45,610 bases of DNA, from the NCBI GenBank assembly GCA_025055035.1, contig JANWZB010000010.1:1-45610 (forward strand). Direction: 5' to 3'. This DNA is from Candidatus Kapaibacterium sp. GTDB lineage: Bacteria > Bacteroidota > Ignavibacteria > Kapaibacteriales > UBA4661. Under the pieces are notes generated by a model. It was not told where the DNA came from. It was given only the letters and a program-made list of their open reading frames with translations, and made no database searches. The position numbers and the translations under genes were made by a program. Each line of letters opens with the position of its first letter. The first letter of the stretch is position 1. Positions 1-45,610 of this stretch are shown here, piece by piece.

Positions 1-540
1 CTGACAGAGCGTACGATTCTGGCTCACTGTATCTATCTTAGCGCACACGAGCGTTCATTGCTTCAGTCGTGCGGATGTGCAATTGCTCATTGTCCTAGCT
101 CGAATCGATTTTTGCAAAGTGGCGTTATGGGGCTGCGACAGATGATGTATGAGGGCTTTCGTATTGGCTTAGGAACTGATGTTGCTGGTGGGTATTCACT
201 TTCTCTGCTCAATGAAGCAAAAGAAGCTGTTGAAAGCTCAAAGACATGGAGGATTATGCACCGTGATACTCCACTACTACCTGTAACCGTCGAAGAAGCT
301 GTATGGCTTGCAACGCTTGGAGGTGCACGGGCACTTGGACTGGATGCCGCAATTGGAAACTTTCGTGTCGGCAAACAGGCAGACTTTATTGTGTGCAGCG
401 ATGCAGAGAGTGTATCAGAGTATAATACGTTTGCAGCTCCAAGTCATCGTCTTGCGCGTCTTGTGTATCAGGCGCATCCTGCCTGTGTGCAGCATGTCGT
501 TGTACAGGGTACAACAATTTTCGAGCGCTCTCGTTCATAA
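1..540 (+). CDS. guaD: Guanine deaminase, 5'-truncated
   Basis: This is the C-terminal part of an amidohydrolase-superfamily guanine deaminase, which converts guanine to xanthine in purine salvage. The reading frame is open from base 1, so the true start lies outside the window; the ORF-track start at 58 is internal. Visible family landmarks are LAHCIYLS with the metal/substrate histidine, AHCPSSN, and GLGTDVAGG with the catalytic aspartate. A typical C-terminal part follows (VWLATLGGARALGLD, then GKQADFIV). About 180 residues are present, against roughly 430-450 for the family. The next gene, hisC, begins within about 30 bases, so co-transcription is possible, though no purine-histidine link is obvious beyond that. 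A related chlorohydrolase/TRZ-ATZ enzyme is possible, but the SSN and GTDVAGG motifs favour guanine deaminase. Confidence 0.85.
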   Translation: MTERTILAHCIYLSAHERSLLQSCGCAIAHCPSSNRFLQSGVMGLRQMMYEGFRIGLGTDVAGGYSLSLLNEAKEAVESSKTWRIMHRDTPLLPVTVEEAVWLATLGGARALGLDAAIGNFRVGKQADFIVCSDAESVSEYNTFAAPSHRLARLVYQAHPACVQHVVVQGTTIFERSRS

Positions 541-560
541 CAGTATATGCAAGCTCTAGA

Positions 561-1733
561 TTGGACACATCTATGAGACCACTTCATGAACTTGTTCGTA
601 AGCATATCCTCTCGCTAACGCCATATTCGTCGGCGCGTTCCGAATATCCTACGCATGGTTCTACAGTAGCAACAACGCTTGCAACAATATTTTTGGACGC
701 AAACGAGAATGCGTTTGGTTCACCGAATGGTATGCACATCAATCGCTATCCCGACCCTTTGCAAACAGTGTTGAAACGCAAGATTGTTGAAGTGAAGGGT
801 CTGCCTTCTGAATACGAGCACAGAATATTTCTGGGCAATGGAAGTGATGAACCAATTGACCTGCTGATGCGGATATTCTGTGAGCCTTGCACGTATGATA
901 CCACAGGAGCACAACAGGCAGGCGATGAGATTATTATCACACCGCCAACATATGGTATGTACGATGTTAGTGCTGCTATTCATCATGTTGCTGTGCGGCA
1001 TGTGCCACTTGTGCGGAGCATTACCGGCAAGCATGGTATATTTGTTCTCGATGCAGATGCTGTGCTAGCAGCCCGAACACCTCGCACAAAGCTAATTATG
1101 CTCTGCTCGCCCAATAATCCTACCGGCAATGTGCTAGAAAAACATGCTGTTATGCGCATCATAGAGCACTTTGATGGCATTGTTGTGCTTGATGAGGCAT
1201 ATATTGATTTTGCTCCAGAACATAGTTTTCTGCCCATGCTTGCAGAGTTCCCGAATCTTGTTATTCTGCAGACGCTTTCCAAAGCGTGGGGTATGGCAGC
1301 ATTACGTTTGGGCATGGCGTTTGCCGATACAGCAATTATTCGGCTGCTGAATGCTGTGAAGCCGCCCTACAATGTGAACCTCCTTACCCAGGAAGCTGCA
1401 TGCAAAGCACTAGACAATCAGACTTGGTACGCACGTGTTGTCCATGACACAATTCGCGAGCGAGAGCGTATAGTTCGAGAACTGACGGAACTTGAGAGTG
1501 TAGAGTGTGTATTTGCGTCCAACGCAAATTTTGTGCTTGTGCGCATATCTTGCGCTCATTGGATGTACGAACAACTGGTGCAGCGTGGTATTATTGTGCG
1601 AGACCGTTCGCGTGCAGTGCTTTGTGAAGATTGCTTACGTATTACCGTCGGTACGCCAGAAGAAAATGCACAGTTACTTAGGGCTTTGAGAGAACTACAG
1701 GCAGAGTACAGACCTGAAAAAGTAGCTGTTTAG
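561..1733 (+). CDS. hisC: Histidinol-phosphate aminotransferase
   Basis: A PLP-dependent fold-type I aminotransferase that transfers an amino group from glutamate to imidazole-acetol phosphate in histidine biosynthesis. Visible motifs are LDANENAFGSP near the N-terminus, SPNNPTGN at about 183-190, DEAYIDF at about 211-217, and the PLP-lysine motif TLSKAWGMAALRLG with Lys241 in ORF-track numbering. At 390 residues it is slightly longer than the usual 350-370. The track start is TTG at 561. An ATG at 573 (MRPLHELV) is the more conservative start, and neither has a convincing Shine-Dalgarno sequence. No other his genes are in the window, so this copy sits apart from a his operon. Some HisC-like enzymes act on aromatic amino acids, and that specificity cannot be settled here. 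Confidence 0.9.
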   Translation: MDTSMRPLHELVRKHILSLTPYSSARSEYPTHGSTVATTLATIFLDANENAFGSPNGMHINRYPDPLQTVLKRKIVEVKGLPSEYEHRIFLGNGSDEPIDLLMRIFCEPCTYDTTGAQQAGDEIIITPPTYGMYDVSAAIHHVAVRHVPLVRSITGKHGIFVLDADAVLAARTPRTKLIMLCSPNNPTGNVLEKHAVMRIIEHFDGIVVLDEAYIDFAPEHSFLPMLAEFPNLVILQTLSKAWGMAALRLGMAFADTAIIRLLNAVKPPYNVNLLTQEAACKALDNQTWYARVVHDTIRERERIVRELTELESVECVFASNANFVLVRISCAHWMYEQLVQRGIIVRDRSRAVLCEDCLRITVGTPEENAQLLRALRELQAEYRPEKVAV

Positions 1734-1801
1734 CACAGTAATACCTGCACAGCATATAACGTAACAATGCGTTCAAACTATGGATTTTAAGGAGAAACGA
1801 T

Positions 1802-2803
1802 ATGTCGAGTACGTTGCCAGCTATGGAATATCGCCGTCTCGGACGCTCTGGTGTGCAGGTGAGTGTTGTATCGCTAGGGTCGTGGTTGACGTTTGGTAGC
1901 CAGATTAGGAATGAAGTGGCTGAAGACCTGATGCGTCTGAGCTATGACGCAGGTATCAACTTTTTCGACAATGCCGAAGCCTATGCGCATGGTCGTTCGG
2001 AGCAGGTAATGGGTGATATACTGCGCAAGTGTGCGTGGGATAGGAGTACGTACTTGGTGTCGAGCAAAGTGTATTGGGGCGGAGATAAGCCGAATCAGCG
2101 TGGCCTATCGCGTAAGCACGTCGTCGAGGCGTGCCATGCTGCGCTTAAGCGCTTGCAGGTAGAGTACTTAGATTTATACTTTTGTCATCGTCCCGACAAA
2201 GACACACCAATTGAAGAAACAGTCTGGGCAATGCACACCTTGATTCAACAAGGGAAAGTACTATATTGGGGGACATCGGAATGGAGTGCACAGCAAATTA
2301 TGGAAGCATATGCTATTGCTCGTGAGCACCATCTTGTTCCACCGACGATGGAACAGCCGCAATATAATCTCTTTCATCGTATGCGCGTGGAGCATGAGTA
2401 CAAGCGCTTGTACAGCAGTATCGGTCTCGGAACAACGATTTGGTCTCCTTTGGCTTCGGGAGTATTAACAGGAAAGTATGCTGCAGGCATACCCGAAGGA
2501 ACGCGTCTAGCACGGCGTGGACTTGAGTGGTTGAAAAATACAGTGCTTACAGAGGATAACATACGTAAAACAGAACTGCTGAAGCCCATAGCTGCTGAGC
2601 TTGGAGCAACACTGCCACAGTTAGCGATTGCGTGGTGTCTTGTGTGTCCGCACGTCAGCACTGTAATTCTCGGTGCTTCAACGACCGAGCAACTACGGGA
2701 AAATATTGCTGCACTGTCTATCGTCCCGAAGCTTACAAGCGATGTTCTGGAACGTATTGAGGCAATTGTCGGCAACAAGCCTGAGCCTGAGCCAGAGTAT
2801 TGA
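1802..2803 (+). CDS. Aldo/keto reductase, KCNAB/YghZ-like
   Basis: An NADPH-dependent aldo/keto reductase of the group that includes voltage-gated potassium-channel beta subunits and bacterial YghZ-type reductases. It starts YRRLGRSGVQVSVVSLG, and the catalytic tetrad can be placed at Asp56, Tyr61 (in FDNAEAYAHG), Lys89 (VSSKVYW) and His129 (YFCHRPD). The C-terminal cofactor region VILGASTTEQLREN is intact, and 333 residues is the normal length. The ATG follows a clear AAGGAGA ribosome-binding site, one of the best in the window, which fixes the start. It is monocistronic-looking, with a 68-base gap after hisC. The substrate cannot be told from sequence; small aldehydes such as methylglyoxal are typical for the family. 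Confidence 0.9.
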   Translation: MSSTLPAMEYRRLGRSGVQVSVVSLGSWLTFGSQIRNEVAEDLMRLSYDAGINFFDNAEAYAHGRSEQVMGDILRKCAWDRSTYLVSSKVYWGGDKPNQRGLSRKHVVEACHAALKRLQVEYLDLYFCHRPDKDTPIEETVWAMHTLIQQGKVLYWGTSEWSAQQIMEAYAIAREHHLVPPTMEQPQYNLFHRMRVEHEYKRLYSSIGLGTTIWSPLASGVLTGKYAAGIPEGTRLARRGLEWLKNTVLTEDNIRKTELLKPIAAELGATLPQLAIAWCLVCPHVSTVILGASTTEQLRENIAALSIVPKLTSDVLERIEAIVGNKPEPEPEY

Positions 2804-2886
2804 TGGATACTTTCTCTACTGTTTGCCGAGCAGAAAGCGTGCGTAGAGTGTATGCAAAAGTTTCTTAGTTACACCTGAGGTGGTCT

Positions 2887-3117
2887 ATGAGTACGAATAG
2901 GATATCTCCCTTTCTTTCGCGGCAGCGCTTAACGCTTGTCCCAATGATGGTTGTTCCAATACGTCTGGTGCGTGACCTATGGGCATACTACGAAAATTGG
3001 CGCGCGGCATCACGTATTTTCGATAATAGCGTTGTGGAACCAAGTAAGGAACATCATCCTGTTGATAATATTCCTTTGTATGATGCAGCAACACGGAACA
3101 CACAAGGAGTCTAGGCA
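2887..3117 (+). CDS. Possible small hypothetical protein
   Basis: A 75-codon ORF whose ATG lies a few bases after a GAGGTGG sequence that could serve as a ribosome-binding site. The predicted protein has a basic, aliphatic first half (LTLVPMMVVPIRLVRDLWAYYENWRAA) and a polar end. No family was recognised. A minus-strand ORF of almost identical extent overlaps it, so coding potential is ambiguous. It would be the only gene between the aldo/keto reductase and the large secreted protein that follows. It is listed because the initiation signal is plausible, not because of homology. Confidence 0.35.
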
Positions 3118-3189
3118 ACTACTACTTAGTATTGCTAGGCTGGTGTGTTTCTGCACATGCACTTATTGTACTGTTTTCTCTCAAACATT

Positions 3190-4509
3190 ATGCGGCCTAC
3201 ATTTTCTGCTGTCTATGTGCGTAATCGCCGTGCGATATTCATGGTGTGGATGCTATGTATGCTACGCTGGTTCATCGTGGATGCTTCGCACTATGCTTGC
3301 GCACAGATGAAGATACTGATACCAATGGATATGAGTCAGACAGACCATTTGAAAGCCTATGGTATTGCCTATTGGACGTTAGGGCGCGGGCAGATTGTGG
3401 ACTGGCTCTTGAACTATCGTGGCGGCTCGTTTATGACAGACTACAGTGATGCTGTTGCAGCAGAATGTCGTATTCGCGGTGTAGCCTTCGAGCATGTAGA
3501 TGCAACAGCAGCAATGCAGATTTATGCTGATGTGCAGCATGAAGGTAATAACATGGACGTAGTGCGTTTGGAGCGACAGCCGCGTATAGCGGTCTATGTC
3601 CCTCCGGGCTACAAGCCGTGGGATGATGCTGTAACGCTTGTCATGGAGTATGCAGAAATTTCATATACCAAGCTTTGGGATGAAGAGGTGCTTGCAGACT
3701 CATTGCAAAGGTTTGACTGGCTGCATGTTCACCATGAAGATTTTACGGGGCAGTATGGCAAGTTCTTTGCAAGCTTTGCTACTGCGCCATGGTATATTCA
3801 GCAAGTCGCTCTGCTGGAGAGCACAGCAAAAAAGCTAGGCTTCCGGAAAGTGTCTGAGCTGAAGAAAGCAGTTGTGGAAAAGATTCGACAGTGGATTGGA
3901 AGCGGCGGCTTTATGTTTGCCATGTGTGGTGCAACCGATACATTCGATATTGCCCAAGCAGCAAAGAATGTGGACATTTGCGATGTAATGTTCGATGGCG
4001 ACCCGCCCGACCCGCAGGCAAATCACAAACTCGATTTCTCACGCACGTTTGCGTTCCAGAACTTTAGCCTTGTGATGAACCCGTACGAGTACGAATACTC
4101 CACGATTGATTGTGATGCCAACTACCGCACCAATGACGCGCAGAGCGACTACTTTACGCTCTTTGACTTTTCTGCAAAGTACGACCCTGTGCCCACAATG
4201 CTCACGCAGTGTCATGTGAATGTGGTGCGCGGGTTCTTGGGGCAAACAACAGCTTTTCACAAAGAATACATCAAACCTTCGGTCGTCATTCTTGCAGAAA
4301 AAGAGGGTACGGATGAAGTAAAGTACATTCATGGGAACTTTGGGCGTGGAACATTTACGTGGTATGGTGGACACGACCCCGAAGACTATCGTCATGCCGT
4401 CGGTGATCCAGCAACAGACCTCAGCCTGCATCGTAATTCGCCGGGCTATAGGCTCATTCTAAATAATGTGCTGTTTCCTGCTGCCAAGAAGAAAAAACAG
4501 AAAACATAG
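3190..4509 (+). CDS. Secreted FCB-family protein often labelled 'asparagine synthetase B'
   Basis: This resembles a conserved Bacteroidetes/Chlorobi protein of about 400-430 residues that databases often name 'asparagine synthetase B'. Signature stretches are ILIPMDMSQTDHLKAYGIAYW, WLLNYRGGSFM, DWLHVHHEDFTGQYGKF, FMFAMCGATDTFDIA and MFDGDPPDPQA. It has neither the N-terminal Cys glutaminase domain nor the ATP-pyrophosphatase loop of true asparagine synthetases, so that name is not supported. From ATG 3190 the N-terminus reads as a signal peptide: basic RNRR, a hydrophobic FMVWMLCMLRWFIV core, then ACAQ before the mature MKILIPMD. The track start at 3145 is less likely. The conserved His-His-Glu-Asp and Cys-Gly clusters could be catalytic, but the function is unknown. 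The internal GxF/GxH pattern near the end (WYGGHDPED) hints at a glutamine-amidotransferase-like or protease-like fold, which is speculative. Confidence 0.75.
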   Translation: MRPTFSAVYVRNRRAIFMVWMLCMLRWFIVDASHYACAQMKILIPMDMSQTDHLKAYGIAYWTLGRGQIVDWLLNYRGGSFMTDYSDAVAAECRIRGVAFEHVDATAAMQIYADVQHEGNNMDVVRLERQPRIAVYVPPGYKPWDDAVTLVMEYAEISYTKLWDEEVLADSLQRFDWLHVHHEDFTGQYGKFFASFATAPWYIQQVALLESTAKKLGFRKVSELKKAVVEKIRQWIGSGGFMFAMCGATDTFDIAQAAKNVDICDVMFDGDPPDPQANHKLDFSRTFAFQNFSLVMNPYEYEYSTIDCDANYRTNDAQSDYFTLFDFSAKYDPVPTMLTQCHVNVVRGFLGQTTAFHKEYIKPSVVILAEKEGTDEVKYIHGNFGRGTFTWYGGHDPEDYRHAVGDPATDLSLHRNSPGYRLILNNVLFPAAKKKKQKT

Positions 4510-4529
4510 GGATTGAGATTGAGGGGGAA

Positions 4530-4650
4530 GTGTCAGACTGTCAAGAAAAAGTGTCAGGTTTTCCTGACACTTGTGTAATGAACAATGGGGGAAATTGCGA
4601 GAAAGTGTCAGATGTTTAGAAGAAAAGTGTCAGGGTGTTGCTCCTGGCAC
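4530..4650 (+). repeat. GTGTCAG direct repeats in two blocks
   Basis: GTGTCAG occurs at 4530, 4551, 4605 and 4627. Spacing within pairs is 21-22 bases and between pairs 75-76, so a roughly 70-80-base unit appears tandemly duplicated and then diverged. In each block the second copy extends to GTGTCAGG and meets an inverted partner (CCTGACAC, or CCTGGCAC in block two), forming a hairpin. This spacing, about two helical turns, resembles paired activator sites. It was seen directly in the sequence; any protein partner is inferred. Confidence 0.75.
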
Positions 4651-4660
4651 ATGATTTGTA
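4645..4660 (+). promoter_or_regulatory. Candidate sigma-54 -24/-12 promoter
   Basis: TGGCACATGATTTGTA aligns with the sigma-54 consensus TGGCACG-N4-TTGCW at correct spacing. The -24 GG is intact, but the -12 GC reads GT and the G after TGGCAC is A. It lies about 190 bases upstream of the giant surface gene and just after the GTGTCAG repeats, a geometry that fits enhancer sites plus promoter. A sigma-54 activator gene is located at 14071-15465. The -12 mismatch keeps confidence low, and TGGCAC is also part of the second hairpin. Confidence 0.3.
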
Positions 4661-4847
4661 CAAGTGCCAAGTGGATAAAAAATGCACGAGAAGTAGAGTC
4701 CTACTTCTAGTCCAAACGGTATTGCTATGCATACACAGTGTGCGGTGTCTGTGTTTGCAGTATTACCCACAACGCCGCAGCCTTTTCTAACACCACGTCT
4801 GTTTTTAATTCACTAGTTTGTTTTACACTTAAGGGAGTAGTACATAC

Positions 4848-7800
4848 ATGAAATTTGTACTAGCACAGGTGCGTCGCTCTGCAAGTGCCACACTTGCTGT
4901 GTTGACTGCACTCCTTTTGGTGGCGCCGTCACTCGTGCGTGCGCAGGGAACTGCGGACTCTGAGGTTGGCGGCGAAAGCCGGGACTTCCGCTCAGTGCGG
5001 AGCGGTCGATGGGTGGACTTGTCCACATGGCAGGTCTTTCGTTCGGGTGTGTGGATTCCTGCCACACGCGAGGTTGGTGTTCCTAACGGTGCAAGTAATG
5101 TCTTTATCGAGACGAACCATACCATTATTGCTACCCGTGCTGCAACGGAAGTCATTCAATGGAACGGTTCTCAAGCATGGGCGTTTCTTGAAGTCAATAA
5201 CCTCCACATCAATACCGCTGCCTCTATTACAACAACGTGGGGAAGCGTGATTGGTGGTTTTAGACGAGATGCAGCAGGAAATGTACTAGATACCTACGAT
5301 GGTGATGGTAATAGTTATGCACCTGGAAACCTAACGCGTCCAAGTCTTGGATCTATTAGCTGGGAACTCAGCCTCTTCTCTCCTGGACAGAGCAACCTTG
5401 CTGCACAGCTTCCGGGTGGTACGCTTGGTGGGTATCCATTCAACCGTATCGGAAATAGAGATGTATACTCAGCGCCAAACCCGCTGCTTGAGCCGAATGG
5501 TGGCAACGTTCCTACGCCACGCAACATGGAATTGCGTGTATATGGAAAGCTGCGGTACTATGCGGGTAGTGCCCTCGACCGCACCGACCGCGATGCTAAT
5601 ATCCAAGTTACCGCTGCAACTATTGGTACGGGCTCGACAATTGTCTTCCGTGGCGTAAGCCGTGTGATTACAGAGCCGCAAGAGTGGTCTACAACGCTTG
5701 CGACACAAACAGGGCGGTTTGATAATACAGCGCAAACAGCAGCGCTTGGTACAGGAGGACTGCAGCTTGGTACAGCAAGCGAGCGTCTGAACAACTTCCG
5801 TGGCCTCATGGGGCGTAACTCGTTCTGGACGGCAATTTTCGACCTTGGTCGCGTCGTAGACAGAAACTTTTCTGTCGACCAATTTACCGGTCCGACGGAT
5901 GACCCCTCGACGGCTGTTGGGCGCATTCAAGGGAACTTTACGGCAGGTATTATTCAGGTGCGCCGCGGTACGCTGCGCTTCGAAGGGCAGGCATTGCTTG
6001 CAAACGAAGGTGCTCCGACCTCTGGATCGATTCAGATTATGAATAATGCTGTGCTCCAAATGGTGTCAGGGAATATTGGACGTACAGCCGTTGCGCTGCC
6101 ACAGTTTGCCAATGCATATGCTGGTACCTCGGTTATTTGGCCTACGTGGGGCACTCCGCCTGTCAATGTTCCCGGTCCAATGATGAATCAGTATATGTTT
6201 CCTCAAACTCCATCGGGTCCATTTGCTGTTACTTCGCGCATGCGGTATTTTGTCGTGGAAGAAGGTGGTGCGCTGGATTTCGTTGGTGTTGTTGGAACGT
6301 TGAGTGCTGCAGATGTTCGCTTTAACGGTACGGTCATTTACTCGCGGACAGGTGATCAAACCCTCGTGGGCGACTCGCCGTATTTGTCCTACAACCCAGC
6401 GGGTACAATTATACAACTGCCGATAAGTGGTGAGAACCTAAATTGTGGTGAAAATGGCATATTTGACCCGTATAATAACAACCTTAATGCTCCAAGGACA
6501 GATATACCAGGCGACCCACGCCCAGGTACTCTTGGTGCTTTTGGTACTGCACCGGCAGGGTTAGGTGTTGGAACAGCAGCTCTCTTCCAGCCTTCTACTA
6601 CCGCTGCATATAGCCACCTTGTGTTGCGTGGTTCAGGAACCAAGTTCTTGATTGCAACCACTGTCACCATCTCGCGTGCTTTGATTATTCAAGGTGAAGC
6701 GCGTATTGGCTTGCAGCAGGTTTCAGGAGACGGGGTTCAAGTTCAGATTATGAATAATATGGTAATGAATGGTGTTCTACCTTATTACTTGCAGCAGCCC
6801 ATAGGTGGAGAATTAGCAGTTACGGAGGGTACGAGTGTAGCTTCTCGCGCAGGCTTCTTCCCGCCGCTTGTATATCTGCGTGGTACGGGTCTTACAGGAC
6901 TACGTCAGGAGAATAATATTGGTACAACTTTGCGTGCAACGCTTGGTAATGGTGGTGTCGAAGCAGACAGAGATCCCCTGTCTGGCGCGATTCCTCAGCC
7001 GATGTGGTCGGTGTACGGTGGAAATACGGACCCCGTTATTTTTGTAGGTTTTACAACAGCATCGACACGCCCAATTTTCTATGACCAAGATATGTATCCC
7101 GAAGGGCAGTCGTATCCTGTGGGTATGGTACTGTCGGGCTCGCTGAACCGTGAGCAAGTTGATATGAGTCCATGGAATAAGCCTGCTGTTGTGCACGGTC
7201 TGCCAGCTGAGCCAAGCTACGCTCCTTATGGAACCTCGTTAACGCACAATCATGGATGGACAGCGCGTGGCTATACGTACGGTCCAACTGTAGCGGGAGG
7301 TGATGGAAGCATTGTATTCCTCTCTCAGACGCTCGATGGTGCTCGAAGAGGTCAAGTGATTCGCCAAACACCAGACCGCGTCAATGGTCTTGTTAATGCA
7401 ATCACGGGCTATTTTGATGTACCGGCTGCTGAAACCCCGAATGCGAGTGGTGTTAACGGCGGTAATATTATCGCTGGGTTCCCCATGATTACTAACAGCC
7501 TTTTCGACTACGCTATCAATACGACTGCAACAACAACGCTGCAGTATGATGGTGAGCTTGCGGATGTGATGACGCAAATTGAGTTCCCACAAGGAGTTGT
7601 TGGTCCGCACAACCTTGTTATTAACGTTGCATCGAATGTGTCGCTGAATCTGCCGATTCGTACAGCAGACTATCGTCGTTTCGATGAAGCAGGAATCATG
7701 TGGAACATGACGCATCTTAACTTCTTGAATAAAACATCGACACTGTTTGGTGCAACAGCGGGGACAATTATCATTGGTCCGGAGTATGTAAACTCGACTA

Positions 7801-10800
7801 ACGGTAACTTGCCGCGCCATGCATTCAACCCAACGACAGGGCTATATCAGGCAAGTGCTATCTACAATCAAGGTGGATATGGTCGCCAAATTACTCCGGG
7901 CGTTCTTGCATCAGCATATATTGACACGCGCCCAGATGAGGCGATTGTTTCGACCAAGATTCTTGACCGCTACTACACCACAGGTGTTGGTGTACGTCCG
8001 TCGGTAACGCTGACAGGTACGTTCGATGGTCGTGTACGTACAGGCTTCCCCACGCAGCGGGTTGTCGCTCCGCGCTACGATGGTCTGAGCTATGTTGCGT
8101 ATATTACCTCTGGCTTGGATGCTGCAACTACAGGTGTTCCTGGTCAAACACCTTGGGGATTGTGGCAAGACTTTGGCCGCCGTGGTGATTACAACAACTT
8201 TGGTGTGCTTGAGTTGCGTCGCGGGAATCTCAACATTCCAAATCGCAATATCGAGGTTGTTCTGGGTGCTCCTGGAACTGCACCAGTACGCTTCAACTAT
8301 ACCTTTGTAATGTCATCAGCAGCTATTATTTCGCAGGATCAGCGGAATGTGACAGCGCCGGTGCTGACAACAACAGGAAATCCGGTAGAAAACAGGCGCG
8401 TTGGTGTAGGTCATCCAGATGCCCAAGTGTGCTTGTCTGAAGCAACGGGTGCTGAACGCTATCCAAGCTTTACACAATGGCGCTCGTGGGGTGTGCGAAA
8501 TGCAGCAGCAAACCCAGGTGTAACAACCCCAGCTGTTGTGCGCGGTCCTGCAGGTCCTGATAACCTTGCTGGTACACTTGTCGGTGGCTCACTCTCTAAT
8601 ATCGTCTTTACGGGTGGTACAGGTGGTACACTCGCTGCTGGTATAGCGTTCTATAGTCCTCTTGGAACACCTACAGGGGTGACATACCCACGGTATGGTG
8701 CTATTAGCAATGAAAACAATGGCTTGACAGAACTTTCGAGCCAGCTTGGTATCCTCGGCTTGCAAACTCTGTCGCCATTTAGTGTTACAAACCGCTATAA
8801 CGCTGGTCCAGAGCTGTTCAGTGAGGCCGAAAGCCGTGGTCCTATTACCTACGGGCGGAGCAGCATAACAAACCAAGTAGCACTTGCTTATAAGCCACTG
8901 TCTGGTAATAATCAAGTCTTCCCTGGAGCATCATCTGCTATTCCGGCATCGACCTCTTTCCAAGATTATATTTTCCGTGCAAACAATGCGTGGAATATCG
9001 ACTTGCCGTATGTTCGGAATGGCTTGCAGCATGTAACATTCTTGCGTGCTACGTCTAACGTGTTAACCCTTGTTGGTAACCGCGAGAATGTGGAAAATGG
9101 CTTCAGTGATGGTGTCACCTCGCTTAAGCCTGAAGATTCTGGCCTGCAAGTATATGGTACCATAGCAACAGCACGGGGTGATATTGACTTGAACGGTCGT
9201 AACATCGAGCTTGGTGGTAATAACTCGATGCTCGTTGAAGCATTTGAGCGCGCGCAATATGTTGACTCTCTTAGTGGTCGTCCTTTCTGGACACGTGAGC
9301 AAGTGGGTATGCCGTTTGCTCTAGTAACAACCCAGTACCGTACAGGTGATCCGACCCCAGCGTATCCATCGCGTCCTTCAACAGTGCTGAACAACCATCG
9401 TAGTGTTCGTGCGTACATTGGTCTGACCTCTGGTCGCAATGTTCAAGCAATGAACCAAAGCCTTGGTATTCAGCAAGTACAAGAGGAGCCAGGTGGATTG
9501 GGTGCTGAAATTTATCAAACAGCAAACCCAGCACAGTTCCGCATTCGTCGTTGGCAGACACGCGGCAATGGTGTGAATGGTGCTGTAACGACCCGTCCAG
9601 GTGTGCGTGGTGCCGACCGCTACTGGCAAATTGAAACCACTGGCACGATGGAGGTAACGATGGCTCGCTCGGAGCTCCGCTTGCAATACGTTGATACCGA
9701 CCTCAATAACGAGAACGGTACACAAGCAGGTTTGCCTCCAGCATCGATCAATATCTTCCGTGCACGGGGTATCCCATTTGTTGCTCCGAATAGTCCTGAT
9801 ATTCGTCCATTCCAAGCGCTCTTTGCACAGCAGCTTGTCGGATTGGATTCGTACAACTTTGTAAAACAGCTTACGATTACTGGTCCGACACAAATCGTTA
9901 GTGGTGTAACGGTTCTGAATACGGGTAACTTTGCTGCACAAAGTAATACGCCATCGCGTGAACCAGATATTACAAACCCGCAAACACCAGGTGCTGGTTT
10001 CCAAATCTGGGCAATCAGTGTTCCTGCTCCGCGTTGTATCACGCTTCGTGGACAGCGCTTCCTTGGTCGCTTTGGTGAGCGCGCTGGTGCGGGTTCGGAC
10101 TTCCCTGCTGCTGGGCTTGATATCACAGGCTTCCCACGTCCTTTCGCAGCAATTCAGGACGGAGGCGGTATATCTCAAACTACAGCAGAGCAGTTTGGAA
10201 ACATTATCGGTCCATTCAAGGCGGGGTTTGCAACTAATGCAACGATTATTGCCGATCTTCTTGATGAGTTCGGTAATATTGCAACAACGAACTTTACGGC
10301 GCGTGCTGCGCTTGTTGTTGGTCAAGTTGGTACGACGGTTGACCGCCTTGATGCTAGCGGCAACCTTGTTCGTGGCGAAGTGCGAGCGATTGGTCCTTGG
10401 AACACACCAGTACCGCAACTCTTCCAGAATAACCGACCAAATGAGGTAGGGTATCCAGATGGACGAATTGTTGCTATCGCTGGTAGTGGTGGCGTTGGTG
10501 GCCGCTTCGAATGGCCGAATGTTCGCTTGGATGGTATTGCTTCGACGACAGTAACGTTCTCTGTATCGTTTATTGCTGATACAAGTGTAGGCAGTGATGT
10601 TCCGCTCAACATCACCTTCTGCGATAACGTTCCTGTTCAAGTATCGTTGCAAGGTGGCTTCCCATTCAGCGTAACGTTTGCTACACAGAATGCAAATAAC
10701 GTCGGCGCAACGCGTCTCTATCCTGGTGCACAAGGTCCTTTTGCGGCACCTGGGCGTGTAGCTGCACAACCAGGGGATCCGAATTCAGGATATGATGGTT

Positions 10801-13256
10801 CTATTCTTACAAACCTAACAGGTGTACCTGTAAGTGGTGTTGTTGTTGGTCAAACAGTAAGTTTTCCATACGTGGCTCCCGGCTATAGCTCTATCACCGT
10901 TATTGTCAAAGACCGCTTCGGTAACTATGCTTCTTTCCCAACGACGGCGACAATCTCTATCGCCGGTGGTACACCACCCGTTGATCAATTGCGTACGCCG
11001 CTTGTTGGTCAACAGGCAACGTCTGTTGTAACGTGGGGTCTGGGTAATCTTGGCCTTGAAGTTTCAGGTCCACCGCAGCTTGCAACACCAGGTATTCCGC
11101 GTACAGCTACAGCCCAAAATGCACCGTTGCAAACTGGTACTCAGCTCATCACTGCCCGTGCAGCAGCTGTATCTCCTGCACTTGCACCAACAGGTTTGGG
11201 ATATCCACCATTCAATAACCCACAAATTGCTCTCCATATTGCGCAGTTCCCGAATTTCCAAATTTGGGGTGCGACATCGAGCAATGTGACGTTGGTTGTT
11301 GCAACGACGAACTCTGACCCGAATGCGCCGATTGGTGTTGGTGCTCCTGGCAATACAGCTGCTACTATTCACATTGTTCCAGGTCCAGCTATTGGCATTG
11401 CTCCTGTACTTATTCCTGATATCTACAACAATAATCAGCTCGATCGTATGCCGTCGAGAATGTTTATTGGACGGAGCAATGCTGCGGATCCGCGCACATG
11501 GTTCTATGTTCAAGCCGTTGACCAGTTTGGTAACCGTGTTGATAACGGCCCGAATGCATATAACGGTGGTACGGCAACCATTAGGTTTGCAACACCGCAG
11601 CAAGGTCTGCCGTTCAGCACTGTGCCGCCGTTCCAGTTCACTGCATCAAATGACCCGTATGTGAAAGTGAATAATCAAGCGTACACAGCAACGGGTACAA
11701 GCGCTGTGGCAGTCAATGGCTTGTTTACATTCAATAACTTTGTTCCGAACGGTCCAGCAAGCATTGATCCGATGGGCAGAGATGTTGTCCTGACGTTCCA
11801 AGATCCTGGACTCCCGGGCATCAGCACACCGCTGTCCTCTGGTGCAGTGAACCTGTTCCGTCCAATTCCACCCATCACGACTGCTACGACAACCTTCTTG
11901 CCTGTCCCGGTTGTAAGTTTCTCTGTACCTGAGTCAGGTACAGGTGCTCCAGCAAACGGTGCTGTTCGCGGCGGTGTGAATATCCTGGTGCTCAGAGAAC
12001 GTGCTCGCACATTCATTAGTGGCGGTAACGAAGGTCTAGAATCTGGTGCTTTGCGTGTGAGCCGCGCGGCAACACAGGCAGCAAATGCAATTGCAGTAGG
12101 GTACACTGTTGGATACTTTAACGCCAACAATGCCTTGAACCCTGTAACATTTGCTCTCAATCGCAGTGCGCTTGTGCCACTGCCGAACGTAGGCACTGAA
12201 ATTCTCCAGTTGCCAGCACCACTCCCAGCAGGTGTTGTAACAACGCCGCCATTCCCAACGCCGACACCTGTGGCGATCAATGGATTACAAGGTGACCTCT
12301 CGCCACGCACTCGCCCAAGAGATTTGCCTGAACAATCGGTGAATGTAACGCCTCCGGGTCAGCCAGCCACCTTCTTCTTGCCTGAAGGTGTGAATGAACA
12401 GCTTGTCAACTTTACAGCACGGTTTAGCGACCAGTCGTGGCCACGCAATCCGGGTATTCAGGGCATTCGTCTTGCGATTCTGCAACTCTTGCCTCCAGAT
12501 GCACAGAATGCAACCATTTATGATGTGAACAGGATGGGTGGCGTTGATTCTGGGTTTGTTGCCCTGCTTGACCCAACTCCTGTACCTCCGGTTATCATGA
12601 ACGCAATTCAGGATAAGCAGCTACTGCGTCCAACGGGCATGACACCGACCGAGGATCGCATCGAGCTTGAGTCGCCACAATGGCGTCCTGACAACCGCCC
12701 CGGCTTTGTATTCTATGACGACAACTATGATCCGATGACGTATACTGCTACGTCGTCCGATCCGTCGCTTGTCAGTGTACAAATTCGTCCGCTTGATAGA
12801 ACGGTTGTTGGCGGCGATACAGACCCGCGCCCAACCCTGTACTATGCTGTGCAGCCGGGTGCACCTGCTGACCGCACTGTCGAGATTACCGTTGTTGCAA
12901 ACGACGGTACAGCTCGTACTGGTGAGCAGCAGCGCCTGGCAACAGATCGCTTCAACGTAACGATTCGCAACAGTATCACCAGCGTTGCTGTTGATCCTGC
13001 GACAATCGGCTTCAGTGTAGCACCGAACCCGACTGTTGATCGCTTTACCGTTACGGCGAAAGCGCAGAAGACAGGCGTTGTGTCTATCAAGGTCATCAAC
13101 GTTCTTGGTCAGGTTGTACGCAGCGTAGATCTCAATGTCCATGCTGGTCAAGTATATAGCCAAGAAATCGAGCTTTCTGGCTTGCCGACAGCACAGTACA
13201 CTGTCCAAATCAACGACGGTGTGAGCTCGGCAACACGTCAAATTATCAAGAACTAA
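4848..13256 (+). CDS. Giant T9SS-secreted surface protein (2802 aa)
   Basis: A very large exported protein. Residues 1-33 form a signal peptide (basic VRRSAS, hydrophobic LLLVAP, then VRAQG). Residues 48-95 carry a GRWVDLSTW...GASNVFIETNHTI module, common at the start of T9SS cargo and also found in the 28996 protein. The body is Gly/Asn/Thr/Pro-rich and cysteine-poor, suggesting beta-structure. Three D-x-FGN motifs near residues 1806, 2022 and 2225 (DEFGN, DRFGN, DQFGN) are typical of bacterial Ig-like/invasin domains. Residues 2600-2710 contain a cadherin-like stretch (TYTATSSDPSLVSV). The last 80 residues, from SVAPNPTVDRF through INVLGQVVRS to the final Lys-Asn, match a T9SS type A sorting domain (TIGR04183 type). 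It is probably anchored outside the outer membrane as an adhesin or coat protein. AAGGGAG precedes the ATG and a strong terminator follows. Confidence 0.9.
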   Translation: MKFVLAQVRRSASATLAVLTALLLVAPSLVRAQGTADSEVGGESRDFRSVRSGRWVDLSTWQVFRSGVWIPATREVGVPNGASNVFIETNHTIIATRAATEVIQWNGSQAWAFLEVNNLHINTAASITTTWGSVIGGFRRDAAGNVLDTYDGDGNSYAPGNLTRPSLGSISWELSLFSPGQSNLAAQLPGGTLGGYPFNRIGNRDVYSAPNPLLEPNGGNVPTPRNMELRVYGKLRYYAGSALDRTDRDANIQVTAATIGTGSTIVFRGVSRVITEPQEWSTTLATQTGRFDNTAQTAALGTGGLQLGTASERLNNFRGLMGRNSFWTAIFDLGRVVDRNFSVDQFTGPTDDPSTAVGRIQGNFTAGIIQVRRGTLRFEGQALLANEGAPTSGSIQIMNNAVLQMVSGNIGRTAVALPQFANAYAGTSVIWPTWGTPPVNVPGPMMNQYMFPQTPSGPFAVTSRMRYFVVEEGGALDFVGVVGTLSAADVRFNGTVIYSRTGDQTLVGDSPYLSYNPAGTIIQLPISGENLNCGENGIFDPYNNNLNAPRTDIPGDPRPGTLGAFGTAPAGLGVGTAALFQPSTTAAYSHLVLRGSGTKFLIATTVTISRALIIQGEARIGLQQVSGDGVQVQIMNNMVMNGVLPYYLQQPIGGELAVTEGTSVASRAGFFPPLVYLRGTGLTGLRQENNIGTTLRATLGNGGVEADRDPLSGAIPQPMWSVYGGNTDPVIFVGFTTASTRPIFYDQDMYPEGQSYPVGMVLSGSLNREQVDMSPWNKPAVVHGLPAEPSYAPYGTSLTHNHGWTARGYTYGPTVAGGDGSIVFLSQTLDGARRGQVIRQTPDRVNGLVNAITGYFDVPAAETPNASGVNGGNIIAGFPMITNSLFDYAINTTATTTLQYDGELADVMTQIEFPQGVVGPHNLVINVASNVSLNLPIRTADYRRFDEAGIMWNMTHLNFLNKTSTLFGATAGTIIIGPEYVNSTNGNLPRHAFNPTTGLYQASAIYNQGGYGRQITPGVLASAYIDTRPDEAIVSTKILDRYYTTGVGVRPSVTLTGTFDGRVRTGFPTQRVVAPRYDGLSYVAYITSGLDAATTGVPGQTPWGLWQDFGRRGDYNNFGVLELRRGNLNIPNRNIEVVLGAPGTAPVRFNYTFVMSSAAIISQDQRNVTAPVLTTTGNPVENRRVGVGHPDAQVCLSEATGAERYPSFTQWRSWGVRNAAANPGVTTPAVVRGPAGPDNLAGTLVGGSLSNIVFTGGTGGTLAAGIAFYSPLGTPTGVTYPRYGAISNENNGLTELSSQLGILGLQTLSPFSVTNRYNAGPELFSEAESRGPITYGRSSITNQVALAYKPLSGNNQVFPGASSAIPASTSFQDYIFRANNAWNIDLPYVRNGLQHVTFLRATSNVLTLVGNRENVENGFSDGVTSLKPEDSGLQVYGTIATARGDIDLNGRNIELGGNNSMLVEAFERAQYVDSLSGRPFWTREQVGMPFALVTTQYRTGDPTPAYPSRPSTVLNNHRSVRAYIGLTSGRNVQAMNQSLGIQQVQEEPGGLGAEIYQTANPAQFRIRRWQTRGNGVNGAVTTRPGVRGADRYWQIETTGTMEVTMARSELRLQYVDTDLNNENGTQAGLPPASINIFRARGIPFVAPNSPDIRPFQALFAQQLVGLDSYNFVKQLTITGPTQIVSGVTVLNTGNFAAQSNTPSREPDITNPQTPGAGFQIWAISVPAPRCITLRGQRFLGRFGERAGAGSDFPAAGLDITGFPRPFAAIQDGGGISQTTAEQFGNIIGPFKAGFATNATIIADLLDEFGNIATTNFTARAALVVGQVGTTVDRLDASGNLVRGEVRAIGPWNTPVPQLFQNNRPNEVGYPDGRIVAIAGSGGVGGRFEWPNVRLDGIASTTVTFSVSFIADTSVGSDVPLNITFCDNVPVQVSLQGGFPFSVTFATQNANNVGATRLYPGAQGPFAAPGRVAAQPGDPNSGYDGSILTNLTGVPVSGVVVGQTVSFPYVAPGYSSITVIVKDRFGNYASFPTTATISIAGGTPPVDQLRTPLVGQQATSVVTWGLGNLGLEVSGPPQLATPGIPRTATAQNAPLQTGTQLITARAAAVSPALAPTGLGYPPFNNPQIALHIAQFPNFQIWGATSSNVTLVVATTNSDPNAPIGVGAPGNTAATIHIVPGPAIGIAPVLIPDIYNNNQLDRMPSRMFIGRSNAADPRTWFYVQAVDQFGNRVDNGPNAYNGGTATIRFATPQQGLPFSTVPPFQFTASNDPYVKVNNQAYTATGTSAVAVNGLFTFNNFVPNGPASIDPMGRDVVLTFQDPGLPGISTPLSSGAVNLFRPIPPITTATTTFLPVPVVSFSVPESGTGAPANGAVRGGVNILVLRERARTFISGGNEGLESGALRVSRAATQAANAIAVGYTVGYFNANNALNPVTFALNRSALVPLPNVGTEILQLPAPLPAGVVTTPPFPTPTPVAINGLQGDLSPRTRPRDLPEQSVNVTPPGQPATFFLPEGVNEQLVNFTARFSDQSWPRNPGIQGIRLAILQLLPPDAQNATIYDVNRMGGVDSGFVALLDPTPVPPVIMNAIQDKQLLRPTGMTPTEDRIELESPQWRPDNRPGFVFYDDNYDPMTYTATSSDPSLVSVQIRPLDRTVVGGDTDPRPTLYYAVQPGAPADRTVEITVVANDGTARTGEQQRLATDRFNVTIRNSITSVAVDPATIGFSVAPNPTVDRFTVTAKAQKTGVVSIKVINVLGQVVRSVDLNVHAGQVYSQEIELSGLPTAQYTVQINDGVSSATRQIIKN

Positions 13257-13288
13257 GCCTTAGCAAGGTTCTTGAGGGTAAGTAATAG

Positions 13289-13325
13289 TAGCGCTGCTTC
13301 CTTCTTGGGAGCAGCGCTATTTTTT
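13289..13325 (+). terminator. Intrinsic terminator of the giant gene
   Basis: TAGCGCTGCTTCC, a TTCTT loop, then GGGAGCAGCGCTA form a stem of about 13 bp with one T-G pair, followed by a six-T run. It sits about 30 bases after the stop codon of the 2802-residue gene. Confidence 0.92.
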
Positions 13326-13389
13326 GTATATTGGTGATGTGTAATGTCTCTTCTTCACGTTGCTTCTTGCTCTCTTCGATTTTACAACC

Positions 13390-14049
13390 ATGACACGACG
13401 CCAATTGAAAGAAATCATTGCTGCTGGGGAATCGGAAACGGTAGAGTTTAAGCGAAAGTTTAGCTCTGATGCGAAAATTGCAAAAGAACTTATAGCATTT
13501 GCTAATAGCAAGGGAGGATATTTGCTGATAGGTGTAGACGACGATAAGGCAATTGTCGGGGTACGCTCGGAAAAAGAAGAAATTGGTCAGCTCGAAGCAG
13601 TGTGCTACTATCACATCGATCCGCCACTTGATCCACGCATTGAAGTCATCACTATAGAACATAAAGATGTCATCGTTCTTCAGGTTGAGGAGAGTGATAA
13701 AAAGCCACATCGGCTAGTAGTCGATGCACATGGACGATTTCTGGACAAGCTGCACGAGCGCCCTGTATTTGTACGTGAAGGATCAACTGCTTTGCAGGCA
13801 AGTAAAGAAGTCATTAAGGTGCTAGAGGCAAGTAACGGTATGGAGGGAGTAACGCTCAGTATAGGCAGGCATGAGCGTCGTTTGTTTGAATATCTGGAGG
13901 CAAAGCAGAGGATAACTGCGAAGGAGTTTGCCAGTATTGCCAACATTTCTGAGCGCAGAGCTGTTCGCTTACTGATTCGTCTTGTGCGTATTGGTATTAT
14001 TCGTCTGTATTCCCACGAAAAAATTGACTACTATACCCTTGTAGGTTGA
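13390..14049 (+). CDS. AlbA_2 (Schlafen-type) putative DNA-binding protein
   Basis: A protein with an N-terminal AlbA_2/Schlafen-like domain (the ATP-dependent DNA helicase-related or divergent AAA_4 family in older naming). Diagnostic stretches are ESETVEFKRKFSSDAKIAKELIAFANSKGGYLLIGVDDD and a later HIDPPLDPRIEVI. The C-terminal part (ITAKEFASIANISERRAVRLLIRLVRIGIIRL) reads as a winged helix-turn-helix. The ORF track starts at a TTG (13360). ATG 13390 (MTRRQLKEII) gives the standard N-terminus and about 219 residues. It is likely a nucleic-acid-binding regulator. It lies alone between the terminator of the giant gene and a convergent response-regulator gene. Confidence 0.85.
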   Translation: MTRRQLKEIIAAGESETVEFKRKFSSDAKIAKELIAFANSKGGYLLIGVDDDKAIVGVRSEKEEIGQLEAVCYYHIDPPLDPRIEVITIEHKDVIVLQVEESDKKPHRLVVDAHGRFLDKLHERPVFVREGSTALQASKEVIKVLEASNGMEGVTLSIGRHERRLFEYLEAKQRITAKEFASIANISERRAVRLLIRLVRIGIIRLYSHEKIDYYTLVG

Positions 14050-14070
14050 GACAAACCCCGTGAGTGCATC

Positions 14071-15465
14071 CTAATGCTCTATCTTGTATTTTTCGAGCAT
14101 ACGATAAAGCGTGGCGCGCCCAATATCTAACTTCTGTGCTGCTTCTTGGATATTTCCACCTGTAATCTCGAGGGCAATGCGAATTGCTTGCTCCTTAATT
14201 TTGTCCATAGGAAGGATATCACCTGTAGCACTTGTAAAGTGAATATCCTTGCCAGAAGGAGAAGATGGAATTTCAGGGATATCGGGGTCCGAAGGTGCAA
14301 GAAGTTGAAGCTCTGCTTCTGTAATAGTGCGTGTTTCTGCAAGCACAACGGCGCGCTCTATGGTATTTTCAAGTTCACGCACGTTCCCAGGCCAATGATA
14401 GTGGGTAAGAATACGCAATGCTTTAGAGCTGAATGTTCGTGCAGGCTGGTTATATCGGGTAGCAAATTTCTCAAGAAAGTACTGTGCTAGTACAGGAATG
14501 TCTTCCTTGCGTTCACGAAGAGGGGGAATTTTAATCGGGAACGAAGCAAGGCGATAGTATAAGTCTTCGCGAAATGTACCTTGTTTGATTGCCTCTTGTA
14601 GATTTCTGTGCGTAGCTGAGACGATGCGGACATCGACGTGGATAAGTTCCCCGTTGCTTCCAACACGCTCAACTTGCTTTGTCTGCAAAACGCGGAGAAG
14701 TTTCGCTTGGAGGCTTAAATCCAGCTCACCAATTTCATCGAGGAAGAGTGTTCCGCCATGTGCCTGCTCAAACTTTCCTATTTTCCGTTGAATTGCGCCA
14801 GTAAATGCTCCTTTCTCATGTCCGAAAATTTCGCTTTCTAGAAGGTCTTTCGGAATGGAGGCACAGTTTAAAGCAACAAAGGGTGCTCCAGCACGTTTTG
14901 TACCTTCATGTAGTGCTCGAGCAATAAGCTCCTTTCCTGTTCCTGTCTCACCTTGAATAAGAACAGCTATATCAGTGTTTTGTGCTTTTTTGACAAGCTT
15001 AAAAACGCTCTGCATCGTATCGCTCACAGCGATAATGTTAGCAAACTTGATGCGCTCAGTTGATTCCTCAGAAAGTTTCTTGACTTCATTGGTCAGTGCG
15101 TATACATGAATTGCATTCCTTACGGTAATTTCTAGCTTCGTGAGATCGAGTGGTTTCTGCACGTAGTCAAATGCTCCAAGCTTGATGGTTTCAACAGCTG
15201 TGTCAATTCTGCCTTGTCCAGACAGAATAATCACAGGGAGCTCGGGAATACGCTCTTTAATAGCTTTGAGTACTTCTACCCCATTCATACCGGGCAGCAT
15301 GATGTCGAGAAGAACCAGAGAAGGAGTACAGGCATGAGAGGATAGTTCTTCGAGGCAGTCTTCACCTCGCGCGAAAATACGCACAGTGTACCCTAACGAG
15401 CTGAGATTATGTTCTAATAAGAGTTGCAGATGTGCTTCGTCCTCGACGACATATATTGTGTGCAT
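14071..15465 (-). CDS. Sigma-54-dependent response regulator (NtrC family)
   Basis: A 464-residue transcription activator with three domains. A receiver domain spans residues 1-120, with acidic pocket E8/D9, phospho-acceptor Asp54 in LLDIMLPGMNG, and the KPL lysine. A central AAA+ domain follows, with Walker A GETGTGKE, the sigma-54 contact loop GAFTGAI and Walker B FLDEIGEL. The C-terminus is a Fis-type helix-turn-helix (GGNIQEAAQKLDIGRATLYRMLEKY). Because GAFTGA is intact, it should open sigma-54 promoters when phosphorylated. It lies 93 bases downstream of a PAS histidine kinase on the same strand, its probable partner. Its targets are unknown. The GTGTCAG repeats upstream of the giant surface gene are one candidate. 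Confidence 0.95.
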   Translation of the reverse strand: MHTIYVVEDEAHLQLLLEHNLSSLGYTVRIFARGEDCLEELSSHACTPSLVLLDIMLPGMNGVEVLKAIKERIPELPVIILSGQGRIDTAVETIKLGAFDYVQKPLDLTKLEITVRNAIHVYALTNEVKKLSEESTERIKFANIIAVSDTMQSVFKLVKKAQNTDIAVLIQGETGTGKELIARALHEGTKRAGAPFVALNCASIPKDLLESEIFGHEKGAFTGAIQRKIGKFEQAHGGTLFLDEIGELDLSLQAKLLRVLQTKQVERVGSNGELIHVDVRIVSATHRNLQEAIKQGTFREDLYYRLASFPIKIPPLRERKEDIPVLAQYFLEKFATRYNQPARTFSSKALRILTHYHWPGNVRELENTIERAVVLAETRTITEAELQLLAPSDPDIPEIPSSPSGKDIHFTSATGDILPMDKIKEQAIRIALEITGGNIQEAAQKLDIGRATLYRMLEKYKIEH

Positions 15466-15558
15466 ACAAGTCGATTAATAGGGTAAAGTATACACAACAT
15501 AACACATGTACTTGCGGCACGAAGTTACTACGTTTGTGATTTGTATGCAACGAGAATG

Positions 15559-16770
15559 TTACTCGTCGTGATGAGAAGAAAGCGGTATGATAACGCTAAA
15601 CGTTGAGCCTTGTCCTACAATGCTTTGAACACGAATTGTTCCCCCATGAAGCTCAACAATTTGCTTTGCAATCGATAAGCCAAGTCCTGTTCCACGTATA
15701 TCTTGACCATTACTATCTTTCTGCTTGACGCGAAAGAATTTCTCAAAAAGGCGTGGTAGGTCGTGTTCAGCAATGCCAATTCCTGTATCCTGTACAGCAA
15801 CTTGTACGTATTCCGAAGTCCTTGTTGCACTCACAGTAATAGAGCCATTAGGAGGGGTGAATTTAACTGCGTTTGCAAGGAGATTTACAAAGACTTGCGT
15901 TATACGGTCTGGGTCGAGCGAGAGGAGAGGAAGATGAGTATCGAGGTACGCTTGCGTGATAGTGATACGTTTATATTCCGCTTCGGGAGCAATAATGGAG
16001 ATAGCATACTCAAGAATAGTGCGAATATCGCTTGGTTGTCTGACAAGATGCATAGTGCCGCTTTCAATGCGAGCAATATCTAGAAGGTCTTCAACGAGGC
16101 GTTCTAGGCGGCGCCCATCGTCAAGAATAATTGTAAGGAACTGTTGTACTTTGTCAGGAGCGAGGTGTGGCGAGCGTAGAAGGGTTTGAGCAAAGCCGAT
16201 AATAGAGGCAAGCGGTGTGCGAAGCTCATGCGATACTTGAGACACAAACTCATTTTTCATTTCATTGATGCGATGAAGGGCTTCGGCATGCTGGCGTTCT
16301 CGGTCGCGCTCAAATTCCATGCGTTTTAGGGAGGTAATGTCCCGACCTTCAACGATAAAAAAGTCGATATTGCCGTCGGAATTGAAAATGGGTTTAATAG
16401 AGAGGTCGATAACAGCGCGAATGTCCTCGGCACTGACTAGCTCTGTTGTGTAGCGGATAAACTCACCTCCAGAAGCGCGGTATAGGCTTGCTTGAAGCTT
16501 GGAGCGAGCAGCTTCGTTGAGCCAGCAGTTCAGATCCCATAGAAATCGTTCGCGCGCTTCATGTGCGGAAATACCAGTGAAGTTGATAGCAGCTTGATTG
16601 ATTTCGAGTACTGTGCCATCAACGTGCACAACAAAAATAAACTGAAATGTGTTGTTGAAAATAGCTTGGAAGCGCTTACGAAGATGGAATTCACTCGGAG
16701 CATCGTATGAAGCAGCCATCGTGCCCTCAATATCGTGAGAAGGTATGAGACCAAGAAAGCAAGATAGCAT
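15559..16770 (-). CDS. PAS-domain sensor histidine kinase
   Basis: A 403-residue kinase without obvious membrane segments, so probably cytoplasmic. A PAS domain spans roughly residues 30-150 (FQFIFVVHVDGTVLEINQAA, then IDFFIVEGRDIT). The HisKA box has phospho-His181 in SQVSHELRTPLASIIGF. The ATPase domain shows the N box (NLLANAVKF), G1 (DTGIGI), F box (LFEKFFR) and G2 (GTGLGLSIAK). It should phosphorylate the response regulator encoded just downstream. The ATG at 16770 is used here; another ATG at residue 18 (MAASYDAP) is possible. A soluble PAS sensor suggests an intracellular cue, though the ligand cannot be read from sequence. A long structured intergenic region lies upstream of this gene. 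Confidence 0.94.
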   Translation of the reverse strand: MLSCFLGLIPSHDIEGTMAASYDAPSEFHLRKRFQAIFNNTFQFIFVVHVDGTVLEINQAAINFTGISAHEARERFLWDLNCWLNEAARSKLQASLYRASGGEFIRYTTELVSAEDIRAVIDLSIKPIFNSDGNIDFFIVEGRDITSLKRMEFERDRERQHAEALHRINEMKNEFVSQVSHELRTPLASIIGFAQTLLRSPHLAPDKVQQFLTIILDDGRRLERLVEDLLDIARIESGTMHLVRQPSDIRTILEYAISIIAPEAEYKRITITQAYLDTHLPLLSLDPDRITQVFVNLLANAVKFTPPNGSITVSATRTSEYVQVAVQDTGIGIAEHDLPRLFEKFFRVKQKDSNGQDIRGTGLGLSIAKQIVELHGGTIRVQSIVGQGSTFSVIIPLSSHHDE

Positions 16771-16863
16771 TTTTGTTGCAATTGACGTGAGAATTTGTCT
16801 GGAGTGTGCAGGTGTAATGGAGAGGTGATTGCTGTAGTTGTGCAGCAGCTATATAAAAATGTA

Positions 16864-17099
16864 GTCCGGTCTATGTAGGGAGGGTTTGTTGATGCAGGGT
16901 GAATTACGAAACGAGCGAGACATACATAGACCGGACACAGGAAAAGCATTCGCGGCAGAGGAAAAAGTTCTAACGAGGGGTATTAACGCACTATCTCCAA
17001 CAACCGCGAATTCCTTGTGTAGTGCAACACCGTTCTGGAACGTATACGAGCTGGAACATGTATGAGCAAGGAGTGAAGAACAACAAAGAGCGGTGTGCA
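16864..17099. ncRNA. Candidate structured RNA: three abutting stem-loops
   Basis: Stem A pairs GTCCGGTCTATGTA (16864-16877) perfectly with TACATAGACCGGAC (16923-16936). Stem B starts on the next base. ACAGGA (16937) pairs with TCC-T-TGT ending 17018 (one bulge), then ATTCGCGG (16948-16955) pairs with CCGCGAAT (17004-17011). Stem C pairs TGCA-A-CACCG (17023-17032) with CGGTGTGCA (17091-17099), with one bulged A. Together they cover about 236 bases with almost no gap between stems. This is what a folded non-coding RNA would show, but DNA-level functions are not excluded. The transcribed strand is unknown, so the strand is left open. Confidence 0.4.
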
Positions 17100-17273
17100 T
17101 ATCAAGGGAGACGAAACGAGAATAGCTTGCTAAACAATACTAATGGATAGTAGCAATATTGTCTATAGCTGATTGTTTATAGCTGCATGCATTGCACCTA
17201 TTGCTGAGCCAAAGATTATGCCAAGATTCGGTGCACGCCCGAAAGCATTGGTATAACAGTATTTCCCTTCGTT

Positions 17274-17287
17274 CTCTGCATGCAGAG
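17274..17287. repeat. 14-bp perfect palindrome
   Basis: CTCTGCATGCAGAG is a perfect palindrome lying about 140 bases upstream of the M28 peptidase start. A dimeric regulator site is possible; nothing else supports a specific factor. Confidence 0.45.
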
Positions 17288-17426
17288 CTCAAAACCTGTA
17301 GTGTTCTAGAATGAGATTTCTTGATACTGTGCGTCATTCTGAAACAAAGCAGTTGACTATCATACGGGATTTAGCTATCTTCCTGTTCTACTCTAATGTA
17401 AACTCGAAACAATCTGTTCGTTTTCA

Positions 17427-18911
17427 ATGTCTGCTTTGTGTATAGTGCTATTTCACGTTATTGCAGTAATGCTTGCTTTGGGCAGCGTGCTGTTATTACA
17501 GGCACAAGTTCAAGATTCACAACCACTCACAACACCTGGTGGGCAACCAATTCCATTACCTAACAGACAACCCATACGTGCTACTTCCTCGACGGCAGCG
17601 CTTCCATATGCTACTATCAAACAGCTTGACTCTATGTATATGCACAGAGTGTACGGGGAGGTTGCTCAGCGTATCATACGCCACGCACTTAAGGATAGTC
17701 TAGCATATAAGCGATTGCAGTATATGTGTGATACATTTGGACCACGCCTTTCGGGGTCTGAGAACCTAGAAAAAGCTATAGACTGGGTGCTTGCTACAAT
17801 GAAAGCTTGCGGTCTGGAAAATGTGCGTGGCGATAGTGTTGCTGTTCCTGTTTGGCTGCGTGGGGAAGAATCCTGTACTATGCTCAGTCCGCGCGTTTGC
17901 TCGATAGCAATGTTGGGGCTGGGAGGAAGTGTTGCAACACCCCCAGAAGGTATTGCAGCAGAAGTATTGGTGGTAAAGGACTTTGCAGAACTGCAAGGGC
18001 GTGCTGCCGAAGCACGAGGGAAAATCGTGCTCTTCAATGTTCCCTTTACACGCTATGGTGTTACCGTGCGCTATCGCTCGGAAGGGGCAATACGTGCTGC
18101 TGAAGTGGGTGCTGTAGCAAGTTTAGTGCGTTCTGTAGCCTCGTTTTCTCTTTACACACCGCACACAGGTGCAATGCGGTACAATGATAGTGTTCCAAAG
18201 ATTCCTCATGCGGCAATTGCAACGGAAGACGCTGATATGATTGCTCGGATGGTAGAGCGTGGAGAAAAGGTAGTCCTACGCCTGCGCATGAATGCACAAA
18301 CACTACCTGATGCAGTGTCGCGTAACATTATTGCTGAGCTGCGTGGACGCGAAAAGCCTGAGGAAATCGTCGTTATGGGTGGGCATATTGATTCGTGGGA
18401 TGTTGGTACAGGGGCGCTTGACGATGCGGGTGGATGTTTTGCAACGTGGAAGGCTCTGCAAATTCTTCAAGAACTCAATCTTCGTCCGCGCCGCACCGTA
18501 CGGCTTGTACTGTGGACGAACGAAGAAAACGGTCTTCGTGGGGCTATTCATTATGCCGAGCGCTACGGACATCAAAGGCATATTCTAGCACTTGAGTCTG
18601 ATGGTGGTATCTCTGCACCACGAGGATTTGGGTTTACTGGTGCTCCAGAGCTGTTTAAGGTATATAAGGCCGCTGCCACACTTTTGTATCCTATACAAGC
18701 ACACGAGATGTTTATTGGTGGTGGAGGAGCAGATATTTCGCCCTTAATTCCTTATGGTGTTCCTCAGATGAATCTTGAAGTTGACGGCTCAAAATATTTC
18801 TGGTTTCATCATACGTATGCCGACACACCTGATAAAGTTGACCCGCTTGATCTAAATAAGTGTGCAGCTGCAATTGCTGTTATGATGTACGTTGCAGCGG
18901 ATATACCATAA
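17427..18911 (+). CDS. M28-family metallopeptidase, carboxypeptidase Q-like
   Basis: A secreted zinc peptidase of 494 residues, similar in layout to plasma glutamate carboxypeptidase (carboxypeptidase Q). It has a signal peptide (IVLFHVIAVMLALGSVLLLQAQ). A protease-associated (PA) insert runs through the middle (GKIVLFNVPFTRYG). The di-zinc M28 core shows GGHIDSWDVGTGALDDAGG (His and bridging Asp), TNEENGLRG (catalytic Glu and metal Glu), ALESDGG (Asp) and FHHTYADTPDKVD (His). All metal ligands look intact. It probably trims peptides in the periplasm or outside the cell. It opens a tight same-strand run with a DUF6702 protein, cinA, a TPR protein and an M24 peptidase, gaps being about 20-40 bases or overlapping. 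Confidence 0.93.
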   Translation: MSALCIVLFHVIAVMLALGSVLLLQAQVQDSQPLTTPGGQPIPLPNRQPIRATSSTAALPYATIKQLDSMYMHRVYGEVAQRIIRHALKDSLAYKRLQYMCDTFGPRLSGSENLEKAIDWVLATMKACGLENVRGDSVAVPVWLRGEESCTMLSPRVCSIAMLGLGGSVATPPEGIAAEVLVVKDFAELQGRAAEARGKIVLFNVPFTRYGVTVRYRSEGAIRAAEVGAVASLVRSVASFSLYTPHTGAMRYNDSVPKIPHAAIATEDADMIARMVERGEKVVLRLRMNAQTLPDAVSRNIIAELRGREKPEEIVVMGGHIDSWDVGTGALDDAGGCFATWKALQILQELNLRPRRTVRLVLWTNEENGLRGAIHYAERYGHQRHILALESDGGISAPRGFGFTGAPELFKVYKAAATLLYPIQAHEMFIGGGGADISPLIPYGVPQMNLEVDGSKYFWFHHTYADTPDKVDPLDLNKCAAAIAVMMYVAADIP

Positions 18912-18932
18912 CTACGGCAGGGTTGGCATTCT

Positions 18933-19472
18933 ATGACTCTTCGACAATGCAAGCGACGAATGTACTATGTCCTACTACTAGCAGGCTGTGCTTTCCTGTT
19001 GCAAAGCATGCGGGGGTACGTACTGCAGCATCCCATTCATGCAAGCATTATGGTCATAGATTTCAATCCAGCACCGCGCTCGCTGGAGATATCGTGCAAA
19101 ATATTTGCCGACGACCTTGAGGAAATTATCCGCAAAACAACCGGCATTCAGCTGTATATTGGTTCGGCGAAGGAAATCCCTTCGCAGACGAATGCAAAAC
19201 TTGAAGAATACTTACGTAAACATTTTTCTGCCGAAGCAGACGGTAAAGCGCTTTCTCGCTGGGTATTCATAGGGCAAGAGCTAGAAGGTGATGCGGTGTG
19301 GTGCTACATTGAAGTGCCGAATGTCTCGCCGCCTAAGAGGCTTATCGTGTCGAATACTATACTGATGGACTTGTACGACGACCAAACGAATCTAGTGAAC
19401 GTGAATATTTATGGACAGCGACGAAGTGCCGTCTTGCGGAAAAGTAGAACTTCTGAAGTACTGGAATTCTAG
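18933..19472 (+). CDS. DUF6702 family protein, secreted
   Basis: A 179-residue protein with a membrane or signal segment (RMYYVLLLAGCAFLLQSMRG), then a domain typical of DUF6702: HPIHASIMVIDFNPAPRSLEISCKIFADDLEEIIRK, ending with FDxQTNLVNVNIYGQRRS-like sequence. Members occur mostly in Bacteroidetes and relatives, are periplasmic or membrane-attached, and have no known activity. It begins 21 bases after the M28 peptidase stop and ends 29 bases before cinA, so it is very probably in their operon. An ATG at codon 10 is an alternative start. The family assignment rests on the HPxHxSxxxIxxN opening and the IFxDDLE motif. Confidence 0.75.
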   Translation: MTLRQCKRRMYYVLLLAGCAFLLQSMRGYVLQHPIHASIMVIDFNPAPRSLEISCKIFADDLEEIIRKTTGIQLYIGSAKEIPSQTNAKLEEYLRKHFSAEADGKALSRWVFIGQELEGDAVWCYIEVPNVSPPKRLIVSNTILMDLYDDQTNLVNVNIYGQRRSAVLRKSRTSEVLEF

Positions 19473-19501
19473 CAGCAATCTAGCCAAGAGGATATGCTTG
19501 T

Positions 19502-20803
19502 ATGAAGGTAGCGGTGCTGACAATAGGTGATGAGTTATGCATTGGGCAGATTGTTAACACAAACGCTGCGTGGATAGCGGCAGCCTGTACTCACGAGGGC
19601 TGGCGAGTTGTTGCTCATGTAGTAGTTGGGGATAGTCTTGAGCATATTATCGAGGAGGCACGCCGCTTGCTTTCAATAGCTGATGTACTCCTTATGAGCG
19701 GCGGTTTAGGTCCGACACACGATGACCGAACAAAAGAGGCTCTTGTGTGTATGCTTGATGATACGCTAGCAACGCACCAGGCGACGCTCCAGCACTTGCA
19801 GGAAATGTTTCGTCGCTTGGGAAGAGAGCTTACTCAACGCAACGCTGCGCAAGCATTATTACCAAGCACCTGCGAAGCTCTGCGCAATGATAATGGTACT
19901 GCTCCCGGTATGTGGTTTACTCTCAAAGCTAAAACGCGCCACAATCCAGCAGAACGTGATAAAGTCATTGTTGCTATGCCTGGCGTACCGCAAGAAATGA
20001 AGCATCTTATGGAAAACCACGTAATTCCACGACTCCGTAGATTGTATCCCGAGGATGTTGTGGTACGAACGCGGACGCTTCTCACAACAGGTATAGCAGA
20101 GTCGAATCTCGCAGACCTTATCGGTGATGTTGCTGTAGTGGTAGAAGGGCAGGAGCTTGCATTCTTGCCATCCGCTTCAGGAGTGAAGTTGCGTATCACC
20201 GTTACTGCTCCACAGGCTGAAGTCGATGCTTTGTTGGAGCGCATTGAAAGTCGGGTACGTGCTCGTGCTGGTAGATTCATCTATGGAACAGAATCCGATG
20301 CTTATCATGCAATAGTTGGGCGCATGCTATCAGAGCGTAGTATAACGGTTGCTGTTGCAGAAAGTTGCACGGGTGGATTACTGGGTGCAACACTAACAGC
20401 AGCATCAGGAGCTTCAGCGTACTTTCTCGGAGGTGTGTTGTGCTATAGCAATGATATGAAAGTTCGTTTGGTAGGAGTGCGTCCTGAAACACTTCGGCTA
20501 TATGGTGCCGTGAGCGAAGAAACTGCACGCGAGCTAGCGTCGGGAGTACGCGAACGCTGCCAAGCAACTATCGGTATTGGTATTACAGGTATTGCAGGTC
20601 CCGAAGGTGGCACACCTGAGAAGCCGGTAGGCACAGTGTGGATAGGCATTGCCGATACTCATACAATAGAAGCACAACGATACAACTTTCTTGGCGACCG
20701 CGCGAGCATTCGCGAGCGCTCAGTGTCGGTTGCCTTACAACTTCTTTTTAAGAAAGCCCTTATATATGACACAGTACTGCCTACTAGCATGCCTCGTGCT
20801 TAA
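19502..20803 (+). CDS. cinA: CinA: nicotinamide-nucleotide amidase / ADP-ribose pyrophosphatase
   Basis: A full-length two-domain CinA protein (433 residues). The N-terminal MoaB/MogA-like (COG1058) domain shows VLTIGDELCIGQIVNTN and LLMSGGLGPTHDD. The C-terminal PncC amidase domain has VAESCTGGLLGATLT with the nucleophilic serine, GAVSEETARELASGVRE, and GIGITGIAGPEGGTPEKPVGTVWIG. In characterised homologues the C-terminal domain deamidates nicotinamide mononucleotide in NAD recycling, and the N-terminal domain hydrolyses ADP-ribose. The name recalls an old link to competence in streptococci. The start is well placed 29 bases after the previous gene. Its end overlaps the next gene by 38 bases, which indicates translational coupling. 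Confidence 0.96.
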   Translation: MKVAVLTIGDELCIGQIVNTNAAWIAAACTHEGWRVVAHVVVGDSLEHIIEEARRLLSIADVLLMSGGLGPTHDDRTKEALVCMLDDTLATHQATLQHLQEMFRRLGRELTQRNAAQALLPSTCEALRNDNGTAPGMWFTLKAKTRHNPAERDKVIVAMPGVPQEMKHLMENHVIPRLRRLYPEDVVVRTRTLLTTGIAESNLADLIGDVAVVVEGQELAFLPSASGVKLRITVTAPQAEVDALLERIESRVRARAGRFIYGTESDAYHAIVGRMLSERSITVAVAESCTGGLLGATLTAASGASAYFLGGVLCYSNDMKVRLVGVRPETLRLYGAVSEETARELASGVRERCQATIGIGITGIAGPEGGTPEKPVGTVWIGIADTHTIEAQRYNFLGDRASIRERSVSVALQLLFKKALIYDTVLPTSMPRA

Positions 20804-21521
20804 TGTTGGAATAGGTATTCGGGCATACGCTCAGCATGCCAATGCACCACATAAACATGCACTGTCGCAAACTGAACAGTACATCAGGAGTGGTCTTGCA
20901 AAAACAGACAAAGGAGATTTTAGTGGTGCGATACGAGATTTCGACACAGCAATTGCTCGCTCTCTGGCGAGTGTAGATGCCTTTCGGCATCGCGGATATG
21001 CAAAGCTCCAGATTGGTGATTATCGTGGTGCGATTGATGATTGTAGTGAAGTGCTACGCATCAATACACAGGATTCAAATGCTGCACTAGCGTATTTGTA
21101 TCGAGCATACGCAAAGTTCTTTTTGCAGCAGTATGAAGGAGCAGCGCACGACTGTTCAAGTGCTCTTGTGCTTGACCCAGCCGACGATGAAGCACTCATA
21201 CTGCGTAGCGCGGCAAAGATGCGTCTGCATGATTATTATGGCGCTCGCCATGATTATGCTGAAGCAGTATCGCTGCGCCATGCACAAGCTGTATATTCCT
21301 TCTTTCGCGGGCAAGTGCGTGCACAGCTAGGAGACTATGAAGGGGCGATTGACGATTTTAGTACAACACTCCGCTTTCAACCCCACGCTCTGCAAGCTCT
21401 ATTGCACCGTGCACGGGCAAAGATTGTGATAGGTGATGCTTCTGCATGTCAGGATTTGTATGATGCTTTTTTGCACGGTATTAAAGAGGCAGGAGAGATA
21501 TTTATACACTACTGTCGATAG
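20766..21521 (+). CDS. Secreted TPR-repeat protein
   Basis: The ORF-track start at 20691 lies within cinA; ATG 20766 gives a convincing signal peptide (MTQYCLLACLVLNVGIGIRAYAQ) and 251 residues. The mature part is almost entirely tetratricopeptide repeats. Recognisable units carry the G-D-Y/F-x-G-A-I-D/R-D-F/C pattern: GDFSGAIRDFDTAI, GDYRGAIDDCSEVL, QQYEGAAHDCSSAL, HDYYGARHDYAEAV and GDYEGAIDDFSTTL. Such proteins are scaffolds for protein contacts, here probably in the periplasm. The reading frame overlaps the cinA end by 38 bases, and the M24 peptidase follows after 39 bases. The partner proteins cannot be named. Confidence 0.88.
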   Translation: MTQYCLLACLVLNVGIGIRAYAQHANAPHKHALSQTEQYIRSGLAKTDKGDFSGAIRDFDTAIARSLASVDAFRHRGYAKLQIGDYRGAIDDCSEVLRINTQDSNAALAYLYRAYAKFFLQQYEGAAHDCSSALVLDPADDEALILRSAAKMRLHDYYGARHDYAEAVSLRHAQAVYSFFRGQVRAQLGDYEGAIDDFSTTLRFQPHALQALLHRARAKIVIGDASACQDLYDAFLHGIKEAGEIFIHYCR

Positions 21522-21560
21522 AGCATTTCTAGGTTCTCAACGTTATTTTCTACCACAGGT

Positions 21561-22778
21561 ATGATGGATATTCGCCGTATACAAGCAGTTCTTTCTGAGC
21601 AGGAGATAGACGCATGGCTGCTGTATGATTTTCGCCATAGTAATCCCGTTGCATGGCAAACACTAGAGCTGCCGCCAGAAACGCACTGTTCGCGGCGCTG
21701 GGCAGTTATTGTACCAGCAGAGGGCGAGGCAGTGAAAATCGTTCATAGCATCGAGGCACATACGCTAGCAGGTGTTCCGGCACGCGAAATGCGCTATACC
21801 ACACGTAGTGATTGGGAACAAGCACTACGGGAAACGCTGGGAAAACACCGCCGTATTGCGTTAGAATATTCGCCGCGTAATGCTATTCCTGTTGTTTCGT
21901 GGGTGGATGCTGGAACAGTAGAATGGCTGCGTGAGCAGGGATATGTTGTAGAATCCTCAGCAGAAATTATACAGCAGTATTCGGCAGTATGGTCAAAAGA
22001 GCAATTTGAAGAGAATGTTGTTACGGCAAAGCTGCTACGCACAGCAATGATGCGGTGTTTTAGTTTCATACGCGAGCATATGCTAGCAGGTGAACCTCTT
22101 ACGGAGTACCAAGTGCAGCAGGAAATAGGAAAATACTTTGATGAGTACAATCTTGTGAGCTATTCCTTGCCGAATATTTCGGTGAATGCGAATGCTGCCA
22201 ATCCTCACTATCAGCCTACTGCTGAGCATAGTGCTGAACTTCGGCATGGTGATGTTGTACTCGTGGACATGTGGGCGAAGCCTCGAACACCGCATGGTGT
22301 CTATGCTGACATCACATGGATGGCATATCTTGGGGAGCACGTGCCAGAGCGCCCTGCTACGCTGTTTAGTGTGATTGCTACTGCACGTGATGCTGCTTTG
22401 CAGCTGCTACGCGATAACCTACCGCACAAGCCTGTGCGCGGTTGTGATGTAGATGACGCTTGTCGAGCTGTAGTTGAGAAGGCAGGCTTCGGTCAATATT
22501 TTATTCACCGCACGGGGCATAGTATTACAACAGAAACACATGGTTGGGGGGCAAATATGGATAATTTCGAGACACATGATACACGACGTATTGTTCCGAT
22601 GACGTCGTTTTCTATCGAGCCCGGCATATATATTCCAGGAGAGATTGGATTGCGGACGGAAGTGAATGTGGTGATCAATGAGCGTGGTGAAGTGATTGTA
22701 ACAGGGGGAGAGCCCCAACAAGCAATTTTGCCATTGCTTGCGCCGCAGTGCAACGTTCAGGCATTCATCAAGCTATAA
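21561..22778 (+). CDS. M24-family Xaa-Pro dipeptidase/aminopeptidase
   Basis: A 405-residue pita-bread metallopeptidase. The N-terminal creatinase-like domain (residues 1-145) reads IQAVLSEQEIDAWLLYDF. The catalytic domain has all five expected metal ligands: Asp in VLVDMWAK, Asp in GVYADITW, His in HRTGHSITTETHG, Glu in SIEPGIYI and Glu in RTEVNVVI. The DMWAK...YADITWMAYLG signature resembles a subgroup of Xaa-Pro peptidases annotated in FCB bacteria. There is no signal peptide, so it is probably cytoplasmic and cleaves Pro-containing peptides. As the last gene of the M28-led run, it suggests the operon serves peptide import and breakdown. Confidence 0.92.
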   Translation: MMDIRRIQAVLSEQEIDAWLLYDFRHSNPVAWQTLELPPETHCSRRWAVIVPAEGEAVKIVHSIEAHTLAGVPAREMRYTTRSDWEQALRETLGKHRRIALEYSPRNAIPVVSWVDAGTVEWLREQGYVVESSAEIIQQYSAVWSKEQFEENVVTAKLLRTAMMRCFSFIREHMLAGEPLTEYQVQQEIGKYFDEYNLVSYSLPNISVNANAANPHYQPTAEHSAELRHGDVVLVDMWAKPRTPHGVYADITWMAYLGEHVPERPATLFSVIATARDAALQLLRDNLPHKPVRGCDVDDACRAVVEKAGFGQYFIHRTGHSITTETHGWGANMDNFETHDTRRIVPMTSFSIEPGIYIPGEIGLRTEVNVVINERGEVIVTGGEPQQAILPLLAPQCNVQAFIKL

Positions 22779-22812
22779 AGATTTATAGTATTGTCTATCG
22801 GTTACGCTCTTT

Positions 22813-23334
22813 CTAAAAGTTCGATTCATCGCGCCATCGGCGGATGCGCCAAACATCGCTTGGCTTCTCACGAACAAGACCAAGATTAACACGACCATCG
22901 AGGCGGATAATGTCGTTTACGTTGAATGTAACGGTGAGATTAAAGCCACGCTGGATATTGGTGGATAGAGAGTCGCCACTTGCAAAGATGATTTCGTTCC
23001 AGACTAGGTCCAGTGCTTGCGCAGTACGAAACAAGCCGTTTGTTGAGAACATTTCTTCATCGCGCCCCCATGATGCATCAACATTACGTTCGTAATTCCG
23101 ATAGATGAATACAAAGTTTGGGTCAAGCAATTGTCCGTAGGTGAGTGTATCCTTGAAAATATAGGCGTAGCGAAAGTTTTGGAATACCCCTTCGATAGTG
23201 CGCTGGTCGCCAAGAAGTGTTCCATCGCTGCTCAGTGCAAGGCGTGGAGCAAATGGATTAAGGCAGGACGATAACATCGTAGCCATGCCAGTAACTGTCA
23301 TGAGTAGCACTGCTGTTGTAAAACGAAGCAACAC
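22813..23334 (-). CDS. Putative lipoprotein, NTF2/SnoaL-like size
   Basis: The ORF track extends to 23610, but the first 92 residues look random, and GTG 23334 gives a lipoprotein signal: VLLRFTTAVLLMTVTGMATMLSSC, with SSC as the lipobox and Cys as the first mature residue. An AAGG lies about ten bases before it. The mature part is about 150 residues, with an alternating hydrophobic pattern (TIEGVFQNFRYAYIFKDTLTYGQLLDPNFVFIY) and the ending DVWRIRRWRDESNF. Such 'x-W-x-I-x-x-W-x-D' endings are common in SnoaL/NTF2-like domains, so that fold is a reasonable guess but not proven. It is convergent with the M24 peptidase gene, with only a 34-base gap. Confidence 0.7.
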   Translation of the reverse strand: MLLRFTTAVLLMTVTGMATMLSSCLNPFAPRLALSSDGTLLGDQRTIEGVFQNFRYAYIFKDTLTYGQLLDPNFVFIYRNYERNVDASWGRDEEMFSTNGLFRTAQALDLVWNEIIFASGDSLSTNIQRGFNLTVTFNVNDIIRLDGRVNLGLVREKPSDVWRIRRWRDESNF

Positions 23335-23394
23335 GGTAGCGCCTTGTGAAGCTGAAGTGTGAAGAAAGGATGTGTAGCATTCGGGTGCAGTACC

Positions 23395-23556
23395 ATGAAA
23401 ATGCAAAAAAAATCTGACTTCCCCACAAAGATTTGTGCTGTTTGTGGACGACCGTTTACATGGCGCAAGAAATGGGCAAAGAATTGGGAGTATGTACGCT
23501 ACTGTAGCGATGCATGTCGAGCAAAGCGTAATTCTAAGGCTTCTAAGGAAACATAG
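23395..23556 (+). CDS. DUF2256 zinc-ribbon small protein
   Basis: A 53-residue protein matching DUF2256: [37 protein letters not shown]. Two Cys pairs (CAVC and CSDAC) should bind one zinc ion. The ORF-track GTG at 23359 adds 12 atypical residues; ATG 23395 (or 23401) is the better start and gives the normal family length. The role of the family is unknown. It lies just before the gap terminator and is convergent with gap; its 5' side is divergent from the lipoprotein gene. Confidence 0.85.
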
Positions 23557-23572
23557 TGTCGGTTTAATAACA

Positions 23573-23603
23573 AAAGCCTCGCTTTGCGATATGGCGAGGC
23601 TTT
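23573..23603 (-). terminator. Terminator between DUF2256 gene and gap
   Basis: AAAGCCTCGC and GCGAGGCTTT form a perfect 10-bp stem with an 11-base loop. On the minus strand it is followed by TTTTGTT, which suits termination of gap. It may also work for the plus-strand DUF2256 gene. Confidence 0.85.
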
Positions 23604-23627
23604 CTAGCACAAGATATATGACGAATA

Positions 23628-24770
<1,143 letters not shown>

Positions 24771-24904
24771 TTATCTTTGCACGTAGCTATAGAGTTACAC
24801 ATTACGCTAGCTGCACACATAGCTTGTGCTGTACGTAGGCTAAAGGCGCTCTCGTGTATGCTGCATCACTGTTCCTATTAGACATCTTCTTTGGAGGTAG
24901 CGGT

Positions 24905-25813
24905 ATGGCTCGTGCAAAACAAACCCTTCCACGCAATCTTGCAATCCTTGTTGTTGTTGTTGGGCTTGGGGTACAGATTGTTACAACGTGCTATAAGAAA
25001 TCTGACACAACACCAAGTACCAAGCAGCAGCCACCCTCAACGGCGAGTACTGCGACGCCTAACCAAACGGGGACGATTCACTTAGAAATGGGCATTCCAA
25101 CGGGAGGAGATGGTGAGCCATCGTACCTTCTCAAACGTAAGCAGTATGCGCTGTCGTACAATGGAACAAAGAATGTCCCAAATTGGGTAAGCTATCACTT
25201 GAATGCGAGCTACTTTGGGACAGTTGAACGCAAGCAAGGGCAATTTATGCCAGACCCTGACCTGCCGCCGCAGTTCTACAAAGTGCGTCATCAAGACTAT
25301 AGTAATTCAGGATTCGACCGTGGGCATATGGTACGCTCAGAAGAGCGCACTGCCACACGCGAAGATAACGATGCAACATTCTATACAACAAACCTCCTGC
25401 CTCAGCGCCATGACCTTAATGCAGGACCTTGGTTGCGTTTAGAAGAATTTTGCCAGTTTCTTGCAGTGCGGAAAAAGAAAGAGCTATACATTATCTGTGG
25501 AGGAATTTTCCCGAAAAACTACCAAACAATTGGGAAGCAGAACAATATTGCCGTGCCGAGCCATTGCTTCAAAATCATTGTCGTACTGGAGAGTGGGCAA
25601 GGAGTACGCGATGTCAATGAAAACACGACCGTCATCGCAGCGATTATGCCAAATGTTGAGGGTATCAAGAAGGAGCAATGGCGGCAATATCAAACAACAG
25701 TGGATGAAATTGAGCAGCAAACAGGATACGATTTTTTAACAGCTGTGCCACAAAAAATTCAAGAAGCCATAGAACGTCGCATTGCAACGTCACTTGTCGC
25801 AATGGCACAGTAG
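24905..25813 (+). CDS. Membrane-anchored DNA/RNA non-specific endonuclease
   Basis: A beta-beta-alpha-metal nuclease of the NUC1/EndoG/Serratia family (302 residues). The core motif is DRGHMVRSEERT at about residues 137-148, with the catalytic His at about 140. An Asn in TTNLLPQRHDLNAGPW binds metal. The start is ATG 24905, since GGAGG sits seven bases upstream; the track start at 24854 is earlier. The N-terminus has a basic end, a hydrophobic stretch (LAILVVVVGLGVQIVTTC) and then a Pro/Ser/Thr-rich linker. It is therefore exported, and either anchored in the membrane or lipidated (TTC is not a standard lipobox). Likely jobs are extracellular nucleic-acid scavenging or defence; no immunity gene is adjacent. 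Confidence 0.9.
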   Translation: MARAKQTLPRNLAILVVVVGLGVQIVTTCYKKSDTTPSTKQQPPSTASTATPNQTGTIHLEMGIPTGGDGEPSYLLKRKQYALSYNGTKNVPNWVSYHLNASYFGTVERKQGQFMPDPDLPPQFYKVRHQDYSNSGFDRGHMVRSEERTATREDNDATFYTTNLLPQRHDLNAGPWLRLEEFCQFLAVRKKKELYIICGGIFPKNYQTIGKQNNIAVPSHCFKIIVVLESGQGVRDVNENTTVIAAIMPNVEGIKKEQWRQYQTTVDEIEQQTGYDFLTAVPQKIQEAIERRIATSLVAMAQ

Positions 25814-25955
25814 AGACATAACCCTTCCATACGCGTGTCATGTGATATGATGACAGAGCTTGGGAAAGAGTAACATAGCGACAACGGTCCTAAGAGGTTA
25901 CAGCAGCTGGTATAAGCATAAAACGTGGGAAACACACGAAAATCGAGAGAGAGGT

Positions 25956-25983
25956 TTGAGAAGACATAGAAAAGCTGTATATT
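25956..25983 (+). promoter_or_regulatory. Candidate tRNA-Ser promoter
   Basis: TTGAGA, a 16-base spacer and TATATT lie 35 bases before the tRNA. This would give a leader of about 28 bases. It was identified by eye only. Confidence 0.4.
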
Positions 25984-26018
25984 TGCCACTTACTCAGGAA
26001 GCATATCCAAGACCTGAC

Positions 26019-26100
26019 GGAAGGTTCGCATAATGGTATTGCAGCAGTCTTGAAAACTGCCGAGCGCAAGCTCATGAGAGTTCGAGTCTCTCACCTTCCG
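26019..26100 (+). tRNA. tRNA-Ser(UGA)
   Basis: An 82-base cloverleaf can be drawn. The acceptor stem is GGAAGGT/ACCTTCC with G as the discriminator base, and the D arm is GCA-TAATGGTAT-TGC. The anticodon stem GCAGT/ACTGC has loop CTTGAAA, so the anticodon is TGA. A long variable arm GAGC-GCAA-GCTC is typical of serine tRNAs, and the T arm is GAGAG-TTCGAGT-CTCTC. CCA is not encoded (CTC follows), so it must be added after transcription. A terminator hairpin follows within 15 bases. Confidence 0.96.
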
Positions 26101-26113
26101 CTCTGCACTCAAG

Positions 26114-26148
26114 AAGCCGCGAAATCTTTGGGATGAGCGGCTTTCTTT
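26114..26148 (+). terminator. Terminator after tRNA-Ser
   Basis: AAGCCGC and GCGGCTT form a 7-bp stem followed by TCTTTAT. It lies just after the tRNA and before gcvT. The ORF-track gcvT start at 26133 falls inside it, which argues for the later gcvT start. Confidence 0.75.
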
Positions 26149-26180
26149 ATGTTCACTCTATAGCTAGCTTGCGTTGTATT

Positions 26181-27293
26181 ATGCACGACACTCCGCTACG
26201 CCAGACAGCGCTGTATAAGGCTCATCTAGCACTTGGTGCAAAGATGGTTGCCTTTGCAGGGTTTGCAATGCCGGTACAATACACAAGGGGAATTTTGCAC
26301 GAGCACCATGCTGTCCGCCGTAGCGTGGGAATATTTGATGTTTCGCATATGGGCGAGGTGGAAATCTCCGGAAATCGTGCAGAAGACTTTGTGCAGAAGC
26401 TTACAACGAACGATGTCAAGCGCCTTGTAGCGGGTAAGGCGCAGTATTCTGCTATGTGTTATGCTGATGGTGGGATTGTAGACGACATTATTGTGTATCA
26501 TCGTGGTGAGTATTATTTGCTTGTGATCAATGCTGCAAATATTGCTCAGGATATTGCATGGATGAAGGAAATACGTGAACACTATGGAATGAACTACGAT
26601 GTTAGCATTCGTGATGTGAGCAATGAAGTAAGTCTGCTTGCCGTTCAAGGTCCGCGCTCGCTAGACACGCTGCAAAAACTTACACAGGCGAAATTAGAGA
26701 ACGTTGCCTATTACACATGCATCGATACTGTGCTCGCTGATGTCCCACTGCTTGTGTCCCGTACAGGCTATACAGGTGAGCTGGGATTTGAGCTCTACAT
26801 ACGCGGTGGTGAACCGACTGTACGAACGGTATGGGATGCTATTCTGGATGCAGGTGCAGAGTTCGGTATTGAGCCGTGTGGCTTAGGTGCACGGGATACC
26901 TTGCGTTTGGAGAAAGGGTACTGCCTCTACGGGAATGACATTGACCGGACAACAAATCCTCTGGAGGCAGGACTTGGTTGGATAACAAAGCTTTCGAAGG
27001 ATGAGTTTATGGGTAAATCTGCATTAGTAGAAGCGCAGAAGCGTGGTCTGCAACGCAAGCTTGTTGGCTTTAAGCTGCGTCAAGAGAAAGTAATCCCACG
27101 TAAAGGCTACACGCTTCATAAAGACGGCCAAAATGTTGGTATAGTAACAAGTGGTAGTATCTCACCGAGCTTGAATATTGGTATCGGTATGGGGTATGTG
27201 CAGATTGATTATGCTCAGATTGGAACAGTTATCGAACTGTCCGTACGCAGTCAGTATATTCCTGTTGAAATAGTCCGTATGCCGTTTGTGTAG
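26181..27293 (+). CDS. gcvT: Aminomethyltransferase (glycine cleavage T protein)
   Basis: The tetrahydrofolate-dependent T protein of the glycine cleavage system. It releases ammonia from the aminomethyl group on the lipoyl H protein and makes 5,10-methylene-THF. From ATG 26181 it has 370 residues, beginning RQTALYKAHLALGAKMVAFAGFAMPVQY. Family stretches FDVSHMGEVEISG, SRTGYTGELGFELYI, GARDTLRLEKGYCLYGNDID and the C-terminal barrel (VGIVTSGSISPSLNIGIGMGYV) are all present. The ORF-track start overlaps the tRNA terminator and is unlikely. gcvH and gcvP are not in the window, so the system is split. pepA begins about 90 bases downstream. Confidence 0.95.
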   Translation: MHDTPLRQTALYKAHLALGAKMVAFAGFAMPVQYTRGILHEHHAVRRSVGIFDVSHMGEVEISGNRAEDFVQKLTTNDVKRLVAGKAQYSAMCYADGGIVDDIIVYHRGEYYLLVINAANIAQDIAWMKEIREHYGMNYDVSIRDVSNEVSLLAVQGPRSLDTLQKLTQAKLENVAYYTCIDTVLADVPLLVSRTGYTGELGFELYIRGGEPTVRTVWDAILDAGAEFGIEPCGLGARDTLRLEKGYCLYGNDIDRTTNPLEAGLGWITKLSKDEFMGKSALVEAQKRGLQRKLVGFKLRQEKVIPRKGYTLHKDGQNVGIVTSGSISPSLNIGIGMGYVQIDYAQIGTVIELSVRSQYIPVEIVRMPFV

Positions 27294-27380
27294 CAGGAGG
27301 AGCATTCTTCCGAAAGCGTTATGCTACGATGATGCTACAAAGAAAATGTTCTGTTTGTGTCGTATTCTTTTATAGTTTGT

Positions 27381-28874
27381 ATGAAGCTTGCATTTTCCTC
27401 TTTGCCGCTTGTGAATGTTAAGGCTGATGCTCTTGTTGTATTTGTTCCAAGCGATGAAAAGCACTTCAAGGAAGCACAGAAGCGCATTACTTTTATGCTT
27501 CCCGAGACACAAGAAGTGTTTGAATCAGGAGATTTCACAGGGAAGCGCGATAGTGTAACAATGCTCTACACAAACGGCAAAGCAAAATCTGTGCGTTTGT
27601 GTCTTGTCGGTGTAGGCGAAGCAGATAAGGTAACGCTAGAGATTATGCGGCGAGCAGCAGCAGCAGTGGCAAAAGCAGCAACAAGCAAGAAGCTGAAGTC
27701 GCTTGCTGTTGCCGTTCCAAGTGGCTTGGCGCTTGATGCAGAGGGCATTGGTGAAGCAGCTACAGAAGGACTATGCTTAGCAGCATATAAGCTGACGCGG
27801 TATTTTTCTGATAAAGAGCGCACAGGGAATACTCTAGAAGCCATAACATTTTGCAGTGAAGCAAAAAAAACTCTTGCCAGCGTGAAAAAAGGTGCTGAGT
27901 ATGCTCTTGTAGTTGCGCAAGGGACACTCCTTGCACGCACGCTTGCCAACATACCAAATAACGATATGTATCCTGAAAAGCTCGCTGAAGCTGCACACAA
28001 GGAGGGCAAGGAAGGGGGATTCAAAGTAACTGTGTTGGACAAAAAGCGTATCGAGGCTTTGAAAATGCACGGTTTGTTAGCAGTAAATCAGGGAAGTAAA
28101 CGTCCGCCGGTTTTTATCATCATGGAGTACAACGGTGGCTCGAAAGGCGATAAACCTATCATTCTTGTGGGTAAGGGTGTGACGTTCGATACCGGTGGCA
28201 TTTCGATTAAGCCTGCAACAGGAATGGCAGAGATGAAAATGGATATGCATGGTGCTGCAACGGTTATTGCCACATTGCGTACAGCTGCTCAACTTGGTCT
28301 CCCGCTAAACCTTATTGGGCTCATTCCAGCAACAGAAAACATGCCAAGCGGGAGTGCCCTAGTGCCGGGAGACGTGATTGTGTACAGCAATGGTGTCAGC
28401 GTAGAAGTGGATAACACAGACGCTGAAGGTCGCCTTATTCTTGCTGATGCACTTATATATGCGCAGCAATACAAGCCTCAAGCCTGTATCGACCTTGCAA
28501 CGCTTACAGGAGCATGTGTGATTGCGCTTGGCTCTGTGGCTACAGGAATGATGGGAACAGATGCTACACTGAAAAGCCGCCTAAAACTGGCTGGTGAATA
28601 TACTCACGAGTATGTGTGCGAGCTGCCATTGCACGAAGAGTACGAAGAGCTTATCAAGAGTGATATTGCTGATGTGAAAAACTCAGGAGGACGTAGTGCA
28701 GGTGCAATTACAGGTGCGCTATTCCTCAAGCGCTTTGTAGGGGATATGCCCTGGGTGCATCTCGATATTGCAGGTACTGCAATACTCTCATCTGACATGC
28801 CATATACTCCCAAAGGAGCATCGGGAGTTGGTGTGCGCCTGCTGATTGATATGCTACGGAAGTGGAAAACATAG
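27381..28874 (+). CDS. pepA: Leucyl aminopeptidase (M17)
   Basis: A cytosolic M17 metallo-aminopeptidase (about 497 residues from ATG 27381; the ORF track starts at a GTG at 27357). The catalytic domain has ILVGKGVTFDTGGISIKP with a metal-binding Lys and Asp, KMDMHGAATV, and the M17 signature NTDAEGRLILADALIYA with Asp, Glu and the bicarbonate-binding Arg. The N-terminal domain starts MKLAFSSLPLVNVKADALVVFV, as expected for the regulatory/macro-like domain. It removes N-terminal residues from peptides and completes the protein turnover set with the M28 and M24 enzymes upstream. PepA can also bind DNA in Escherichia coli; nothing here shows that. Confidence 0.95.
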   Translation: MKLAFSSLPLVNVKADALVVFVPSDEKHFKEAQKRITFMLPETQEVFESGDFTGKRDSVTMLYTNGKAKSVRLCLVGVGEADKVTLEIMRRAAAAVAKAATSKKLKSLAVAVPSGLALDAEGIGEAATEGLCLAAYKLTRYFSDKERTGNTLEAITFCSEAKKTLASVKKGAEYALVVAQGTLLARTLANIPNNDMYPEKLAEAAHKEGKEGGFKVTVLDKKRIEALKMHGLLAVNQGSKRPPVFIIMEYNGGSKGDKPIILVGKGVTFDTGGISIKPATGMAEMKMDMHGAATVIATLRTAAQLGLPLNLIGLIPATENMPSGSALVPGDVIVYSNGVSVEVDNTDAEGRLILADALIYAQQYKPQACIDLATLTGACVIALGSVATGMMGTDATLKSRLKLAGEYTHEYVCELPLHEEYEELIKSDIADVKNSGGRSAGAITGALFLKRFVGDMPWVHLDIAGTAILSSDMPYTPKGASGVGVRLLIDMLRKWKT

Positions 28875-28904
28875 GTGGCGTGCAGACTACTTGTGCCTGC
28901 CGTA

Positions 28905-28920
28905 CCCGTACATGTACGGG
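28905..28920. promoter_or_regulatory. 16-bp perfect palindrome upstream of large secreted protein
   Basis: CCCGTACATGTACGGG is a perfect 16-bp palindrome in the 121-base gap between pepA and the 28996 gene. It could be an operator for a dimeric regulator or a small hairpin. No T-run follows, so it is not a normal terminator. Confidence 0.5.
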
Positions 28921-28995
28921 CTATCCTCACGTGCAAGGCTCATGCCGTATGCTCCCTGCTGCATTACGACGCACAATCAATCTCGAACACGTGTG

Positions 28996-31900
28996 ATGCT
29001 TCGATACCTTCTACTACTGCTTGGTGCTCTGCTCACTTCTGGAAGCCCTCTTATTGCTCAAGCGACGTTTTACAGCCGTGCTACAGGTGCGTGGAGTGCT
29101 TTATCTTCGTGGTCACTGACCTCACATACTGGTGCTTCTGCTAGCGTGCTACCCGGTGCAACGGACACAGTTATTGTTGGTAGCGGACATACAATAACCC
29201 TTGATATCTCAGCTGCTGTAGCAAGTCTGCGTATTGTTCAAGGGACTGTACAGTATGATAACATTGCCGCACGCCAGCTTACTATTACAGGTCTGCTGCG
29301 CATCGAGAATGCAGGTGTATTCACCGTTCGTCCAGTAGGTTCTGGGCTTCCGAACACTCTGATTCTGCATGGTGATGTAGTCAATAACGGCGTTTGGACG
29401 ATGCGTCCTGTACCAAATAGCCCGTCATTTCGTACAGTAACTGCCTTTGTTGGTCTCGGATTGCAAAAAATTACAGGAAATCCGGTGCTTACCCGCCTTC
29501 ATCAAGTGTTGCTCAACAAGGCAAGCCGGGCTGCTGTTGTAGAATGTGCAATTTCAATTGGTGTCGGCATCCCCAATAACATAAGCTCGGCGCAGACGTT
29601 CGACTTTTTTACCTCTGTGTACGGTGCTGCTGGAGGGACGTGGCGACAGAGTGCAGGAACGCTAACGTTTGACGACGGTATTCCGCAATCTTCCGAGCAG
29701 CGCATTGAGACGCCCGGTGCATTGCATATCGTTGGTACAGCAACGATGATATTTGGTCAAAATGGTCTTGGTGCCTCGCTCATTTTGGATGGTGGAGAGC
29801 TTCTGTTCAATACTAGCAGCTCTATACCTTCCCAAATTGGCGTGGCAGTAGGCAATTCTCTGCTCTATACAGGGAGCGTTGATAGGAGTAGCTTTGTGCT
29901 CGAGCGTGGTATTGTGGAAGTTGCAGGGCGCTTTTCACGTAACAATGTAGGGAACATTATTGCGTACAGGCAGAGTGGCGGAACACTTATTCTTTGCAAG
30001 GCCGGGAGCCCGTCGATAGCATCGCGTGGTATGTTCGAGATAGTACATTCAGCATCAGAAATGATAATGTCGGGTGGTACAATTATCGTGCGCAATGCTA
30101 ACGCTTCAACGTCTATGACTCGCCCAGCAGAAGTATTTATTGGACTTGGTGCATCAGTCCAGATTTCAGGGGGAACGATGCAAGTATCGGACGACTACAG
30201 CCTTGCTAATCAACGCTTCGCGTGGGATACACCGTCATCGCTTGTGTGGAATAGGTGGGTTATTGGTAATCCGTCGGCAACACTTCACCCATTCAATGCA
30301 CTGCAAAATTTGCGCATAGGCGGAGATTTTGTGTGTCATGGAACATTCAATGGAACACAAACTCGTACGTTAGCTCCCATTCAATCTATACTGACACTTC
30401 AGGGAAATAATGCCCTGCAGCAGCTACTTTCGGGTGTTGGCAGGATTGTTGCGTATCATCTTGTAATGAACCGTCAGGGTATAGGCAACGGTGTTGTACA
30501 AGCGTTGCTTCCTATTATTGTGCGTGGAACGATAGACTTCCAAGAGGGCGGGAATTCTGCGTCGCAAATCTTTGAGCTAGGGTCAAATGGCGACGTTACG
30601 CTGATAAATACTGCTCCTAATGCTATTGTTGATGCGAGCGATACACGCTATTTTCTTACCCACACAATGGGAGGCTACATCTGGCGTGCACTTGCTGGAA
30701 GTGGAGAATACATCTTCCCTGTAGGTTCTGCGGGGAGCAGCGTGAAGCCTTCTGCTACGTATACGCCATTAGTGCTTAGCGTGAGCAATGCTTCAGGACA
30801 GTATGGTGTAAAGGTGTACACTGGTTCCAGCTCTGCGCAGCTGGGTGCTCATCTGCAGATACCAGCACAGATGACGAGCTATGTGCGACGTGTGTGGCAA
30901 TGCCAGAGTGAAGGAGTCAGTGGTGTGGCGCGCATTGTTCCTGTACTGTTGAACAGTTTCGACGATATTGCTGGTAGCCGAGCAATTCTGCGCCTTGCTC
31001 GCTACCGTCCGAGCGAGCATGTAAATGGTGGTACATGGTTCTATGCCGATACAGCATATGCTCTTCCGGCGATAGAATGGAGTGGGGATTGGTCTTATAT
31101 CGAAGCACAGAACCGTGTTTTCTACAGTCGGGCAAGCGGGTTATGGCGTGATGCTACTTCGTGGTCATTTGTTTCGCACACAGGTGCTGCTGTTCCAGCA
31201 GGGGTATTCCCTTCGCGCCTAACTGACTCAGTGATTATTGGGGGTGGAGTTGCAGGTGTGGGAAACCATAATATCACGTTGGATACATCGGTTGTTGTAG
31301 GTGCAACGCTTCTCGGCGTACAAGGGGCGTTAAATAGTGCGACAACAACAGGAACTCTTGTGTGCTTGGAAGAAAGCCGTCTCGGCGGAAGACGCTTTGT
31401 TCTGGGCGAGGGCTCAACACTGAAGATAGGTTCTGTGTTGGGTATTACGGCACTTCCTGCTGCTCAGGGCAATATTATCACAACACAAGAACGACGATTT
31501 GTAGCAAATGCAGTGTATGAGTATATCGGCATAAAAGAACAGGTACTAGGGACTGGTATTCCTCAGAGTGTAGCGGAATTGCATATGAGTAAGCCCCTAT
31601 CATCCGTGCTCCATGCTGAGCGTTCCCTAAATATCTGGCGACGGTTTGCTCTTTTCAGTGGCATTTGGGATGCACAAGAGTACACGTTCAGCGGTATAAC
31701 AACGGCACAGACAAGTGTGTTGCTGCTTGATTCTTTGGCAACGTTACGCATTGGCGGACAACAAGGGCTTGCTGATGCCTCAACGGGTACAGTACGAGGA
31801 TTTGATGCATATGTCTTACATGAACGCTCAACAATAGAATTATATGGAGAAGGAGCGCAAGTTATACATCCTCTTCCTCATAATGAGCCATTGGGTAATC

Positions 31901-32082
31901 TAATAGTGAGTGGTTCTGGTGTCAAGATAACATGGAAGCCTTGTGTAATTCGAGGTACGATGACGATACGTAGCGGTGCAACATGGGTGAACAATGCACA
32001 CGACAGTGGCATCCAGATTTGGGGGACACTGACAAACGCTGGAACTATCATGAATAATGGTGTGATAGAACTTGGAAAGTAG
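28996..32082 (+). CDS. Large secreted beta-rich protein (1028 aa), no T9SS tail
   Basis: From ATG 28996 the protein starts with a signal peptide (MLRYLLLLLGALLTSGSPLIAQ). It then has a module FYSRATGAWSALSSWSL...TDTVIVGSGHTITLD. The same module returns near residue 707 (FYSRASGLWRDATSWSF...TDSVIIGGG), so part of the protein is duplicated. A diverged version opens the giant 4848 protein. The rest is Gly/Ser/Thr-rich with repeated 'GTxxNxGxW/xNNG' units, suggesting a beta-solenoid or sandwich. It ends in INNGVIELGK-like sequence without the NPxxxxF...LxxLxxGxYxV sorting tail. The ORF-track N-terminal 50 residues are probably untranslated. It is followed by the ECF sigma factor pair. Function is unknown; surface or periplasmic matrix is likely. 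Confidence 0.85.
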   Translation: MLRYLLLLLGALLTSGSPLIAQATFYSRATGAWSALSSWSLTSHTGASASVLPGATDTVIVGSGHTITLDISAAVASLRIVQGTVQYDNIAARQLTITGLLRIENAGVFTVRPVGSGLPNTLILHGDVVNNGVWTMRPVPNSPSFRTVTAFVGLGLQKITGNPVLTRLHQVLLNKASRAAVVECAISIGVGIPNNISSAQTFDFFTSVYGAAGGTWRQSAGTLTFDDGIPQSSEQRIETPGALHIVGTATMIFGQNGLGASLILDGGELLFNTSSSIPSQIGVAVGNSLLYTGSVDRSSFVLERGIVEVAGRFSRNNVGNIIAYRQSGGTLILCKAGSPSIASRGMFEIVHSASEMIMSGGTIIVRNANASTSMTRPAEVFIGLGASVQISGGTMQVSDDYSLANQRFAWDTPSSLVWNRWVIGNPSATLHPFNALQNLRIGGDFVCHGTFNGTQTRTLAPIQSILTLQGNNALQQLLSGVGRIVAYHLVMNRQGIGNGVVQALLPIIVRGTIDFQEGGNSASQIFELGSNGDVTLINTAPNAIVDASDTRYFLTHTMGGYIWRALAGSGEYIFPVGSAGSSVKPSATYTPLVLSVSNASGQYGVKVYTGSSSAQLGAHLQIPAQMTSYVRRVWQCQSEGVSGVARIVPVLLNSFDDIAGSRAILRLARYRPSEHVNGGTWFYADTAYALPAIEWSGDWSYIEAQNRVFYSRASGLWRDATSWSFVSHTGAAVPAGVFPSRLTDSVIIGGGVAGVGNHNITLDTSVVVGATLLGVQGALNSATTTGTLVCLEESRLGGRRFVLGEGSTLKIGSVLGITALPAAQGNIITTQERRFVANAVYEYIGIKEQVLGTGIPQSVAELHMSKPLSSVLHAERSLNIWRRFALFSGIWDAQEYTFSGITTAQTSVLLLDSLATLRIGGQQGLADASTGTVRGFDAYVLHERSTIELYGEGAQVIHPLPHNEPLGNLIVSGSGVKITWKPCVIRGTMTIRSGATWVNNAHDSGIQIWGTLTNAGTIMNNGVIELGK

Positions 32083-32232
32083 CTATCGGAATGCGAGGCT
32101 AGAAAATACTACAGTTGTGTGTAACTTTTTATTGTTTGTGGTGTTATTATCTATCAATACGATACAGCTATACAGCAAAGCAAGCGTCGTTTCTTAGCTC
32201 GTTTTTTAGCTTGGGCATTTATCATTAAATAT

Positions 32233-32808
32233 ATGGTTACTACTGCAAGAGAAGACCTTCATGAGATGACAGATGAAGAGCTCTTTGCACTTGTTCGAGA
32301 GAAAGCGCATGAGCAAGCCTTTCGGGTTTTGTATCGACGGTATGATAGACGTGTTTTTGCATATTGCTTGCGAGCAATGAAAACACGAGAAGCAGCAGAA
32401 GATATTTTTCAAACTGTGATGACACTGGTATTTGAAAGGCGTGGATCATTTTCTGGCGGAAGCTTTGTCGCATGGCTCTTTACTATTACACGAAATCAAA
32501 TTCTCAATGCTAAGCATAGACAGCGCTTAACCGTTGATATTGATATGGCATCCACACAGAGTGATGCAAGCGATTCTACAGGTCGTGACGTTGTACTCGA
32601 GGATGCTCTCAAAAAGGCAATCGCAAGCCTTCCCGAAGAATTTCGAGAGCCGCTAGAGCTTAAACACTTTGATGGCTTTCAGTATGAAGAAATTGCTGAA
32701 ATGCTGAAAATTTCTCTTTCTCTGGCGAAGGTTCGAGTATTTCGGGCAAAGAAAATGCTGTATGAATCACTGAAACCGTATTTGAGCGACATTCAGCCAG
32801 CGATCTGA
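32233..32808 (+). CDS. ECF sigma factor
   Basis: A sigma-70 family extracytoplasmic-function sigma factor, 191 residues. Region 2 includes AFRVLYRRYDRRVFAYCLRAMKTREAAEDIFQTVM and FVAWLFTITRNQILNAKHRQ. Region 4 includes LPEEFREPLELKHFDGFQYEEIAEMLKISLSLAKVRVFRAKKML, a clear helix-turn-helix. A typical acidic linker lies between. It should direct RNA polymerase to a small regulon when released by an anti-sigma factor. The gene 84 bases downstream encodes a membrane-spanning protein with an anti-sigma-like N-terminus, the likely partner. The upstream large secreted protein and downstream TonB receptor are possible targets, which is inference from position only. Confidence 0.94.
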   Translation: MVTTAREDLHEMTDEELFALVREKAHEQAFRVLYRRYDRRVFAYCLRAMKTREAAEDIFQTVMTLVFERRGSFSGGSFVAWLFTITRNQILNAKHRQRLTVDIDMASTQSDASDSTGRDVVLEDALKKAIASLPEEFREPLELKHFDGFQYEEIAEMLKISLSLAKVRVFRAKKMLYESLKPYLSDIQPAI

Positions 32809-32892
32809 CACTTAAGCAACTCGGCACTTGTATGCGTCGCAGCGTAGTTATGCGAGCAGGACACATAGGCGCTATATTTTCAATCATATCCA

Positions 32893-33984
32893 GTGGATAC
32901 ACGTATGAGCAAGGAAGAACTTCTGGAACTGTATCTTAACGGTTCGCTCTCGGAGGTAGAGCGAAAGGATATTGAACGTGCTATGCAACTTTCACCTCTT
33001 TTGGCTCAAGAAATCTCCGAGCTTCAGACGATTCAGGATATGCTTTCAGTCCTGCCCAACGACAACGATGAACGTACTATTGCATTTTTACGCATAGTAG
33101 AGGATAATCTTGCACAGGCTATCGTTACAGTGGGGGCTGCTACTACTGCTGCTGCAATTGCTACGACACAAACAGGTACGAGTGTTGGTGTGACTGGAGC
33201 AAGTGGTACTGCTGGAAACAGCATCGCTACATGGCTGCAGTCGATTGTGAGCGGTGCGCTTTCTTCAGCAAAAGGAATTATTCTCACTATAGGTGTGGGT
33301 GCTGTGGTTGGTGGTGCTGCAATAGCTACATACATTCACACCACCACATCACGCAATGAACAAAGTGCCTATGAACGGCAACAAGCACCACCCAATGCTT
33401 CTACACGTAAAAGAGATGATGTAGCACTGCCAGATGCAGCATCGATACAACGCTCATCTCCATCACATGCAGCAAGCACAGCAGCCGGCACTCGGCAGTC
33501 GAGCGCAGCATCTCGTCCTGTAGCAGATGCACGTGCTGAAGGACGTACTTCTGCTACGGGCGATGATCAGTCTGCAGTGAGACCTCGCTCGCGCGAATAT
33601 ACTGCACGCATTAGTAGCAGCGCTTACGCACGGTATGAAGCTGCAGTTCTTGAGTACAAGAAACAGCTTCAAGAAAAAGAAGCATCCAATGATGTTCTTG
33701 GGGTTGCATTTGTTAGTAAGTCATTGGGTGTACTCCTGCGACAAATGGGGCGAACGCAAGAAAGTCGAAGATATCTAACAATAACACTGCAAATAGCCCA
33801 GCAGCACAATTTGCGTGAACTAGAGGGTGAAGCACAAGCGGAACTGGCTCTACTTGATGCGCATGAAGGGAACAAGGAACGCTCTATAGAAGGTATGCGT
33901 AGCGCAATAGTCATACTCAACACAGTAAAAAGCATGAGTGCTAGCCGCTGGCAGAAGGAACTTGATAGATTGCTAAAACAATAA
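32893..33984 (+). CDS. Membrane-bound putative anti-sigma factor with helical C-terminal domain
   Basis: A 363-residue protein. Residues 5-50 (LLELYLNGSLSEVERKDIERAMQLSPLLAQEI) look like the start of an anti-sigma domain but lack the His-x3-Cys-x2-Cys zinc motif. An alanine/threonine-rich hydrophobic stretch (residues 75-100) and a probable membrane segment near 127-148 (IILTIGVGAVVGGAAIATYI) follow. A low-complexity Ser/Ala/Arg linker comes next (residues 150-240). The end (residues 240-350) is alpha-helical with TPR-like units: LGVAFVSKSLGVLLRQMGRTQESRRYL and then EGEAQAELALLDAHEGNKERSIEGM. So the N-terminus is probably cytoplasmic and binds the ECF sigma factor, and the C-terminus faces the periplasm as sensor. 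ATG 32905 is an alternative start to GTG 32893. Confidence 0.65.
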   Translation: MDTRMSKEELLELYLNGSLSEVERKDIERAMQLSPLLAQEISELQTIQDMLSVLPNDNDERTIAFLRIVEDNLAQAIVTVGAATTAAAIATTQTGTSVGVTGASGTAGNSIATWLQSIVSGALSSAKGIILTIGVGAVVGGAAIATYIHTTTSRNEQSAYERQQAPPNASTRKRDDVALPDAASIQRSSPSHAASTAAGTRQSSAASRPVADARAEGRTSATGDDQSAVRPRSREYTARISSSAYARYEAAVLEYKKQLQEKEASNDVLGVAFVSKSLGVLLRQMGRTQESRRYLTITLQIAQQHNLRELEGEAQAELALLDAHEGNKERSIEGMRSAIVILNTVKSMSASRWQKELDRLLKQ

Positions 33985-34046
33985 GCAAGTCCTACAAAGA
34001 AGCCGAAAGTCATAAGATACGCGCTACATGTGCAGGTACGCCTGGG

Positions 34047-34101
34047 ATGGCGAAGGCATTATTATTCCAACATGTCAATGTGCCTTCGCCATTCGTTTTT
34101 T
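34047..34101 (+). terminator. Terminator after the sigma/anti-sigma pair
   Basis: ATGGCGAAGGCA and TGCCTTCGCCAT form a perfect 12-bp stem around a 22-base loop, followed by TCGTTTTTTATT. It lies about 60 bases after the anti-sigma gene stop. Confidence 0.9.
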
Positions 34102-34179
34102 ATTAAACGTAGAAATTTAGGTATAGCTAAAAAGTATTTTTAATATATGCTAAAGATGTGTATATTTGACTGCACGGCA

Positions 34180-34207
34180 AGTAGTTTATATGTAGTAGTT
34201 TATATGT
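34180..34207 (+). repeat. Tandem 14-bp repeat upstream of TonB receptor
   Basis: AGTAGTTTATATGT occurs twice, head to tail with no gap, in an AT-rich stretch about 35-60 bases before the TonB-receptor start. It could be a regulator-binding pair or a duplicated promoter element. Confidence 0.75.
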
Positions 34208-34240
34208 GCTATGTACTGACTATTTTCTGCTGCCCCAATC

Positions 34241-36589
34241 ATGTTCAGAATATGGCACATAGCGAGTCTTTGTGCGAATATCATACTAGCAATATGTACT
34301 CCGTTTGTTGCGACGGGTCAGCACGATGAGTGCCGTCGATGTGGTGCACTTGAAGGGAAGCTTGTATCGATGCAGGGTGAGCCAATAGGATTTGCGACGG
34401 TGCGGCTTCTTGGGACAAAGCTTAGTGCACGGACTGATGCTCATGGACATTTTGGTATTCGCACTATCCCCGAAGGAGAATACACTCTTGAGGCGCAGCG
34501 ACTAGGATTTTTGCCATTGCGGCAGCGTGTTGTTATTGCGGCAGGACAAGTGTATATGCATACGTGGGTGATGAAGGAACGCCATCATGCAACGGAGCAG
34601 CTTGTTGTTACTGGGACGTTGCGTGAAACGCTTATTTCCGAATCTCCGGTGCTAGTCGAATCTTATACATCGAACTTTCTTAAGAAGAATCCCTCGGTTT
34701 GCTTGCTTGATGCTATGCAAGCCGTCAATGGAGTACGATCACAGGTGAACTGTAACGTGTGTGGCACGGGAGACATCCGCATACATGGTCTTCCGGGAGC
34801 ATATAGCATGGTAACGATTGATGGAATGCCGATTGTCAGCGGTCTAGCGACAGTGTACGGATTACAAGGAATTCCAAGTGCTATGATTGAGCGTATAGAG
34901 ATTGTCAAAGGACCATCGTCGGTGCTCTACGGTTCCGAAGCGATCGCTGGTGTCATCAACGTTATTACGAAGACTCCGGAACGCTCCGCACGGTATGCAT
35001 GGGATGTATTTTCAACATCATGGTTAGAGCATAGCATTGATGCAAGTGCGAAAATACCAATATATTCTGCCGAAGTTGCACAAGAGCGTGTGCGCCCTAT
35101 AGCAACGGGTATCGTTAATGTGAATTATTTTCACTTCGACAATCGTGTGGATAAGAATCATGATGGATTAATGGATATGCCATTGCAACAAAGAATCTCT
35201 GCGTTTACAAAATGGTCGTTTGCTAGAGAAGACAAAGGTGAGGCATCATGTGCTCTGCGGTATATTGCCGAAGACCGCTTGGGGGGTGAGCTACGCTGGA
35301 CGCCAGAGTTTCGCGGTAGTGATAGTGTGTATGGAGAGTCTATCGCGACAAACCGTCTAGAGGTGCTTGGAGCATATCAGCTTCCAATACCTCACGAGCA
35401 TGTTGTGCTACGTGGCTCGTTCAACTATCATCATCAGAACTCGTACTACGGAACGATGTTCTATCAAGCTACACAGTATATTGGATTTGCTCAGATAACA
35501 TGGGACAAACAATTCTGGAAGAATCATCATATTCTTGTCGGTGCAGCAACACGCTATACATGGTATCAGGATAATACCCCAGTAACCCGTGATATGCAGG
35601 GGCAGCTACAGCCACAGCAAATATTGTTGCCCGGCATCTTTGTACAGGATGAAATTGCGTTGCATCGCGACCATACACTTCTTCTTAGTGCCCGCTATGA
35701 CTATAGTACTGTGCATGGCAGTATTATTACGCCGCGTGTGAACTATAAATGGCAAGTATCAGGGTCGGACGTTGTTAGGCTATCGGGTGGTAAAGGGTTT
35801 CGTGTAGTGAATCTCTTCGCCGAAGAGCATGCAGCCCTGACAGGCGCGCGCCAAATTGTTGTAGAAGAGCAATTACGTCCAGAAGAGTCATGGAATTTTC
35901 TTCTGCAGTATAGCATGACGCTAGAAACTGAGCTGTACAAGGCATCTATCGATGCGACAGCGTTTTATACGCACTTTAGCAATAAGATTGTCCCTGACTA
36001 TGACACCGATCCTGAGAAAATTCTGTACAAGAATCTTCGTGGATATGCTGTTTCTCAAGGTATATCAGTTAATGCTTCGTTGGACATTCTACCTCTGCCG
36101 CTCACGGCGCGAATAGGGTGTACGGTAATGGACGTGTTCGATGTGCAAGATGGCAAGAGAACATGGCAAATTCTAACTGAACGCTGGTCTGGAGTATTCT
36201 CGTTGAGTTATACGATACGTGAATGGGGTGTTACTCTTGATTATACAGGCTCGGTGGTGGGACCGATGCGACTACCTGTTTTCCCTCACGACCCACGCCC
36301 ACCTTATTCTCCTGTGTATAGTCTACAGAATATTCAGGTAACAAAGAAATTCGAAGACGAAACAGAGGGTATCTTTGCTGGTCAGCCGCTTGAACTCTAT
36401 GGGGGTATTAAAAATCTTCTCAACTATACACCGCCAGCAAATGCTATTATGCGAGCATTTGACCCCTTTGATAAGTATGTTCACGATCCCATCAATAATC
36501 CGCATGGTTTTACGTTCGATCCCACGTATGCATATGCACCATTTCAGGGAATTCGCGCGTTTGTGGGAATGCGCTGGCATCTAGAATAG
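34241..36589 (+). CDS. TonB-dependent outer-membrane receptor with CxxC-type plug
   Basis: A 782-residue TonB-dependent transporter. A signal peptide (residues 1-26) is followed by CRRCG (Cys31, Cys34) and a carboxypeptidase-regulatory-like domain (residues 36-110, LEGKLVSMQGEPIGFATVRLLGT). The plug (about 120-250) reads LVVTGTLRE, then NCNVCGTGDIRIHGL (Cys171, Cys174), IDGMPIVSGL and ERIEIVKGPSSVLYGSEAIAGVINVITK. The remaining 530 residues form a 22-strand-type barrel ending in FVGMRWHLE. The CNVCGTxDIxIxGL plug occurs in a subgroup of FCB receptors whose substrate is not settled; copper, iron complexes or a cofactor are guesses. There is no SusD partner next to it, so it is not a glycan-uptake SusC. 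It is convergent with pstC. Confidence 0.93.
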   Translation: MFRIWHIASLCANIILAICTPFVATGQHDECRRCGALEGKLVSMQGEPIGFATVRLLGTKLSARTDAHGHFGIRTIPEGEYTLEAQRLGFLPLRQRVVIAAGQVYMHTWVMKERHHATEQLVVTGTLRETLISESPVLVESYTSNFLKKNPSVCLLDAMQAVNGVRSQVNCNVCGTGDIRIHGLPGAYSMVTIDGMPIVSGLATVYGLQGIPSAMIERIEIVKGPSSVLYGSEAIAGVINVITKTPERSARYAWDVFSTSWLEHSIDASAKIPIYSAEVAQERVRPIATGIVNVNYFHFDNRVDKNHDGLMDMPLQQRISAFTKWSFAREDKGEASCALRYIAEDRLGGELRWTPEFRGSDSVYGESIATNRLEVLGAYQLPIPHEHVVLRGSFNYHHQNSYYGTMFYQATQYIGFAQITWDKQFWKNHHILVGAATRYTWYQDNTPVTRDMQGQLQPQQILLPGIFVQDEIALHRDHTLLLSARYDYSTVHGSIITPRVNYKWQVSGSDVVRLSGGKGFRVVNLFAEEHAALTGARQIVVEEQLRPEESWNFLLQYSMTLETELYKASIDATAFYTHFSNKIVPDYDTDPEKILYKNLRGYAVSQGISVNASLDILPLPLTARIGCTVMDVFDVQDGKRTWQILTERWSGVFSLSYTIREWGVTLDYTGSVVGPMRLPVFPHDPRPPYSPVYSLQNIQVTKKFEDETEGIFAGQPLELYGGIKNLLNYTPPANAIMRAFDPFDKYVHDPINNPHGFTFDPTYAYAPFQGIRAFVGMRWHLE

Positions 36590-36618
36590 GAGCGCTACTA
36601 AGTGGGAAGAACGTAGCA

Positions 36619-37761
36619 TTATCCGCCCTGAAGCTTTTTCGTAAGGCGCTGTTTGACAAAAAGCTCGGTTATTGCGTTGAGAGTAAATGAAATGATAAAG
36701 AGCAGCACACCAAGAAAAAACAGCATGCTGTAGTGTGCCGAACCCCAGATAACTTCTCCCATTTCTGAGCCGATAGTTGCTGAGAATGTGCGGACTGGGT
36801 CGCCAAGTGATGCAGAAACCATAGCCGCATTGCCACTTGCCATCAGAGCTATCATAGTTTCTCCGAAAGCTCGCCCTATACCAAGAAGCACTGCTGCAAA
36901 TACACCCGGGAATGCTGCCGGCAGCATAACTCTATAGGCACTTTCCCACTGTGTTGCCCCCATAGCCAACGATGCCTCCAGAAGAGACTTCGGTACTGCC
37001 GAGAGAGCATCTTCGGTAATAGTGAATACAATCGGGATAACTGCGATTGCAAGACCAATCCCTCCTACAAGTGCATTCAGGCGAAAGTCCAGACCAAAAA
37101 GTTTCTGTACTGCTGAGCCGACGTATAACAAGCAGAAGAACCCAATAACCACCGACGGAAATCCTGCAAGAATTTCAATCATAGGCTTAATGATTTCTTG
37201 CAACCAGCGCGGAGCAAAGAAGACCGAATACAGAGCAGAAAGGATGCCAAGCGGTGCACCAATCATAATAGCTACAAATGTTGTCTTGGCTGTGCCGATG
37301 ATAAGAGGAATGATGCCAAATTTAGGGCTTGTAGAAATAGGCTGCCATACTGTGCCGAGAATATTGGCAAGGCTGATAGTTCCGTTGTCTGGGTCGAGAG
37401 ATGTAAGAGCATGTGAAGAAGAATTCTTCGTTGGTGGCGAGATATCAGGGTTATAGACCTCAGGATAAAACTCTTCTGGAGCTTGTTCCTCATTGAGCAG
37501 GACATCTGGGTTGTATACCTCTGGTTTAAGATCTGTGGTATTGAGATCGGCAGTATGACTTGACGCGGATGCCTGAGAGAATACACTGGTGAGCAGAGGT
37601 AGAGCTTCACGGACAACAAACAAAAGAATCAGAAAAATCAATACAACAGCTACACTGCCAACAGCCATGATAATCCGTTCGATGATGTCTTCAGCAAGAG
37701 TGCTCTTTGTGCGAAGAAAAGAATGCTGCTGAGGCAGAGAAGTTGTGCTATGCTGTTCCAT
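36619..37761 (-). CDS. pstC: Phosphate ABC transporter permease PstC
   Basis: An inner-membrane permease subunit of the phosphate transporter, 380 residues. TM1 is at about 30-52 (IMAVGSVAVVLIFLILLFVVREALPLL), and the binding-protein-dependent transport core starts near 150 (FGIIPLIIGTAKTTFVAIMIGAPLGILSALY). The EAA-type loop facing the ATPase is LEASLAMGATQWESAYRVMLPAAFPGV. Between TM1 and the core is an about 85-residue periplasmic insert with PEVYNPD repeated exactly at residues 80-86 and 100-106. PstS is encoded 39 bases upstream on the same strand. PstA and PstB do not follow: the next gene is the convergent TonB receptor, 29 bases away. Confidence 0.92.
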   Translation of the reverse strand: MEQHSTTSLPQQHSFLRTKSTLAEDIIERIIMAVGSVAVVLIFLILLFVVREALPLLTSVFSQASASSHTADLNTTDLKPEVYNPDVLLNEEQAPEEFYPEVYNPDISPPTKNSSSHALTSLDPDNGTISLANILGTVWQPISTSPKFGIIPLIIGTAKTTFVAIMIGAPLGILSALYSVFFAPRWLQEIIKPMIEILAGFPSVVIGFFCLLYVGSAVQKLFGLDFRLNALVGGIGLAIAVIPIVFTITEDALSAVPKSLLEASLAMGATQWESAYRVMLPAAFPGVFAAVLLGIGRAFGETMIALMASGNAAMVSASLGDPVRTFSATIGSEMGEVIWGSAHYSMLFFLGVLLFIISFTLNAITELFVKQRLTKKLQGG

Positions 37762-37800
37762 AAAGCGATGCAGGAGGCAGAATAAGTGAATTTGTATGCT

Positions 37801-38637
37801 TTAAAAAGTTTTTGTTGGCAAATATCCAACTTCCTTGACAACAGATTGCCCTTCTTTGCTAAGAACCCAGTCGATGAATTGCTTGGTATAGCCATGAGGG
37901 CGTTCTTTCATGTAGAAATACAGGAGACGCGAGACGGGATAAGTTCCATTCAGAATGTTTTCTTCAGTCGGCAAGACGTAGCGACTATACTCATTAAATG
38001 CTAGCGCTGCAGGCTTTACGCCGCTGGCATAGGCTATGCCACCAAAGCCAATAGCATTGGGGTCTTTTGCAACAGCATTCACAAGCGCGCCAGTACCGAC
38101 CATGTGCTGTGTGTGAGGCGCAAAGTCTTGCTTTTGGAGAACGTGCTCCTTAAAGAACTCATATGTACCAGAATTATTCTCGCGGCTGTACAGGACAATT
38201 TTTGCATCATTGCCGCCAAGTTCTTTCCAGTTAGTGATTTCCCCTGTAAAGATGCGTTTGACCTGACCAACAGTAAGATTTTGAACGGGATTTGCTGCAT
38301 TTAAATATACCGCAATGCCATCACGGGCAACGCGGATTTCCAAGCCGTTATATTGATACTTCTCGCGCAGCTGCTTAACCTCATTTGGCTTAATTGGACG
38401 GGACGATGAGCATATGTCTGTTGTTCCGTTAATAAGTGCAGAAATTCCTGTCCCAGAGCCACCACCAGTTACCTGGAACTGTACTTTGGTTTTATCTGGG
38501 AACATCTCTGTCCAGCGCTGGACAAGGATTACCATTGTATCAGAGCCTTTGATTGTAATAATTGGTTTTGGTTTGCTTTGCTGAGCGTACGCCGCGCTCG
38601 TCGTCAAAAGTAGAAGCAATAGAAATCGTATCAGCAT
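37801..38637 (-). CDS. pstS: Phosphate-binding protein PstS
   Basis: A periplasmic substrate-binding protein for the phosphate ABC transporter, 278 residues from ATG 38637. The signal peptide is MLIRFLLLLLLTTSAAYAQ. The mature part begins ITIKGSDTMVILVQRW, with the phosphate-binding stretch TGGGSGTGISALINGTTDICSSSRPI, then VGQVKRIFTGEITNWKELGG and SRENNSGTYEFFKEHVL. These are classic PstS motifs, close to the phosphate-ABC PstS subset common in FCB bacteria. The ORF track starts at 38673; an 8-bp hairpin lies between the possible starts. pstC follows 39 bases downstream. No PhoB box was recognised in the 150 bases upstream. Confidence 0.95.
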   Translation of the reverse strand: MLIRFLLLLLLTTSAAYAQQSKPKPIITIKGSDTMVILVQRWTEMFPDKTKVQFQVTGGGSGTGISALINGTTDICSSSRPIKPNEVKQLREKYQYNGLEIRVARDGIAVYLNAANPVQNLTVGQVKRIFTGEITNWKELGGNDAKIVLYSRENNSGTYEFFKEHVLQKQDFAPHTQHMVGTGALVNAVAKDPNAIGFGGIAYASGVKPAALAFNEYSRYVLPTEENILNGTYPVSRLLYFYMKERPHGYTKQFIDWVLSKEGQSVVKEVGYLPTKTF

Positions 38638-38639
38638 AT

Positions 38640-38659
38640 AGTATCTTACCGAAGATACT
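38640..38659 (-). promoter_or_regulatory. Perfect hairpin at the pstS start
   Basis: AGTATCTT and AAGATACT pair perfectly over 8 bp around a 4-base loop, ending two bases before ATG 38637. If that ATG is used, the hairpin occupies the ribosome-binding site and could restrain translation. If an upstream ATG is used, it is inside the coding sequence. Confidence 0.45.
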
Positions 38660-38784
38660 GCCATGGTTTGCATTCAAAACAGGTGAAGTGTGATAATGTG
38701 CAGAAAACTAGGTTTCTAATTTATCACTTTTCGTTATCTGTTAGAGTGCGCTAGTGTGTTACGTTTTGATAACATGCTTGAAAA

Positions 38785-38816
38785 AATATAGCCCACAGGT
38801 ACTAGAGCTGTGGGCT
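38785..38816 (-). terminator. Terminator of the nuoJK unit
   Basis: AGCCCACAG and CTGTGGGCT form a perfect 9-bp stem with a 9-base loop. On the minus strand it is followed by ATATTTTTTC. It lies about 30 bases after the nuoK stop and ends the nuoJK transcript before pstS. Confidence 0.9.
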
Positions 38817-38847
38817 GCCAAGCATAGTGCACGTATGAGTAATAGTA

Positions 38848-39159
38848 TTACCAGCGCATAGAGTGGACATCATCGACGTAGACTGTTTTGTGGGTGCGGA
38901 ATAATGCAAGAATAATAGCTAATCCTACAGCAGCCTCTGCGGCTGCAACAGTCATGACGAAGAAGACAAATATCTGACCCGCGCTATCACCAAGATAGCT
39001 AGAGAAAGCAACGAGCGTGAGATTGACAGCATTCAGCATTAGCTCAATACACATAAACACCACAATAGCATTGCGCCGTGTAAGAACCCCAAAAGCACCG
39101 ATACAGAAAATAATGCTGGAGAGAATTAGATAGTATTCAAGAGGAAGAGTTTGTAGCAT
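38848..39159 (-). CDS. nuoK: NADH-quinone oxidoreductase subunit K
   Basis: The small hydrophobic NuoK (MrpC-like) subunit of respiratory complex I, 103 residues from ATG 39159; the ORF track starts four codons earlier at a TTG. Three membrane helices are visible. The conserved glutamates of the proton channel are present in [20 protein letters not shown] (TM2) and [17 protein letters not shown] (TM3). The ending [10 protein letters not shown] is like that of close homologues. It follows nuoJ with a 58-base gap on the same strand and is closed by a terminator. NuoL, M and N, which normally follow, are absent from this window. Confidence 0.95.
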
Positions 39160-39217
39160 ATTTGTGCACAACGAATAGAGTGTAACAGTATGTGTCAGCG
39201 ATAAAAGAGTATATATG

Positions 39218-39730
39218 CTAGTCTTCGAGTGTACGCTTTGCTAAAACAACAGCGCCAACAATGGCAGCTAGAAGCAGCAAGGAAACAGCTTCGAATGGAA
39301 AGAGATAATCCGTGTATAAAACGCGCCCAAGCTCATGAGCACTACCAACAATTGATGCCACTGCCGGTAATTCGTTGAGACCAGTTCCGTGATGTATAGC
39401 AAGGCCGGTGAGTTCTAATGCTAGTATACCAGTGATGAGAATGCCTGCCAACATGCGGAATCGGGGATATTGAGTAGAAGGCGCTTCACTGTGAAGGTTA
39501 AGAAGCATAATCACGAATACAACCAGTACCATAATTGCTCCTGCATATACCAAAATTTGTAGTGTTGCTAGAAACGCTGCTTGAAGGGTAAGATACAAAC
39601 CCGACAGGCAGAAGAAGTGAGCAATCAGGCAAAGTGCTGCAGGAATAGCGTTACTGCGGGTAATCATAAGTATGGCAGTTGCTATTGCACCGACAGCAAA
39701 AATAACAAATGCAATAACTGTAAGGCTCAT
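39218..39730 (-). CDS. nuoJ: NADH-quinone oxidoreductase subunit J
   Basis: The NuoJ membrane subunit of complex I, 170 residues with five hydrophobic segments. The family motif around TM3 is [30 protein letters not shown], which contains the pi-bulge region important for coupling in known structures. Length and hydropathy are normal. The ATG lies 27 bases after a sigma-70-like -10 box. It is the first gene of a two-gene nuoJK unit; the preceding gene on the other side is a divergent chemotaxis receptor, not nuoI. Complex I genes are therefore split in this genome. Confidence 0.95.
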
Positions 39731-40111
39731 AACTGTCGAGCAACTAAGGTAGTTAGATCATACAAAACTTACTGGCGTAAAGCAAGAGAGATATAGAATG
39801 CCACAAACTGTGACTCTGCAATGATCCATATTATGCTGAATTTCTCGCTGTATTGCTTTTTTCATGTACACAGCTAAGTATTCGCGCACAAAGATACAAG
39901 AAAGATCGAATTTTTGATATGTTTTTTTGTGCGTTGCACTGCTACGTTTAAAACGAGAGAGAATAGGAACAAAGCACGTAGCATAGTGTTGTATGTGTAT
40001 AGGTTTTGTTGTATTTTACGCGGCATGTAAAAACGAGGAATACCGAACTATAAGGTTATCACGTTCACTGCATACTTGAAACATTCATTATTTTGTGTTT
40101 GAGGTACAACT
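39731..40111. other. Intergenic gap between divergent nuoJ and chemotaxis receptor
   Basis: The 381 bases hold the nuoJK promoter candidate on one side and GAGGT before the receptor ATG on the other. The middle is AT-rich with several T-runs. No RNA gene, palindrome or believable ORF was seen. A clear promoter for the receptor gene was not identified. Confidence 0.6.
39757..39785 (-). promoter_or_regulatory. Candidate sigma-70-type promoter of nuoJK
   Basis: Read on the minus strand, TTGCTT, a 17-base spacer and TATGAT lie just upstream of nuoJ, giving a leader of about 20 bases. The -10 box differs from TATAAT at one position and the -35 box from TTGACA at three. Confidence 0.5.
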
Positions 40112-42439
40112 ATGACGGCTATTCATAACCTGCCAATGGCAAAGAAGTTCATGATAGTAGTTGTGGGTCTATCTATCCCTCTAGCTGTGCTGCTCTTTTT
40201 ATTTGTACAAGAATCTTCGAGAAGTATTCGCTTTGCTGAAAAAGAGATTGCAGGGAGCAGCTATCTGCGTCCTCTGCGTGGGCTCTTAACACAGCTATCA
40301 TACCACCGCATATATGCATGGCGCGTCTTAAAAGGGAATACCCAAGCTCAAGAGCTGCTGCAGCAAACACAGCGTAACATCCAAGCGTGTTTAGCAGACA
40401 TGCAGCAACAGGATAATCTCCACAATCAAACACTGAGTATAGGAGGAAAAGCTAAGAAAATTGACAACATGTGGAATATTCTGACAGGAAAAATGGCTTC
40501 TCTGTCGGAAGAAAGTGTCAAAACAGAGCATGACGCTATTATCGCAGAGGTACGAGCACTGATTGTATGGGTAGGCGATAAATCAAATCTTATCCTCGAC
40601 CCCGACCTTGACTCGTATTACGTGATGGATGCTGTTCTTATTCGGCTGATGGATGACATAGATCTCATGTTTCAGGCTGCATTCAGCGTAGAGCGGGCAC
40701 TATCGACTGGAACGCCTTCACCAAATGAGCGTTCCGATGCAAAAGTACTGTGGGTGCTGATGGGTGCACACATTGCTGGTCTAGAGGCTGATTTTGCGAC
40801 AGCATATGACCATAATACACTTGGAAATCTCAAGCCAAATCTGCACACCGCCTTTCGCCGTCATATAGCAGACAAACGTGCGTTAGCAAACGCTCTCCAC
40901 GAAAAATATATTGCAACAGATATGCCCCAAATAACAGTCGCTGAGTTTAGTGCATTTGTCAGTGCCTATTTCCGTTCGAGCGATGCCTTATGGTACGCTG
41001 CCGTGAATGAGCTTGATGCAATTCTACATGAGCGCATTCGTAAATTTCGTGTTGCGCTCTACACGAATCTTGCAATTGTTATAGTGCTGTGTGGTGCTGT
41101 ACTATTCGTTGTGCTGACAGTTTTGAGCGATGTGCGATCATCGGTTGCAAATTTGGTGGAAACAACACAGCGGGCTCAGGCAGGAGATTTGTCGGCGCGT
41201 TCAAGAATTACGGGTGACGATGAGTTCGCAACACTTGCCGACGCTATCAACATGATGATAGAGAAAATCAAGGTAACGATGGATGAATTACATGCTGAAA
41301 AGCATAGTATCCAACAGCGTGTGAACGAGGCTGTGCAGAATATAGAAGAACAGCGGCATTATTTGTCGGAAAACACGCAAGCAATCTTAAAAGAAATGCG
41401 ACATTTTGCACAAGGGGATCTAACAGTCCGTTTGTATCACGACCGTGATGATGAAATCGGGGCACTATTTCGTGGGTTTACAGAAGCTGTATCGAACTTG
41501 CGTGCGATGGTAGAAAAAGTATATGAAGCTGTCAACACGACAGTCAGTGCAAGTACAGAAATTGCAGCGAGTACGCAAGAGATTTCGTCTGGTGCACGCC
41601 GTCAAATGGAAGAGGTATCATCTATTGTTGCAGCGATAGCAGAAATGAGTCATAGCATCAGTGATAATGCACGCCTAGCGATGCTTGTTTCGGAGTCTGC
41701 AAAGGAAGCAGAAAAGATTGCTGCGCAAAGTGGTTCTGTGCTAGCTGCAACAGCATCAGAGATTACAAATGTTGCTGGTATCGTGGAGAAATCGGCGAAA
41801 ACAGTTCGCCATCTTGGTAGTAAAAGCCAAGAAATCGGCGAGATTATCCAAGTTATTGATGAAATTGCTGACCAAACAAATTTACTTGCGCTGAATGCCG
41901 CAATTGAAGCTGCACGTGCAGGTGAACAGGGTAAGGGGTTTGCTGTTGTAGCTGATGAAGTGCGTAAACTTGCTGAGCGCACAACACAAGCAACAAAGCG
42001 TATTACTGAGATGATTGAGCATATTCAAAGCTCAACGGAAGAAGCAGTGAGTACGATTCAACGTGGTATTAGCGAAGTGCAGCGCGGAAAAGAATCTGCT
42101 CAGCGGGCTAGCGAGTCTGTACAACACATTATTCAGCATTCGCATAAGGTTACCGACGCAATTATACAGGTTGCTGCTGCTACAGAAGAGCAATCCCAAG
42201 CAAGCGACGAGGTGCTGCGTAATGCTGAAACTATCAAGAAAATCACGGAAACTACTGCTGCTGGAATTCTGCAAATTACGCAGGCTATCGAAGATGTAAG
42301 CCGTCTTGCAATACATTTAGAATCTGTTATCAAGCAGTTTAATATTGGTAGTATAGCAAGCCGTAGAGTGGGAGCGCAGTATCGTGCAGACCGGAAAAAT
42401 TTGTTATCTGATAATGCTACAGCAAATGTACACTCTTGA
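40112..42439 (+). CDS. Methyl-accepting chemotaxis protein
   Basis: A 775-residue membrane receptor. TM1 lies at about residues 13-32 and TM2 at about 312-338. Between them is a helical periplasmic sensor of about 280 residues with the [20 protein letters not shown] motif seen in other receptors of this kind. A HAMP domain follows TM2 ([32 protein letters not shown]). A second HAMP-like unit is near 430-485 ([28 protein letters not shown]). The long signalling coiled coil has the conserved tip [38 protein letters not shown]. No CheR-binding pentapeptide is at the end. No che genes are nearby, so its kinase partner is elsewhere. The sensed ligand is unknown. GAGGT before the ATG supports the start. 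Confidence 0.96.
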
Positions 42440-42460
42440 ACTCTGTGTATAGGAGACCGT

Positions 42461-42847
42461 ATGAGCTACGAATTTACTCAAGAACACAACATTCTATTTC
42501 GCAATCTTGCTTTGAAGCTCCGTATTGTCGGGATTGCGTTTATTGTACTAGGTATATTGCAGAGCTTTCTCGCTCTTGTAAACAATGGCATATTTGGCAT
42601 TATTGCAGGGGTGGTAGGGGGTATTCTTTTTGCCGTCATTGGGGTTCTTATGGCTAATGCGGCGAAATCGTTTATGTTGATTGTAGAGACAGAGGGGGAT
42701 GACATCACAAACTTGATGGAAGCTTTGCAGTCTTTATTATCTATGTACACGATTCAATTCTGGGCACTTGTTGTATCAACGTTATTAGTGTTCCTTGTAG
42801 TGCTTCAGACAATTCTCACGCTGCTCTCGCTATCAGGCGGGCGATAG
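42461..42847 (+). CDS. Small membrane protein of unknown function
   Basis: A 128-residue protein with three to four membrane helices: IVGIAFIVLGILQSFLALV, GIIAGVVGGILFAVIGVLMANAA and FWALVVSTLLVFLVVLQTILTLLSL. The stretch between them is a polar amphipathic helix (ETEGDDITNLMEALQSLLSMY). The size and layout recall DUF5362-type proteins, but this was not confirmed. AGGAG before the ATG fixes the start. It lies 21 bases after the chemotaxis receptor and 5 bases before the GTPase gene, so the three are likely co-transcribed. Confidence 0.75.
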   Translation: MSYEFTQEHNILFRNLALKLRIVGIAFIVLGILQSFLALVNNGIFGIIAGVVGGILFAVIGVLMANAAKSFMLIVETEGDDITNLMEALQSLLSMYTIQFWALVVSTLLVFLVVLQTILTLLSLSGGR

Positions 42848-42852
42848 GTGGT

Positions 42853-43866
42853 ATGATGGGGCACACAGCATTCGATACAGATATAACGTTTGCACCCGTG
42901 CAGCTGCGCCATATCCATCTTGTAACGGGCTATCTGGGGAGCGGGAAAACCCAATTTTTATGCCGGCTGCTAGAACGACCATTGCTTGGTAAGCGCATTG
43001 CTGTCATCGTCAATGACTTCGGTATGGTAACATTCGATGGGGTACTACTGTCGCATCATCTTGGGCGAGATGGTGGTGTACAGATTGTCGAGGTGCCGGG
43101 AGGGTGCTTGTGTTGCTCAGCTCTTGATACATTTCAAGCGGCACTGCAGCAAGTACTAGAGCAAGGCGCCCAACGCATCTTTATTGAAGCGACAGGGCTT
43201 GCGCATGCAGAGCAGGTACGCAACGACCTGGCATTGCTAGGCTTCCCTTTAGAATCAACATTCTGTATCGTTGATGCCGTTAATCTGTGGCGCTTTCAAA
43301 CGCTATTCCATGTGGTGAATGCACAAATTCGTGCGGCGGACATTCTCTGCATTTCCAAAGCCGATATGATAAAACCATTTCATAAGCCTATTTGTGCAGT
43401 GGAGCAGGAATTACGCCGCATCAATTCTCGGGCTGTAGTACAAGTTCTTGATAGAGGAGCTATCCCGATGTCGTGCTTTGTACAGATATTTGCGCCAATG
43501 CGTCACTTTGTTGCTGACGCTCGCAATGCTCATCAAGAGTATCTACTACGCGATGGTATTACTGCGTTTCGCCTCAGGCTGCCAGCAAATGTTGATGATG
43601 CCTTGCTCGAAGAAGGACTAGCACGACTGCCTACATCTCTGGTACGCCTAAAGGGAATCGTCCAACGGGCAAGCTCTGCTGTGCCTGTTCTGCTAAACTA
43701 TATCGCTGGAGCATGGGAGTATGTGCCCATGCATGATGCTTGGGATATGCCGCACGAACTCTTTGCAATTGGTCAAAATGTACGTGATGATGAGATTCGT
43801 GATGCATTGCCTACTCTTGATGTGTATATTGAGCCCGGTACGGTGCGTGCTCTCGGTATACAGTAG
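42853..43866 (+). CDS. CobW/COG0523 family G3E GTPase
   Basis: A 337-residue metal-chaperone-type GTPase. Motifs in order are Walker A (VTGYLGSGKT, about residues 26-35), a switch region with VNDFGMVTFDG (NEFG in most homologues, here NDFG), the metal-binding GGCLCC near residues 83-88, FIEATGLAHAEQV, and the guanine-specificity motif ISKADM. The C-terminal CobW_C-like part (ITAFRLRLPANVDDALLEEGL, then VQRASSAVPVLLNYIAGAWEY) is shorter and divergent. Family members deliver zinc, cobalt or iron to target enzymes. The next gene is cysS, whose product binds zinc, so a zinc supply role is worth testing. It begins 5 bases after the membrane protein stop. Confidence 0.92.
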   Translation: MMGHTAFDTDITFAPVQLRHIHLVTGYLGSGKTQFLCRLLERPLLGKRIAVIVNDFGMVTFDGVLLSHHLGRDGGVQIVEVPGGCLCCSALDTFQAALQQVLEQGAQRIFIEATGLAHAEQVRNDLALLGFPLESTFCIVDAVNLWRFQTLFHVVNAQIRAADILCISKADMIKPFHKPICAVEQELRRINSRAVVQVLDRGAIPMSCFVQIFAPMRHFVADARNAHQEYLLRDGITAFRLRLPANVDDALLEEGLARLPTSLVRLKGIVQRASSAVPVLLNYIAGAWEYVPMHDAWDMPHELFAIGQNVRDDEIRDALPTLDVYIEPGTVRALGIQ

Positions 43867-43935
43867 GCAGTATCAGATGTCTCATAGAGCAATAGTATCG
43901 CAACGAACCATACCTTAAGGTGTATAAGTGTTCCC

Positions 43936-45414
43936 ATGCAAAGTATGCAGATCTATCTCCGTAATACACTAAGTCGCTCGATAGAAGCGTTTGTACCGAT
44001 TGATGCTGCTGCCGTTCGCATGTATTCATGTGGTCCGACGGTGTATAATTACGCTCACATAGGAAACATGCGAGCATTTGTGTTTGCCGATTTATTGCAG
44101 CGGGTTTTGCGCGTGGTTGGTGGCTATTCAGTGCAATGGGTGATGAATATCACCGATATTGATGATAAAACGATTCGTGATAGTGCCGTAGGCTCGCCTA
44201 CGTGGACGGAAGACATTGGTGTACAGACCGATGATGTCCGCGAGAACCTACGCTTGTTTACAGAATTCTATACTCGAGCATTTATCGAGGATATAACAGC
44301 GCTACGCATCTACGAGCAAAGTTTTACGGCAATGCCACGAGCAACACACTACATTCCGCAGATGCAAGAGCTTATTCAAAAAATTGCCGAGAAAGGGTTT
44401 GCGTACGAACGGGGTGGTAGTGTGTATTTCAATTTGGCAGCGTGGCGTCAGGTGGAGCAGTATGGTAAACTGTTTACCATAGATGTAGAGCATTTTCGCG
44501 AGGGTGTGCGCATAGATGCTGATGAATACGACCGTGAAAGTGTGAGTGATTTTGTTCTCTGGAAGGGGAAGAAAGACCATGAGCCTTCGTGGGATTTTGA
44601 CTTTCAAGGGTGCAATCTTGCGGGGCGTCCGGGTTGGCACATTGAATGCTCTGCAATGGCGCGTGAACTGCTCGGTGTGCCGTTCGATATTCACACTGGA
44701 GGAGTAGATTTATGCTTCCCGCATCATGAGGATGAAATTGCTCAGAGTAAAGCTGGATATGGCGTAGATCCGGTGCGCTATTGGGTACATAATGAGTTTT
44801 TGGAAGTTGAAGGAGAGAAAATGTCGAAGTCGAAGGGCAATTTTTTTACGCTACGAGACCTTCTGGCACGAGGCATCGACCCACTAGATGTGCGCTGGTT
44901 GCTACTTGCAGCGCACTATGGAACAAAAGCGAACTTTACATTTGCCGGGCTGGAAGCAGGACGCAAAGCGCGGTTGCGCGTGCAGGAGTATATCTATGAG
45001 CTATGGGAACGCTCATCTGGAAGTGTACAAGCTCCTGAAGCCCATGCCCAAGCAGCGGCACTACGTTCGGCAATCTTTGAAGAGCTTGCTCAGGACTTAC
45101 AAACTCCTAAGGCGCTTGCTGTGCTCTTTACTTTCATAAATCAGCATACGCCAAAAAGCCTTGATACTCAGTGTGCTGCTGCACTCTTAGGGGTGTTGCA
45201 GGATGTGAACCGCATATGGGATGTATGGAGTATTGGAGCACAGCCGCATGAAGAAATTCCACATGCTGTGCTTCACCTTGCTGAGGAGCGCTGGCGAGCA
45301 AAGCAAGCAAAGAACTTTATCGAAGCTGACCGCCTGCGGGCAGAACTTGTCGCCTTGGGATACGTAGTGAACGATACAAAAGATGGATATACAGTAGAAC
45401 GACGCCCCTCCTAG
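43936..45414 (+). CDS. cysS: Cysteinyl-tRNA synthetase
   Basis: A class I aminoacyl-tRNA synthetase that charges tRNA-Cys, 492 residues. The first zinc-ligand Cys is in MYSCGPTVYNYAHIGNMRAF, which also holds the HIGH-type motif (HIGN). The motif ITDIDDKTI follows. The other zinc ligands are in GWHIECSAM and FPHHEDEIAQS. The KMSKS loop is EKMSKSKGNFFT at about residue 295. A DALR-type anticodon domain completes the protein (RAKQAKNFIEADRLRAELVALGY). All catalytic and metal residues look intact. Two ATGs (43936 and 43945) are possible starts. It lies 69 bases after the COG0523 GTPase gene; ACCTTAAGGT, a 10-bp palindrome, sits in that gap. Confidence 0.97.
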   Translation: MQSMQIYLRNTLSRSIEAFVPIDAAAVRMYSCGPTVYNYAHIGNMRAFVFADLLQRVLRVVGGYSVQWVMNITDIDDKTIRDSAVGSPTWTEDIGVQTDDVRENLRLFTEFYTRAFIEDITALRIYEQSFTAMPRATHYIPQMQELIQKIAEKGFAYERGGSVYFNLAAWRQVEQYGKLFTIDVEHFREGVRIDADEYDRESVSDFVLWKGKKDHEPSWDFDFQGCNLAGRPGWHIECSAMARELLGVPFDIHTGGVDLCFPHHEDEIAQSKAGYGVDPVRYWVHNEFLEVEGEKMSKSKGNFFTLRDLLARGIDPLDVRWLLLAAHYGTKANFTFAGLEAGRKARLRVQEYIYELWERSSGSVQAPEAHAQAAALRSAIFEELAQDLQTPKALAVLFTFINQHTPKSLDTQCAAALLGVLQDVNRIWDVWSIGAQPHEEIPHAVLHLAEERWRAKQAKNFIEADRLRAELVALGYVVNDTKDGYTVERRPS

Positions 45415-45610
45415 TAACGTTGGATGTAGGCCTATAGCGCTGTACGCGCAAGAGATAGCGCAAGATGGAGGAGCACTTCTCTGTTCACATGATCGTGCTG
45501 CGTATGTGCGTACGAACGTATACAATAGAGATCAGAGTATACATGTGCAACATCTCACAAAGCGTGCTATGGAATACAAACACATCCAGTATCGGATGCA
45601 GCGCATGCTA
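45415..45610. other. Non-coding end of window
   Basis: The last 196 bases show no supported gene on either strand. The short ORF on the minus strand overlaps cysS and has no family resemblance. Confidence 0.5.

Follow-up and report, generated by a model that had tools for sequence, protein, structure and literature searches.

A conserved RNA in Candidatus Kapaibacterium and its probable identity as a sigma-54-dependent small RNA

The window analysed here, a stretch of 45,610 nt of DNA from Candidatus Kapaibacterium sp., contains a gap between a gene for an M28 peptidase and a gene for a PAS histidine kinase (15559-16770, minus strand). The kinase gene is followed by one encoding an NtrC-family response regulator (14071-15465, minus strand), which combines a Response_reg domain, a Sigma54_activat domain with the GAFTGA motif and a Fis-type HTH, and is a candidate activator of the RNA described below. 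Further along, positions 4848-13253 hold an ORF of 2802 aa, which matches Pfam only through a C-terminal secretion sorting domain (Por_Secre_tail).

An earlier note, made from the letters of the sequence, had proposed that three abutting stem-loops in this gap (16864-17099) form an undescribed structured RNA. Stem 1 pairs 16864-16877 with 16923-16936 in 14 perfect base pairs, exactly where the note had placed it; stem 2, inside 16937-17018, is composed of an inner 8 bp (ATTCGCGG/CCGCGAAT) and an outer 6 bp with a bulge; stem 3 joins 17023-17032 to 17091-17099 with the single bulge that had been described. No perfect 14-bp arms with loops of 20-100 nt occurred in 40 first-order Markov replicates of the window. 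Stem 1 is the sole perfect 14-bp repeat with a loop of that size within the actual 45.6 kb. Folding of these 236 nt, compared with shuffled sequence, gave z-scores of -3.2 (plus strand) and -3.6 (minus strand).

When 41 genomes were searched at the DNA level, four, all of the same genus, gave short matches to the stem 1 loop. The matches fall in the corresponding gap, with the M28 peptidase on one side and the PAS histidine kinase on the other; in one genome (G002) the kinase side is replaced. In a minus-strand alignment of the five sequences, the three hairpins recur in identical order. Trained on the four relatives, with the window copy left out, a covariance model of hairpin 1 recovered the window copy (38.5 bits, E = 5.2e-9), and the hairpin 1 model added two copies, in G004 and G005, for a total of seven. 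Homologues of the RNA are present in seven of the eight genomes of Candidatus Kapaibacterium examined, and the window genome holds a single copy.

In an alignment of the seven sequences fitted to the model, 13 of the 17 pairs of hairpin 1 carry changes in both partners, and 98% of the cells are paired; shuffles gave 78% and slid registers no more than 50%. A MAFFT alignment of five sequences that was not fitted to structure gave 100% pairing, and both partners had changed in 6 of 14 pairs. For hairpins 2 and 3, four sequences provided five compensatory pairs and 93% pairing. MAFFT alignments A3, A5 and A8, in which the stems were misaligned, were excluded, and A4, which carries an artificial guide row, was kept out of every model. 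Compensatory changes in related genomes, which the note had named as the evidence that would support its proposal, are seen in all three hairpins. The Rfam check that it had suggested matched no family: nothing in Rfam 15 reached its gathering cut-off, whether in the window region or at the homologous loci, and a relaxed search produced weak chance matches to unrelated families. No reading frame common to the seven homologues was found. Homologues, covariation in three of three hairpins, and the lack of both a conserved reading frame and an Rfam match uphold the proposal: the three stems are real and are parts of a conserved RNA absent from Rfam.

The seven-sequence model, run over 294 genomes of the class, gave clear matches within this genus only. 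Distant matches in G075, G120, G192, G197 and G200 were rejected as chance because they lie inside open coding frames, and a sixth, in G183, was rejected as an ordinary terminator, its match being limited to a stem that closes a loop of 5 nt, plus a U-run. A scan of 85,462 species with a sequence pattern yielded 90 matches, with the stem present in Kapaibacterium-type loci alone. A faster-evolving homologue elsewhere could escape these searches. We came across no publication that deals with small RNAs of the genus Candidatus Kapaibacterium.

The earlier note was right about the structured RNA and had named no strand. Wobble pairs do not allow a strand call (6 G-U versus 4 A-C); the orientation of promoter and terminator assigns the transcript to the minus strand. 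The predicted sRNA extends over 16853-17197 (minus strand, ~345 nt), its exact ends being predicted, the 5′ end from the promoter and the 3′ end from the U-run; over the family, the predicted length is ~290-380 nt. The RNA exceeds the 236 nt first described, and its regulatory DNA reaches 17346. From 5′ to 3′ on the minus strand, the RNA comprises a conserved 5′ end identified by alignment (17176-17195; consensus ACAAGGCRTGYAGCAYAAA, diverged to GCAATGCATGCAGCTATAAA in the window), hairpin 3, the 5′-most of the described hairpins (17023-17099), whose loop in relatives holds GUCUCCCCUGC, hairpin 2 (16937-17018), with its ATTCGCGG stem, a conserved GGAGAUAG inside and a C-rich loop CCCCUCCC in relatives, and hairpin 1 (16864-16936), a terminator stem with a 45-nt loop. 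In the 5′ part of the window copy, we also observed a tandem 14-nt repeat, ATTGT(C/T)TATAGCTG (17158-17185).

In all seven copies, hairpin 1 is directly followed on the minus strand by a run of 5-7 U, as in an intrinsic terminator; in the window this run lies at 16855-16859 (U5, compared with about U7 in relatives). Two features of this terminator count against the explanation developed here: the loop, with 25-45 nt, is unusually large, and large loops lower the efficiency of intrinsic terminators; the window copy has five U only. Across the copies, this loop contains a near-invariant stretch of 25-30 nt, UAAYUNACCC(C)UGCAUCAAACAAACCCUCCC, which corresponds in the window to UAAUUCACCCUGCAUCAACAAACCCUCCC (16878-16906, minus strand) and is presumed to be the active site of the RNA. 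A near-invariant loop on a stem that has been rewritten is what would be expected if the loop does the work and the stem need only pair.

The best-scoring site upstream of the RNA is a sigma-54-type promoter, TGGCATAATCTTTGGC, with -24 and -12 elements at 17208-17223 (minus strand). The corresponding pattern, TGGCAY-N4-TTTGR, is present upstream of all seven copies and is the top-scoring site in each upstream region, with 4-10 occurrences of the pattern per genome. Its -12 element, TTTGR, departs from the canonical TTGCW, which counts against the assignment. Further upstream lies an inverted pair resembling an activator site, TGTTTCAGAATGA-N19-TCATTCTAGAACA (17302-17346, minus strand; span 45 bp), whose centre precedes the -24 GG by 103 nt. 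Inverted half-sites of this type (TGTTYCA...TGRAACA) accompany each of the seven copies, with a span of 45-46 bp and a centre 103-115 nt upstream of the -24 element, and score higher in every copy than each of 200 shuffles, scores that are partly circular because these seven loci also supplied the consensus. A scan of 1.19 Mb of DNA found such pairs only at the RNA loci and at a single unrelated site, which lacks the promoter. The copies of G004 and G005 provide less circular support, as they show the same span and distance at another genomic location. Sequence features expected of a sigma-54-dependent sRNA are found at the locus, namely a -24/-12-type promoter and activator-like sites within the usual range of roughly 80-150 nt upstream, the motif of the latter again coming from the same loci, and the genome encodes both sigma-54 (RpoN, with a Sigma54_DBD match) and an NtrC-type activator, the Sigma54_activat regulator. 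Additional TGGCACATTCTTTGA sites with a TTTGA -12 element, which resemble sigma-54-type promoters, were seen at L219 1500 and L209 1500 (reverse strand) and are also found in several genomes of the genus.

In the window, G001, G006 and G007, the kinase gene follows the RNA on the same strand at a distance of ~100 nt. In G004 and G005 the RNA occupies a different locus, beside Lnt and genes oriented towards it, where it retains promoter, activator sites and terminator; the kinase orthologues of these two genomes have another upstream gene, with no RNA before the kinase. This relocation as a complete unit points to a free-standing sRNA rather than a kinase leader. In G002, the contig that carries the RNA lacks the kinase and has other genes on the downstream side of the RNA. 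On this contig (C500), the RNA is followed by a short remnant of the kinase start and by sugar-nucleotide genes, a sign of rearrangement at the site, and on contig C102 of the same genome a transposase gene is located directly upstream of the kinase (L029, L124).

Within the genus, the kinase and the regulator are present in exactly the seven genomes that bear the RNA, adjacent to each other only in the window, G007 and probably G002. Their separation in G001, G004, G005 and G006 counts against the explanation given below. Neither the two genes nor the RNA were found in G003 (86% complete) and G008 (70% complete), absences whose weight is reduced by the incompleteness of both genomes. Against the association, G009, from another genus, has the kinase and the regulator and gave no match to the RNA.

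Conservation, covariation, promoter-like and activator-site-like elements, the terminator, independence from the kinase and co-occurrence with kinase and regulator constitute the computed support for what we consider, with good confidence, the best explanation: a trans-acting sRNA that depends on sigma-54 and is controlled by the two-component system. The earlier note had overlooked the terminator role of stem 1, the promoter, the activator sites and the adjacent two-component system. Transcription, the identity of the activator, action in trans and the targets are what we infer from the sequence. The PAS kinase would phosphorylate the adjacent NtrC-type regulator (product of 15465-14071), the likeliest activator, and the phosphorylated regulator, bound at the paired upstream sites, would switch on the sigma-54-type promoter. 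The resulting RNA of ~290-380 nt would end at the intrinsic terminator of hairpin 1, with the loop of this hairpin (25-45 nt) and the C-rich stretches of the upstream hairpins kept single-stranded, and these exposed loops may act in trans by contacting partner RNAs or an RNA-binding protein. Within such trans action, we favour base-pairing with mRNAs, which seems somewhat probable; binding of a protein is less probable, and protein titration is the chief rival.

If the RNA sequestered a protein, as CrcZ does for Hfq-Crc, its repeated C-rich/CCCUGC loops would titrate an RNA-binding protein. The repetition of a C-rich motif in several loops of one RNA fits this, as do the motif CCCUGCAUCAAAACAA in the hairpin 3 loop of G007 (L003), which nearly duplicates the conserved part of the hairpin 1 loop, and the failure of antisense searches with up to 3 mismatches to find a full-length mRNA complement. 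However, a loop of 25-30 nt kept at nearly every base exceeds the needs of a simple titration motif, and the copy number of the motif varies between relatives, which makes titration rather unlikely. Base-pairing could take the form of blocking ribosome binding sites, with the hairpin 1 loop as the complement of a Shine-Dalgarno sequence plus downstream AUG (GGGAGGGUUUGUUUGAUGCAGGG): in all seven copies, the loop when reverse-complemented shows a G-rich, SD-like stretch separated from an AUG by 4-8 nt, and Staphylococcus aureus RNAIII is a known case of C-rich loops that contact SD sequences. Yet SD usage is weak in the window (7 of 34 ORF starts), and searches with up to 3 mismatches gave, apart from the RNA's own loops, other sites of which those inspected fall within unrelated coding sequences and include no conserved mRNA start as antisense target. 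We regard this specific mode as possible, if on the unlikely side.

The remaining readings do without an sRNA acting in trans. As a cis-acting leader of the kinase operon, the RNA would use hairpin 1 as an attenuator or regulatory element in the 5′ region, in agreement with its position in the window, G001, G006 and G007; but the RNA does not always lie 5′ of the kinase, being elsewhere in G004 and G005, where the kinase is without it, and separated in G002, and an unsystematic look noticed no alternative anti-terminator fold, so that this reading is improbable. A DNA-level palindromic element (MITE/REP or attC-like site) without a transcript would have a precedent in the long palindromes found elsewhere in the genus (L150) and is nevertheless very improbable, given the single copy in the genome, the conserved anatomy from promoter to terminator and the combination of a conserved unpaired loop with compensated stems. 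An 83-aa ORF does span the region on the minus strand in the window, and a plus-strand ORF begins MQG; a small protein gene is scarcely credible, however, as the seven homologues share no frame and the plus-strand ORF is merely MQG-stop in several of them.

The favoured sigma-54-dependent sRNA has parallels in other bacteria. CrcZ and CrcY, which operate with CbrA-CbrB in Pseudomonas and Azotobacter, are sigma-54-dependent, have upstream activator subsites TGTTAC / GTAACA and form a separate transcription unit (PMC8871633, PMC6296734). The Kapaibacterium RNA resembles CrcZ in being a predicted sRNA beside genes for a histidine kinase and an NtrC-type regulator, with a sigma-54-type promoter, putative upstream activator sites and, in all likelihood, a transcription unit of its own. 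It differs in belonging to another phylum, in showing no sequence or Rfam match and in its position upstream of the kinase, whereas crcZ is downstream of cbrB. Moreover, CrcZ has repeated A-rich Hfq/Crc-binding motifs and not a conserved terminator loop. Qrr RNAs are ~100 nt long and Hfq-dependent; the Kapaibacterium RNA has no sequence or Rfam match to them and shares with them the sigma-54 dependence, predicted here, under an NtrC-family regulator, which in Vibrio is LuxO (PMC10162802). With RNAIII of S. aureus and other sRNAs with C-rich loops, it has in common exposed C-rich hairpin loops and a terminator hairpin at the 3′ end, but no sequence relation to them, and the target logic of RNAIII is uncertain here because SD usage is weak in this lineage.

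The style of control is known, and the RNA family appears to be new and restricted to one genus of uncultured bacteria, which suggests that control of the CrcZ/Qrr type arose independently in a Bacteroidota-related lineage. It may even represent a new class of sRNA, a proposal that we hold tentatively, in which the long unpaired loop of the terminator hairpin would be the invariant working site, with the stem free to change, and in which a sigma-54 two-component system of a deep Bacteroidota lineage, where we found no such sRNA described, would have the RNA as its main output. Genome sequence alone provides here a complete testable unit, from sensor kinase to sigma-54 promoter to sRNA, in which evolution itself marks out the active loop of the RNA.

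Finally, a long palindromic repeat, GTGGCACGGACATTCTTGTCTGTG, was noticed in L150 (1490-1575; G004:C11:84364-84438). Its loop, TGAACCCTGCGTCAAACCT, resembles that of the sRNA, and no U-run comes after the repeat. The repeat is possibly a REP-like element, and a similar palindrome is located in L015 at about 1727-1840.
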